Positions 1 to 64,000 of a stretch of DNA of 64,000 nucleotides are shown here, piece after piece. Origin of the DNA: Amyelois transitella (lineage: Eukaryota; Arthropoda; Insecta; Lepidoptera; Pyralidae); contig NC_083512.1 of the NCBI RefSeq assembly GCF_032362555.1, forward strand, positions 4,886,001 to 4,950,000, in the 5' to 3' direction. Below the pieces are notes generated by a model. It saw only the letters and a program-made list of their open reading frames with translations, was not told where the DNA came from and ran no database searches. The stretch's first letter is position 1, and each line of letters begins with the position of its first letter. The translations under genes were made by a program, and so were the position numbers.

Positions 1-911
1 CTGTGTTGTATTCAGGCGGTCCTGCATATTTAAGGGAGCTTGTTTTTCATAAAAGAGAGTTTATTTACAAGCTTATATGTTCTGCATCAATTCTTTCAGT
101 GAAATTGAATGTGCGTTGCGTTAACGCACATACTCCTGCCACAGCTCCGCTTCCGTTTAGTGGTCAAAAAGCATGTTGACAAGTTGATTTCATTTACATC
201 TAATATTCCTAATCTAAACTAATTTTTAACTAAGTTTTCTTCCATCATAACGTTTGCTATTTAAGTTTTAGTGTTTGTTATTGAACTTTTAAATAAATAA
301 AATATGCTTTCTACTAGTTATGCAGATGACAAATGACAATATAACTAATCAGACATGTAAATTGCAGAGTTCATACCATATTTCCATTTTCTTTGTCTGA
401 ACACAAATAAAGGGTCAACAACCCTTGATATATCCAGCGAATGCTTTTTGTTCTCAATGCAGCATGCATAAATACTTACTTCTAATAGAAAATATTTTTC
501 TCTTAATGAAAAAAAACATTTATATATGTGGGTGTGTTCAAATAGGGCTGAAATGTCATATTTACAAAATAAGTACTTACCGACAAATTCGATAGAGCAA
601 ATTTTTTTGTATACGAGTAACATTTTTTTTGTATTCAAAACGTTGATGGAATGTAAAGAGTACCTAAGTACTGCCTATATTGAGACTTAAAATCATAAAA
701 AATGTCCTTCAAATTTGACGACCCTATTCAGGTGGCAGGCGTATTCCCCCAGTTCGTCCTCCAGCGTTATCGCTAACCTTGGCTCACGTCGTGGTTTCTG
801 ATTGTAGATATGACGGCTAAACACAACATTTACTTAACAAACGCGAAGCCACTTAATGTTTTGGGAATATTCTGAACACTTGGATAGGATTCGTATAATA
901 CAGAACCACAT

Positions 912-991
912 CCATACATAAAATCCCGCTTCTTTCCCCGAGAGATGAGCAGAGACTACTTGCCACGATACTTCTTTCGCTTCATCAATAA
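912..991 (-). repeat. Degraded 3' end of an RTE-like LINE
   Basis: Read on the minus strand, this segment matches the 3' end of the LINE fragment at 11,991-12,450: CTTGCCACGAT, then GGCAGAGACTAC-like sequence, then the CATACATAAAATC tail. It has a short internal deletion. It is an old, non-coding fossil. Confidence 0.6.
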
Positions 992-1175
992 AACTACGTG
1001 TGCTTATTTTTTGCCTTGTCGTACAATGGCTTACTTTTAAGAAAGTATAATGGTGTTGGTAGTTTTTGTTTGACGTGAATCACAGAAAATATTCAAGCAT
1101 TTCACTAGCGCTCAATGTTCGCACTTTTTTTTTGTAGTATTCTGAAAAATAATGACATAAATAAACAAACAATAT

Positions 1176-1320
1176 CTATATAAGTAGAACATGCGGTTCT
1201 GAATACGTCTATCACAAAGCTCTGAAACAATATTTTATTTACTGAAATCTCAGCAGAAATGCGAGCACGTGATGAAATGTGCTACGTTTCGTTGGCCGTC
1301 CTTGCTTGCTCGCTTCATGT
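1176..1320 (+). promoter_or_regulatory. Candidate TATA promoter with a short signal-peptide-like first exon
   Basis: TATATAAG sits at about 1,176-1,184. About 80 bp downstream an ATG at 1,260 opens a short frame with a basic start and a hydrophobic run (CYVSLAVLACSLH), which reaches a plausible donor (GTACGT) at about 1,320. A TATA box followed by a very short exon encoding part of a signal peptide is typical of insect cuticle and chorion genes. I found no second exon, so this may be chance. Confidence 0.2.
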
Positions 1321-4300
1321 ACGTATCATATTTCTTTTCTGATGTTCAAGATTTCTGAAATGTTTTCTGTATTCTACTTTTATTCCTACAAATCAATAGA
1401 CGCGCTGCTGCGATAGATAGCTGCTGCAGAATCCTGACCATTACTCTTCTAGAAGAACTGCATATAAGCAGGTCAACTACTTGGTGTTTATTCTCTAGTT
1501 GTTTTTAATTTTAAAAAACCTTTATGGTACCACTCACTATTTATGCTCTGTTTGGTCAGCTGATAAAATGTCAAAAATGCGATGTAGCATTATTTATTGC
1601 GCAATAAATAAATAAATTTTGATTTATAGACAATAAGTAACACGCAGCAACATTATTATTTAATTAAATGAATCAATTTTTTGTATACTATAAAGTATAC
1701 AATTTGAGAGAGAAACACATTTTTATTGACCATTTTCTGCTTTCTATTTTCCAACCTATCATAAATTCGTGAAAAACCTACTTTTAATAACTTAAAATTT
1801 AATTGCAGTAGAGGAAATCCAAGTTATTACTTATTAACATACGTATGTGCAACGCTGCTATTTGAATGCTTAATGAAATGGTTTCCGCAGTACTGATTTA
1901 CTCCGACTAAATTCGATATCAACTGTAGTATTTTGACGGGAAAATAACTAATTATATTTTGTGTATGATCATCTAAATTAAGGTTGACTGCAAGAGATTC
2001 CACTTAGGGATAAGTTCGCCTTGTTTTTCTTATTTTTAACATGCTTTCTTACTCACACATAAAGTATTTAACATTTTATTGAGTTAACCATTTATCTAAA
2101 TTAAAACTAAACTGAGCACGTCTAATGCTCTAATTTAATAGAAGAGAAGCGTTGGGAAAACTAATTGTTCTCGTGTTTAATTAAAATACAAGAAAGATAG
2201 TTAATAATGCTAATGAAACAAGTCGCATATTTGTAATTCATTTTCAACTAAGAATAGTCGGAAAACTAGGAAATAGACTTCGACGTTTCTTTTTTCCAGT
2301 AGAAAAAAAGTAAGCAGGAACACTCAAAATAAAACAAAAAACTACCAAAAACACATTGACGCAAGATAACAGCAAACTTACTAATGATACTTAAAATCGG
2401 AACGTATACACTTTGAAAAGCGATAGATATAAGATAATAAGCGATAAAGAATAACATAGATAAGCGATAAAAACCTGAGTTAAATATTTATATAAATTTA
2501 TAAATTAAGAACATTTTCTTTCAGAATAATTACAAAAATTGGGGCTTTCTTTACAAAATATCGCTTTTAAAGAGGACCAAAGGCAACCGACGACGTTGAT
2601 AGCATAATGTAATTAGCTGGAGTCGTTGACGTTTCCGAGGCGTCCCGCGGCGGCCGCAAAGAGCCTGTTTTGACACCCACTATAAATCATTTAGAATTCG
2701 TGTTCTTTTCCCATCCTACAGAAATTTAAAAATATAATATTTTTCAATAGCTTCCATGATAGTCTGGTAGCGAAATAATAACATAGTGTGTGCCAGCTGC
2801 TTTTTGATTTTCTTTCCGTGCAAATTGTTCAAGTCAATCAACGGATATTTGTATAAGCTTGGGACATAGTTTTAATGAATTTCAAATTTGTAGAATAACC
2901 TTATTTTGTTTATATAAGTCTTTTTCTATTAGTGATCTGCAGAATATACATAACAGAGGACAGCGAAGACCGGACAAAAATAAAATATTGGAAAGCAGAT
3001 TGAAAAGCAGATTAAATTGTATAGATTTTCGCTAGACTATTTTCAAAACTAATTTACACAAATTTTTAATAAACTTTAACTTTTAAAAAATATGCAGGTA
3101 AATTAAAGATAGGGTTTTCTAATAGCTTATGTGTGGATTAAACCTTTTTATTATATGCATTTTTTTACCAAAATAAAGCCTCTTAAATTTCCCCTTTAAA
3201 CGCTAAAAGCACTGATGGGCGCAAGAAACGAACCATTACTGGCGTTATTCTAAAAAGTTTCGGCCCGTGAAGCCTTTTAGCTAAAATGGTTTGTGGACGG
3301 CGTCACTCCGACAACAAACAGTGTGGGCAAACATCGACCTATTTGCATTCAAAGCAAAGGACCATTGATACAGCGATGGAGTATAGTGACAATTTGTATA
3401 ACCACTTATATGATATAAATTAAATATATATGTATTTTTCTGAAAAAGAGTGATTAAACTACACAAATATACAAGGAAAAGCCTTGACGAACGTACCTTT
3501 ATCAAATTGGAGACGTTCTGGTGACCCGCATCAGTACCAAAAATTGAGAATATCCCTACTGTGTAGCTCTCTGGGAAAAAAATGTTATTGTATATACGTT
3601 TACACACATATTGTCATATGTTACATTTTCAATTCAAAAAGTGCAAATGCTAAGGCAGGCAGACAGTTGTAAAACTAAAAACTAACATGGCGAGTAACTT
3701 CTTGTTTAATTCAATTCTGTTTCTGGCTAATGTAAATATTCGAAAATATCTGGGAGATACAACAATTCCTGCCAGGTGTCGGGTTTTACAATTTGTTATT
3801 ATTCGCAACTTTTGCAATCTCTCTAAGAAAGAATAAAAGTTTGTCGTTACTGCAAGCGCTGCATTCATAGCAGGCATTCAGAAGCGCTATTCAGACTAGT
3901 TTGTGCAATAAATCGTAAATAAATCTTTCTGAAACGATAATTAATTATTACAACAGGCACTAAAATTCGTCATATAAAAATTGCCCTTTATATAATTTGA
4001 TACCGAAGTTTCTCTTACATAATATACAGTCACAGTACGATCAATACGAATTCTAACATATTATTAGTTCTGTGCTTACATGGTCACGTGTAGGGAGTTA
4101 TAGGGCCGATGAATGCGACAATTAACGAAGATTATTTTCCGAGATTTTCCGTGGCCAATTACGTTCCCCCTTGTGGTGTCACAGACGCGACCCACGTACG
4201 AAACCCATTTCAACCTCGGGATGCTGAACCTCAGATGATATTACAAGTCTTGAAGCTGACAAATTACCCAGTGTTTGATAAATGGGACTAGTCGGTGATA

Positions 4301-4912
4301 TGTTGCGAAATCCATCTTTTCGTGAAGACGATTCTAATTCTATTATGAAATAAATGAACAAACCGTATGTGACTCACTTTCATTATATTATAAAAAAATC
4401 ACTTTTACATATTCCTTAAAATGATCACTCATCAATTGACAAAATAAACTCATTGAAAAAATCTCTTTTTTTTGCACACGCAGTTTTTGTAGATAATACG
4501 TTTGGTATTAATTCTTCCAAATGTGCTATACAAAATTTTATGTTGTGTATTTTGTGTCGCTCACCTACATACTTTTTTACCCGTTACTGATTTAACATTC
4601 TCTTCCTCAATTGGTTATATCTTTTTTTAATTTCATATGCACTGGTATGAGAAACGTTCCAACGACATTCAGTTCTCTCATTTATTCTTCCCAGAATATA
4701 ATATTACCTCCTCTTTTGGCAGAGAAAATTTAACATACAGCTAAAGCGTATTCCTTGATTCATTTCCTGCCAGAATCAAAATGGGAGTCATTCATAAAAC
4801 GTTTTTGCCGAATCATGTAACACATCCTTCCTTTTCACTTGCTACCCAAGAGTACCAAGGTTTTATAATAATAAATAATGGTTCTGCTTAATTTTATAGT
4901 CAATATTAAATA

Positions 4913-5193
4913 GTGCCGTGTGGTTCCCGGCACCAATAGGAAAAAGAATAGGACATTACCTACATCTCATTCCCATGGATGTTGTAAAAGGCGACCAAGG
5001 ATAAGGCTTATAAACTTGAGATTCTTCTTTTAGGCGACAAGCTAGTAACCTGTCACTATTTGAATCTCAATTCTGTCTTTAAGCCAAACGACTGAATGTG
5101 GCCTATTACTTTGAAACTAATAGGCCACATTCAGCTAAAACTATTGGCTCTGCCTCCACGCAAGGGATATAGACGTGATTAAATATATGTATA
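4913..5193 (+). repeat. Short lepidopteran retroposon, near full length, with internal hairpin
   Basis: It starts with the GTGCCGTGTGGTTCC head, passes through the AAGGCGACYAAGG and CACTATTTGAATCTCAATT blocks, and ends with GGGATATAGACGTGATT followed by AT-rich tail repeats. This copy differs from the others by a perfect 17-bp inverted repeat (5,092-5,108 with 5,118-5,134) where the others have only a short hairpin. It has no protein-coding capacity. Confidence 0.85.
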
Positions 5194-8100
5194 ATATGTA
5201 AATATAAAATGGTCTAAAAATTAAAGAAAATGTTTTGCAATGCAAAGTTTTGGTATTCTTAATTCATAATATCTACATATAATCTATGTAAATTTTATGC
5301 CTTAGGTAGGCACAAAATTATATCTTTTTGTTATCTGTAAAACAAAGATAAGAAAATTAATCTTTTTCTGGGAATAAGATTCTGATATCGATGAACGTGT
5401 ATAAAAATATTCATATCACTTCCCGTTTATCCCTTCGGGGTAGAAAGAAACCAGCAATCACCTTACTCTTCAAAGAAATCATGTGTAAAAATATAAATAA
5501 ATTTGGCTTCCTGTGATTTGATGACCCCTTTAAAATGGAATGCTTATATTACCACATGACTTCTGAAGTTTCGTGTAAAAGTGCCAGCGGGACCGGTTTG
5601 AGTAGTAGAGAGAGAAAAGTTTTGCCACACGAAAGAGCCCTTGACAGTACCCTTAAGACAACGACTACAAACACAGTAATAGACAAGGTGCAAGATTTGG
5701 GCGCATATGTTTTCACCTCAGATGTCATTTTATTTTATTTCAGAAATAAATTGTATGTTTTGGGATCTGAAATATTTGAACTGTAGACGCATACCGCTTT
5801 ACAAACAATTATTTTTTCCGAACCGATATTATGCTCAGAGGATTTTATCTGTAGTAGCAGAAAATAACTTTTTATATTTGCATATTTCTACTCAGTTCTC
5901 ATGAAAACTAAAAGTAATCGTACCGTTCATTGTTTATATTTCCACATTTTTGGAACAAATCTTATTGCCAATACACTTCAAGTTAGGAAAAGTCCTTTGT
6001 TGAAACTTCCACATTTAAGGCTTACACTATTTTTTTTCTGTTATCTCTAGTCTATGCACAAAAAGTCCATGGCTTTAGAAAAGAACAAAGTTGTTTTTGC
6101 TAAGAGCCCTGTTCAACTGGTGACGCGGTGACGCCCCTTAATGCGCATACACGTCACCGAAATAGACGCGTTTACTTTATAAGTAGGTCGTTCCCTTCTA
6201 ATCGATTGATGCCTCATGTCTCTATTATAATAAGGAGCTAATTCAGTATCTTTTTTTGATCGACACTGGGTATTTAATGTTACAAGGTGAATTTTACAAA
6301 CCATTTGATCATCATCAAGAACAGCCAAGCACAAGCCCACCTTTTCTTGTAATGTTTCGTAATTTTTTTAACTCTTGTTTTAGATGATGCTAAAAGTTAA
6401 AATTTAAGATAGATTATCATCAGTACAATCATTAAATGTACAAGTTCGAATGTCTCACCCGCAATGATCGAATGTCTATGAAATCTTCGTGACCGAAGCA
6501 GAACCGCCAAACCACACGATTTTGACTAGAATGTAGAGTGTGTGAAGGAAGGTATAATTAATCGGGCTTAATATGAGATCGTATGTAGATTAAAAATTTC
6601 TTCTACACTTCGCACTACATGTATTTTAAAGTATTATTTATGTTGGGGAATAGATACGAAAACAAATTAAGACTACTTGTGTGACTGATATAAAATTGAA
6701 TCCAACCAAAGCCAATCTACAAACTGAACTTAATTTTATTCCCGTGGAAATTTAAAATAGTTTCGTGAAATAGAAATGTATTTTTAACATGAAATATAGC
6801 TGCTAACAAATGCAAACTGTGTGAAAAGCTGCCCCAGAAACTTATTCCAACAGAATGAACCTTTTTGCGCCAGTGCACAAATAATGAGAATACAGAAGGA
6901 CACGTAAGATAAAAGGCGTAGAAAAAAAAACGAAAATTAACACTTCGTCGTTAGGTTCTGGAAGGATCCTTGGCTCCACTTATACCCACAATCCAGGAAA
7001 ATCCTGTCTTACCTCAGTGACACTAACGATAGGTGCTTGGGTCACCTCACGATGCGAACATTTTCTTGGTAAGGTAATTGATTAGTATTCTAAGATTTTG
7101 CATTTTATTCAAAAATGAGTTTTTAAATATAGTTAAAGCTATACGGCCGCAGGAGAATTCGAATCTGTATTTAAAATTAATACTTTAAGTCAATTACTTA
7201 TCCTAACCTAGTACAATAGGTGGACGGTTTTGGTTTGTAGATAACACGCGTTGTCTCTGTGTTTTCTATATTTTATGTTCATAGAAAGGAAAAAGGGCAT
7301 CTTCGGGTCACATTACACAATTTCATCGTGTAGATACTCCTCAACGTTTTTATCTCTTTGATCCAACTGAACCATAGCCTTTAGCTGACCAGTCCAGTTA
7401 CCTAACCAAATACGCTCAACAGTCCAACGCCCAATATGCGTCCAAAATGATCATTTACCTATACTTATTTATCCATTTCCTTTATCCGTTCGGTACACTA
7501 GTTCAAAATAATCGATATCAGCTTTCTTAGGGATTTTCATTTTCATTTTCAAAGCCGTAGAATGTCGATAGATCTATTAAAAATATTATTTGTATAATAC
7601 TGATACAATTAGTTATTTTTATTTTACTCTTTCAAGTATGAACCTATTGTGATTATTCTTTTACTTTTGTTTAAATGAATGTAATAAACTCTTAAGATAA
7701 AAGAACTATAGAAGTAATTTTTCTTTAATTTATATATTCATTAACTTTAGAAATGGCAATTTTATATGTTCATACATTTTGATCTAGTAATCGCTATAGC
7801 TGATATTGAAGTACTTTGTCAAAAAAATAAGATAAAGAGTTACAATTCTCCCAAGCGTCTTTATCAATTTACATTATTATATCGGATTACAGTAACATGA
7901 AACAAGGGCCTCTCGAATTTGCACCAAAAGCTCTAAAGCTCCGATAAAATACGTCGGTAGTAATAAAAACGAGATCGTGAAACGCAAGAGGGTAGAGCTA
8001 CGTGGAGATACTCTCCTTAGATAGATTCTTTGGATTCGAACACGATGAAAGTCATTTGATAAATTAGACTTTTCCTTTTTTTACTCAGAAGCCTCTTATT

Positions 8101-11100
8101 GGTGCTTTAACTTAATAGTTTAAGGTGTACGTGTGCGAGTTCAAAAGAAGGAGAGATTCTAAATTCAAAGTAAGCAAAAAAAAGACACACATTGCAAAAG
8201 TACATATTATTAATGTTATTTTAGCTATCAGCTGCTGTATGGTGTTATATAAAAAAGATCATAATAAAAATCTACGAGTTTTATTTTGGAATCACAGGCG
8301 AAGTCTTAAAAATTCCATTCATCAAAGCTGATGTCATGTTCCGAGCACTAATGTCTGTTTAATTTGTTGTAGTTATGTACATTTTAATAGCGCGAAGTTT
8401 ACAATCGCTAAAGATTGTTATTGTAACGGACAAGCTCTTTAATTACTGCTGATTTAAAGTTCACAATCGTTTATCAAAACGGATGTCAACTGCTCAATTA
8501 GAAAATATGTCTGAACTTTGATTCCGTTCTAAATTAGTCCCGATCTATATTTAGAACAGTGTGTTTATTTTGGTCCCACTCCATAATGAAGTAGCGATTG
8601 AATGTTGGACCTTAAATTAATTTAGTTTACTCTGTATATTCTCCTTAATGAAGTTACTTTGTTAATTAAGGCATATAAAAAGACCAACCTACTGAAGGAA
8701 ACTCCTTAAATCGATAATATGACATGACAGCTCAGTGAACAATATAATTTTTAAAATTGGGATCCCTCATTAAAATATAATTTTCCTTTATTAATTCCAC
8801 CGCTACATGACTAAGGAATTTTGTTCCATTCTTCAAGAGTTTGTATTGCAAAGAATATAAAATTATAACTAAAAACTAATTTACATTTTCAACATTTCTA
8901 AAATCTGGACTCGCTGCTTCACATTATTTTCATACGTCGCAAATCGAGAAACCATAGAAATAGTATACACTTCCGGTATAAAATAATACTTCTATGTGAG
9001 AATATTGTATATTATATCACGTAGAATTATAAATACTTTTACGGAAAAATATAATTAAATCTATATTGCTAATCCTGTTGGACAAAATAATAGCTACTCG
9101 CTGATGTCAGTTAAAATTAAGTGCACAGCTATAAAAACCCATTTATTTATATATCAAGCGGAAATGTAGGAGGACCCGAATATACGGCGAACAAATGAAA
9201 AAAGTCACGCAATGTCTTCTAAACCATGGGTTTCGCAAACATTTATGTATATTTGATATACCATAAGCTATGTAAATGTTTTGTTAGGTACGACTTTTGG
9301 ATTGCTGTTTGTTGAAGAGGTATAATTTGGTATTAATTAGATGCTTCGAACTACTTACAAAAACAAGGCAACGGAAGAACCTTATTACGAATTGCATTTT
9401 AGCTGCGATAAATGAAAAACAATGTAAAAATAATAACTTCGCAATATCTTAATTCTAACCATCGCCATCATCCCAAAAAACGCAAAGCCTCTTCCGATAT
9501 CTCTATCTTGATTGGTTCATTAAACGTTTCCTACATCCTTCACATAGTCATCAAACTTCCCAATTTCCCTACATTGCTTTTGTCAACACATACTTTGTCG
9601 GTATACCTTCTATATTTTTTTCTACCTCTCAGACCATCCATGGATGGAAATCCAACGTAGAAAAATTAATAACAATAATTAATAATAATTAGATTGGTAT
9701 TTTAAGCGATACATTAGCAAACTGTCACTTAATACTTATTTAACCTGATCTTAGAGACTGAGACTATTGAGAGTAGAGACTACTAGAGAGTGCGACTATT
9801 GGCTCTGTCTACCAACCAACACTTAATAATGTGTGTGTTTGTCATGTTGTTACCCTAGTCACATGTTTAATATATTTTTACGATGATAAACACAGGAGAC
9901 GAATACATTATTCGCACGACTTTGCCTCCCGACACGACTCTCTCGGGGGCCATGATAGGAGCACTTCAGTACAGATACGAACACATCACTTTTTATTTGC
10001 CAATATTTTCGCATTAACTTTACCTGCATGCTTCACCCATTTTTCTCTGGAATTGCCTAAATATTTTTTTAATTAACCGTATAAACAGCAAAACTAATAT
10101 TCTTCCTTTTATTGAATAACAAATAATTTAAATGCAATAATTGAACAAGAGAGAGACTACACGATGAAGTTTACTTTATAATTCTGCTTTAAACTTTTTA
10201 AGTATTTTCTTATTATTCTTAAGGGAGTCTTCTATTATTTTCTACCTTTAGAACTCGTTTTTAAAAGATCATTATTTAAAACAACTTTAACGAATAAAAG
10301 CTGAAAACTTGTCCGGCTACCAATACAGCCTTGGAATACACAAAGCGAAACATTTGAGGTTGTCGCGCCATAAAAAAGCTTAACTTTGAATATTATTACG
10401 AACATTCTGGGAAATTTATGTCGAGAAAACTCCTTTCACTACGTTTTATATCGCGATACACATATCGGTACACATTCGGATAACGTACATGTTTATAGAA
10501 GTTACGACAATGTTACGATAGCAAACTATACATTACCATAGCATTAAATAAGTATACAAAGAGGAAGAGTTAAGCTTACTATAATATTTATATTTTTATG
10601 ATATTTGATTATTAATTTATGCAAGTCGAAATTTTCCCGTTTTCTCTAAATGATTTGAAAAATCTTTTATGTATGTATTCACGTATTGTTTCATTCAACT
10701 TGTTTTTGTTTTATACTGTGCCAGAAGATGCTCGTGTCGTGTTACCGCCCTCGTAAAACTGAATTTCATAAAATCCTCTTTTAGTACCTACACATCTTAA
10801 CCAAATAATGAATCTACCGGTCAAGTTTCAATGCCTATACCTAGAGTGGTTAAAGTTGTGTGTTGATTTGACAATCAGTCAATCAGCTTCCTTATTTATA
10901 TAAAAAAAAAGAATAAGTATGAAACATTGAAATCTGTATTGAATGATTGAATTCGATTTTTTTGAACAAAAGCCTGATAGGTTCATTTTCTATTCCACCG
11001 TTTTTAAAGCACTATGCTTCCATTTTGTGTATTTTATTACATTTGAAATGGTCAAATAAACGAGTTGAATGTCGGCACGCGATTTATTCGACGCCGGGGT

Positions 11101-11990
11101 CAACATTCTAATGAACAAATAAAGGTCATCAACTTTATCAAAAAATAGCTATCAAAATCAAGCAAAAAATTTATTCTCAATTTTTGCTTTATACAAATAT
11201 TCTTAACAAGCTGTCAAACGCAGTTCTGGCAGTTGAAGTAAATTTCAATTATATTGATTTATAAAATTTATCTATTATAATATCTATATTATTTAATTAT
11301 TGAATATTATCTATATTAATTTAATTTAGGTATAATTTATTAATACTGTGAGCTTATTGCTATTTTTAACTAGTTTGTATAAAACATATCTTTAGTTTTA
11401 ACTGTTAAGTGAGTATTTCTTTTTGGATCAAAACGTTCATACGATTTTTCAATGCAAATTACTATGAATTTTAATATAATTTGAAAAAAGTGATGAAACT
11501 TTTCATATCGTAAGTATTAAATTGGTCAACTAGGCACACGAGTTGATTGAGTTTAGCCGGGATATAGTACCGTAATCGATAAAGTTGGTAAGAGCTTTCT
11601 CCGTACATCGTAAATGGCTATCTAATTCGGACATCGCAATCCTCGTCAGTCGCAAAGGTTAATTACATGTTCGAACAAGATCTACAATGATAAGCAGTGC
11701 AATTACAATTTGTAAATTAGATAATTGTTTGGAAATTAACAAAAATAATAATTTTAAATCTAGAATCACATTTTTAGCCGAACCATGATAACTTCGGCCA
11801 CTTTCGAAACCAGTTCTGAATAAGAATTTTCTTTTTCCTTCGAAATTGGGTCGGTAAAAGAATATGATTTCGTCTTACGAAACTATCAAATCATAATCTT
11901 ATTTTATCTCCAGATTTGTTAGTAAGACTTGTAGGTTAATTCATGTTTTGTTTTAATAGTTAAACAAAAAAGTAATTTTTATATATATAA
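5194..11990. other. Gene-free AT-rich stretch
   Basis: I see no supported exon. A degraded retroposon tail is possible at about 5,410-5,460 (-), and a weak retroposon 3' fragment at about 9,760-9,815 (GGCTCTGTCTACC). The open frame at 9,412-9,660 has no recognisable domain. The remainder is low-complexity AT-rich sequence without structure I can name. Confidence 0.55.
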
Positions 11991-12455
11991 AGAAGCATGA
12001 AAGCAGAATAAATGCAGTGGAAATGAGAGCGTTAAGGAGTATGATGGGTGTGAAATTGAGTGACAGGATAAGGAACAGCGTGATAAGGGAATGTTGTGAT
12101 GTGAAAGAAGATGTAGTTACAGGAATAGAAAAGGGTATGTTAAGATGGTTCGGTCATGTGGAGAGGATGAATGAAAGCAGGTTGACTAAGCAGATATACA
12201 AGGAGAGTGTGGAGGGAAAGGTCGGAGTGGGAAGACCTAGACGAACGTATCTTGATCAAATTAAGGACGTCCTGGTAAAGGGTCAGGTCAAAAGTACCCG
12301 AAACCGCCGAGCTTGTATGAAGAGAGTTATGAATGTGGACGAAGCGAAAGAAGTATGCAGAGATCGTGGCAAGTGGAAAGAGGTAGTCTCTGCCTACCCC
12401 TCCGGGAAAGAGGCGTGATTTTATGTATGTATGTATGAATGTATGTATGTATAAA
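11991..12455 (+). mobile_element. 3' end of an RTE-like LINE (reverse transcriptase C-terminus)
   Basis: An open frame reads through 12,415. It contains the C-terminal region typical of lepidopteran endonuclease-reverse transcriptases: NAVEMRALRSMMGV, then LRWFGHVERMNESRLTKQIY, then GRPRRTY, NRRACMKR and a SAYPSGKEA end. The stop at 12,416-12,418 is followed at once by GATTTTATGTATGTATG, a tandem ATGT tail that marks the retroposon 3' terminus. The frame opens near 11,991 without a start, so the copy is 5'-truncated, as is usual for LINEs. The intact frame suggests a fairly young insertion. The catalytic part of the polymerase is absent. Confidence 0.88.
12419..12450 (+). repeat. (TATG)n tail of the LINE
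   Basis: Imperfect tandem TATG units directly follow the LINE stop codon. This is the 3' terminal repeat of the element rather than an independent microsatellite. Confidence 0.85.
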
Positions 12456-13316
12456 TATGATCCTGTTTCATTACATCATCATCATCGGTAGAATTTGAAA
12501 TCAAGATACTGTTATATTTAAATTAACCTAGAAATATACTTAGCACATATTTCTACGTTAAATAAGTTCAATATAACGTATATGATCCAAACTAAGCAAT
12601 TCACAGCAACAGGTTATATGTTACGTACTATGTTATTGTGTAAATTTTATACTAAGCGTCCTATTACTGTCTGTGTGTCTGTGTCTGTGTGTCACCAGGC
12701 TGTATCTCATAAACCGTGATAGCTAGGAAGCTGAAATTATTACAAATACTGTCTATCCGTTGCCGATTCTAATAAACAGGACGAAAACACAGGACAGAAA
12801 GGTGAATTATAAAAAATATAATATTTAAGTACAAACATGATGATATGATGACGCGAGTCCGATTCGCATTTGGCTGGTTTTTTTTCTAAGTAATGTAATG
12901 CAATTTTCAACATCAGTTACCTAAAGATTGCACTGCGTTTACGATGGCTTTGTATTTTTATTTTTTAAGAGAGTAAACTATCTCACACTTTGCTCCATGA
13001 ATATCCAAATGGATTCCACAATACAAACTACTGTTGATAAATTGGACGGACTGAACACAAAAACGGCGTTACCGTGTTTATTTATAGTTGACACGTTACC
13101 CAATATCAATAAAACTTGTTGTCGCTTTGATAACTTCCATAATTAATGTGCCTCCGAGGCCTAGTTTATGAAAACTTTCCACTTCAGTGGTTTATATGTT
13201 AAACACAATATTTATTTAGCTTATATATCCGCCGTACGGGTTAATAAAAAAATATGCCCGTACCAAAGTTCACAGGTTAGAATCCTGCCGTGTTTATTTA
13301 CTTCAACGATTCTTTT
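12456..13316. other. Gene-free stretch with short GT-rich run
   Basis: It contains a TGTGTGTCTGTG-type run near 12,670-12,695. I see no supported exon. Confidence 0.5.
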
Positions 13317-13493
13317 CTTATACACACGTTCATATATACACGTCCTTATCTCTAATGAGGTAGACAGAGCCAACCGTCTCAAAATGACTGAATTCAGCTA
13401 TACAGGTTAACGATAGAATAGAGAATCAAATAGTGATAAGTTGCTAGACAATCATCAAAAAGAAGAATCCTGTGTTTATTAGCCTTTCTTATT
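13317..13493 (-). repeat. Diverged copy of the short retroposon
   Basis: On the minus strand it keeps CACTATTTGATTCTC, the AAGACTG/GGCTCTGTCTACC block and the ACGTG tail in degraded form. It has lost the GTGCCGTGTGG head. The sequence just left of it (AGGTTAGAATCCTG at about 13,275) resembles a tRNA B-box, but I do not claim a tRNA gene. Confidence 0.6.
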
Positions 13494-13527
13494 TGCATAA
13501 ATTTGATTGAAAAGCGATTTTCTTATG

Positions 13528-13600
13528 TTTATGGAAAACATCGTGGGGAAACCAACACATTGAGGCAACTGATTCTCTAATTCTGATTGCCTATAAAATA
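13528..13600 (+). repeat. Fragment of a second repeat family
   Basis: It contains GGAAAACATCGTGGGGAAACC, which matches GGAAAACATCGTGAGGAAACC at about 55,973. It is a short fragment of the family seen again at 55,880, 58,785 and 59,440. Confidence 0.6.
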
Positions 13601-14275
13601 TTGCTATAGCGATAAGGTAGCCTTTGTACAAACATGAAGTGTATAAACTTATTTTCTGTGAATCATGTCATCTTGGTGAAATAAAGAGTTTTTATAATTA
13701 TAATTTCTATTCCAAATTAAAGTAACGTTGGAAGATGTCATCTAATTTAGTATTTATCCCATTGAAATTTGAGCTAATCGTATGGGGTATTCATACTATT
13801 AAAAAAAAAAGAAACTTCTGGATCTATTTCATGACACAGAAACAGACAAAACTTAGGCATTTTTTCTGGAATTTCCCACAGGGGCAAAGCCCAACGCAAA
13901 ATCTAGTCGAATGTATGAATTCTATATGTTTATTAGTTACGGGCATGTTTTTTGTGAAATGGCCAGCACCGAGGCCGGTCGATATTGATTCGAGCATTCC
14001 GTGTGCGAGTCGCGTTCGCACTTTGTGGTTACGACGACCTAGCACCACAAAATATGAAGTGAACAGACATCATTGCATTACATATTACGTATAATTATCC
14101 CTTCTTAATCTCCTATACTGACAGCTAATACAGCTAATAATAATGGCTCGAAGGCCAATGTTTCCGTTTTATGATATCCAAAGTTATAATTATACTCGTA
14201 ATACTTATATCGGGCAAAAAGTGGAAAAGCATACTGAAAAGTATATCTCCATTGTTAACTGAAAAACATCTTAAA

Positions 14276-14480
14276 GATGTCGAAAAAGGCGATTTAGGGA
14301 ATTGCTAAAAAAAATTTAGGATTGTTATTGTAAGAGCTGCAACCTGTCACTATTTGAATTACAATTCCATCATTAAACCATACAGCTGAACCTGACCTTT
14401 CAGTCTTTTCAAGACTGTAGGCTCTGTCCATCCTGCAAGAGATATAGCCGGGATTACCTATGTGTCTATATGTTTTAGAA
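14276..14480 (+). repeat. Diverged copy of the short retroposon
   Basis: The order of blocks is retained: GAAAAAGGCGATTTAGGG, then CAACCTGTCACTATTTGAAT, then TTTTCAAGACTGTAGGCTC, then GATATAGCCGGGATTA. The extreme 5' head is missing. Confidence 0.7.
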
Positions 14481-14789
14481 AGGACAAAAGACGAAACATT
14501 AATATTTTTAACTGTCTTAAGAAGTTCGTACGCATTCTAACTTATTTTTCAAGAGCATAATACATGAGGCGCTATTTCTATGCAATTATTATTATGTGCA
14601 AACCGACAGGTATCCCTCTTTTCCTGCGAATCTAATAAGAGATAACGAACACACGGGAAGAAATTTCATTATCTTAGCCCGCCACTCTGTGCGAAATAGA
14701 AGACAGTTGGACTTGACAAATGGCAAGAGACTGTTCTTCGATTGTTGCGACTTTGTTTTGTTGCAGTATGTGTGTTTAGTAACTCACTC

Positions 14790-15118
14790 AGCGAGCCATA
14801 GAGAGAGCTGTGCTCGGTGGAGGAGATCCTTTGACTAACGAAAGTAACCGACATAGCAGCTCGGGTCAGCAAACTGAAATGGCAATGGGCCGGCCATATT
14901 TCACGAAGAGGAGATAGCCGATGTGGTCAAAAAGTTCTCGAGTGGATACCACGTACCGAAAAGCCCAGCGAAGGACGCCCCCCGCGAGATGGACTGATGA
15001 TCTGGTGAAGTCGGCGGGAAAACGTTGGATGCAGGTCGCCTACAAAAGAACGTGATGGAAGTCATTGGGGGAGATCTAGTTTCAGCAGTGGACGTCCAAT
15101 ATGATGAAAATAATTAAA
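14790..15118 (+). mobile_element. 3' fragment of a second LINE type, broken
   Basis: One frame from about 14,856 reads AARVSKLKWQWAGHISRRGD followed by a WIPRTEKPSEGRP segment. This is characteristic of the C-terminus of another insect endonuclease-reverse transcriptase family, distinct from the copy at 11,991. After CGCCCCCCGCGAG the expected RWTDDLVKSAGKRWMQVA continues only in another frame, which indicates a single-base loss in the C run. The region just upstream (14,790-14,850) is also recognisable but shifted. It is a dead, 5'-truncated copy. Confidence 0.75.
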
Positions 15119-15382
15119 GAGCAAAATTACTAATTTTCTTACCGTAAAACATATTTTACAAAGTCACCGTTGCAAAGTGTAAGTATGTATTGACATTTTT
15201 GTTTCTAATTCATACTTACTTCAAAACTGAATTTTTCGAGAAACTAAGTTTTTTCTTCAACATAATATTATTACAACGTAGTCAAGTTACACATTGGTAC
15301 GAAAGAATCGATCTCATAAAAATAACAAAGAGATGAAAATATACCTATCAATCAATTATTTCTGTTTGCTGAGAATAAAAAC

Positions 15383-15603
15383 ACATACAAACATACATAT
15401 AATCACGTATATATCCCTTGCAGAGTAGACAGAGCCAACAGTTTCGAAAAGCCAATAGGCTACGCTGACAGGTTGCTGGCCCATCGCCTAAAAGAGGAAT
15501 CCCAAGTTTATAAGCCTATTCTTAGTCGCCTTTTACGATATCCATGGGAAGGAGAAGAGTAGTCCTATTCTTATTCCTATTGGTGCGAAAAACCACACGG
15601 CAC
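15383..15603 (-). repeat. Short retroposon copy, near full length
   Basis: On the minus strand it has the GTGCCGTGTGG head at 15,603 and the ATGT-type tail at 15,383-15,405. Part of the middle (the TTTGAATCTCAATT block) is deleted relative to the copy at 16,320-16,580. Confidence 0.85.
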
Positions 15604-16319
15604 AATAAAAACACAAGTAGTTTTTCTCTTGTAAATGCATTCCAACATAACTACAAAATGATTTTTATAGTATCAGCTTTAATTAACATAAATGCCTTAT
15701 AAAAAATTACGCGTTTACATTAAAATACATCTATAAATAAAATTATTAACTTTAGTTTACCCACCCTTTTTTTAATTATGAGTTCTAATTCAGTTTTCCG
15801 TAATAACATTTTAAATTATTCCATTCGATAACGCCTTGTTCAATAAATTGTATCGTCACATTCGTCACAGTGAAACTAAAATATAGATTAACAATGTCTA
15901 CTGTTCTTTTCAACATAACGCTATCCGCCGTGACCACATCTTCAATATCCGTCCGCAATGTTCAATAGAAAGTCGGGAGCGGACAGCAATCACAATATTG
16001 GTTTTACACTACATTTCACAATAAGATTAAAATTGTACAGCGGGGCTGCAACTTTATGGCCGTAACCCGACCCACCGTTCTGCGTTTTATTATATTACCG
16101 GACGCAAAAATTACTGTATTATATTCGTCGGTATTCTATTGGTATCGATAGTGTCTACTTTTTGTGGAATAATGCTTTTGTTTATTTGATGTAACTACCC
16201 TGCTGGTGATTGTCTTTTATTAGTAACAATTTTAAAAGCCGTCAGTAAGTTTGACAGCTTATAGAGCCATTAAATATGACAAAAATAAAAGAAAATTTAA
16301 AAGGCGACATATTAAATCT
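15604..16319. other. Gene-free stretch with a GC-richer island
   Basis: The part at about 15,905-16,090 is richer in GC than its surroundings and non-repetitive to my eye. I see no splice-bounded open frame. It could be regulatory, but nothing direct shows this. Confidence 0.4.
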
Positions 16320-16580
16320 TTATACATACATATAATTACGTCTATATCCCTTGCGGGGAGACAATGCCAACAGTCTCGAAAATACCAATAAGCCACGCTG
16401 AGCTGTTCGGCTTAATGATAGAATTGAGATTCAAATAGTGACAGGTTGCTTGCCCATCGCCTAAAAGAAGAATCCCAAGTTTAAAAGCCTATCCCTTAGT
16501 CGCCTTTTACGACATCCATGGGAACGAGATGGAGTGGTCCTATTCTGTTTTTTTATTGGTGCCGGGAACCACACGGCACA
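16320..16580 (-). repeat. Short retroposon copy, full length
   Basis: This is one of the best-preserved copies. On the minus strand it runs from the GTGCCGTGTGGTTCC head at 16,580 to the ATATGTATGTATA-type tail at 16,320. All blocks are present, including CACTATTTGAATCTCAATT. Confidence 0.9.
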
Positions 16581-16651
16581 AATTAAATTTTCTAATTATA
16601 TTTATTCCCTTAAATAACAAAACCAATGAACTACGAGTACAACATTAATGT

Positions 16652-16701
16652 CATACATAAAATCACGCCCCTGTCCCAGTAAGGTAGGCAGAGACTACCT
16701 T
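16652..16701 (-). repeat. LINE 3' tail fragment
   Basis: CATACATAAAATCACGCC followed by GGTAGGCAGAGACTACC is the reverse complement of the last 50 bases of the LINE at 12,380-12,435. It lies 70 bp from the retroposon copy at 16,320-16,580. Confidence 0.75.
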
Positions 16702-18792
16702 GATACATCTTTCCATTAATTTTATATTACAAGGGATTCATCACAAGATAGTTTCCAGACGCACTGCGATGTCTGTCAGTCAATATTAATATCCGAGGTA
16801 TCTTATGACAAGGGTAACTTAGGGCTTGACCACACTAAAGCGCTACGGTACCGCAGAATTAATAAGAGTAATAACAGCGGTACGGTGCGGTGCTGTCATG
16901 AATAAAATTAATATAAATATTACTAGAAACTTAAATAATTTTTGAACGCCGACGCCGGATCAATCTGTGTAAAGCGCTATTCCGTTGGTAGTTTTAGGAA
17001 ATCCTACCTTAGTACACTTCTTAACCACAAATGAAAACTATCTACCAAATTTCAAATCTTTAGATACACGTATAGTTTAGGCTTTGCGTTGATACGTCAA
17101 TCAAACAGATATATAGATTATATTTACCCTGACAGCCGCTTTCGTACTAGTAATAAGTATTTATATATTTGATTGTCATATGAGTATCAGTTACACAAAG
17201 AAAGATGTGACAGTTCAATAGAATCGTCATTGTCAGGCTATAGTTTCATTCTAACACAAATGCCAATAATTTTCACTCGTTATGCAAGTATTCTTCTATG
17301 CAAGTCGTCTTTTGTTACAGCATATTCCCGATTGCATACTCAGCCAATGGTTCCAACCCTCGGGGTACTCATAAAGCTATAAAAAGATTTGGGGGAGATT
17401 TTACGGTCGGCTGCCTACCATAGTCCCAACCCATTGGGTTCTAGTTATCTAAGTTTTGTTTATTCAAAAGAAGCTGGAATATAAAGGTCTGATGATAAGG
17501 GGTTACTGTACCCAACTGACTTCCGCCAGAATACGATATAATGGATGTTGATCTATTGGGGCGTCCGTATTCTACATATATTTTTCATGACCGAGCTAAA
17601 ATGAAAATAAAAAAAAAAATATTATATAATTTACAATATATTTAGAGAAGGAAGTATGTATATGACATAATAGCGAGTGACGACTCGGGAATACTAACTA
17701 CCGTTTTCTCATTAAATGTGGAGTACGATAGCGAAGAAGACTTTTTACAAGGAATATTTTAATAAGATTGACTTCAACCTAATTGTATGTAAGATAAGGT
17801 CTAAGGTGGTAAACGCAACAACAATACAGTTATAACATAATTAATTTCATATTTAATTTTATTGTAACATTTACAGTTTGTAAATCACAATAGGCAGATC
17901 TAACAGTCTACCATTGGGTTTAGCAGAGGACCTTTGTGTGGGTGATACTTAGGATATTTTTATCATTGTGCATGCATCTTTACTGCTGGCCACGGTGATG
18001 TACCTCCGTTACTCAGGAAAGTAAGACGTAATGAAGAGTTATGGTTTCGTACACGAAGCTTTATGAAAGCGTTATACCGTTGTTTAGGGTCACAACCGAG
18101 GCTCCGATATGAATATTACGATAGTAACACATAAACTTGGGATAGAATACCTGGTAGTGATTATTTCGATATACCTAAACCTATATTTCATAGTCGATAA
18201 AGGTTTGTACCCATTCGAAAACCGGTAATTACAAATTGCTTAATTTTTTGCATTGTATTCAGCGGTTTTTCTTAGGAACTCTCAGACTAGTAACCCAGTA
18301 TTAAAAACAGCCCTGAAAACATTACTTGCTTTCAGTGCTGTTTATTTATTAACCTATGAAAAAAACCCAGTGACGTTAAGTTTCCCGCCAAAAAGAACGA
18401 CTAACGAAATTTTTTTACGCTTAAGTCAGAATGACAGATCGAAGGTGTGTTCAGAAATTGAACGTTAGAGCTAGATATAAATGTCACACCTTTGTCGACA
18501 AACGGGTCAGAGGGTGGGCCAGACAATATTAATAAGGCGGGTTTATTTGCAATTCCAACCAGATAACTCGCTCGTTGTACGAGTATTCCACAGGGCTTCG
18601 TTGTTGTGAAGTCAATAACCCGAACAAAACTAATTATTTTAATTTATGTTTTCAGTTAATATAAAAGTTTGTGATTGAATCCATAATGAGTAAACAGAAC
18701 TTGCGTTGTAGTTAAAAAGACAAATACCAAAATACTTTATATGCTTAAATTCTTTAAAAAAAAATAGGAATTCAGGTGGATAAGGATCCAAA
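16702..18792. other. Gene-free AT-rich stretch
   Basis: I see no supported exon. Open frames at 17,173 and 18,253 are short and featureless. A poly-A run lies near 17,605. Confidence 0.5.
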
Positions 18793-18955
18793 AGGGAATC
18801 TTCTTGTAGGCGATTGGCTAGCAACCTGTCACTATTTGAATCTCAATTCCATTGTTATGTCATAAAGCTGACTGTGGCCTTTCTTTTTAAAAGATTTTAT
18901 TTTTTCAAAACTGCGCTGTGTCTATCCTGCTCTGTATAGACGTGACTAGATTTAT
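18793..18955 (+). repeat. Diverged, 5'-truncated short retroposon
   Basis: It contains TTCTTGTAGGCGATTGGCTAG, CACTATTTGAATCTCAATT, the TTTTCAAAACTG block and GTATAGACGTGACTAG. The 5' head and the terminal ATGT repeats are missing. Confidence 0.75.
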
Positions 18956-20440
18956 CCCAAAATGGACCGCTGAACCTGGCGTTCTGGTTCAGAATCATCA
19001 CAAATGATTTCTCGTTTAAGGCTTAAACCATTTGTAAATCGATTTATTCGTTTTGCTCCTAGAAAATTAAATAAATAATAGGCATAAATAATACTCTCTC
19101 TCGCTTTTCGTTTTTTTTTGGGCATTATACTAATATTATGCTAATGTAATATCCGTATATTTATACGCAAACACCCTCAAGAAAAATCGCTGTAGGCTGT
19201 TATATGGGCAAAATCACCCCGTGGGGCCACTCTGTCACAGTCAGGGGTAAATTGCTAAGCCGACATATAAGTCCAAACAAAAAATTGGTTTAACTTATGC
19301 GTGATTCCTTCTATAAACAACAGAGATGCCTGTCTTTGACGAAGTTAAACAATTTGCCCAAATGCGTCGAATGACAAAACGAAGTTTATGGAAATTCAAT
19401 CCCAAAGGAACGATGATTTGGAAGTTTGTCGGAGTTTCAATAACTTTTGAGAGCTGAAGTTGTTAACTCGGACCCATACTTACATTAATCAAAGCACTTG
19501 TGAAGAAAACTTTGACAGCGTCATGGCGCTTGTACTCGTTAGTAGCGAGGGCGATGATTCGGGGTAGACCGCCATAAGAAAAATCTTCTGCCAGGTTATG
19601 TGGTTACAGCCTGGGAAACCGCGACTCCGACAATGTTGACTCGAAGATTGTATGTATTCTTTAAGCGGTAGAAACTTTGTTTGCGACCATTTTGCCCTTT
19701 TGCTTTTGTTCAGTAGAGTGTCTCCACCTCAAAGTCCTTACCGCTTAAATCGTAGTCTTCGGACTTTATGAAAAACTAACTTTTCACCCATGATCTTTAG
19801 ATATTTCTTTCTACGGTTCCCGTATATAGTCGTTTATGGCGAGATAATTAATTTCCTACGTCCTGCTTAATCAAGAAGCTCTTTTTGTGTGTGCAAAAAT
19901 TAAGATGATTAGTAAATGAAGTGTAGAGAGGTTAAAATTCAACTAACAAATATATAAACTTGCTTTCTCATTACTAGTAATAACTATGAATTTAAAAATT
20001 AATTAAAATTATGTTAATTTTACCTAAGTAACTGCAAAAGGAGCAAATGTGAAGTAAGAGTTAAGAAGATACTTAATTAAAATTATGAAATAAATAAACG
20101 AAAGTGTTATTAAAATGAAAAATGCTTACTCTACTTTCTGGAACTGCTCCCTTCCAACGGGACGTTTAATTTCGCAAAGTTTTCTTTTACGACCCTGCAG
20201 AGCGTTGTTTTGGACACTTGAATTATACCAGTAGACTCTTGACTTTATATTTTATAGCTACGATACATTTTCTTAGTAATTTTTTCTTCTAATAAGCATA
20301 TTTTTTATGTAAAAACATAAAAGTATTTTTATGTATCATCTGAAACTTACACATCGTCTGTGTTAAATAAAATATCAGTGGACTATATATGTAAGTAAGT
20401 GGTTTCAGATATGTTGGAAAAAACGTTTGTAATTTTGTCG
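18956..20440. other. Gene-free stretch, partly GC-richer
   Basis: The segment at about 19,190-19,790 is less AT-rich than its surroundings but has stops in all frames at short intervals. I cannot assign it. Confidence 0.4.
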
Positions 20441-20600
20441 TAGCCTGCCGTAGCGTGTGCTACGCCAGCTGCTACGACGATGCGTAGAGGTGCTACGAAA
20501 TTTTCTCCAGTGAATCGTACGCCTCAAAAGTGTAGAAGAGTCGACAAACGGGCGCAGTGGTTATAAGATAGTGGCCTGAATTCGAAACCCAGCACTGATC
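20441..20600 (+). repeat. SINE-like element with tRNA-like head and TAGC/GCTA-rich cluster
   Basis: At 20,548-20,597, GGGCGCAGTGGTTATAAGAT and, about 20 bases later, GAATTCGAAACCC resemble the A-box and B-box layout of a tRNA-derived SINE head. Immediately upstream (20,443-20,500) the hexamer GCTACG and its reverse complement CGTAGC recur about seven times within 60 bp. It is not a functional tRNA: the stems do not pair. Confidence 0.45.
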
Positions 20601-21394
20601 AAATATAAAAACACTTTATTTCTTTAGTATTTGTATATTTTGTCTCAACTTTGAGTGGGTTATACAAGGTAATAAATTTTATTAATGCCATTATGTAAGC
20701 ACTATTTTTTGGATTTATTCCAAACTTTGATAGCCCTTGCTTACTCAAGGCTGACACATTATGGATAACTTGAATAAATATTTAAACATGAAATTTGTGA
20801 AGGAACAGAACTCTTACAATTTAAGTGAATATTTAACAATTGCCTTTCTTCGTCACTGTAACATAAAATAAAAATAATACAAAAGTGACAGTCGAGTAAT
20901 TACTCGGAACGTCTCTTGTTTGCCTGACTTCCGTAACTCTATCGCATTTTACGACAGCCCTAGAAAAAAATTAAGTACTTAGTCTTATTTTCAGGTACCA
21001 GGAACTAGCTTTTTTTAATTATTCAAAGACATTTAAGTAAATATTATCTTTTGTTATATACCGAGAATCGAAATTAACAATTTCATATATAACAAACATA
21101 AATAAATAATCATGCCTCTTTGCCGAAGGGGCAAGTAACGAAAACATTGTCGAAAATAATAAGAATGCAAACAAATGATTATAAAAACCACAAAAGCGCT
21201 CTTTTTGCAAATGTTAGATAGCAACTACATTTTTTCACCGGCCAAACTCACTAAACTCGCACTAGCTCGTTTACCTACTTAAATTTTTCGGCTTAAGTCA
21301 GACTATTATTGCCCTTTTATCATTCGCATGGGGATTCCCCGAAGAAGTAACCTATGAGTAGCCAGGAGCAATACCTCGGATAATAAACTAAATT

Positions 21395-21640
21395 CCTACA
21401 ATATCCAAAAGTTTGGCCGTGAAACGTAACAGACAGACAGAGCGACAACCTTCGCATTTATTACAACTAGCGATCTTCTCAAATAAAACTCTTTTGAATC
21501 ACTCTATCTATTAAAAAAAACTGAATCAAATCCGTTGTGTAGTTTTCAAGAACTAAGCATACCTACATACTGAAATAGGGACAGACGCGGAAAACTACTT
21601 TACTTTGCACTATGTAGTGATTAAAATAATGCGGATTAGG
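21395..21640 (+). repeat. Degraded retroposon tail of a third family
   Basis: It contains GTTGTGTAGTTTTCAAGAAC, then ACAGACGCGGAAAACTACTT, then CACTATGTAGTGATT. In my memory of insect genomes this arrangement is a very common LINE-tail pattern in Lepidoptera. Assignment is from recognition, not alignment. Confidence 0.5.
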
Positions 21641-24082
21641 TAGTATGAATTTATAAATATTAATCTAATACTTTATTATTGTGATTGCTGGCAATGCCTT
21701 GGGCCAATTTTGTGACATGGCCTCCATTTCCTCAGATTCTTGCTCGCAGCACTATCGTGTGTTCCCAAGGCCATCTCGACGTTTGGTTTATAATTTTCTA
21801 GCTTTACTTCAGCTACTGAAATTATATGCTATTATAAATACGAGTTATACTAAAGTTGGTTTTGGTAAATACTACTTCTGGCGGACACGTGTTAATATTT
21901 CATTTTCGAGTTTTGTTATTTAAATTGATATTAGATTATTTAATTTAAGTAAAACTTGTTTAGTTTACTTTATGGCTCAGAATTCATTACCAGGGAAAAA
22001 AATATGCTTTTATAACTTATCGTTAAAAATATAGTATCTGTAGGTACAATAGGCGGCTATATTATGCTTCAATTGGGTTCAACTTATCATGTTGGTTTCC
22101 TTTAGAATTCCAATCCCATTCAATACCACACTAGACCACGTAAAAAGCCACAGGGTCCAGCGGCTTCAAATCATAACTGCGTACCAAATTTGACTATGAT
22201 AACTTGGCTTTTAACATTTTATAGATGGCTACTCATAAATCACTCAAATTTCCTATTATGCGTTTCTAACAAACCAAATACGATTAGTCTCAACTTACGA
22301 TGTAAGCATAAAGTGTGTTGGTATAACACAAATAAACAGAATGTTGGGGCATAAGCAATGTTCCCGGGGCTTTAAGGGATGACGCGCCGGATGAAACTGG
22401 ATGGAACCGGATACCCGTTGAGTTATACCTCGGGAATCCCCAGGCGTAAGAGCCGATCTTCTGGCCATGTTGTAAATTATTTATATGTTTTGGCGCCGAT
22501 GTAATATACGTTGTGATTTGATATTATAACGTTTGAAAAGGGACGCGAATTGCATGTGAGAGTTTTATTTTTTAGATATAAGTAATATTGGAAATAAGTG
22601 TATTATAAACAATTTATCGAAAATTTATTTACCACAGAAGCAGCAACGGCTAACCCTAGTAATAAGCACTGCATTATTTTGAAGAGAAAGTAAATATTTA
22701 TCATTATTTACTTATCCAAACTTAAGTGAATTCCTTCTACAAATTGTTATAAATTTTAGATTCTAAAATTATTATGTAAACATAATGTACTCTTACACTT
22801 CTCTGCTATATACCTACGTGATGAGGCTGTTTTTCTGCCGAACATATATTGATTTTCAAAATGGTAGACATAGGTTTAATTAAACTTGTACGTATACACA
22901 CATTAACTGAATGGTAAAGGGTTCATCTTTATGATATTCTGAGCGAATATTGGACCCGAAAATTACGCAGTATGATTAAAAATACAACAACGTTAACCCA
23001 ATGCGAACTTAATAGGTTTCCTTATGAAAGAAATATATATATATGATTGAAAATATTCTTAGAGCATGTTTTAGCAAGTTCAAGCAAAATTACTGAACAA
23101 CTTTAATTTTTAAGTAAAACATAACGAAATAGAAAAGACGTAATCCACAACCTTTCATACGTTGGATGTGTTTCAGTATGAAGAAAAATATTCTTACGTA
23201 TGTGTCTTATATCACTTAAAGGCCTTGATACATACAAGCACTTACACATTTTTATGAAAAAAAAATTATCACATTCTTTTATTCTTTCCGTTAATTTTAA
23301 TTTACCTAATATTTTACAATTCACCTTCTTCGTTACACCTAGTTTAGATATCAACATTAAATAAAATTACTTTTCTAGGGTAATTGCTCTGTTACATGAC
23401 CTCACCAGATATACAAATATATAACGAGTACATCTACTTGTTTTAATATTCACAATGAGACTTCGTAATTTAGGAAAGCAAGGCTAAGGGCGGAGCTGTC
23501 TCCGTATGGTACGTTTGTGTTTAACATGAATATCTAATGACAAAGTAATAAATAAGCGATATACTAAGATATAACGCAATGTAATGCTCTTAGTATTTTT
23601 ATTTATAAATGAAAGAAAAATGTGATCAATGCATTTGTTATCGAATAGACGAAACCGCTTAACGGGTTTCCCTGAACTTTGGCACGTGAACACAATAAAC
23701 ACTTTTATAAGTACTTAATGTATGCGCTTTTTATTGTTATTGTTATCATATATAGAACCAAATTTCTTTTTTCACTTTTCCATTTAACTTTAGAGTACAA
23801 GGAGATCAAAGGTAAAAAAGTATGTAGGTAACATAGATGCAGTTCTTTCAGACAAGCGTCAAGTACATTCAATAAAGGTATATTTACGATTGTTTCAGAG
23901 AGCAGCCGCGTCATGGTGATCCGGCGGAGACGTGAGTCGTGGGCGTGTTGATCTCCACATGCCGACAACACTCTGCAGTCAGCAGAAAGGTGGGATTGTC
24001 TTTAGTATACTGGCTACATACGGGACTAATTTTTTTTTTATTAAATAATTAATTTATACTTTATTGTCCAAAATACAATCTT
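21641..24082. other. Gene-free stretch
   Basis: It contains a GC-richer block at 22,360-22,460 (CCGGATGAAACTGG repeated loosely as GGATGGAACCGGAT) and the island at 23,899-23,990 listed separately. No supported coding exon was found. Confidence 0.45.
23899..23931 (+). other. Candidate small non-coding exon in a GC-rich island
   Basis: A good acceptor (TTGTTTCAG, ending at 23,898) and a good donor (GTGAGT at 23,932) bracket 33 GC-rich bases in AT-rich surroundings. An ATG inside would open only a 13-codon frame that stops at TGA. It lies 2.9 kb upstream of the first coding exon of the chloride channel and could be one of its 5' UTR exons. Nothing else supports this. Confidence 0.2.
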
Positions 24083-24338
24083 TATACATACATACATATG
24101 ATCACGTTTATATCCGTAGCGGGGTAGACAGAGCCACCAGTCTTGAAATGACTGATAGGTCATGCTCAGCTGTTTGGCTTAGTGATAGAATTGAGATTCA
24201 AATAGTGAGAAGTTGCTAGCCCATCGCCTAAAAGAGGAATCCCAAGTTTATATCCCTTAGTCGCCTTTTACGACATCCGTGGGGAAGAGATGGAGTGGTC
24301 CTATTCTTTTTTGTAATGGTGCCGGGAACCACACGGCA
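24083..24338 (-). repeat. Short retroposon copy, full length
   Basis: On the minus strand the head TGCCGTGTGGTTCC lies at 24,338 and the CATACATATGATCACGTTTA-type tail at 24,083. It is nearly colinear with the copy at 16,320-16,580, with a small deletion near the AAACTTGGGATT block. Confidence 0.9.
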
Positions 24339-26864
24339 AAATTCAATCAATCAAATCAACTATCTTTATAGGCGGACCTAATACTAATAGCATTGTCTCA
24401 CAGTCTAACAATGGGTCTACTTGATTTGAACAAGTGATACTACAGAAATACTATTTACAGCCAAAAAGGTTGCATATATACATACGTATTTTACGAGATT
24501 TTTACATTCACCGCCACAGGTGTTTAAAAAGTAAATAGGAAAATACAGGTATATCTACTGGTTCCGTTACCGGGAACTTTATGGTACTAAAGACTACTAA
24601 CGAGTGCACTCGATCCACCTGCAAACATAACGTATACTTTTTACGAGAAAAGTACAGAGGAAATGTATTGATACCAATTTGTAGAACCGACAGAACAATC
24701 GAGAAAGTTGATAAAAAGTTTAATCCGGCGGGTGTCGCCCCGCGAGATCCGATATAAATTGACTACATTCGTTTTCAACTTTTATTCGCTTCTCGACTTA
24801 CGTCGTGTATCTTTTTTAGGATGTATTTTAATTAGTTACGAGAAATATTTTAATAAGTATTTATAACTTAATATTTTTATAAGTTATTATCAAAATTTAC
24901 TACCTGGTACTCAGAAATGAACATTCAAGCGCGGACGCAATATGGGACAGGGTCAAAAATTAGAACATTTACGAGTGGATTTGCCTGAGTGTCTGATGGA
25001 GTACTCGTATACCGTACCTAACATAACTACCTCTTTTGTGTGTGTGTTTTTTTTTTGTGTTCTAGTCTTCAATTAAAAAATGAAAGGTTTATATATAACA
25101 TAATAAAGTGTTGTTTGGAATCATATCAGATTTTTATTTTGAAAATTTTGGATATATGTATTTTGTTCTCTATAATAAACTTGTTTTCTAAGTTTCAAGA
25201 AATCAGCTAAAAGGCCCCAAGTTAACCTCTCTGAGCGCTTACAAATTCGAGGGCAAAGTGGAGCGCATTTTATCCCAGGACAAATTAAGTGCTATTCGTT
25301 AAATCTGGGCGCGATCTGTCACGGGATTAAGTAGGAAGTGAGGTAGAATGTGCTGTGGTAAATAGCGGACATTTTTTTAAATCAGGCCAGACTAAGTCGT
25401 CTGAATTTTTGTATTGAACTACTCGGTGAATTGTTTTAGGCGATTATTTTATAGACTTTATTTTTTTGTTTTAATTTTTTTTTTTTTATTTAGTTTTATA
25501 GTAAGCTTTTATTTAAAGTTTAACAATAGTTGAAATATTTAATTTTTTAAAGAAAATAATTTACATGTTAAACCGACTTGTCAGAAATTTCACTTTCGTG
25601 TTTTTTTGCATTCCGATTATGACAATCAATTTATAAAATCAGACCACGAGTACCTTTTACAATTAAAAAACCTAGCTGAAGGTGATTGAATAATTGATAA
25701 AATTACATACACGTATTTGTCAAGTTAATCATGAATGGTTTAACATGCAAACTGTTCGTGTTCCGAGCTTCATTGACGTCATAACATAACTTTTGAAAGT
25801 AGGTCACGTATTCAATTCCGCTAGCACTGAAAAAAAAACCGTAATATCACGTTGAAAGTCGGCCTTGTGGCACGCTAGTCAGCCTTTCTCAAAGTGGGCG
25901 ATAACGCCCCCTTGTAGCGAAGGCTAAACGCAATATGAGCCTTATAAGGCTAATGAATATGAAGGCAGAATGTGTGATTTTTTTGTCTGACAAGAAGGAA
26001 TTTTCGCATATCATCATATTGAATATTGGTGAAAAAGGTTTGGCTTGAACTATAAATCGAATGAAAAAGTACATGGAAGGTAAAAGTTTCATGCAGAACT
26101 ACCTATAATATAATCACTAAAAGAATAAATTATAAATTTGCTTAATATTTTCACAGAAAAGTGTCACTTTCTGACACGTCTTGGCAAACTTCGAAAAGCT
26201 TCAAAATACGCTAGATTGATGAGATTATTAGTTGTGAGACATCATGAAATATTTATTTATAGGTAGTTTGACGTAATATATTTCGTTTATATAAATGCAA
26301 ATACGACATTACTCATAAATCATTAATTATCGTAATTCATTTAAAAGTGTTTCAAACCGCTGAGTAAGCTAGTTAAATCTGGGAAAGCTCTCTGGGAAAA
26401 TCCCCAAGAGCACATTCGGATAATATGCATTTCTACATGAAATTTAAATTCAGAAATATTTGAAGTGATATACCTCTGAGCTAATCCGAGGTTGAGTGGC
26501 GCGGAAATATAATTTAATTTATCATGTAAGTAGTTTTTTGATGGCATAAACATGTCTACCAATTAAAATTTAGATGTGTTACTCAGAACTACATAAAGAG
26601 TCGGTTAGAAATTAAGTATATGACTTATCTGACAGTCACTAGATATAGCACCAGTTACTTAACGTTACTAAACTCGCCAACTCGTATAACAAATGCCAAT
26701 TAAGGTCAATCTTCTTGGTGGGGAAACATCTTAACAACTAAGTAATAAATTTATGTTTGTGGTCATGTCACTAGAAAATCTCTTAAAAAAAATCTGGAAT
26801 TATATCCAGCCAATTTTATATCAACCTGCATGCTGGCATTACTAATAGTTCTTTTTTATTTCAG
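24339..26864. other. Gene-free stretch upstream of the channel gene
   Basis: A TATAAA at 24,753-24,758 within a GC-richer patch (24,725-24,800) is a possible promoter element. The first coding exon of pHCl begins after an acceptor, so at least one non-coding exon lies upstream, but I cannot place it. Poly-T and GTGT runs occur near 25,030-25,060 and 25,460-25,490. Confidence 0.4.
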
Positions 26865-26874
26865 ATGTCCTAAT

Positions 26875-29800
26875 ATGGGTTGGTCATGCGTGGTGGCACG
26901 CGCAGTGGCCTTTTTACTTACGTTGAGCATGGTTTCAGCTCTCACATCCGACATGTAAGTAAAAACTAAGTAACTTTTCCTATATTATATTGATAATAAT
27001 CTAAAAAAGTTAATAAGAGTGCAATAAACCTGCTTTGAATATTATTACGCAGAGTCAAACAAGATTTATAAGAGACAACTAATAACTACGACATTTGAAA
27101 TGTCCATTTGAAGAGACATATAGATTATAGTCTGTATGACGTTGACGAGTATAACGTGGAAAAAGCGAATGTGACAGGCGACGAAGCGGACTTAACGCGC
27201 TGGGCACCGGGGCACGCGCAGCCAAGCGTGAACACACCGCTCCATTTATAGACCCTGTACTAAATTGTAGGTAAATGTATTGTGGACCCTTCTCCGGTAT
27301 CACTAAACTGGCGAATAAGATGTTATCAAAATGTTTCATACAAATGGGAGATGGGTTCGATGTCAACCTTATAAAAAATATGCACTTATGACCATTCTGG
27401 TCCTTATTATTACAACATCTATTTCAAGAGCGATCAAAATAAAAATATCTCTTAGAATACTGATTTTACAATGTTGGCTATATTTAACGATACAGAAATC
27501 AGTAGTTTTTTAAAGCAGTAGTTATTTTACTTGAAGATTAAACGAAGACGGTGTTTATTTTCTCGAACTACTTTTTGCTAAAGTGGAACGTTGTTGAGCA
27601 AGTTCTAAACTCCCAACTTGGAAACTACGAATACGTTCGCCTAAACAAATTGCCTTAGGTATACATACATATCGTGCAATAGTTTGTCCTCTATTTACGT
27701 ACAAAGTTGCCTATTCATGAGACCAATTCACAATACATGTTCGGAACTCGGTGATTCAATCAGATAGCATTGTTTATAAACTAAATTTGCTACTTCTGTT
27801 TGCTATCTGTGGTATTGACTATATATACCTTCTAGGTATTGATCGTAATGTGATTGTGATTGCAAGTAAAATACAATTATCATGCACTTTTTGGGTTGTC
27901 ACTACTCCGTAACATAGTTCTTACGTTAGATTTGTACTGTTTATTAACATATTAAAAGGCTTTCGTAGAGGCAAGGTAATAAGTGCTAATCTAAAATCAA
28001 TACTAAGGCTGCCATTCTATGTTCCCACGCGCTTAATTTACCATGATATACGACATTGATAAATTGTTCCTAATGTCTGGAGTTTTTGGCTAATCGTCCA
28101 CACGCCCCGTTTCGCAATCTGAACGATTTACCCGAAACTGAAAAATATCATACATCAATTATTTGTATGGTGTGACTAATAACGTTGCAATTAACTTGAT
28201 TACAGATTTGCTGCGGGAAAGTCGGACAAAGAGATACTGGACAACCTACTCAAGAATTCCCGCTACGATAAAAGACTGCTTCCACCTGTAGATGGTAAAT
28301 ATTTTTACGACTTATACACATTTTATAAGCTGATTTTTATTGTTTGCCAATTGTAAGTATTGGATGTGAGATTAGATATGTGATATTGTAGATCATAAAA
28401 TATTGATGTAATATTGCAGATCCAGAATTCTGTTGTGGTCTTACGTCGCCCAACGACTCTCTGGCTCAAAATAAAGTCGGATTCTCTTCGCTCCGGCCTC
28501 GCTCGCACAATCGCGGTGCGTTGTGTTCATGTTTTTGAAAAGAGAAATCCTTACATTTTCCTGCATTATATTATGTAAACCGTAGCGTCTTTTATGTTAT
28601 ATTACAATCAACTCTTTGCACGCAACTCCGAGTACCCCAGGTTGGTTCCTATCACACGCAATTGTAGATATCCTACGCTTTAGTTCTTACTGCTGTTGTG
28701 GGTCACCTTATTGTTTAGTATGATTAGAATATTTGTTTCAACTAAGATATGCACTTTGACATTATGTTATAGGCAATAGACCTTACCTTTTTAGAGCCAA
28801 GATTTATATGACTATCTACTCTTGTAACTTAATTCTTTTTTGTGTGAAAACAATAATACAATATTCTGGATATGTCCTCATTTATTTAATTTAATTCAAA
28901 ATAATGACATGAAAAATCATGCATTTTATGTTTATATCACGCTTTGTTACTGTCAATGATTTTCTCTTTTCACAAACATTAAACACAATTGGATTAATTT
29001 AATTATTGTTCAGAGAGATTCTTTAATCAATGATTTTTATGATTATTTTTTCTTGTAGAATTGGATCTGCCAATATGACAATAAAACAAAACTGTTGATT
29101 GATTTTGCTTTTTCTTTCTTTCTACCCTCCAAAGATTAAGTTGAGATATCCATATAACACGAGTGGGTACCATGACTTTAGCACTTCTATTAGCAATAAG
29201 CATGCCTTATATGTGACTGTGCAATTTATAATTACTACGACTTCTCTTATATATCATCGAATGTCTCTGTATTGGTTTTCAGGTGTCCTCACCGTAAATG
29301 TTAGCGTGCTACTTCTTAGTTTAGCATCTCCAGACGAATCTAGTCTTGTAAGTTCTGCGTTAATATCTTTAGATATTAGTTTATTTATTTCTTTATACAT
29401 TTTTTTATTCAATATTTTTTCTTTACCTTTGAGTCCACGTTAAACATGAGCAACTGTTTCAGAAATACGAAGTGGAGTTTTTACTACAGCAGCAGTGGTA
29501 CGACCCGCGACTTCGTTATTCCAATCAGTCGCACTACGACTTCCTTAACGCCATTCATCACCACGAAGACATTTGGCTGCCAGACACATATTTCATTATG
29601 CACGGGGATTTTAAGGTAAAAAAATAATTCTGGGTGCATTTTATAATTTCGGAAATATTTTGTTTATTTTTCACTGCAACAATCGATTTATTGCAATGTA
29701 TTAATACGAATGTATTAAAAATGATGTAGTAAAATGAAGAAAAAATTAAATAAAACTGAGTTCTCTAAAAATTCTTTTTATAATTTTGGCCGCACTAACT

Positions 29801-32800
29801 GCACAAAAGTCAGATATAATGATCGCGAACACTAAAATTTATAACAAAATTGTGGTGAATATCTCAAAAACCGCTTTACCTACATATGACTTTATAAATT
29901 CTATTGGACTAATCCTACCTACATTATAAATTTTATCAAAGTCAGACTAACGGTTACAAACACACAAACCTATAAAAAAAATCCATGTTGATTTGCAGAA
30001 CACAGAGCGTGTTTCATCTTTTTCAACACCTTAAAATGTAATTGTTTTCAGGATCCGATAATCCCTATGCACTTCGCGCTGCGTATATATCGCAACGGCA
30101 CCATCAACTATCTGATGCGGCGCCACCTAATCCTCTCCTGCCAAGGAAGACTCAACATTTTCCCTTTTGACGACCCATTGTGTTCATTTGCCTTAGAAAG
30201 TAGTAAGTAAACATTAAATATTTCGTTACGTACTGTCTAATTGCAAAGTGTTTCGTACACTAAAATAAACATATAAATGTTTTCAATATCCGAAAGGTTT
30301 AATATGAAGATTCTATATATACATTTGAGACCTTGCTGAACTCATATTATGCAAATAAAAATTTGAATTTCAATTTAAAGCTAAAAATTTACTAGGTAGG
30401 TAAAAGCTCGTATTGGCAAAGTGAATGTCCACGAACCAAAATTTATGTACTTATTTTTTTGTCTATTTATGTTTATTATTTTTTATTATTTAATTTATTT
30501 ACGTAAATTATCTAAGTCTACTGGTACGTTAATCCTTACACAAAAAATACATGAATTTTTCTGTTTTCATCAATTACAGTATCATATGAGCAGTCAGCGA
30601 TTACTTACGTGTGGAAAAACGACGAGGACACTCTACGGAAATCGCCCTCGCTCACCACCCTCAACGCGTACCTCATACAGAACCAAACCATCCCCTGCCC
30701 CATAAAGGCTAGTTGGAGAGGTAACGAACGATACACCTATCTCATCAGACATTTCAACGCTTACATACACACATTTTTTATTTTAACCTTACGAATTCGA
30801 GTAGACTAGACTCCCAACTCCTTTTGTTTTACAAGCACAATCCCGTTTTAGCACAAGATCAAAAGATGTTTAAGCAAACTGAAATTCTGATTAACTCTTT
30901 TCAGCTTGGTCTTGATTTACATAAAAAGGTTATTTTTCAACTTTCTTTTACATCATCGACAACGACGTAGAAGCTTCTAGTATGTGTTATGTAACTATTA
31001 GTTAAACCTAAATTAAAATCGTGATTTTGTGGTTTGTGTTAGAGCATAGTTAGCAATTTCGCATGTACATTATAGTGACATGATTCCGTGATTGTTTTGT
31101 GTCTAACACTTAAACAGTTGAAAAGTAGTATACCTAACAGTATTTTGAATCATTTGAAAGTTACATTTTTACATATAGAAAGAATTTTGAACGTAGAATG
31201 TAAGACTTTGTTAACGTCTTTGCAAGCAGCTGATGGTATATCACTTTACGAAGACGATGAAGAGCTGACATGTAACCTTTGCCAGAGACGCTTTGAGGAG
31301 CAAGGTACTTGAGTCGCACCGGACGATTCACCGTTCAGTCCGGTGACGTCGTATTTGCCGTATATTTTCCGCTTATGTGTGAGTAAAGGCGTAATTGTGT
31401 TACAAAACTGATTGGTGTAAAATATCGGACGAGATCTGTCACAGGATGATACAGTGTATTCACAAGCCATTTTATGTTTCCAACTCATCTTCCCATTGCA
31501 TGCATGTAAACTGTACTCGTATAAGTATGTTACCGCACGTGTTTGATATATAGTTCGCTGTCTTTTGAAAAATTTCATTGACGCTAGAAACTACATTTTC
31601 CAGCATATGAACACAACACGCATTACTCATACATTCAGGATTGTAGTCAATTTATTAGAAATTGTTTTAATGCATTAATGAACAATCGATTGACAAGGCC
31701 TCTGAATGGAGTTATTTGGAATTTTTACATCCACGCCTTTACCTAACCTCCACCACTTTTTTGTTCCAACAAAATTATAACAATAATTGATAATTTCTAT
31801 CAATGTTTAGGTCCATATTGTACCTAACAATATTCACTTCACAGGTAACTACAGCTGCCTTAAGGTCGACCTAATATTTACTAGAGACCGAGCGTTCTAC
31901 TTTACTACAGTATTTATCCCTGGAATAATTCTGGTGACCTCCTCCTTCATCACATTCTGGCTGGAATGGAATGCAGTGCCAGCCCGTTCCATGATAGGTA
32001 AAATATGTGGCTGGCAATTGGGAATGCTCTCGGTCTTGCATTTAACTTTCTCTGACTCTGTAGATGTGGCTGGGGCTGTCAATAAACACGCTGATTTCCT
32101 TTCGCAGGTTCGGCTTGATCGTTGCATATATTATAATTCATACAAACACTTTGTAGCGGACACACATGCAACCCTGTATTTTATGTATTATTTTTAGATT
32201 TGCTTCATATTTTTAGGTAATTACAGCTGTCTCAAAGTGGATCTCATCTTCACGCGGGATAGATCTTTTTACTTCACCACAGTTTTCATTCCGGGCATCA
32301 TTTTGGTGACATCATCGTTTATTACTTTTTGGCTGGAATGGAATGCAGTGCCTGCTAGAGTAATGATAGGTTGGTGTATTATTTTAATGCTTCCGCGTTT
32401 CAATATATCAAATCATATAAAATTAATTTAATCAATAAATTCAGCAGCGAAATCAATTATCCGAAGAAAAGCTGCGATTTATTTTGCAATTAAACATTAA
32501 ATGCACGAATCACTAGATTTAAAAAAAATCATAATTATGCATGATCTAGTTTATATAGAACTTTTTACTTTGTTTATTAAAATTCTTTTTTTAATTAGAA
32601 CAAATTTTTGGCACAATAGATTTATTGCAACGGTTGTTCAATGAAGAAATTGGGGTGACAATATTTTTATGAAAAGGATAAAACTGATTGTCTGTCGGGC
32701 AGGTGTAACAACGATGTTGAACTTTTTCACAACGTCAAATGGTTTCCGGTCGACCCTGCCGGTGGTGTCCAATCTCACGGCTATGAACGTGTGGGACGGA

Positions 32801-35800
32801 GTCTGCATGTGTTTTATCTACGCATCTCTTCTAGAATTCGTATGTGTCAATTACGTCGGAAGAAAAAGACCACTACACAATGTTGTGTACCGCCCCGGAG
32901 AAAACCCCGTCACACAGGTGACTTTCATTATAATTATTTTCCCCCTCTCTGTGTTATAAATCCAATAATACGTTATTCGATGTTGTTCTTAGCTATGTAG
33001 CGGTTTGTATTTTGCACTACCTCTATATAAGATATGTGATGAATGTTGTTTTCCATGTCAAATATACGAAAACATAACTGATCAGCATTGTGTCTTTAAC
33101 TATTTGTACTTAGCATATCGATGTTTGCAATCATTAGCAATCTACTGATGACATTTTTATGAAATAAAATAAACATATTCTAAGTACGCAATATTATTTC
33201 TTCACCTGTTTCTATTAAAAATATAAGAAAGTTATATTATACATTTACAAAATCGCACTATTTTGAGTTATCTATCTACTTACCCAAATTTTTACTTTTC
33301 ACTTAACTTTTAATTTACGAAGGAATTATACATACATATCATTACGTCAATATTCCTTGCGGGGCAGACAGAGCCAGTCTTGAAAAGACTGATTCTACAT
33401 TTTCCATAGGATAATTGTCTACAATTTTTTCTTGCTAATATCAAATTTTTTGTTATAAATTATGAACTAATTAGGCTTCGAATACGTGAGCTCTTCTAAC
33501 CAATCAAAGTATAGCGAAATTATAATTTAATGTGATGAATATTTGAAATAAATTTTTACTTTCTGAAAGGAAATTTTTGAAAGTTAAGAAAACCAAGTAG
33601 GTAATGTTTTTAAATCTGTGAAAAAACGAAACTCTCACTAACATTTAACCTTCCTAACGTCGTGATGACATGTCAGTTATTCTATTCTATAATTTATTTG
33701 ATTGTAATTTTTGAGATGTAATTCAACTCCTTCGTGAATTATTTATTTTTCTTACATTTTGCAATGTTTTTCTTGCCAACAAAACAGCATGACACGTATT
33801 ACTGTTTATCGGTTCCAATATTTTACTTTTCAAAAGGCATGCTTCTTTAAGTTATATTGTTATTGCATGAATGTATTTGGCTCATTTTAATTTTAAACTG
33901 TTTACCTACTGGGTAGGCCAGAATCATATCGAATTTTCTTTGCAATTAATTATCTACACAAAATTTGATTTACTTTCTGAATTACTATAAAGACTATTTT
34001 GTGTGGCCATAGTCTAATTCTTACTTTTAAAATTGTCATTACATCTAATATATATTTATTGCTTTTCACATATGTAATTTCAGCTCATGGAAATTATATA
34101 CATACGTTTTATAAAATTTATTATATACGTAATATTTCAAAATTTTATAACAAAACATTGCAAAGTGTGATCTGATTGATATTTGACTCTGAGCTACGTC
34201 TGACATCCAGTCACAAGTTACATACTTACCTACAACACAAAAAATACTTTCTCGTATCTCGAAAAGTACTTATATCAAAAATTCCAAATCTGCATGTAAT
34301 ATATTGTGCGTACGAATATTGTGTATTATATTAATCTGGCCACAACAATCTAGTCTATGTCATCACGATTGCACAACTCATCCGTCACGAGTGAAAAATT
34401 GTGTGTGTGATGTGTTCGCAGCGACTGCCCGCAGTCCTCAGCAGAATTGGCATTATACTGGCCAGCCCCCTGGTAAGAACCTTCGCCACTGTCATTGGCA
34501 CTTTCCTCATATTGAGCTGTTATATTTCTTTGCCACGAGTTATGATGTCATCCATAAACAAATATTTCATAGAAGTAACGTCCACTATCTAGAAATATTT
34601 TTTTACTAATTGTACTTTCCTATTCTGCTTATTATTACTAAACTTTAAATTCCAGTCATAATATAATTAATTTGCCCTATTTACACATAAGGTTGTAAGT
34701 ATACTTATGCCGTAAATAGATTTTATTTTAAGAAATATGGCAGTGAAAATCTTACGCAGCACATTCTATGAAAGCATGCATTCTTGTTTCTAGCCTTAAA
34801 CATCGGAATCGTTTTCTTTATGTACCCGTTTACATTTTTTTTTTAAATTATACTTTTACTTTAGTTTTAAGCTTTCCTTTAGTTCTTAAACTAAACCGTC
34901 TGAATTTGCATGTCGAAATAAATTTTAAGTCACGAGTTTCTATTTTATGACGCACAATGTTGACGCCTATCACGTATTATTTATATTTATAAAAAGAAAT
35001 CTCTGATTTAATTTTAACACAGATCATCACAAATAATAAAGCCGAATTACATTCATCAATTATGCAAAGGCATACGGCGGCTACTCACTACATAAAGCTA
35101 GACCAACACAACTAAATCAAAAATCAACTACTTTATATCTATTAATCGACGCTTTTTCAGCTTATTTTTAATTAGCTGCAACGAATAGGATGATCTGCAG
35201 CTTCTGCACACTTCAAAACGAAGATACTATAACGTTACATTTCTTTTAATGTTCATAATGTAACATCTTCATGCTTTAGCTATGAATAATATATTTTTAA
35301 ATGTTAGGAGGCGATCGCATTCCTACAATGGGCTAGGTCTGACACTCCCGAAGACGAGCCAAGTGTAAGCGGCGCCGTAAGTGATGAAGTGCATTGCCAC
35401 ATCATACCTTAGTCTGCATCCTGATCACCTGTTATCATGAAACTAACGCATTCTCTTATTTAACGCTGCTTTTGGATTGATGCAGCCTGTAAGTACGCTC
35501 AATAGTTATCTTAGCTCATATAGTAGCTCATATTGGTACTAATAAGAGATTTATCATTTCCATTAATTATTATTGATTAATTAGCAACTTGATGACTAAT
35601 CATCAAAAAATACACAGGCATTGTAAAATTTTACTTTACCTTATTTTTACAACTAGGTGTCAACTAAAGAAAAGAACCTTCAAAAATGCTTATCTACCTA
35701 TAAATATTTTTCTTATTCTGTGATGATTGAATTTTTAAGCATGTGATATGTATAACTTAAGTGATATTACATAATTTTTTTAATCCAAGTCGTCATATTT

Positions 35801-36558
35801 ATCCTCTATTTCATTTAAGAACATGCATTGTTACCCCTAACGATTATGCTTTGCCTCACCCTTGTCATTATAGTGGCACACATTTCAATAAAACCATACG
35901 CCGACAGTTAATTCCCAGCCATTCTTTATTAGATGGCTTAAAATAATTTCAGGGTGACAAAAAGCGGGAGTCAACGGGTGCAGCAGACCTAGTGACATGT
36001 ACTGCTTGCAGCGGGGCCCCTGGCCCTTGCACTCACACAGCCAACAATGGAGGCGTATCAGAAGTAAGTTTCGTGTTATTCTTACTTTGTCTATTCACCA
36101 AGCTAATTTTTTCCGAGAATTGCCATCGGGTTTATTCAGTACAAAATTATCGATAAAATTTATTTTTGCAAACATTTCGAGCTGTAACTCTGCTAGTTTG
36201 TTAATGTTTTATTTATTATCATTAAATAGTTCACAATATCATGTATTACTTAGATTAAGAACTATAATTTAAAATCTTTATTGGAGTACAAGCACTCTTT
36301 GTTTATATCAAAGCCTCCCTGAGTTATCATTCGTCAAAATCACATTTACACAACAAAAACACGTAGTTGGCTTGCAATATCATCATTCATTTGCCAAATA
36401 ATTTCTTTCAGCCATGTTTCGTCCAGGTTCGCAAAAAAGAACCCCCGCACCCGATCCGAGTGGCCAAGACCATCGATGTCATCGCCAGGATCACCTTTCC
36501 CACTGCCTATGCCGTGTTTCTTATATTCTTCTTCATACACTACAAGGCGTTTTCTTAA
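26875..36558 (+). CDS. pHCl: pH-sensitive chloride channel (Cys-loop ligand-gated anion channel, pHCl type)
   Basis: Pentameric Cys-loop anion channel of the plasma membrane. In the insect pHCl family extracellular pH gates a chloride current. Coding exons: 26875-26954, 28206-28294, 29283-29347, 29463-29615, 30052-30202, 30580-30720, then 31845-31997 or 32217-32369, then 32703-32917, 34422-34472, 35308-35376, 35953-36063 and 36412-36558. All have GT/AG borders and matching phases, giving 474 aa. Visible features: signal peptide at residues 1-22; Cys-loop C159-C173 with FPFDDPLC; second disulfide pair C219-C231 as in glycine and glutamate channels; M1 about 245-266; anion-type PAR motif entering M2 at 272-274; M3 about 300-322; a variable cytoplasmic loop; M4 about 451-472. 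VTSSFITFWLEWNAVPAR is what identifies pHCl rather than GluCl or RDL. The exon with the start ATG has an acceptor before it and a minimal upstream ATG (ATG TCC TAA), so 5' UTR exons lie further left. Confidence 0.88.
28420..28515 (+). CDS. pHCl: Optional pHCl exon, 32 aa in the N-terminal extracellular part
   Basis: It is bracketed by TATTGCAG and GTGCGT and is 96 nt long, entering and leaving in phase 1, so it can be included or skipped without a frameshift. It lies between the exons ending at 28,294 and starting at 29,283. It has no stop in frame and encodes a segment beginning DPEFCCGLTSPND and ending RPRSHNR. It is GC-rich compared with the introns around it. The insertion falls after residue 56, before the first beta strand. 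Inclusion in mRNA is inferred from splice signals and phase. Confidence 0.65.
31230..31304 (+). CDS. pHCl: Candidate optional pHCl exon, 25 aa with a CNLC motif before M1
   Basis: The segment runs from an AAGCAG acceptor pair (a NAGNAG site, so the start may be 31,227 or 31,230) to a GTACTT donor at 31,305. It is 75 nt and phase 1 to phase 1. It would insert an acidic stretch (LYEDDEELTCNLCQRRFEEQ) between W225-R226 and the conserved GNYSC in loop C. The sequence is open, GC-richer than the intron, and a stop follows just past the donor. The CNLCQRRF part looks like half of a C2H2 zinc finger, so a captured exon or pseudogene piece is the alternative. Confidence 0.45.
31845..31997 (+). CDS. 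pHCl: pHCl M1 exon, copy A
   Basis: It encodes the end of loop C, M1 and the start of M2: GNYSCLKVDLIFTRDRA at one end and NAVPARSMI at the other. It is 153 nt, phase 1 in and out, with donor GTAAAA. Copy B, 219 bp downstream, has the same length and phases and differs at two residues only. Splicing both in would duplicate M1, so they are read as mutually exclusive. Confidence 0.85.
32217..32369 (+). CDS. pHCl: pHCl M1 exon, copy B
   Basis: It has the same length and phases as copy A. By my count about 40 of 153 bases differ, almost all at silent positions, while 49 of 51 amino acids are the same. The changes are A243S (before M1) and S275V, directly after the PAR motif at M2 position 1'. 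Its donor is the weak GTTGGT, against GTAAAA in copy A, which could bias the choice between them. Confidence 0.85.
33327..33393 (-). repeat. 3' fragment of the short retroposon in a pHCl intron
   Basis: Minus-strand AGTCTTTTCAAGACTGGC, then TCTGTC, then AAGGAATATTGACGTAATG and the ATGTATGTATA tail. Only the last quarter of the element is present. Confidence 0.75.
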
Positions 36559-39500
36559 TGCTGCCTCTACCTTCAATTCTCCTTCTGGCTGCTTTTGTTA
36601 TGAACAATCGTGTATTTTACGCGTCACAGAACTCACAGGTATGCAGATTTTTCACCAGTTTTTGAGTGTCTACACATGTGGTCAAGCTAACTTGTGAATG
36701 CGTTAAATTATAAGGGGACATTCAGCAGATTACTATAATTTTGCTGCTTTCTATTGTTGATAGACTAATATAATCGGTACCTAGTCATATGATATTTTTT
36801 TCTACAGGCTTTGAAATAGTTTTCATAAATTAATATGACTGTGACTGTTTGTAATGTACCTGTGAGGCAGATATACTTTGTTGTGAATACACGAAAACTT
36901 ATGATAGGATAAAGAGGGATCAATGACATAATTGTACGAAAATTTCTTGTATCGATAAAAATAGGTCGATTCGTAAGTAATGTTTGAAAACTACGAGGAG
37001 AGTAAACTTGAGGGAAATATATCCCGCACTAAGAAATCTATTTCAAACCTAGACACACCGAGACAGTCACAATACTATTTTAGAACTTTAATTTTAATAT
37101 ACTTCAAAATCAAAAGACATGAAACATAATTAGATTAGATTTAATCACCATAGCAGAATTAGTATGTACACGTTCATAAGTTGTGATAACGTTGTAAAAA
37201 TGAAGTTGCTTATAAATGGAGGACTCCAATTGATTGAGATTTAAAATAAGTTTCAGGTTCATGTATAAACAATATTTTAATTAGTATATAAAGCTCAAGT
37301 CGTTATTATAATTAGAAATTTGATGATAAATGTATCGAAAATGTTGAGTTTAGAAGTTTCTGTTTCGCTTACGTTATATTAATTTACCATGAACATGCCT
37401 TTTACATTTCAATGTTATTTTTTGCCTGAAATACTCTTATATAGTACTTAATTGATAAATGATTTTGATTGTAAATAATGTTGAAATTATTATAAAACCT
37501 CGATACGTAAGGATATCTTTTACCCTAAACACGTTACAAAGTGTTAGTTCTACTTGTAAGTATCGTAAAATTGTGCTGTGAGACCATGCCGTCATCCTGT
37601 TTGTTGCGTAAGTAGTTTAAAATATTTACTTCGATATCGTAAATGTACTAAGATGTCCTACTACATGTGTTATTTATCATATAAAATCTTTCATTTTCAA
37701 CCAGTGTTGTACTGGTTACGACCTAAGTACTAGGGAATCATGAAATCTCAATTATGCATGGTTCATGCAAATAACGAGCATATGAAATTAAGTTTGGACA
37801 GTTATTTAGATTTACACTGAAATATAAATTTAAGTGTAAACAACGACACGAAAAAACCAAATTGTCGAAAACAATTTTCATTCCATTAATACAACATCAT
37901 CGATTCTATGCCTTTTGCTTGATAAAGAGCGGACCAAGGAGTCAAATGTTTTGAAACATAGATTTTATATACTAAATTATTAAACATACAAATTAAGTAG
38001 AACCGCAAATTGACTGTGCTTTAAAATCAAATTACTTCTCTTTACTGACTTTTTAATGACTGCATTGCACATGAAATATCTTTCATTTTAACGTCAAATA
38101 TAATTTATTTTTTATGAAAAATCAATAGCACACCATGCAATAACAAAAACGAGGCAATCCATATTTTAATTAAAAAGGTATCTAGAAGAAAATGTTACTT
38201 ACCATGATATGGAAATATTTAAAAAAAGTTAACCTTACCAAAGTTATAATTATTGTTATTGCTTTTGTAAGCTTATACTTTTTATTATTTTTCAAGGCGC
38301 GTTTTCTCTGATCTCTTTTGATTTACGTAATATAATGAAAAAAATTTTCTTAATCATATAAAAAATTTACAATTTCGACCATTCCCATTTTCTTTTTTGT
38401 ATAATTACTTTAAATACAAAGTGATACTAATTTAAATTTGCAATGTTTTGTACTTACTAAATAAATTGTAAGATGAAAAATAACATATCATTCGCTTTGT
38501 AAGACACATTCTTGTACCTATTTATGCTAAATTACCTGTTAACCAAATCTATATATTCTATGCTGCCTTTATCTTCCTACGTATATTGTTAAAATTTAGA
38601 TAATTTTGTGAAATATACCTGAAAAAGCCTTGAGAATATTTATTACTTGTGATATCTTTTCGCTATATTTTTATATACTTACCTAAACATATGAACTAAT
38701 CAACAGAGTCGATTGTAGAAAATTAAAAGTGTCGCAATGTTAGAATAAACATCTCAAATAACCAAGCGTATGTTGGTATGTATTGGTATGACAGATGGGT
38801 ATATAAAAATAAACGTCAGCGTATACTTAAAATTATACGTTCCTAACTCAAAAAGGAACTCTGTAGAAAAATTCTTGGTAAAAGTGTATTCGGTGCTTAT
38901 ACGTAAAGCTTTCTATTCGCTTAAACTATTTAATTATTTATAAAACAATATTTTATTATTTACAATTTTATTAGAAGGTAAGATAAGATTTACCTGTGTA
39001 ATGTTTTTGAAACATTTTACTCAGTACCTACTTACATGTATCATCTCAAATTGTTTGTTCAATCTATGGACTATTCCATAATTTAATTAATCTAGCTATA
39101 CCTAAGTGCTCGTGAAATATTTTATTTAAATTCATTTAACCTATTATTACAAATTCGAGTAACTATAACAGTACTTTTTTATTTAAAGAATAAGTTTTTC
39201 GTATGTTTACCTAAGTTACAATTGTGTTTGTTACTTCACGGGCAACGATATAAGTAACACAAGTATGAAGTTTGTATTTTAGAGTGCCATTAGCTATCAC
39301 AGTATCTTTATTTTTTTTAATCGATCGCAATTGTACTTATACAAGGGTGCTCCCATTACATTTCTTAAGTACATATGTAGGTACTTATACATCACAGTAT
39401 CATTTGAAGCCTAAATATGTCCCTAGTTTTACTCATTAATACGACGTTCAATTGTTTAGTTTTTAAATTTACAATGTCTGTAAAAAGTAAAAAAAAATAT

Positions 39501-41627
39501 CTTTTTCTAATTAAATTGTAATAAGTTATTGAGTGCTTCGCCCTTAAAAGAGAGAGTAGGCTCAAATGGCCGCTTATTAATAGATTATTAAAACAATATA
39601 AGAAATATCTATCTATAATGTAAACTTACTTCTAAGATTGTACCATTGGTATGCTGTACTATAAAAACAATAAAACAAGTAGTAATAATACTTGCAAATT
39701 GTATTGCAAAATTATGTTCGCTTTGATATTTTAAAGTAAGAAGTAGAAATGTATAGCACTCATATTGATTATAAAAGATATACCATACACTAAGTTACTA
39801 ACTGAAAGTAGCTGCATCATATTTTTCATAGTTTAAATTAAGTTGTAAAGCAGTAACTATTCAAACTAGATATTTCGTTCAAAAATCAATCGAAAATAAA
39901 AAAGTAAGTTTACTATTAAATATCAATAATTGATAAACTTATATCTATAAAAATATTGTATTGCACGAAAAGACATAAGTGAGATAAATAAACGTGGATT
40001 CAATCGAAGCTTTTACTATAATTTTCAAGCGAGTTGGATCCACATTATTTAGAATATTCAACACGTAATTTAATTACGTATAAATACACAAACTTTCCTT
40101 TTTTATTTTAAAATTGTTGGATACCTATGCAAAGAGAAATAGAGTTAATTTTTTCTATCTTAAAAAAAAATTAGTTTCTCTGCTCGGTTGAGAGCTTAAT
40201 TCATCGCAACTTTTAATCCTTCCCAATTATTTTAATGTTTTTTTGAAAGGTTTACAATAACAGCATTTGATGTCTTTTATTTCAATTCTGTAACAGAGGA
40301 ATTAAAAAAGCCTATGTTTTATAACCTGTTATAATGGATATTAAAATCCCGTACATGAAGATAAACAAGTGTTAGTGTTGCACATCGTAACTTTCAAGAA
40401 AATTGGTTGTTTTTTATCAGTTATTGTAACTATATGACTGTAACACTACGTTTTTATTATTTACTAGTTTTTCCCCGCAGCTCCGCCCAAGTGTACCCTA
40501 TGTCATTCTCCATAGTTAACACTATTAGTATGAAAAAAGAACTGCCTGACTAACAGACAAAAACAGCAAAATATTTCCCTTTCTAAAATTTGAGTAGGTA
40601 TATACCTACTTACTCAAACATAACGAAAACACCAGTTACTACACTACGTAAAGGATTATATTTATGTCATGGTGGTATAAAAAGTAAAATATTTTTGACA
40701 TAGATGTCTTAAATATTTAAAAAAGCAATTAATTAGGCGATAAAATAGTTAAGTAGTGTAAAAAGCAGCATAATTAAATCCGTCATAATAGATAAGTATA
40801 AAACAAATTAAGTTGTTGATAAGAAGATAAGTAGGTTTTTATATTAGGTTTGCGATAAATTCAGCTAATTTGAATAATACCTACTCGTACATCTATAAAT
40901 GCTATTTTTGCACTACAACCTCCCCTCACATACAACACAATCCATGAATCAACTTACCTATCGTAATAAAAGTACCTATGTTATAAAATTGTATTTATTA
41001 TTAGAATATAAATTTAATTATTAGTCGCAAATATCATATTTTGTAATTAGTTAATTTAATTGACACCGACACGCATCGCCTTGTAAATAGGGAATCAGCG
41101 ATTGCTCCGTTCGTGTTTATATTATGGCATTGTAAATAATTTTATTGTGAAATTTATGAATTACAATTTTCATCAAATAAAACACAAATTCGATTTATTT
41201 ATGTTGTTTCATTTGGTATAAAGTAAGGCTGGATTATTTCCATAGAAATATAAATAATAAGGTAGAAATAGGGCTTTTCAGGGTAAGAATGAATATGAAA
41301 CTAAGCATTAGGTATTTGAGCTTGCATGTACTTAGTGGGCCCACTTAGACCTCAGACCTAACTTAAGGTACATCCGGCAAGATAGGGTCAGGCCCATAAG
41401 TCTTACTGGGCCCTACCCGAGACTGCGTAGGTAAGTATCATGACGTCTATCAAAGAGTATGTAAAAAATTGATTACCTACCTGAATGATAAAATCATCTG
41501 GCTTGAGCTTGGCACAGGAAACTCGTAATGAATTGTAGTTTGATTTGAACATAAATCAAAAAACGCTGTACATAAATCTATTTAAAATATATTTAGATAT
41601 TAATTAATATATATATATAAATATATA
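36559..41627 (+). other. Repeat-poor 3' flank of pHCl, possible long 3' UTR
   Basis: Very AT-rich and without recognisable genes. I can name only one weak repeat piece, the CTAGTTTTTCCCCGCAGCTCC segment near 40,465. Several AATAAA signals occur. The best-placed one for an end is at 41,176-41,181, followed by T/GT-rich sequence and preceded by two TTGTAAATA motifs (41,082-41,140) that match the Pumilio-binding consensus. Neural channel genes often have long 3' UTRs, but use of these sites is inference. Confidence 0.35.
41176..41181 (+). terminator. Candidate polyadenylation signal (AATAAA)
   Basis: AATAAA followed within about 20-40 bases by a T/GT-rich stretch. It could end a distal pHCl transcript. 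Alternative upstream AATAAA sites are near 38,808 and 39,985. Confidence 0.3.
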
Positions 41628-41796
41628 CTTGGGATTCTTCTTTTAGGCGATGGGCTAGCCTAGCAACCCGTCACTATTTGAATTTCAATTTTATCTTAAA
41701 GCTAAATAGCTAAACGTGGCCTATCAGTCTTTACAAGACTGTTAGCTTTGTCTTCCCCGCAAGGGATATAGACGTGATTATATGTATGTATGTATT
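41628..41796 (+). repeat. 5'-truncated short retroposon copy
   Basis: It begins at CTTGGGATTCTTCTTTTAGG and runs through CACTATTTGAATTTCAATT and GGGATATAGACGTGATTATA to a clear (TATG)n tail at 41,780-41,796. It lies about 590 bp upstream of the ELMO-domain gene start. Confidence 0.9.
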
Positions 41797-42384
41797 AATA
41801 TATTAATCTGAACAATGTATTCTCTCGTCCACTGATTGACTTCTGCACTGACGCCTTGGAAGCGGCAGTAAACATAGTTTTAAGTGATAATTTATTTGAC
41901 GTCAACCAATGTTGTGAAACCAAAAGATTTGACAATTATTAAGCGATATGAAGTATCCTATAATAATGAATAAAAATTTGGAATTTGAATTATGTAGTTA
42001 GTTTACTTCATGATAAAAATTATTTTAAAAAAACGTTTAGGTATTTTCTTAGTTCATTCTTCTTTTTAACTATGGCAAAAAAAATCAGTAAACGTCAAAA
42101 TCATAAAGACGAGTCAGTCAATGTCATTGTCATAGCAACGAATGTCAATACATACAAATACAAAGTGGAAACAGAAATTTGAGAAAAGTTTTAATTTTTG
42201 CAATTCAAATTAAATTAATTATTGCATTTGTAAAATAAAGAAAAATATATACGATATCATTAAAGTAATTAAAAAACAACAGAACCTACAATAATTATCA
42301 AGGAACAATTTGGGATTACAGGGTGTCGTGGGGGTCATGGATCATATTAAAAATAAACGCTAAACCCGTTCAATAGGTGCATAG

Positions 42385-43580
42385 ATGATGATAGTGTTTA
42401 ATTTTTGGGCAGCTTTGCAGTGGTATTTAAGGCCATTTATAAAGTGGTTCTTGCGAAAAACTACAAGGTTATGTGAACTGCAAAGAATATGTTACGGCGA
42501 AAAACCAGGGGCTGCAAGGGCGTGTGGCGTGGAAAGGTCGCTAATGTTATCCCGAACGAAAGATGTAAAAGAAGTTGTTTCATATTTAGATACAATGGTA
42601 TCAGAAAAAAGGTTTTTACCACGAAACTTTCGCGATATCCTAGATCCATCAATATCTATTATAATTCGAACAAAACAAGTAAATCCCAAACTGCATGGAT
42701 CTTTCATTGTTTCACTTAGAAGATGTATGGAACAAATTTGGTTATACAGGAGTTTAATGGATGAAGTTGAAGAAATTCGTTGCATCCAGTTTGATAGCAA
42801 TAATCTTGAACATGAAGAGAAACTTTTAAAGCTATGGACACTTCTTGCTCCAAATGAACCATTGGAAAGCCGAGTTTCTAAACAATGGCAGGATATTGGT
42901 TTTCAGGTGAGTAGACAATGGTATGTGGAGCTATTGTGACTTAACCGATTCATTGCGGAGGACGCCGATGAGCGTCATTGATTAAAAGAAATCAATGACG
43001 CTCATGTGCGTCATCCGCAATGAATGAAAAATACAATTTCTTTCAGGCTTAAAAAAATAATTAGCAAAAGTTTGATTTGACATCAATTATTTACTGTAGC
43101 TGCATAAGTTAATCACATGAATGTTGTTTGGTTCTTTCATTCCTATTTTCTTTTCAGGGTGATGATCCAAAGACTGATTTCCGTGGAATGGGTTTGCTTG
43201 GACTTGAGAATCTGTTGTTTTTTGCAACTGAATATCCACAAGCATCAAGCCATGTTCTTAGTCATTCACATCATCCCAAATATGGTTACACTTTTGCTAT
43301 TGTTGGCATCAATCTTACTTCGATGGCATATTACCTGCTAAAAGATGGATCTGCAAAAACATACATGTTCAACGCAAAGCAACACCTACCTAATATGAAT
43401 TTATTCCATAAATTTTACTGTTACCTTTTCTATGAATTTGATAAAATGTGGATTGAATCTAAACCACAGAATATCATGGAGTTCTCTATCATATTCAAGA
43501 AATTTGAAAATGCTGTGAGAACCGAGCTTGCTGACCCAGCATCAGTGTTTAGAATAAATATTGAAATAGACACAATATAA
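42385..43580 (+). CDS. ELMOD2: ELMO domain-containing protein, ELMOD1/2 type
   Basis: ELMOD proteins are GTPase-activating proteins for ARF/ARL small GTPases, acting at endomembranes, mitochondria and lipid droplets. Two exons, 42385-42906 and 43158-43580, join in phase 0 to give 314 aa, close to the roughly 290-300 aa of animal ELMOD1/2. The N-terminus carries the family's KWFLR..T..CELQRI segment (about 20-36). The ELMO domain covers about 115-270. The GAP signature begins at W168 (WQDIGFQ) and continues across the splice junction as GDDPKTDFRGMGLLGL; R183 is the expected catalytic arginine. A second ATG follows directly after the first. An AATAAA at 43,679-43,684 is a plausible 3' end. The paralogue (1, 2 or 3) is not settled; the N-terminal motif argues against ELMOD3. 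Confidence 0.85.
42948..43025. repeat. Near-perfect 36-nt inverted repeat in the ELMOD intron
   Basis: Arms 42,948-42,983 and 42,990-43,025 pair at 33 of 36 positions around a 6-base loop (AAAAGA). Mismatches are at arm positions 13, 19 and 20. The hairpin sits 41 bp after the donor. The size fits a miRNA-precursor-like stem or a minimal palindromic transposon. Confidence 0.85.
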
Positions 43581-43678
43581 AATATTGAAGATGAATACAC
43601 AATGACCTCTCCTGTTCCTGTGAAAGCAAACATTAGGCAGATAATTTATTAGGCATTTGTGGCTCATTCCTGCATTAT

Positions 43679-43684
43679 AATAAA
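43679..43684 (+). terminator. Candidate polyadenylation signal of the ELMOD gene
   Basis: AATAAA about 100 bases after the stop codon, followed by T-rich sequence. Confidence 0.5.
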
Positions 43685-43999
43685 TATTCCTTTTATCTAA
43701 CACCACTTAGCAACTTGGGTGCACCTTCCTTAGTTAATGTTGTTTGCACTATTGACATATTTATATCAATACACATAATTCACAAAACTAGTCTAGGAAT
43801 GTATGGTTGAGAGTTATAGACCACATGGAAAAGTATACCTTTTTCTGTTAATATACAAACATTGGTGAAGAATTTTGTTAATTAAATACATATTTAATGT
43901 GTTATAGTTCTAAGTGGGGGTCAATATATGATGTATGTTTTTGAAATACCAGACTATGCTAGGTCAAATCATACACATAATAAGACACAAAAATCTGGT

Positions 44000-46480
44000 C
44001 TGAGACAAATTCAGTAACGGTGACGCAACACATCCTTGCCTAACGCCTTTCTCAATCTTAAACCACTCAGTGTGCGCTCCGTTTATCCTGACACAAGCAC
44101 TCGAATCCTCATATAAGGATTTCAGTGCTCGTATTAAGAGACTGCTCACCCCATGCATAGAAAGTGCTGACCACAATTCATTCCTCTCAACTCTGTCATA
44201 GGCCTTTTCCAGATCTACGAATGTGCAATAGACTTTTTGACTCTTGGCCAAAAACTTTTCGGCTATGCACCGCAAGGAAAAGACCTGATCAGTACATCCC
44301 ATTCCCTTTCGAAATCCCGCTTGAGCATCCCATATTTTGTCATCAGTTTCATTCCTGACTCTATTAATCAATACCTTAGCATACAATTTGCCGAGGACGC
44401 TAAGCAGGCTTATACCACGATAATTTTTGCAGTCCAGCTGTGACCCTTTTCCTTTGTAAAGTGGCACGATAACAGCCTTACACCAATCTTTTGGTACTCG
44501 GCCGCTTCTCCAACACAAATTGAAAAAGCAGTACAACTGACTAGCTACTACGCCTTTTCCTGCTTTAAGCATCTCGACCGACACTCTATCACACCCAGCA
44601 GCCTTTCCCGCTTTCATACTCTTAAGTGCTTCCACAATTTCGAACATTTCAATTTCGCCTTCCATCTCATTCTCTTTTTCTTCGCTATAGCAGAAATCTT
44701 TCTTATTTCCTTCCTTTTTTTCAAATAAACTTTCAAAATAGTCCTTCCATATCTTTAGTACACATTCTTCTCCTTTCACAACGCTACCATCCTGGCATCT
44801 GATCCTAGTCAGCTCTCTGGTTATAGTATTTCCTCGGGCTGACCTTACGGATTTCCAGAATACTTTCAGATTTGACTGAAAGTCTTCTGATAGCCTTTTA
44901 TCAAAATCCTCTTTATACTCTTCTTTCTTTCTAATCACAGCTTTCTTAACCAAATCTTTCATTTTCTTATATTCCTTACGTGCTTCATTCACATCTTCAT
45001 CTATAACCTCTTGCATTCTTAAGTTAGCTTTTGCTGCTAACAAATCCAGCCATGCTTTCTTCTTTAATCGCACAAGTTCTTGCACATCTTTACTCATCCA
45101 CGCATTTTTGTGATTTTTTCCTTTCCTTCTTCTACTTACACCACACACTTCAACAGCTACTTTCACAATTCTTTCTTTAAATTCCTTCCATCCATCTTCA
45201 ATATCGCTCATTTCATCTAAATCTTCAAATTCGTCCTTCAGTCTATTAATATACTTCTTACCTACATCCATATCTTGCAAATTTTCTACTTTTACTCTTT
45301 CCAAAGCGCTGGTTTGCTCCCTTACCCTGTGCCGCCAGCGATTGAAGATACCCCTTATCCGGGATATCACCAGTAAATGGTCCGAGTCAATGCCAGCACC
45401 GCGATATGCACGGGTATCCAGCACTTTGTTCTTCAATCTTTCATCTACAATCACAAAGTCTATCATACTTTTTAAAATACCTTCCACTCTTGTGTAGGTG
45501 TGGATCTCTTTATGTTGAAACATTGAGTTCGACACAAAAAGATCCCACTCTAGACAAATTTCTAATACACTTCTTCCATTATCATTCACCTTTTCGTCAC
45601 CAAACGCACCAAGCACCTTTTCATATCCATCACGCTTTACACCCACCCATCCATTAAAATCACCTAACATAATAATCTTCTCATTTGCCTTGGTAACTTT
45701 CAATACTTCTCTTACACTATTCCAGAACTCCTCGTTTTCGCTTTTTGCTGATGTTGTACCCCTCGAACAGGTGGTGCATAAACACCTAGAACGAAGATCC
45801 GAGTGATTCCAACTTTCAGCCTAATCCATAGAAGACGAGGGCTGACACACTCATACTCATTCACGCATTCAGCCATTCGTGCAGAAAGAATTAGACCGAC
45901 CCCTTGACAGCCTCGGCTGGTACTGGAAATTCCAGACCAATACGCCGTGTAAGGGCCGTGCTGCGTCGCGTCGCATCCTTTCCGCTTCGTTTCATTCACG
46001 CACAACACATCCAAACGTCTTTCATCCATCATCTGGCATACTTCCTCAATCTTATCCTTCATTCCTCCTCTTACATTCATCGTCGCAAAGCGGCTTTCAG
46101 CAGACCGCATACCGCTCCCGCCGGGAACGAGACGTGATGGGGTGCGGACACCATCGCCGCCATTTATATGCTTTTTAAGGTTCATAATGCGATTCCCACG
46201 AGACGCTAGGGAAAAATTTTGTCCGCCCCAGCAGAGCCCCGCATGCCAGGGTAAGGCTAGCCATTACCTGGGGGTCGCCCAACCCCATGGCGGAAGTGGC
46301 ACGCTCGAGACTAGGCTCGCCCCTAGCCATGCATCCATCGGCGCGGCAGACCTTAGATTGGCAGGGATTTACATTAAAGAGGAATCCCAAGTCTATCCCT
46401 TAGTCGGCTCTTACGACATCCGTGGGAAAGAGATGGAGTGGTCCTATTCTTTTGTAATGGTGCCGGGAACCACACGGCAC
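44000..46480 (-). mobile_element. LINE with intact 5' end, endonuclease and partial reverse transcriptase; 3'-truncated and frameshifted
   Basis: A non-LTR retrotransposon on the minus strand. The 5' region (46,480-46,186) begins with the GTGCCGTGTGGTTCC head also found in the short retroposon. An open frame at 46,185-45,712 gives the first part of an APE-type endonuclease: ATMNVRGG, then LCVNETKRKG, then LGVYAPP. Near 45,750 the frame shifts and continues at 45,703-43,964 with MLGDFNGW and DSDHLLV of the endonuclease, a basic linker, and reverse transcriptase motifs GISLLSVLGK, AGFRKGMGCTDQ, FVDLEKAYD (motif A aspartate) and KGVRQGCVASP. Recognisable LINE sequence stops near 44,000-44,030, before the polymerase YADD/FADD box. 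Losing the 3' end while keeping the 5' end is the reverse of ordinary LINE truncation. It is inactive. Confidence 0.88.
46376..46480 (-). repeat. 5' head of the short retroposon, present as the 5' end of the LINE
   Basis: About 105 bp are colinear with the 5' part of the copies at 16,480-16,580 and 24,240-24,338 (head, ATGGTGCC, AGGACCACTCCATCTC, GTCGTAAGAGCCGACTAAGG, CTTGGGATTCCTC). They then pass directly into the LINE 5' UTR at 46,375. Confidence 0.85.
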
Positions 46481-47466
46481 GCAACGTGTGTTTGATATTA
46501 TTCCTTAATTTAAAAATTGAGCACAAATATCAATAACTTAGGGATAAAATAAATCCCACAGTTATGTTTTACACAATAAATCGGTTTTTTTCAGTATTTT
46601 TTGTTTCAATGAAATGCTATGTAAAAATAATCATATTTATTTGTAAAAAAATACATATATTATTTGTCATAATAGCAACACATTAACAACAACTGAGACT
46701 TACAAGATAAGTCTCAATTGTGTTTTATATAAACTAAATGCAACATCACAATCTTTTTTAGTCATTCATATTTTCACAGTTTACATTTTTATTAAAAAAT
46801 AAAATAAATGCAATGACATAAATAATAACAGACTTGGAAGTTAAGATTTTACTAATAAAAATATAAATATCTAAAGTATGTAACATTGATATAAAAGTAA
46901 GTAGTAGATAGACCACAATTTAAAATAATTTCTTAACTAGGTATAATATATAGGACGGAAGTAAAAAAAAATAATAACAATTATTTAATCTACTAGTTTT
47001 TGCGAAGAGAAACCGTGAAGTGAACCCATGGGAAACTACAGAAAAAAAGTAGCATATGTTTCTCCCGAAGGTCTATTCTATATTTGTACCAAATTTATTC
47101 TCAATCAATAAAAATCCAGTTGCATAGTTTTTAAGTTACAAACACATAAATGCAAATCTATTCTATTTATTGTAACTGAGAATATTTTATGAATCTTAAA
47201 TATTATAATTTTAGATAATATTTAAGTTGAAATTTAAAACAAATTTCTTAATTTACTCAAATTAATCCATATTAAAAAAAAAAAGACAATAAACTGCGTC
47301 ATAGAAATTGCAAATATATTGTTATCAATAATTTTAATAACCAACCTAATATAACTAGTAGTCGTTACAATTTTTCTACTTTTCATTATCTACCTATATT
47401 TGATCCGGGACATATACTAGGCATAATTGGAAATGTTTAACATGATGATGCATTTTTCCACTTATG
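46481..47466. other. Gene-free AT-rich stretch
   Basis: No exon seen. The part at about 47,040-47,160 (CCAGTTGCATAGTTTTTAAG, ACAAACACATAAATGCAAAT) looks like a worn LINE tail. Confidence 0.45.
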
Positions 47467-47472
47467 TTTATT
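47467..47472 (-). terminator. Candidate polyadenylation signal of the thioredoxin-domain gene
   Basis: AATAAA on the minus strand, 54 bases after the stop codon at 47,526. Confidence 0.55.
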
Positions 47473-47525
47473 GCAATAAAAATAAATATTTTCATGTCTA
47501 TAATAAAGGATAGGACAATTTTTTT

Positions 47526-50500
47526 CTATTTACTCTTTTTTTCTTTTTTATTTTCTTTAGCTGGTTTTGTTTTTCTCGCTTTAAATAATGCTATCAATGC
47601 CGTCACTGCCACTAGACCAAATCCAGCAACACCTATTTGCCAAATCCAAGGATGTTCAGTCAACACATGCAGTCCATAACCAATGCTTTCTTTTATAAAT
47701 GCCACACACCAATCCACTAATTCATCACTGAAACAAAAAAATATATACTGTAGGCAGGTAAATCATATTTCTTTTAAAATTAAAGTGAATTAATTTAAAA
47801 TATCCCAAAACTTAAATGAACATTTTTTTTACGTTTAGCAATCTATTTTACACAGAAAACAAATTTAATTAAAAGTTTATACTAAATATTTATATATACT
47901 CGTATGTATATTGCAATACTTACAATGGTGAAGCCAAAAGTGGCACAGGATCTCCTTTGCTGTTCTTGTACCAATCTTGGGCAAAGATAACAAATGATTT
48001 TATGTCATTCTTTGGTAATTCATACCTATAAACTTTTCCATGGCGGAAGCTGGAAGAATTTTTTTTTAAATTATTTTGGTTGAGATTTACACAGCTATTG
48101 TACTGGCAATATTTTTTCCAAGAAACCTGGCTAACTGGCTACTAAAAATTTAAAACCTGGCTACTTCTAATACATTTTGAAAACAAAAGAGTAGATTTCA
48201 GTAAGGACATTTTCTTTCATAAAAATAATTTCTCACATTAAATGGGCAATGGGGCAAGCATGTAAGCATAGGTCATATTAGTGATATTTGAACTTTGACC
48301 ATGGATTAACCAAAGTTTTAGAAAATTATTACCAGATTTCTATATTGCAATTTTTGGTCTAGGACGCCACTTGTGCAGGACCTCGAGGTCAAAATTTTAA
48401 TTGTTTTTTTTTTTTTTTTTCATTTAAAAATACCAATTTTAATGAGCTATGCAATTTGTCTCATAAATAAATTGTATTCTTCTTATGGCCAATAAAGTAA
48501 CAATTTTGTTGAGAGATTCTTAGGAAACTAAGTAATAATATAAAAAACGACAAGTAAATTGAACCAAGCTTCGCTACTCACTATGCCCCGTATGCTATGT
48601 ATATCCTTATTGTGTACTTGTAAGAGTACTGGAACAATTCAACTGAGGTACCGGATACTCTGACAAATTTTTGAAAATGGGGCTTTTTTAAATTAAATAT
48701 TGGCATATGTTTTCCATTTTACCTGATGGTAAGTGACGATGAAGACGAAGATGTTAAATACCTATTGAGGAGAAACCCTTTTATTCTAATTTTAAATGTC
48801 GCAGTCAGTACTTGTCTGGGAATATAGATGTAGGGCAGTTCACAGCAATTGTTAATACTTACAACAGGAAAGCTGGTAATTTGGTTACATGGAAGCGTTT
48901 GGCGGTAGTTGCGCCTGCCAGGTTGGCATCTATGCGGGCAACATTGACGCGCCCTCGTAACGTAGCGCCTACACCTTCCCACACGGCATGTAGTCTTTGA
49001 CATTCAACACAAGATGCCCCATAGCTGGAATAAAACAACTCTTCAAACATCTGATGGCAATTAAAGAGAAGTTTATCTTCTATCTCTTGGTGTTAATCCC
49101 AGTAACATCCTCACTGCCATAAATTATTTAATCGCAGAAAATATCACCGTGTGGTTTTCATTTTTTTTTTTGGCACTTTAGAATAGAACCACTTCATATT
49201 TTTAATCATGGGTGTCGAAAAGGCGACTAAGGGTTGGGTTATAAACTTAGGATTTGTCTTGTATACGATGGGCTTACAACCTGTCACTATTTGAATCTCA
49301 ATTCCATCATAAAGCCTTACAACTGCACATAGCCTTTCAGTATTTTCAAGACTGCTAGCTCTGTCTTACCAAAAAAGATATATGTATGTAAGGCAACATG
49401 AATTAACCTTCATTATCTTCAAATATTATGTAAGTAACTCATGCATATTTCCTATGTAATTTTTAAAAGGTTATCAGTAATACTTAAGCAAAGAAAAGTT
49501 AAATATTTATACAAAGTTGACAGATAGAAATAAATTGTCATAAAATTCACCAAAATTAAGGCACTCAATCAAATATGATAATCAATGTTATACCTTTGCT
49601 AGAAGGGAACATGCCGCTAAGGCACCTCCTGTTGTAAAATGGTCCTTTATGACATAATATTGTAAATTTCTACAATAACCAAAGATTACTGACCTCTTTA
49701 CAATTAAACCACTGAACAGATCATAATGAAATTTGCACACATATAGTGTGCAGGAGAGAACCACCCAGGCACAGGAGCTACAAGCTAAAGTTCTAATTAA
49801 AAATTATCATTCTAGGTATACTCACAACATAACAAACCAATCACCAGTGGTGGCGCCTGTGGCAGCCTGGGTAATGTGTTCAAATATTTTGTCAGATAAT
49901 TCCTTGACTGCTGGGGACTGATTCTTTTCAAAGTAACTATAGATTTCATTCTCATCAGGTTCACCTTAAAATAAAATGAAGAACTTCATGTACCTAAGTA
50001 TCTTTAGAATTTATATGAATTATGGATATATATACTAAGGTATAACAAAATGGTACATGGTACCTTTGCAAAAGTACCATTTTTGCAAATAGATTTTGGA
50101 AGTATTGTTGTTAATTCAAACTGAAATGGACAGCAAGAAAAATGTATCAGCAAAGGAAATCTTTATGGTTCAATTGCATAAACTCTTCTTTTCTTTTCCT
50201 AAACTAATGTGAATCTATTAATACTTCAGCTTACCACCAAATAATAAAGGAACACCATGTCTGAAGAATACCAATGCTGGTTCCTTAGTAGGGCTATAAA
50301 GTCGTGCCAAATGACTATTCTCTGTCTTCACAGTAACAGCGCTGAGATGTTTTTTGAAATCATCTTGCAAACTCTCCAAGTGTGTATCAAACTTGTTACA
50401 TACATCACAATTGGGTTTTGCTGAAAACAATATACGACATTTTTTGAAATATTTCATAAAGGTGATGCAAAGTAGTCTAAGGAGTTTTATTTGATAGAGT

Positions 50501-50869
50501 TAAAAACATTTCTACATTATAAACAATGTCATGGATTGTTAGTGACGACATCATAATCCAAATAAAAGACATTGAAATTGAAATAATTTATCATGTTGAC
50601 AATATTGATCCGTGTGGTTTGTAACTATCTATATAAAACGATGTCTATGTCTATATCGCCCTTAACCTTTTCTGGTTCAATTGGTTTCCATTAAAGCTCG
50701 ATCCTTATGAGAGTATAATAATGAGTTACTTACTAAACATAACAATCAGCTTATCTTTCTCTTTAATCAATTGCAACAAATCATCGTCGCTAACACTTTG
50801 TAAGCGTTGACAATCGGCGTAAATAACCAACAACAAAAGTGACACATAACTTAAGTAATAATTCTTCAT
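47526..50869 (-). CDS. ER-type transmembrane protein with two thioredoxin domains
   Basis: Six exons on the minus strand: 50869-50734, 50420-50235, 49964-49826, 49024-48863, 48049-47924 and 47727-47526. All have GT/AG borders and fitting phases (1,1,2,2,2), giving 316 aa. Order: signal peptide 1-20 ([20 protein letters not shown]); first thioredoxin fold with VMFTKPNCDVC (C50, C53); second fold with [16 protein letters not shown] (C159, C162) and the cis-proline context VTKLPAF; a [13 protein letters not shown] segment; one membrane helix about 277-298 ([21 protein letters not shown]); a lysine-rich tail ending KKSK, a KKXX ER-retrieval signal. This predicts an ER membrane protein with both domains in the lumen. 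The active-site pairs differ from the CGHC of protein disulfide isomerase, so its redox role is open. I do not recognise the vertebrate orthologue; TMX-family membership is possible. It is head-to-head with the gene at 52,062. Confidence 0.82.
49145..49391 (+). repeat. Diverged short retroposon inside an intron of the thioredoxin-domain gene
   Basis: It lies on the plus strand, antisense to the host gene, between exons 3 and 4. Blocks retained: CACCGTGTGGTT, AAAAGGCGACTAAGGG, CAACCTGTCACTATTTGAAT, TTTTCAAGACTGCTAGCTC and a short ATGT tail. Confidence 0.8.
49680..49760 (+). repeat. Worn repeat with the AAACCACTGAAC motif
   Basis: CAATTAAACCACTGAACAGA and, a little later, ATGAAATTTGCACAC match the more complete copy at 56,370-56,460. 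Confidence 0.55.
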
Positions 50870-52061
50870 TTCCTCTGAAAAACAATAACCACAGAAGAAA
50901 CAGGTTGCTTTAGCTTAGGTAGAAAGTTTTGCAACTTACTATTTACATAAACAATATTAATGAATTAAACAAGGTATTCTTTTCGCTCAACAAAACCGAT
51001 TTTCATAAACACAAAAAGGCTAAAAAGGTTTTGGTTTGGTAGATTATATTTTGACATTTGTTGAGTTTGACACTTGACACTGAGTGACAACAACATAATT
51101 TTTCTTGCTCTTCTAGATGGTCATAGGTACACATACATAAATACAAACCATCACGCCTGTTTGCCATTGGGGTAGGCAGAAACTATGGAATTCCACTAGA
51201 TAGGTACAGGTCATAGAAAATAAATTAATAGAATTAGTAATGTTTTTAAATCTCTGAGAACTAGAAATAAGGGCTTGGACAGCTTGCCAAAGTTGCGGAA
51301 TCTGATATGAATACAATCACCTTAAAACCTGCGCTTAAAACATAAAATGACATCATGAACAAGTCACGATCGTCGCGATCAAATGACGAAGTGTCATCGC
51401 TAAATGTAAGCAATCGCCGGCACGCTGCACGAATTTTCAACATAGCTTTATTTTGTCAATATTTTCGGAGCGGCTTTAAAGCCAAAGCTAAAAAATGGTA
51501 AAAACAAAACACAAATGTATGTAGTAAAAAATAAAGATGACAATATCATTTCAGTCAAAGTCAAAGTCAATGTCAATACAAAACAATCGAAATCGACGAT
51601 AAGTCTTGCACAAGGTTGATGAAGTAGAATTAGTTTGTTCCATACTTTGAGCCGTATTGTATCGTAAATAATTGTATTATTTGTTGTTTGTTTACGCCCT
51701 TGTTTGTGCGGCTACAATCTAATCTATATTCTACAACCATAAATATAGCAGGCGAAGGTTAGCAACATTTATAAAACTGATTTGATTAAAGCATGGCCTT
51801 TTTGGAATTAGTCTTTGTATTACTTATTCCTTTGATAAAGTCTTGTTTCTGTGAAAGTTCGATCTAACAAGTGACTTGTTTCTACAGCTTGATTCCAAGT
51901 CTTATTTATATGCACGATATGGTTGGTTTCGAATTTCGATGTGATCTTGAGGGCAGTGACACATTTCTTGAACTTAAAAGGGTGTTGTATTGTGAGTGAC
52001 TCATCCGTAATATTTAGTTGGGGCGTCAATTTAAAGAAATAATTTCTTTAAGGATCGGAAC
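50870..52061. promoter_or_regulatory. Divergent intergenic region between two start codons
   Basis: This is the shared 1.2-kb upstream region of the thioredoxin-domain gene (-) and the winged-helix/phosphorylase gene (+). Clusters of TTGACA/GTCAA motifs occur at 51,050-51,095 and 51,550-51,580. A LINE tail fragment lies at 51,130-51,187. No TATA box stands out. The minus frame at 51,261-51,443 is probably incidental. Confidence 0.45.
51130..51187 (-). repeat. LINE 3' tail fragment
   Basis: ACATACATAAATACAAACC, then CACGCCTGTTTGCC, then GGGGTAGGCAGAAACTA is a diverged reverse complement of the LINE end at 12,380-12,435. Confidence 0.6.
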
Positions 52062-55000
52062 ATGATGGCAGATGCAATAGAAGAGAAGGTGGTTATGACA
52101 CCAAAATGTAAAACAGCGACATCAACCACACTGGTTGTGGAGAGAAAAGCAGTAGAACCTGAAGCAAGTGATAAAATTCATGTGGCTGGAGGAGACCACA
52201 CTGGCATCATTATTAACAAAGAAGAAGTTTACGGTTGGTATATCTACTAATTAATTAAATATAATTCTTAACTAGCTTTAAATAAAAGTTCCTGTTTACA
52301 AACATACATTATTTGGATACAGGTTTAACTCGCCAATATAGTAGTTAAGAAAGAGCTATAGGTAATTTCATTTAAATATATGAATATGGTTTTTTTTAAT
52401 TCACTAAACATCTTTAAGTAGTAATTAGTACCAACAAAGTTTGTTAATTTTTTTAATTAATAAAATAACATAAATTTTCTAGTAAAATCATTCATCAATA
52501 TTTTGCATACTGTTTATGTCTAAAATGATGGATAATAATACAGAGCTGTTGTGTACATTTTTGTTTTGTCTGAACTATATATGTAGTATTCTTAGTTATA
52601 TACTATGTAGTAATAGGCTATTTGACTGTATTAAAAATATACATTTCTTTTATGTCATCAGTCTTAATATTATTTTTTTGGAGCGATTTGTAATAACGCG
52701 AGATAAAAATATTGCATTATTTAAACAAAATCCGTCTCAGAAAATTTGGTTTTTATATGCAGCTGTCACGTGACTAAAAACGAACGTGATTGGCTATTTC
52801 TATTATGACGTCAATTATCCATAAACAGACTGTGGATCGTACCGTTCCTTAGTGTTCGCTATTATTTTTCAAGATTTTATAAGTGTTTGATCGCTCAGGT
52901 TTACTCAGATAACGTAGGTATTTAATAATGGAAACCAATTCCGCGAAAGCTGACAGTTGAAACCTACCAAAAGTGGACGCAATAATGGTTGGAAGAAGAA
53001 ATCTGGATTGTCTTCTTCAAAGACAATCCAGATTTCTATGCTGCCGAACTGAGGAATGTGAAAACATCAATGTAAGTATATCTTGGTAACCACTGATCTG
53101 AGATCATGATCTGAAACCACTTCTTACGAATATTCAAATCCATCGGCATAGAAAAAAACAGTTTCGTAGGAGATTTTATTGTTGTATTAGTGCATTGAGG
53201 CACTGCACAACATTTATAGGAACTCATTTTAATAATTTTCACACATATGACGTAGCACAAGTTAAATAAAACAAGAGGAAATCAAAACTTTTCGAAACAC
53301 CAACAAGCTTTGTATGATATTTACACGAAATTTACGTCACTGCATGCTATGGCCGCCATATTGCTAAAAGTCGCGTTTTGGCGGCATATTTGAATATTTC
53401 AGTTTCTTTTTCGATTTTTTAATAAAATAGCTGTAATAAAGGCAGAAAAGTATTTTTGTAGGGCTCCTTATAAACAAATAAATACCCTTAGATAGTTTTT
53501 AGAACTTTGTCAAATAGCCTATTAGTGTAGTTTTAAGATCTTCAGAATTTTAAATTCAATTGCAGTTTTTAAATCAAAATTATTATGTTAAACATTAAAA
53601 AAAATGTTTATCTATATTTTTGAGGAATTAATCATATTTTAATATGTATACTTTTCTTTTTAAATGAACAGAAAAGTTCTATCAAACAAGTCCTTGAACT
53701 CTGCAGTTTGATAACCATAATAGTGATAAAACCTATTTTACTGAGTTTTTTCTTTTGCCCTATATGCATATGTTTAATTTTCACTTTAAGAATAGGACCA
53801 CTCTATCTCTTTTTCATGGAATGTTGTAATTGATGACTATGGTTATAAGCAGAGATGGGTTCCCCTTTTAACAGGATAATAACAGTTATTCTTATCAAGG
53901 TAATACTAGCTTTGCTAGGTAGGGTGGAACATGGAAAAGTAACCTTTGTCCATATTCCCTTTAATTCAACTGTTATGCCATTTCTGCCACACTTACATTA
54001 GTGTTGGGATCAACACATCTCTAGGCACTGCCAGGCAAACCTATTTCGACCACTTCTGACTGCTCACAAAGGTAAGCAACATTCACTAGGTTGCCCAGGT
54101 TTACTTTAGTTTCAAAATCATTCACAATTTCAATCTGCTGTAAACATTGATCTCAGATATATATATGAAGTTTGTCCTTACTGTTTGCTTAATTAATAAT
54201 ATTACTACCATTATTTCTTCCTCTATTTGGAAATAATTAACTCTAGATGGAATTAAGCGAAGGATTAACATAGGCTTTATACCTTAATTTCTGGAAACTC
54301 CTATAAAAATAAAACATAGGGTTACTTATCAATCAATATCAAAATAAGACAATACTAAGAATAAAAAAGGATTATGCTTAGATGGTTTGGTCATGTGAAG
54401 AGTAGGTTAACTAAGCAAATGTACAAAGAGATTGTTGGAAGAGGAAGGCATACACATTATACCTAAGCTTTGATTGAATTGGGATGATCTGGAGAAAGAT
54501 CAATTATAGTGTACCTAAAACTGAAGAGCTTGCAGGTGATTGAGTTAAATCCAATACCATTGAACTATATTTTTTTATATACCTACTAATGTATGTATTA
54601 CACCGGATTCTCATTCTATGTATAGGCTTAAATAAGTACACCTTCTTTTTGGTGGGTGTTAATAATTATTGTGACCAATGCCATAATAGAATAAGCATAC
54701 AAAACAAGGCCATCTAGCTTTACGACAAATTACGTCATTATGAAGTCATAACGTAAGTGAATGCAATTTTAAAGAAACTTGATAAGTCTTGTCCTGCTCC
54801 ATACTAATGATTGATAATAATTAGGTTCATCAGATTGGTATCTTAATTTCATATTAGTAATATGCAGGGGAGCTTATGAATAGACATACTGTATGAACGA
54901 CGTCGTTAGTAGTTAATAATACCTACTTATATTAATGATGAAACATGTTCCTTCTGAAAACTCTGGTCAAGCCTTACCTAAGTGTTACTATTAACTGAAT

Positions 55001-58000
55001 GGGGATATGAATGTAAATGAAGTGAAAATTGCATAGGTATTACTATGCTTGGATTGCAGCAAGTGGAAAGATATAATGTAGTTTTTGCATATAACTATAC
55101 ATATAGTCACACTATATTCTGTGCGGGCCATAGTGTCAGTTTAAAATTGGATACCTACGTAAATGATACTCTGTAAGTGTTTAGTTAATTAGGTAAAGTT
55201 TTTATTCTATCTATTCCCCTCCAGGCATCTCCACAGGATGATTTGAAGTGCTATTATATTTATTGGAAAGTAACGGCAGTGTAAACTTTATAGTGATAAT
55301 AAGTTTCACAATAAAGTATTATTTGACCTGGGCTGTTCAATAATTTATGACGTCTCCACCACGCCTCCATTGGTACTTATGCCTACCTATTTTTGTAATG
55401 AAATGAGCATTGAACACGCACCAATGACTCATGCCTTCGTCGTTGTGGTTTTATTCCTTACTAAGAGTGTTTTCTATTATTATGGTTACAAACATAGATA
55501 TGCAAAGAACAAATAAATATAGGTACATTTGTAAGTCCTCGCTGTCCGATTCACAGGACCTCCTGAACTCAAGTTTTAGTGAAAGCCAATGGAATACTAG
55601 CGATTTCCCGCGGTTTCGCCCGTGGTAAATACATATCTTAAACATTTGCATATAATATACATTTTAAACGGTGAAAGAATTTTCATGATCTCCAGTGTTT
55701 CCGAATACAACAAAGCAATCAAAGTTACAAACTTTATCTCTTTGGTACCTAATTATACTAAAAATAGGCTTCATAAAGATCTTTTTTCTAGATAGGATGA
55801 AATAAAATTCCTGTTTATTATATTACTAGCTTTTGTTCGCTGTTTCTTGATGCTTCGATTCTGAACCATTAGCTTAATTAGAGCAGACAGCGAAAGTTCC
55901 TTAGCGTATGCCTACGCAGCGAAGTGCATTAATTAAGGTGCAATAGGCAACAAGGCACAGTTACGGTGAAGGAAAACATCGTGAGGAAACCTGCTTATTC
56001 ATGCAACTGGATGTGTAACCATTGATTGATCTTATACGGGATAACTTGCTCTACAAAGATTGCGAATCGGGAGTCGCTTCGTGTAAAAACCTAACTCACC
56101 GTTACGGGATCCATGGTCAGAGACATACCGGGACTATAGCCAAGTGAAAGAAGAGTCAATAAGATTCACTTATTCATTTTGCTATTTCCGTCTATTCATT
56201 ATGATTGGATTACATATACCTAATTGAATGATGGGCATAAAATAAAGTTCAACACTTTATTTTAACTACTTTGTCAGAATGACTAATGTGAAGCTAATAT
56301 CTATGAACGGAACAGAATCCATTGATATATTTATTTTGATTCATATCCATACTAATATTAAAATTGCGAAAGTGTGTTTGCTTGTTACGTCTTCACAGTT
56401 AAACCACTGAACCGGTCTGCATGAAATTTTGCATTCATTATAGTGTAGAGTACGGAAAAGAATAAGGGTACCTACTCATAAAGATAGTTAATCCATATTT
56501 AGGTACTTATAAAGTTAATTTATTTATATGTATTGAATACAGCCACTACGATTGGCGAAAATTCTATCAAGTATAAGGATTATTAGAAAGAAAATGAATG
56601 ATTATAATTTTTCTTCCAGAAAACGGAGTAACAGAGCCATGTCATGCGCAGCTAGAATTCAGAGTGTACCTAGTATCCGCTGCCAATGGATCCCACACTC
56701 GAGAAGCGAGGGCGTTAAGGTTCTGGTTCAAACCGCAGATGCCGCCCAGCGAAAGACCACACGAGGCACAGACTTTCTTCCGAGAACTCGTCAGCCCTCA
56801 AGATTTTCCGAAAGGTATTTCTAAACTAGTATTCGCTTTACTCTTATTTAAATAAAGTTACCATATTCCTGGTCCCGTAGGAATAACTAAAGAAGTAGCA
56901 TATCTATTTCGTTTTGTAAGGTCTGAATTATATACTGAACTGTTTTAAATGTGAAGAAGTAACAAACAAACTAATTAACTTATTACTTTCGTATTAATTT
57001 ATTTTCGCCTTAGATGTGTTATATAAAAAACCAAATAAGATATGGTCTACAAGTGTATTTTTTGTTGTAGTACTTTGTATGGTTTATAGAACTCCTAATT
57101 ACGACTGTATCATGACAATCAAATACCAAACAATGGACACCGGCTACACACGTATTAGCAAGAATTCTCAAGCCTTGACACAAACCATTTTATATGGCGA
57201 AAAGCAATGGTTGAATGATTAAGAACGTTGCTTATTTAGGCTTTAACTTCCAACTTTAGCCCAGGGCTTAACTATCTTCGGAATTGAAGTTATTGTGCAC
57301 CTCTTTGCCTTTAAGGAAATCCTTCCCCCTTTTCATTAAATTTAGTATGGATATGTGCCTCTACTACAAACGCGTATAAAATGTAGTTAGTAAATGAGGT
57401 AGACAACGCCAACAATCTCGAATATACTAATAATCTAAATTCAGCTGTACGGCTGTGTAAATTTGCATACAAATAATGTTTTTTGTCTGTTCCAGATTAC
57501 GTGGGCTTTATAAAAAAGATAATTAAATTAATGCAGCATAAGTATGACCAGCTGAAACTACTTGAAATAGAATTAAGACAAGAAGGACGTGGGTCGCCAC
57601 CCCCAGGTTGGTATTTTCTACATTTCCTTAAGCCTTAAAAGTTATTGGTTGATACGATACGATAGAAATTGAAATAATATTAGACAATACATACTTATAT
57701 ATACAGACAATACAACAAGTAGTAGATGTTACGGTATAAATTTAAACGGCATACTCTACTTGAAACTATAGGAATGATTTGTAAATCGTTTTGCATCTTA
57801 CGCAGATTTTCGTGCAGTTTTAAACTCAGAATTGAGGTGCAATATAAAAAAATTTAGGGTGTCCCAACTTACAACCATCAACTAAGACATCACATTCACC
57901 ACCAGAACTTTACTTTTCTAGTATTATATTATTCCAAATTCTATGTATATATCCACTATAACTGAACGTTATAAATTCTTAAACAATTTTGAAAAGACTA

Positions 58001-61000
58001 GAAAGCGCTGGGTTTATGAAAGAATCGCCTAATTTTGTAAAAATAAATAAATAGAACATTTGATAAAAAAAACTACTTACTTCTTCTAGACTATGTGCAT
58101 ATTTGTGTATTATAATATTATGTATTAATATTTGTCAATAAAAAATTATGTATTATTCTATTAATTTTAATTTTATTGTACAGAAGCAAATGGCGTTATT
58201 TCCAGTAAGGCCATAATATACGACTATCGTAATGGGTGTATGTATTATAATTTGGTAGTTTGCATGCGTTTGTCTGTACTGTATACACGTTTTCAGGACT
58301 AAGGCCGATACTATTCTAACTTGCAAGTTATATTTGTTTTCATAGTATCGGGTTTTGTCTTTCAGAATTGATCGACTGCAAACTTTACTTAAAAAAAATC
58401 ATACCTTTGAAACTAACGTTGTTTTTGTCCTATGTATTTGAGTATTTGAAACAATATAAGTATCTTAATTAAAATTATATTTATTTCAAATTAGATAGCT
58501 TTTTAATGTAGTTTAGAGGTTTAGTGTATTAGTTTTCTGTGTAATATTAACTTTTCTATTTATGTATGTTTATAAAGTATGGGTTCAATAGATGTTTCGT
58601 ACTATCATTTCTTTAGAATGTTTAGCTTCCAAGAAGTAATAAAGTTAGTGAAAAGTCTATATTGTTATTAAAAAAACGTTTAATTATCATTGAGTTCTTG
58701 GCATTTTGTTATCATTGTATCTGCCTGGAAAGAAGGTATAACTTCGGTTTAGGTAGTTATAAAAAATGTATAGCTAATTATTAGCTGCCAGGACACTGGA
58801 TGTGTTACCATAGCCATTCAATATGGATTAGGTTTACCTGTGGTCTGTGGATATTAGACGGGCATCACGTCGTGTTTATTACCTGATAGAACAAATCCAG
58901 CACCTCGGGCTCCTCCTAAAAGACGTGAGGATGCAACCGGGACTAAATCCAAGGGAATGAATATATATAATGAATGAATAATCCAGGGGCTGGATATATA
59001 TATATATATTCTGAATAGGCATAATATTCAGGACAAAAATTTGGGGAAATAAAAATTTGCTGTACATTTATTAATTCAATAATTTAGTAGTACCTACCAT
59101 ACATTTACGGTTACTTAAATTAAGTGGTTTGTGAGTGCACTTTACCAATAGAATTACTTATTTTAAATAATTTATATATATCTATAGAAATCGTTTCCAT
59201 GCATGTCATTTTATTAACCAAACACAAATTTCACGTTTCCAAATATTCAAATCCTTGTCTATTTCAGCATTCATTGATGACAGTGTTGCCAACCAAACGC
59301 CAATAATATCCGAGCAGAGAGTTTTGGATATGATCGAAAATGCTTATCCTAATCCATTAACTGTAGAAGACTTTGTCACGTAAGTTTTAATGACGTTTCA
59401 ATAAAATTTAGCTTCGTGTTCTAGCTTTTTTAAGAGAGAGAGGTCAAAGATTACAAACGGGACAAGGATTATGATTAAGGCATAGGGCACAACTATTCCT
59501 AACCTAGGTTACGGAGGACAGACGGCAGTCGCTCTGTTTAAAAGCAAGTAAACTCGTTAAATAGCCTCGGAAATGATAGGATTAACGGACCCCGGGCTCT
59601 GCAGCAGGGCGCTGTGGATGTGACCGGAATTGTACGAAGTACGAAGAAGAAAGTTTAAAGATTTTTCGTAGAATCTTTAAAAACCTAACGTATAATTGTT
59701 TTTGTTTGATGTTAATTAGTATCAGATTTACCTTTTATTTGCCGTTTTTGTTAACTCGCTATCTATTTGATTGCGAGATACGTAATTTGTCCTTTATCCC
59801 TTACTCGATTTGATTCTGTTTCAGAGCTGGAAAATGGTCAAAAGCAGAAGTAAAGGATGCCCTAGAATCGTTAGAAGAGAAAGGATTGACGCGCGCCATG
59901 TCCGATGGTCTATACATTCGACAACATAGTGTGGATACACAGGTTAGCTTAAGGCGCTACATTCAGATTACATGTACCTCGATGCGGGCGAGAGGCTCAC
60001 CCCGCGCGGGGCTCACCCCCGACCAGCTTACCCCGCTAGATCGCCGCTGCACCGTAGCCGCTGGCGCGTGACCTCACGTAACCCGAATAAAGTTTGCGAA
60101 TGCAATGGAGTCCGCATCAGAATATTTTATTGTTTTTGATACAATAAAATAATTTTACAAAAAAACATACATATATTAAATTACATTATAAGCAATGATA
60201 TAGTTGCGGATGTATGCAAAAATTTTGTATAAAATGAATAAGTTTGTAATGGTTTTAAAAAAACTACTCGTAATTACTTATTCGATTTCGTTCAATCAAC
60301 GGTAATTTACATAGTAATGTATATCATATATTTTTAGGGTTCCGTAGCCAAATGGCTACGGAACCTATGGTTTTCTATATATGGTTTTCTATCTTGGGTT
60401 GTCGTTGATGTCGGCGTCGGAATAATGCCATGACTATCTAAGTCCATAATATCAACTGTCGACTCCACACCATCCGCACTTCTCTGTTCGGACATTGTCA
60501 ACGACGATATCGGAGACAATTTATTTTTCCTAAAAATTAATAGGTAACAATCAAATAATGGGATAATGACTGTGATCGTGCCAAATGAAGAAAGCGAAGA
60601 AAAATAAACCCTGCGACGTCTTGCAGCTGAGGAGATACCCTGAATAATACAGTTACCTAGGAGTAAGTACCTATAGAAAAAGACAGAACAATCATCCAGT
60701 AAAAAGTACTGTTTCCGTAGGCAAAGACCAGGGCAACAACTAGTGACAGTATAACCGACGGCGGCGGAGCTGTTGTTTGTTGTTGTTTTATCTATCTATC
60801 TACCTACTGCCGCCCCGCCACAAGCCGGTATCAAATGAAATATTTTTCACCTTCAGTGTTTGCGGAGAAAATCTCAGTAGGCATCTATATGTCTATCTAT
60901 TAGTAAGTGTAATTAGTACCCACCATCTTAATAGGGTACCGGACAACTTTTCAGATTGTGTTTAAAAATAATCTTTATTTATTTATATATCCATAAAAAA

Positions 61001-63073
61001 TATTATTTTAAATAAATAAATCTTTTGGAGTATTTAAAAACGAGAAAAACGTAATTTATTTAAAACTGCCGCGAAAACAGCACTTTACGTCAATTCTGAT
61101 CGCGTGACGTCATATGTTTGAAAAACAAACTACAAGCCATATTACAAGTGATCAGTGCTTGGATAATTTAAGTATTTTCTCGCAGATCTAGAAACATGCA
61201 AAACCCATAAATATCTAACCTTTAAAATCATAGAAAAAAATATGTGAAAATAACTTTGTAAACAATGAAACTAGTTTTAGGTTATGTTTTCGTTTGTAAT
61301 TTCTTCAATCATTTCTGTTGTTAAGATAAACAAAAAGAGGTTGAAATACTTACACAAATGTTTCCACATTGCTTAATTCAGCAAATAAAAGTCGGTATTA
61401 GTGGCAAAGGAACTGCCCACCATGAAAATATCAATCTTTTGGGAGATTTCTATTGTCGGTTTGTAACCTTGTTCCATGATAAAAGCTTGATAGGCGGCTT
61501 CAAGCACTTGCGACAACTTCTGTTATGAGTAAAGTCCTTCAATTCGTAACTAATTACAATTAAATATTTTTAGAAAAATGCAAATAAATCGTAGAATAAC
61601 TCGAAATAACATACAAAGCAGTGGTGTTTACTTATCAGTCATTACGTATGACGTCACTCACTGTGATTGGTGTTTGGGTTCTTACGCTGCACAGATAAAA
61701 AATATTGGATTTTTGCAACTTTATTTATTGATTTAAAATTATAAATCATTGTTATTTCTTAAAAATCTTTATTATGTGATGTTCTTGTATAACAAACTTT
61801 ATTTTAAAACACAACTTAGATTTTTTTTCGATTACTGTCCGGTACCCTATTGTCCCATATGGGAAGCTCTTTCAAGGTTTTTTTTTAACATGCTAACATT
61901 TAACATGCTATCATGACGTAAAATTATAGGTACACCTATTTACACTAAACGAAACAAAAAAACTGTATTAAAAACTAACCTAAACTATCTATAATAGGTA
62001 TATTTCAGAAAGTACCAAAAAAAAAAGTATCAAAATCCACGATCCTAAATACCTACGTAATATCACCCCGTCCGGCGGAAAAGCGACGCGTAAGATTCAG
62101 AGATCAACGACACAATTCAATAAGCTGAGCTGACAATTATGTACAGAAATAAATTCAAACAAAATGAATGTGGGAAATTAAATACTTCGCAGAATATTTT
62201 TCAACGACGCTCGGAGCGATTGGCACAGGTCCTGCGTCGGAGAATGTGATCCGCGGAGTGAAGGCACGCTTACAAAGGATAGCGCTTTATCCCACCCGGT
62301 CGTGTAGGAATGAGACAGAGATAAAGTGTCAACACTCTACTGTCCAGTACTATTGTCGCAACAATTTTAATTCCTGTTTTCATCTATTTAGTTTAATTAC
62401 GTCTAAACAAAACATCCAATCGAAATTTCATCTTCCAGAAGTTATTATTTTTTAATGATCTTCAATTTGGTACAAAATTCAAATTTTAAATCCTTATAGT
62501 TTGAGATAAATAATCGAAATCTAGACTTGTGTTCCTGAATTTTTTTGATCGAGGATTTTTGTTCCAATCGTGTTTTCATCTTCCACAAATATAATTGAAT
62601 ATATTTACTTTCATATCCAAAAATATTGAAACGATGCAAGTTATATTTTATGAGAAAAAACCAAGTGAAAATGACCCAAAATCTATGATGTATCGCCTTA
62701 ATAGCGTCTCCTATTCATATAGACAGGGGTTAAATAAAAATTAAGAGTTCAATTTCGCTCTGCTTCTCCGGATATTTAAATCCTAAATGATAATTTCGGC
62801 AAAACCAATTCAGTGATTTCGTCTGTGTGTTGAAGATTATGTATTACAGTCACATTTACCAAAAAATTTTAAAAATTTGCGAAGTTGCTTACTCCCAGGT
62901 TATTTTGAGTATCCAACGAATTACTTTATTTTGGCAGGTAGTGAAACAAATGCCGACATTGTGTTCATCGCGCCAACCGACTATAGCGGTGGTCACCGCT
63001 TTGTACTGCGAGAAGCAAGCGGTGGACGCCATGATGGATAACCAGGAGACATACGTGCGATACACTACAGTTG
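52062..63073 (+). CDS. Winged-helix-like plus nucleoside-phosphorylase-like protein, partial (runs off the right edge)
   Basis: Six coding exons fit in phase: 52062-52233, 56620-56814, 57496-57606, 59268-59379, 59825-59942 and 62938-63073. They give 281 complete codons before the next donor (GTAAGT at 63,074); the rest lies outside the window. Residues 1-57 are polar and unstructured-looking. Residues 58-159 form a folded region I do not recognise (HAQLEFRVYLVSAANG, then RALRFWFKP), ending in a helical KLMQHKYDQLKLLEIELRQE. Residues about 176-235 look like a winged helix (SEQRVLDMIENAYPNPLTVE, then VKDALESLEEKGLTR and GLYIRQ). From about 250, PTIAVVTALYCEKQAVDAMM resembles the first strand and helix of the PNP/UDP phosphorylase fold. 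Two donors (52,234 and 57,607) are the unusual GTTGGT, but they are the only choices that keep the frame. Function is not claimed. Confidence 0.72.
52997..53037. repeat. 18-bp perfect hairpin inside TIR element 1
   Basis: Arms 52,997-53,014 and 53,020-53,037 are perfectly complementary around a 5-base loop. It lies immediately downstream (in minus-strand sense) of the THAP frame. Confidence 0.85.
53036..53227 (-). pseudogene. THAP zinc-finger fragment
   Basis: MSSYKCCAVPQC starts a C-x4-C pair, followed by KLFFSMP and WFQIM, the spacing of the N-terminal THAP DNA-binding domain. The later Cys-His pair is missing, because the frame ends after FLSSAA. THAP domains occur in P-element transposases and in domesticated proteins. 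Here it sits within an inverted-repeat element, so it is read as a transposase remnant. Confidence 0.7.
53790..53852 (+). repeat. 5' fragment of the short retroposon
   Basis: AAGAATAGGACCACTCTATC and, after a short gap, CATGGAATGTTGTAA match positions about 25-80 of the full-length copies. The remainder is lost. Confidence 0.65.
54366..54535 (+). repeat. Degraded copy of the LINE 3' coding region
   Basis: ATTATGCTTAGATGGTTTGG and, further on, GGTTAACTAAGCAAATGTAC match the segment of the LINE at about 12,135-12,200 that encodes LRWFGHVERMNESRLTKQIY. Several indels destroy the frame. Confidence 0.75.
55880..56160 (+). repeat. Second repeat family, longest copy
   Basis: It has GGAAAACATCGTGAGGAAACC, then GGATGTGTAACCA, then CGGGAGTCGCTTCGTG, then ACCGGGACTATAGCCAAG and a GAA-rich end. 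Related copies lie at 13,528, 58,785 and 59,440. Confidence 0.65.
56370..56460 (+). repeat. Common repeat with the AAACCACTGAACCGG motif
   Basis: GCGAAAGTGTGTTTGCTTGT, then TTAAACCACTGAACCGG, then CATGAAATTTTGCATTCA. I recognise this as a very widespread lepidopteran repeat end. It is related to 49,680-49,760. Confidence 0.6.
57392..57460 (-). repeat. Worn 3' fragment of the short retroposon
   Basis: GAGGTAGACAACGCCAACAATCTCG, read in two parts (GAGGTAGACAACGCC and AACAATCTCG), and the later TTCAGCTGTACGGCT match the minus-strand order of the retroposon tail. Confidence 0.5.
58785..58985 (+). repeat. Second repeat family copy with (TA)n end
   Basis: It has GGACACTGGATGTGTTACCA, then ACGGGCATCACGTCGTG, then AGGATGCAACCGGGACTAAA. 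It ends near the ATATATATATAT run at 58,993-59,010. Confidence 0.6.
59440..59660 (+). repeat. Second repeat family copy with GAA-rich end
   Basis: It has GGAGGACAGACGGCAGTCGC, then ACCCCGGGCTCTGC, then GTGGATGTGACCGGAATT and ACGAAGAAGAAAG. The end block aligns with the GATGCAACCGGGACT block at about 58,930. Confidence 0.55.
59943..60110 (+). CDS. Possible alternative terminal exon (intronic polyadenylation)
   Basis: If the donor at 59,943 (GTTAGC, weak) is not used, the frame continues for 42 codons to a stop at 60,069-60,071. An AATAAA follows at 60,086-60,091 and T/GT-rich sequence after that. The extension is strongly GC-rich (for example RGSPRAGLTPDQLTPLDRR), unlike the AT-rich introns. 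A 278-aa product would end right after the winged-helix segment and lack the phosphorylase-like domain. Confidence 0.4.
60334..60519 (-). other. Open frame ending in a 12-bp palindrome, probably repeat-derived
   Basis: A 61-codon minus frame (contains STVDIMDLDSHGIIPTPTST) ends at GGTTCCGTAGCC-AAAT-GGCTACGGAACC (60,338-60,365), a perfect hairpin. The GGGTTCCGTAGCCAAATGG motif is widespread in insect repeats. I do not recognise a domain. Confidence 0.35.
60777..60810 (+). repeat. Short TATC/TACC microsatellite
   Basis: TATCTATCTATCTACCTAC, just upstream of TIR element 2. Confidence 0.7.
60930..61851. mobile_element. TIR element 2 (922 bp)
   Basis: AATAGGGTACCGGAC at 60,930-60,944 is repeated as a perfect reverse complement at 61,837-61,851. 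Extended by one base, the ends match those of element 1 at 12 of 16 positions (TAATAGG-x-TA-xxx-GAC), and the lengths agree within 8 bp. On the minus strand, 61,519-61,373 carries an open segment (SQVLEAAYQAFIMEQGYKPT, then FMVGSSFATNTDFYLLN and a stop) after an acceptor-like AACAG. I do not recognise that protein. The element lies in the intron between 59,942 and 62,938. Confidence 0.6.
61852..62937. other. Intron sequence
   Basis: No exon or named repeat seen. The GC-richer part at about 62,060-62,330 lies in an open frame from 62,168 but lacks a matching splice pair. Confidence 0.4.
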
Positions 63074-64000
63074 GTAAGTACTTGTTTTGGAGTTCCTATA
63101 CATTTTTCAGGAGAACGTTGCCCCAAATTTACATAAGTACACACATTGTGTTCAGTCCTTTATCAGTTAGAAAAGTCAATAGTATTGACTACGTTCAGTC
63201 GAATGATTCAACAGAGGAGCTATAACTATAGGCTTTGTATAGGTAAAATTCAAAATAGATAAGAGACATGTTTATTAATTTATATTCTTAATAAACAGTT
63301 AAAGCTATAAAATAGAAATAATATTATTTCATAACAACAAAGTGGATTTTTCTTTATTCTGCTATTTTTCTTATAAACTTCAATATAAGGCGTCAGAATC
63401 AGAATGAATTTTCTTGGTTTAATAAATAACAAACTATTTACAAATAAAAAATGCTGGTAATGAGACTAGTTTAAATTATACAAACATCATATTATAAAAT
63501 ACGACTCGCTTGTGCTATGGCATTAATTAAAACCTCTACAAAAAATATATAAGTATTTTAATAAGATTGCAAGTAACATCGCGTAAATGAACCATTGGTC
63601 GTGAAAAGCTGATTATAGTGTGCTTAGAGAACACTAAGAGGATTTTCCGAAATTGCTAAAAGATCGATTTAAAATTATTTATAATTGGCATAGCCGCAAA
63701 CGAAATAACGCGATCTTGATAACTTATCTAACTTAGTATATATAAATCGTATTTAGGAGTTATTCCTACCAACATGTTCTAATCAATGTGATGTATTTTG
63801 CATTCGCAACCCAAATATTTACAACGTACCTTATACATATACAAAACACATGTATGTCTCTCATTAAAAAACTAAACAATAAAGCGGGAAATAGCTAATA
63901 CAGAAATACAACATTCATTTAAATATGTATACGTCGTCATATCTGCTTGTCACACTCGTGTACAATATAAATATGCTCAAATTTTAATTTGATGTCATTT
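63074..64000 (+). other. Intron at the right edge
   Basis: AT-rich sequence after the donor at 63,074. The next exon of the winged-helix/phosphorylase gene is expected beyond the window. Confidence 0.55.

Follow-up and report, generated by a model that had tools for sequence, protein, structure and literature searches.

A tandem pair of old M1 exons, most likely used as alternatives, in the pHCl gene of the lepidopteran Amyelois transitella

The window analysed here is a stretch of 64,000 nucleotides of the genome of Amyelois transitella (assembly GCF_032362555.1, contig NC_083512.1, positions 4,886,001 to 4,950,000), and it contains on its + strand a complete pHCl gene at 26875-36557, whose coding exons, numbered 1-11, were located by means of open frames and GT-AG splice sites. 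The features on which the following account depends are listed below, with a slash marking the exon boundary in the donor sequences:

26875..36557, + strand: pHCl gene model, exons 1-11; the isoform with exons 7a and 9a has 446 aa
30580..30720, + strand: exon 6, the upstream partner of the exon 7 pair; donor GAG/GTAACG
31845..31997, + strand: exon 7a, comprising pre-M1, M1, the M1-M2 loop and the start of M2; A243, S275; donor TAG/GTAAAA
31998..32216, + strand: intron separating 7a and 7b, 219 nt; ATGTGGCTGG twice; open in frame for 66 codons past 7a
32217..32369, + strand: exon 7b, the equivalent segment; S243, V275; donor TAG/GTTGGT
32703..32917, + strand: exon 8, the downstream partner, with the remainder of M2 and M3
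34422..34472, + strand: exon 9a, an M3-M4 cassette (RLPAVLSRIGIILASPL), 51 nt
35308..35364, + strand: candidate exon 9b, an acidic M3-M4 cassette, 57 nt, recognized by splice sites and frame

The protein has the architecture of a cys-loop channel, with matches above cut-off to the Pfam families Neur_chan_LBD (E 4.3e-33) and Neur_chan_memb (E 1.2e-18), and the PAR motif of anion channels precedes M2 in the form NAVPAR in 7a and 7b alike. With exons 4-8 as the query, the solved structure that scores highest is PDB 21wy_A, "Ligand-gated ion channel pHCl-A" (E 3.2e-167, 558 bits), followed by a GluCl chain at 165 bits, and within this comparison the gene product is closer to pHCl than to GluCl, glycine receptors or GABA receptors. 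Judged from its sequence, the gene is a pHCl, by class an insect pH-sensitive chloride channel, as the preliminary description had named it. Besides the exon 7 pair, exons 9a and 9b are possible further splice forms of pHCl, as is an alternative acceptor 15 nt upstream of the last exon (36412-36426), use of which would add PCFVQ (compare SCLLQ in Aethina). Intron 6 holds a 77-codon open frame (31079-31309) with a weak Pfam match below cut-off, and a scan of 26000-38000 against Rfam gave no match at the gathering score. Downstream of pHCl lie two open frames matching the ELMO/CED-12 family (42385-43580, + strand) and, on the - strand at 43964-45820, an open frame with endonuclease and reverse transcriptase domains of the non-LTR retrotransposon type.

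Exons 7a and 7b are neighboring and homologous, each 153 nt long and of phase 1-1, and each is bounded by an AG acceptor and a GT donor; the exon 6 donor follows 30720 and the exon 8 acceptor precedes 32703. The two copies differ at 40 of 153 bases, namely 33 at third, six at first, and one at second codon positions, and 49 of their 51 residues are identical, the exceptions being A/S at residue 243 and S/V at residue 275. A recount agreed in every number checked with the preliminary description, which had reported tandem 153-nt exons of equal phase with a 219-bp gap and about 40 base differences, and the swaps that it had placed before M1 (A243S) and at M2 1' (S275V) fall on residues 243 and 275 of the rebuilt protein. 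When 12 exon peptides and one intron frame were compared with the window by tblastn, a search that would easily miss copies of the shortest exons, neither a third M1 copy nor any other duplicated exon was found; 7a recovered 7b at E 4.4e-31, and the remaining non-self matches all had E values of at least 0.31.

The silent sites of the pair are saturated. Among the 46 informative codons, defined as those able to differ silently at kept residues, 33 differ and 13 are identical, against 15.9 identical codons expected from independent draws with the codon use of this gene; the synonymous distance is correspondingly undefined under NG86, and its maximum-likelihood value of 23.7 is not meaningful, whereas dN is 0.027-0.036. 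The aligned repeat stops within 2 bases of the exon boundaries, beyond which the 60-base flanks match at chance (19/60 with a null mean of 18.0, and 14/60 with a null mean of 16.9). Because the silent sites are saturated while 49 of 51 residues are kept and the flanks are at chance level, both copies must long have been kept as coding sequence, and flanks at chance identity also speak against a recent or assembly duplication, so that a haplotype or assembly duplication of exon 7 can be ruled out. The exon 7 duplication is thus old, and both copies have been retained as protein-coding under strong purifying selection, which upholds the earlier claims of an ancient origin and of tight constraint in the face of heavy base divergence.

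Despite the overall silent saturation, one stretch of 23 nt is identical in the two exons (31958-31980 and 32330-32352). It includes five consecutive identical informative codons (p 0.11 with independent draws, 0.03 by permutation), and outside it the codons differ somewhat beyond expectation (8/41 the same, 14.1 expected, p 0.024); these tests are post hoc and are not relied on. No relatives of the locus were confirmed among 11 + 43 pattern stretches from virus and prokaryote contig collections, a search with little bearing on insects.

The two swaps can be placed against solved channels. At the aligned places, A and S, the residues of 7a, are found in PDB 21wy_A, the only pHCl chain with a solved structure; S and V, the residues of 7b, are found in the GluCl chain PDB 3rhw of C. 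elegans (KREFSFYL, PARV); and the glycine receptor chains compared have G and V. The 7b residues therefore occur in a working anion channel. Identities to 21wy_A are 51/52 residues for exon 7a, 49/52 for 7b, 65/65 for the compared part of exon 8, and 120/148 columns for the extracellular stretch of exons 4-6; the segment covered by exons 7 and 8 is nearly frozen across species, which makes the two changes in 7b notable. In the usual M2 numbering, P-A-R occupies -2' to 0', and it is 2' rather than 1' that lines the pore. By this numbering residue 275 is M2 1', at the inner mouth; residue 243 is at the outer end of M1, a region through which binding is coupled to gating. The preliminary description had put residue 275 next to the selectivity filter, which holds in the sequence, where it directly follows P-A-R, but the neighbor that lines the pore is 2'; for this reason a direct effect of S275V on conductance is something that we infer, and residue 275 may instead influence how helices pack at the inner mouth. 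The 7a and 7b isoforms may differ functionally in gating, conductance, or the response to macrocyclic lactones.

The reading that we favor with considerable confidence is that 7a and 7b are old tandem duplicates and genuine coding exons, of which a transcript most likely takes a single copy between exons 6 and 8, so that two isoforms arise. An ancestral pHCl exon encoding pre-M1, M1, the M1-M2 loop and the first M2 residues would have been duplicated in tandem long ago, the cell would most likely join either 7a or 7b between exons 6 and 8, and the two resulting channels would differ solely at residues 243 and 275. Since 153 is a multiple of three, the reading frame is kept with 7a alone, with 7b alone, with both, and with neither, and frame and nonsense-mediated decay therefore do not enforce the choice. 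In translation, a product with both copies would contain M1 twice and one with neither would lack it; for this reason either/or inclusion is the only use likely to give working subunits, and the use of the two exons is very probably mutually exclusive. Exons of this kind are recognized by reads that connect either copy directly to the flanking exons, skipping its neighbor, and do not link the copies together (PMC5740500, in the part of the article available).

As to what would impose the choice, the familiar means of exclusion do not fit the locus. A frame shift does not arise with exons divisible by three. The available part of the same article sets the steric limit at a distance of less than 50 bp from donor to branch point (PMC5740500), whereas the candidate branch A at 32183 lies ~185 nt from the 7a donor, and the 219-nt intron would have space for a lariat formed there. 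A U2/U12 mismatch finds no footing either, the introns being GT-AG and none of the donors resembling, by eye, the U12 consensus. The consensus for donors is GTAAGT. In a crude test of U1 pairing, the 7a donor scored -6.7 and the 7b donor -5.9 kcal/mol, both middling among 12 donors that ranged from -4.9 to -8.1. The 7a donor is predicted to be the most open of the 12 (unpaired 0.80, the others 0.11-0.71, and 7b 0.30), a prediction that has no control.

One further proposal, which is speculative and which we would sooner doubt than accept, joins these threads: the pair may constitute a two-site switch at the ends of M1 that changes both residues jointly from the pHCl type (A, S) to the GluCl type (S, V), sets the coupling of pH or macrocyclic lactones to the inner gate, and has long been kept by splicing without the help of frame, steric hindrance, or evident RNA pairing.

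Competing docking and selector pairings in the RNA could instead set the choice, for instance through the 8-bp helix TGCCAGCC/GGCTGGCA at the 7a donor, together with more copies of GGCTGG in exon and intron. This is unlikely: perfect 8-nt complements do flank the 7a donor, four copies of TGGCTGG lie between 31958 and 32336, and the openness predicted for that donor would suit such a mechanism, but none of the pairings tested around exon 7 in this one sequence rose above chance. The longest helix between 7a and the intron (8 bp) is not above chance (p 0.14), and neither is the 60-nt hairpin at the 7a donor (p 0.18), the exon 4 donor being the only one of the 12 below 0.05 (p 0.026); the 201-nt fold gives z 0.29, also not above chance, and six segment pairs tested for RNA pairing gave p 0.375-0.85 (40 resamples each, with the last 350 nt standing for intron 6). 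TGGCTGG has six + strand copies window-wide, and its two copies inside the 7a/7b intron have a shuffle p of 0.0005 for a motif chosen after it had been seen; for any repeat of that length in the intron, p is 0.07.

The 7a/7b intron has some further features of its own. The exact repeat ATGTGGCTGG stands at 32005-32014 and 32064-32073, TGGCTGG being present in both exons as well, and the first 110 nt of the intron (31998-32107) have 45% G+C, against 31% in the other 109. An extension of 7a through the intron was considered and rejected, the open frame of 66 codons having P 0.05 by shuffling and matching no Pfam family, and so was an extension to the donor-like CAG/GTTCGG at 32107/32108, which would lengthen the exon by 110 nt and disrupt its reading frame.

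That both exons are used, though not strictly as either/or, with some transcripts carrying both copies or neither, is improbable in our estimation. All four combinations are in frame, every splice site is GT-AG, and the distance of the candidate branch A from the 7a donor exceeds the 50-bp steric limit (PMC5740500, as far as the available part of the article goes), all of which would permit such use; a subunit with M1 doubled or absent should, however, not work, and the strong constraint on 7b implies its regular use in a functional protein. It is hardly credible that one of the two exons is a duplicate without use, or an artefact of haplotypes or assembly, for although the 7b donor GTTGGT departs from GTAAGT and pairs less strongly with U1 than that of 7a (within the range of the donors), the splice sites are intact, the saturated silent sites, kept residues, and chance-level flanks argue otherwise, and an artefact would have produced near-identical copies.

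Alternative use of 7a and 7b, as we propose it, would be of a well-known and ordinary kind, swap exons being familiar from cys-loop channels. The copies of exon 8 in the nicotinic receptor subunit alpha6 differ from one another at more residues than 7a and 7b do. That exon is alike in that its alternative copies alter residues of TM2 in a channel of the superfamily to which pHCl also belongs (PMC2064938), and its alternatives have been termed mutually exclusive (PMC6393475), but alpha6 is an acetylcholine receptor subunit in which the number of copies varies, only 8b being given for Bombyx (PMC7017565); these statements come from the portions of the articles available. Rdl exons 3 and 6 and GluCl exon 3 are likewise alternative exons in insect cys-loop anion channels, which alter the ligand-binding domain, whereas 7a and 7b alter M1-M2 (PMC2064938, available part). 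For pHCl itself, the available text of the beetle surveys describes two M3-M4 insertions that share one site, an insertion in loop C, and shifts of splice sites (PMC2064938, PMC7017565). The variants 3, 3a, and 4 of beetles, fly, and bee belong to the same gene, and similar M3-M4 cassettes are found here; as described in the accessible text, their insertions come from cassette exons or from a shift in splice sites, whereas 7a and 7b are a duplicated M1 exon. The seven predicted pHCl proteins of Aethina vary in the M3-M4 linker, and the available text on them does not mention an M1 alternative (PMC7017565). No alternative M1 exon in pHCl appears in the accessible parts of the two beetle surveys (PMC2064938, PMC7017565) or among the literature matches listed, as represented by titles and the beginnings of abstracts, a scope outside which the silkworm, fall armyworm, and Drosophila pHCl papers fall. 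Because the two surveys, as far as their accessible text goes, give no such exon, the pair may be limited to a lineage.

The first Drosophila pHCl paper is said to name three splice sites, and the silkworm pHCl study of Okuhara reportedly concerns a serine at position 275 or close to it; if the latter is right, the 7a/7b finding is already known. On balance, we think that the exon 7 pair, or its products, probably is in print. The part of the silkworm report available states that splice variants of pHCl identify a determinant of ivermectin sensitivity (Okuhara 2017, doi 10.1124/mol.117.109199), and its likeness to the present case lies in the same insect gene and in splice variants that affect that sensitivity. 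If the silkworm effect has already been assigned to residue 275, what the present locus would add is how the genome provides for it, through a duplicated exon, and how old that arrangement is.

According to the accessible part of one article, ivermectin and emamectin benzoate activate channels of the pHCl type (PMC11766477). Two natural isoforms set apart by just two residues, in a segment that, these residues aside, hardly differs from its counterpart in a pHCl whose extracellular part has diverged, would amount to a ready-made experiment on the residues that set gating and drug response, and the pair bears on how insects may alter the target of avermectin-type drugs by splicing.
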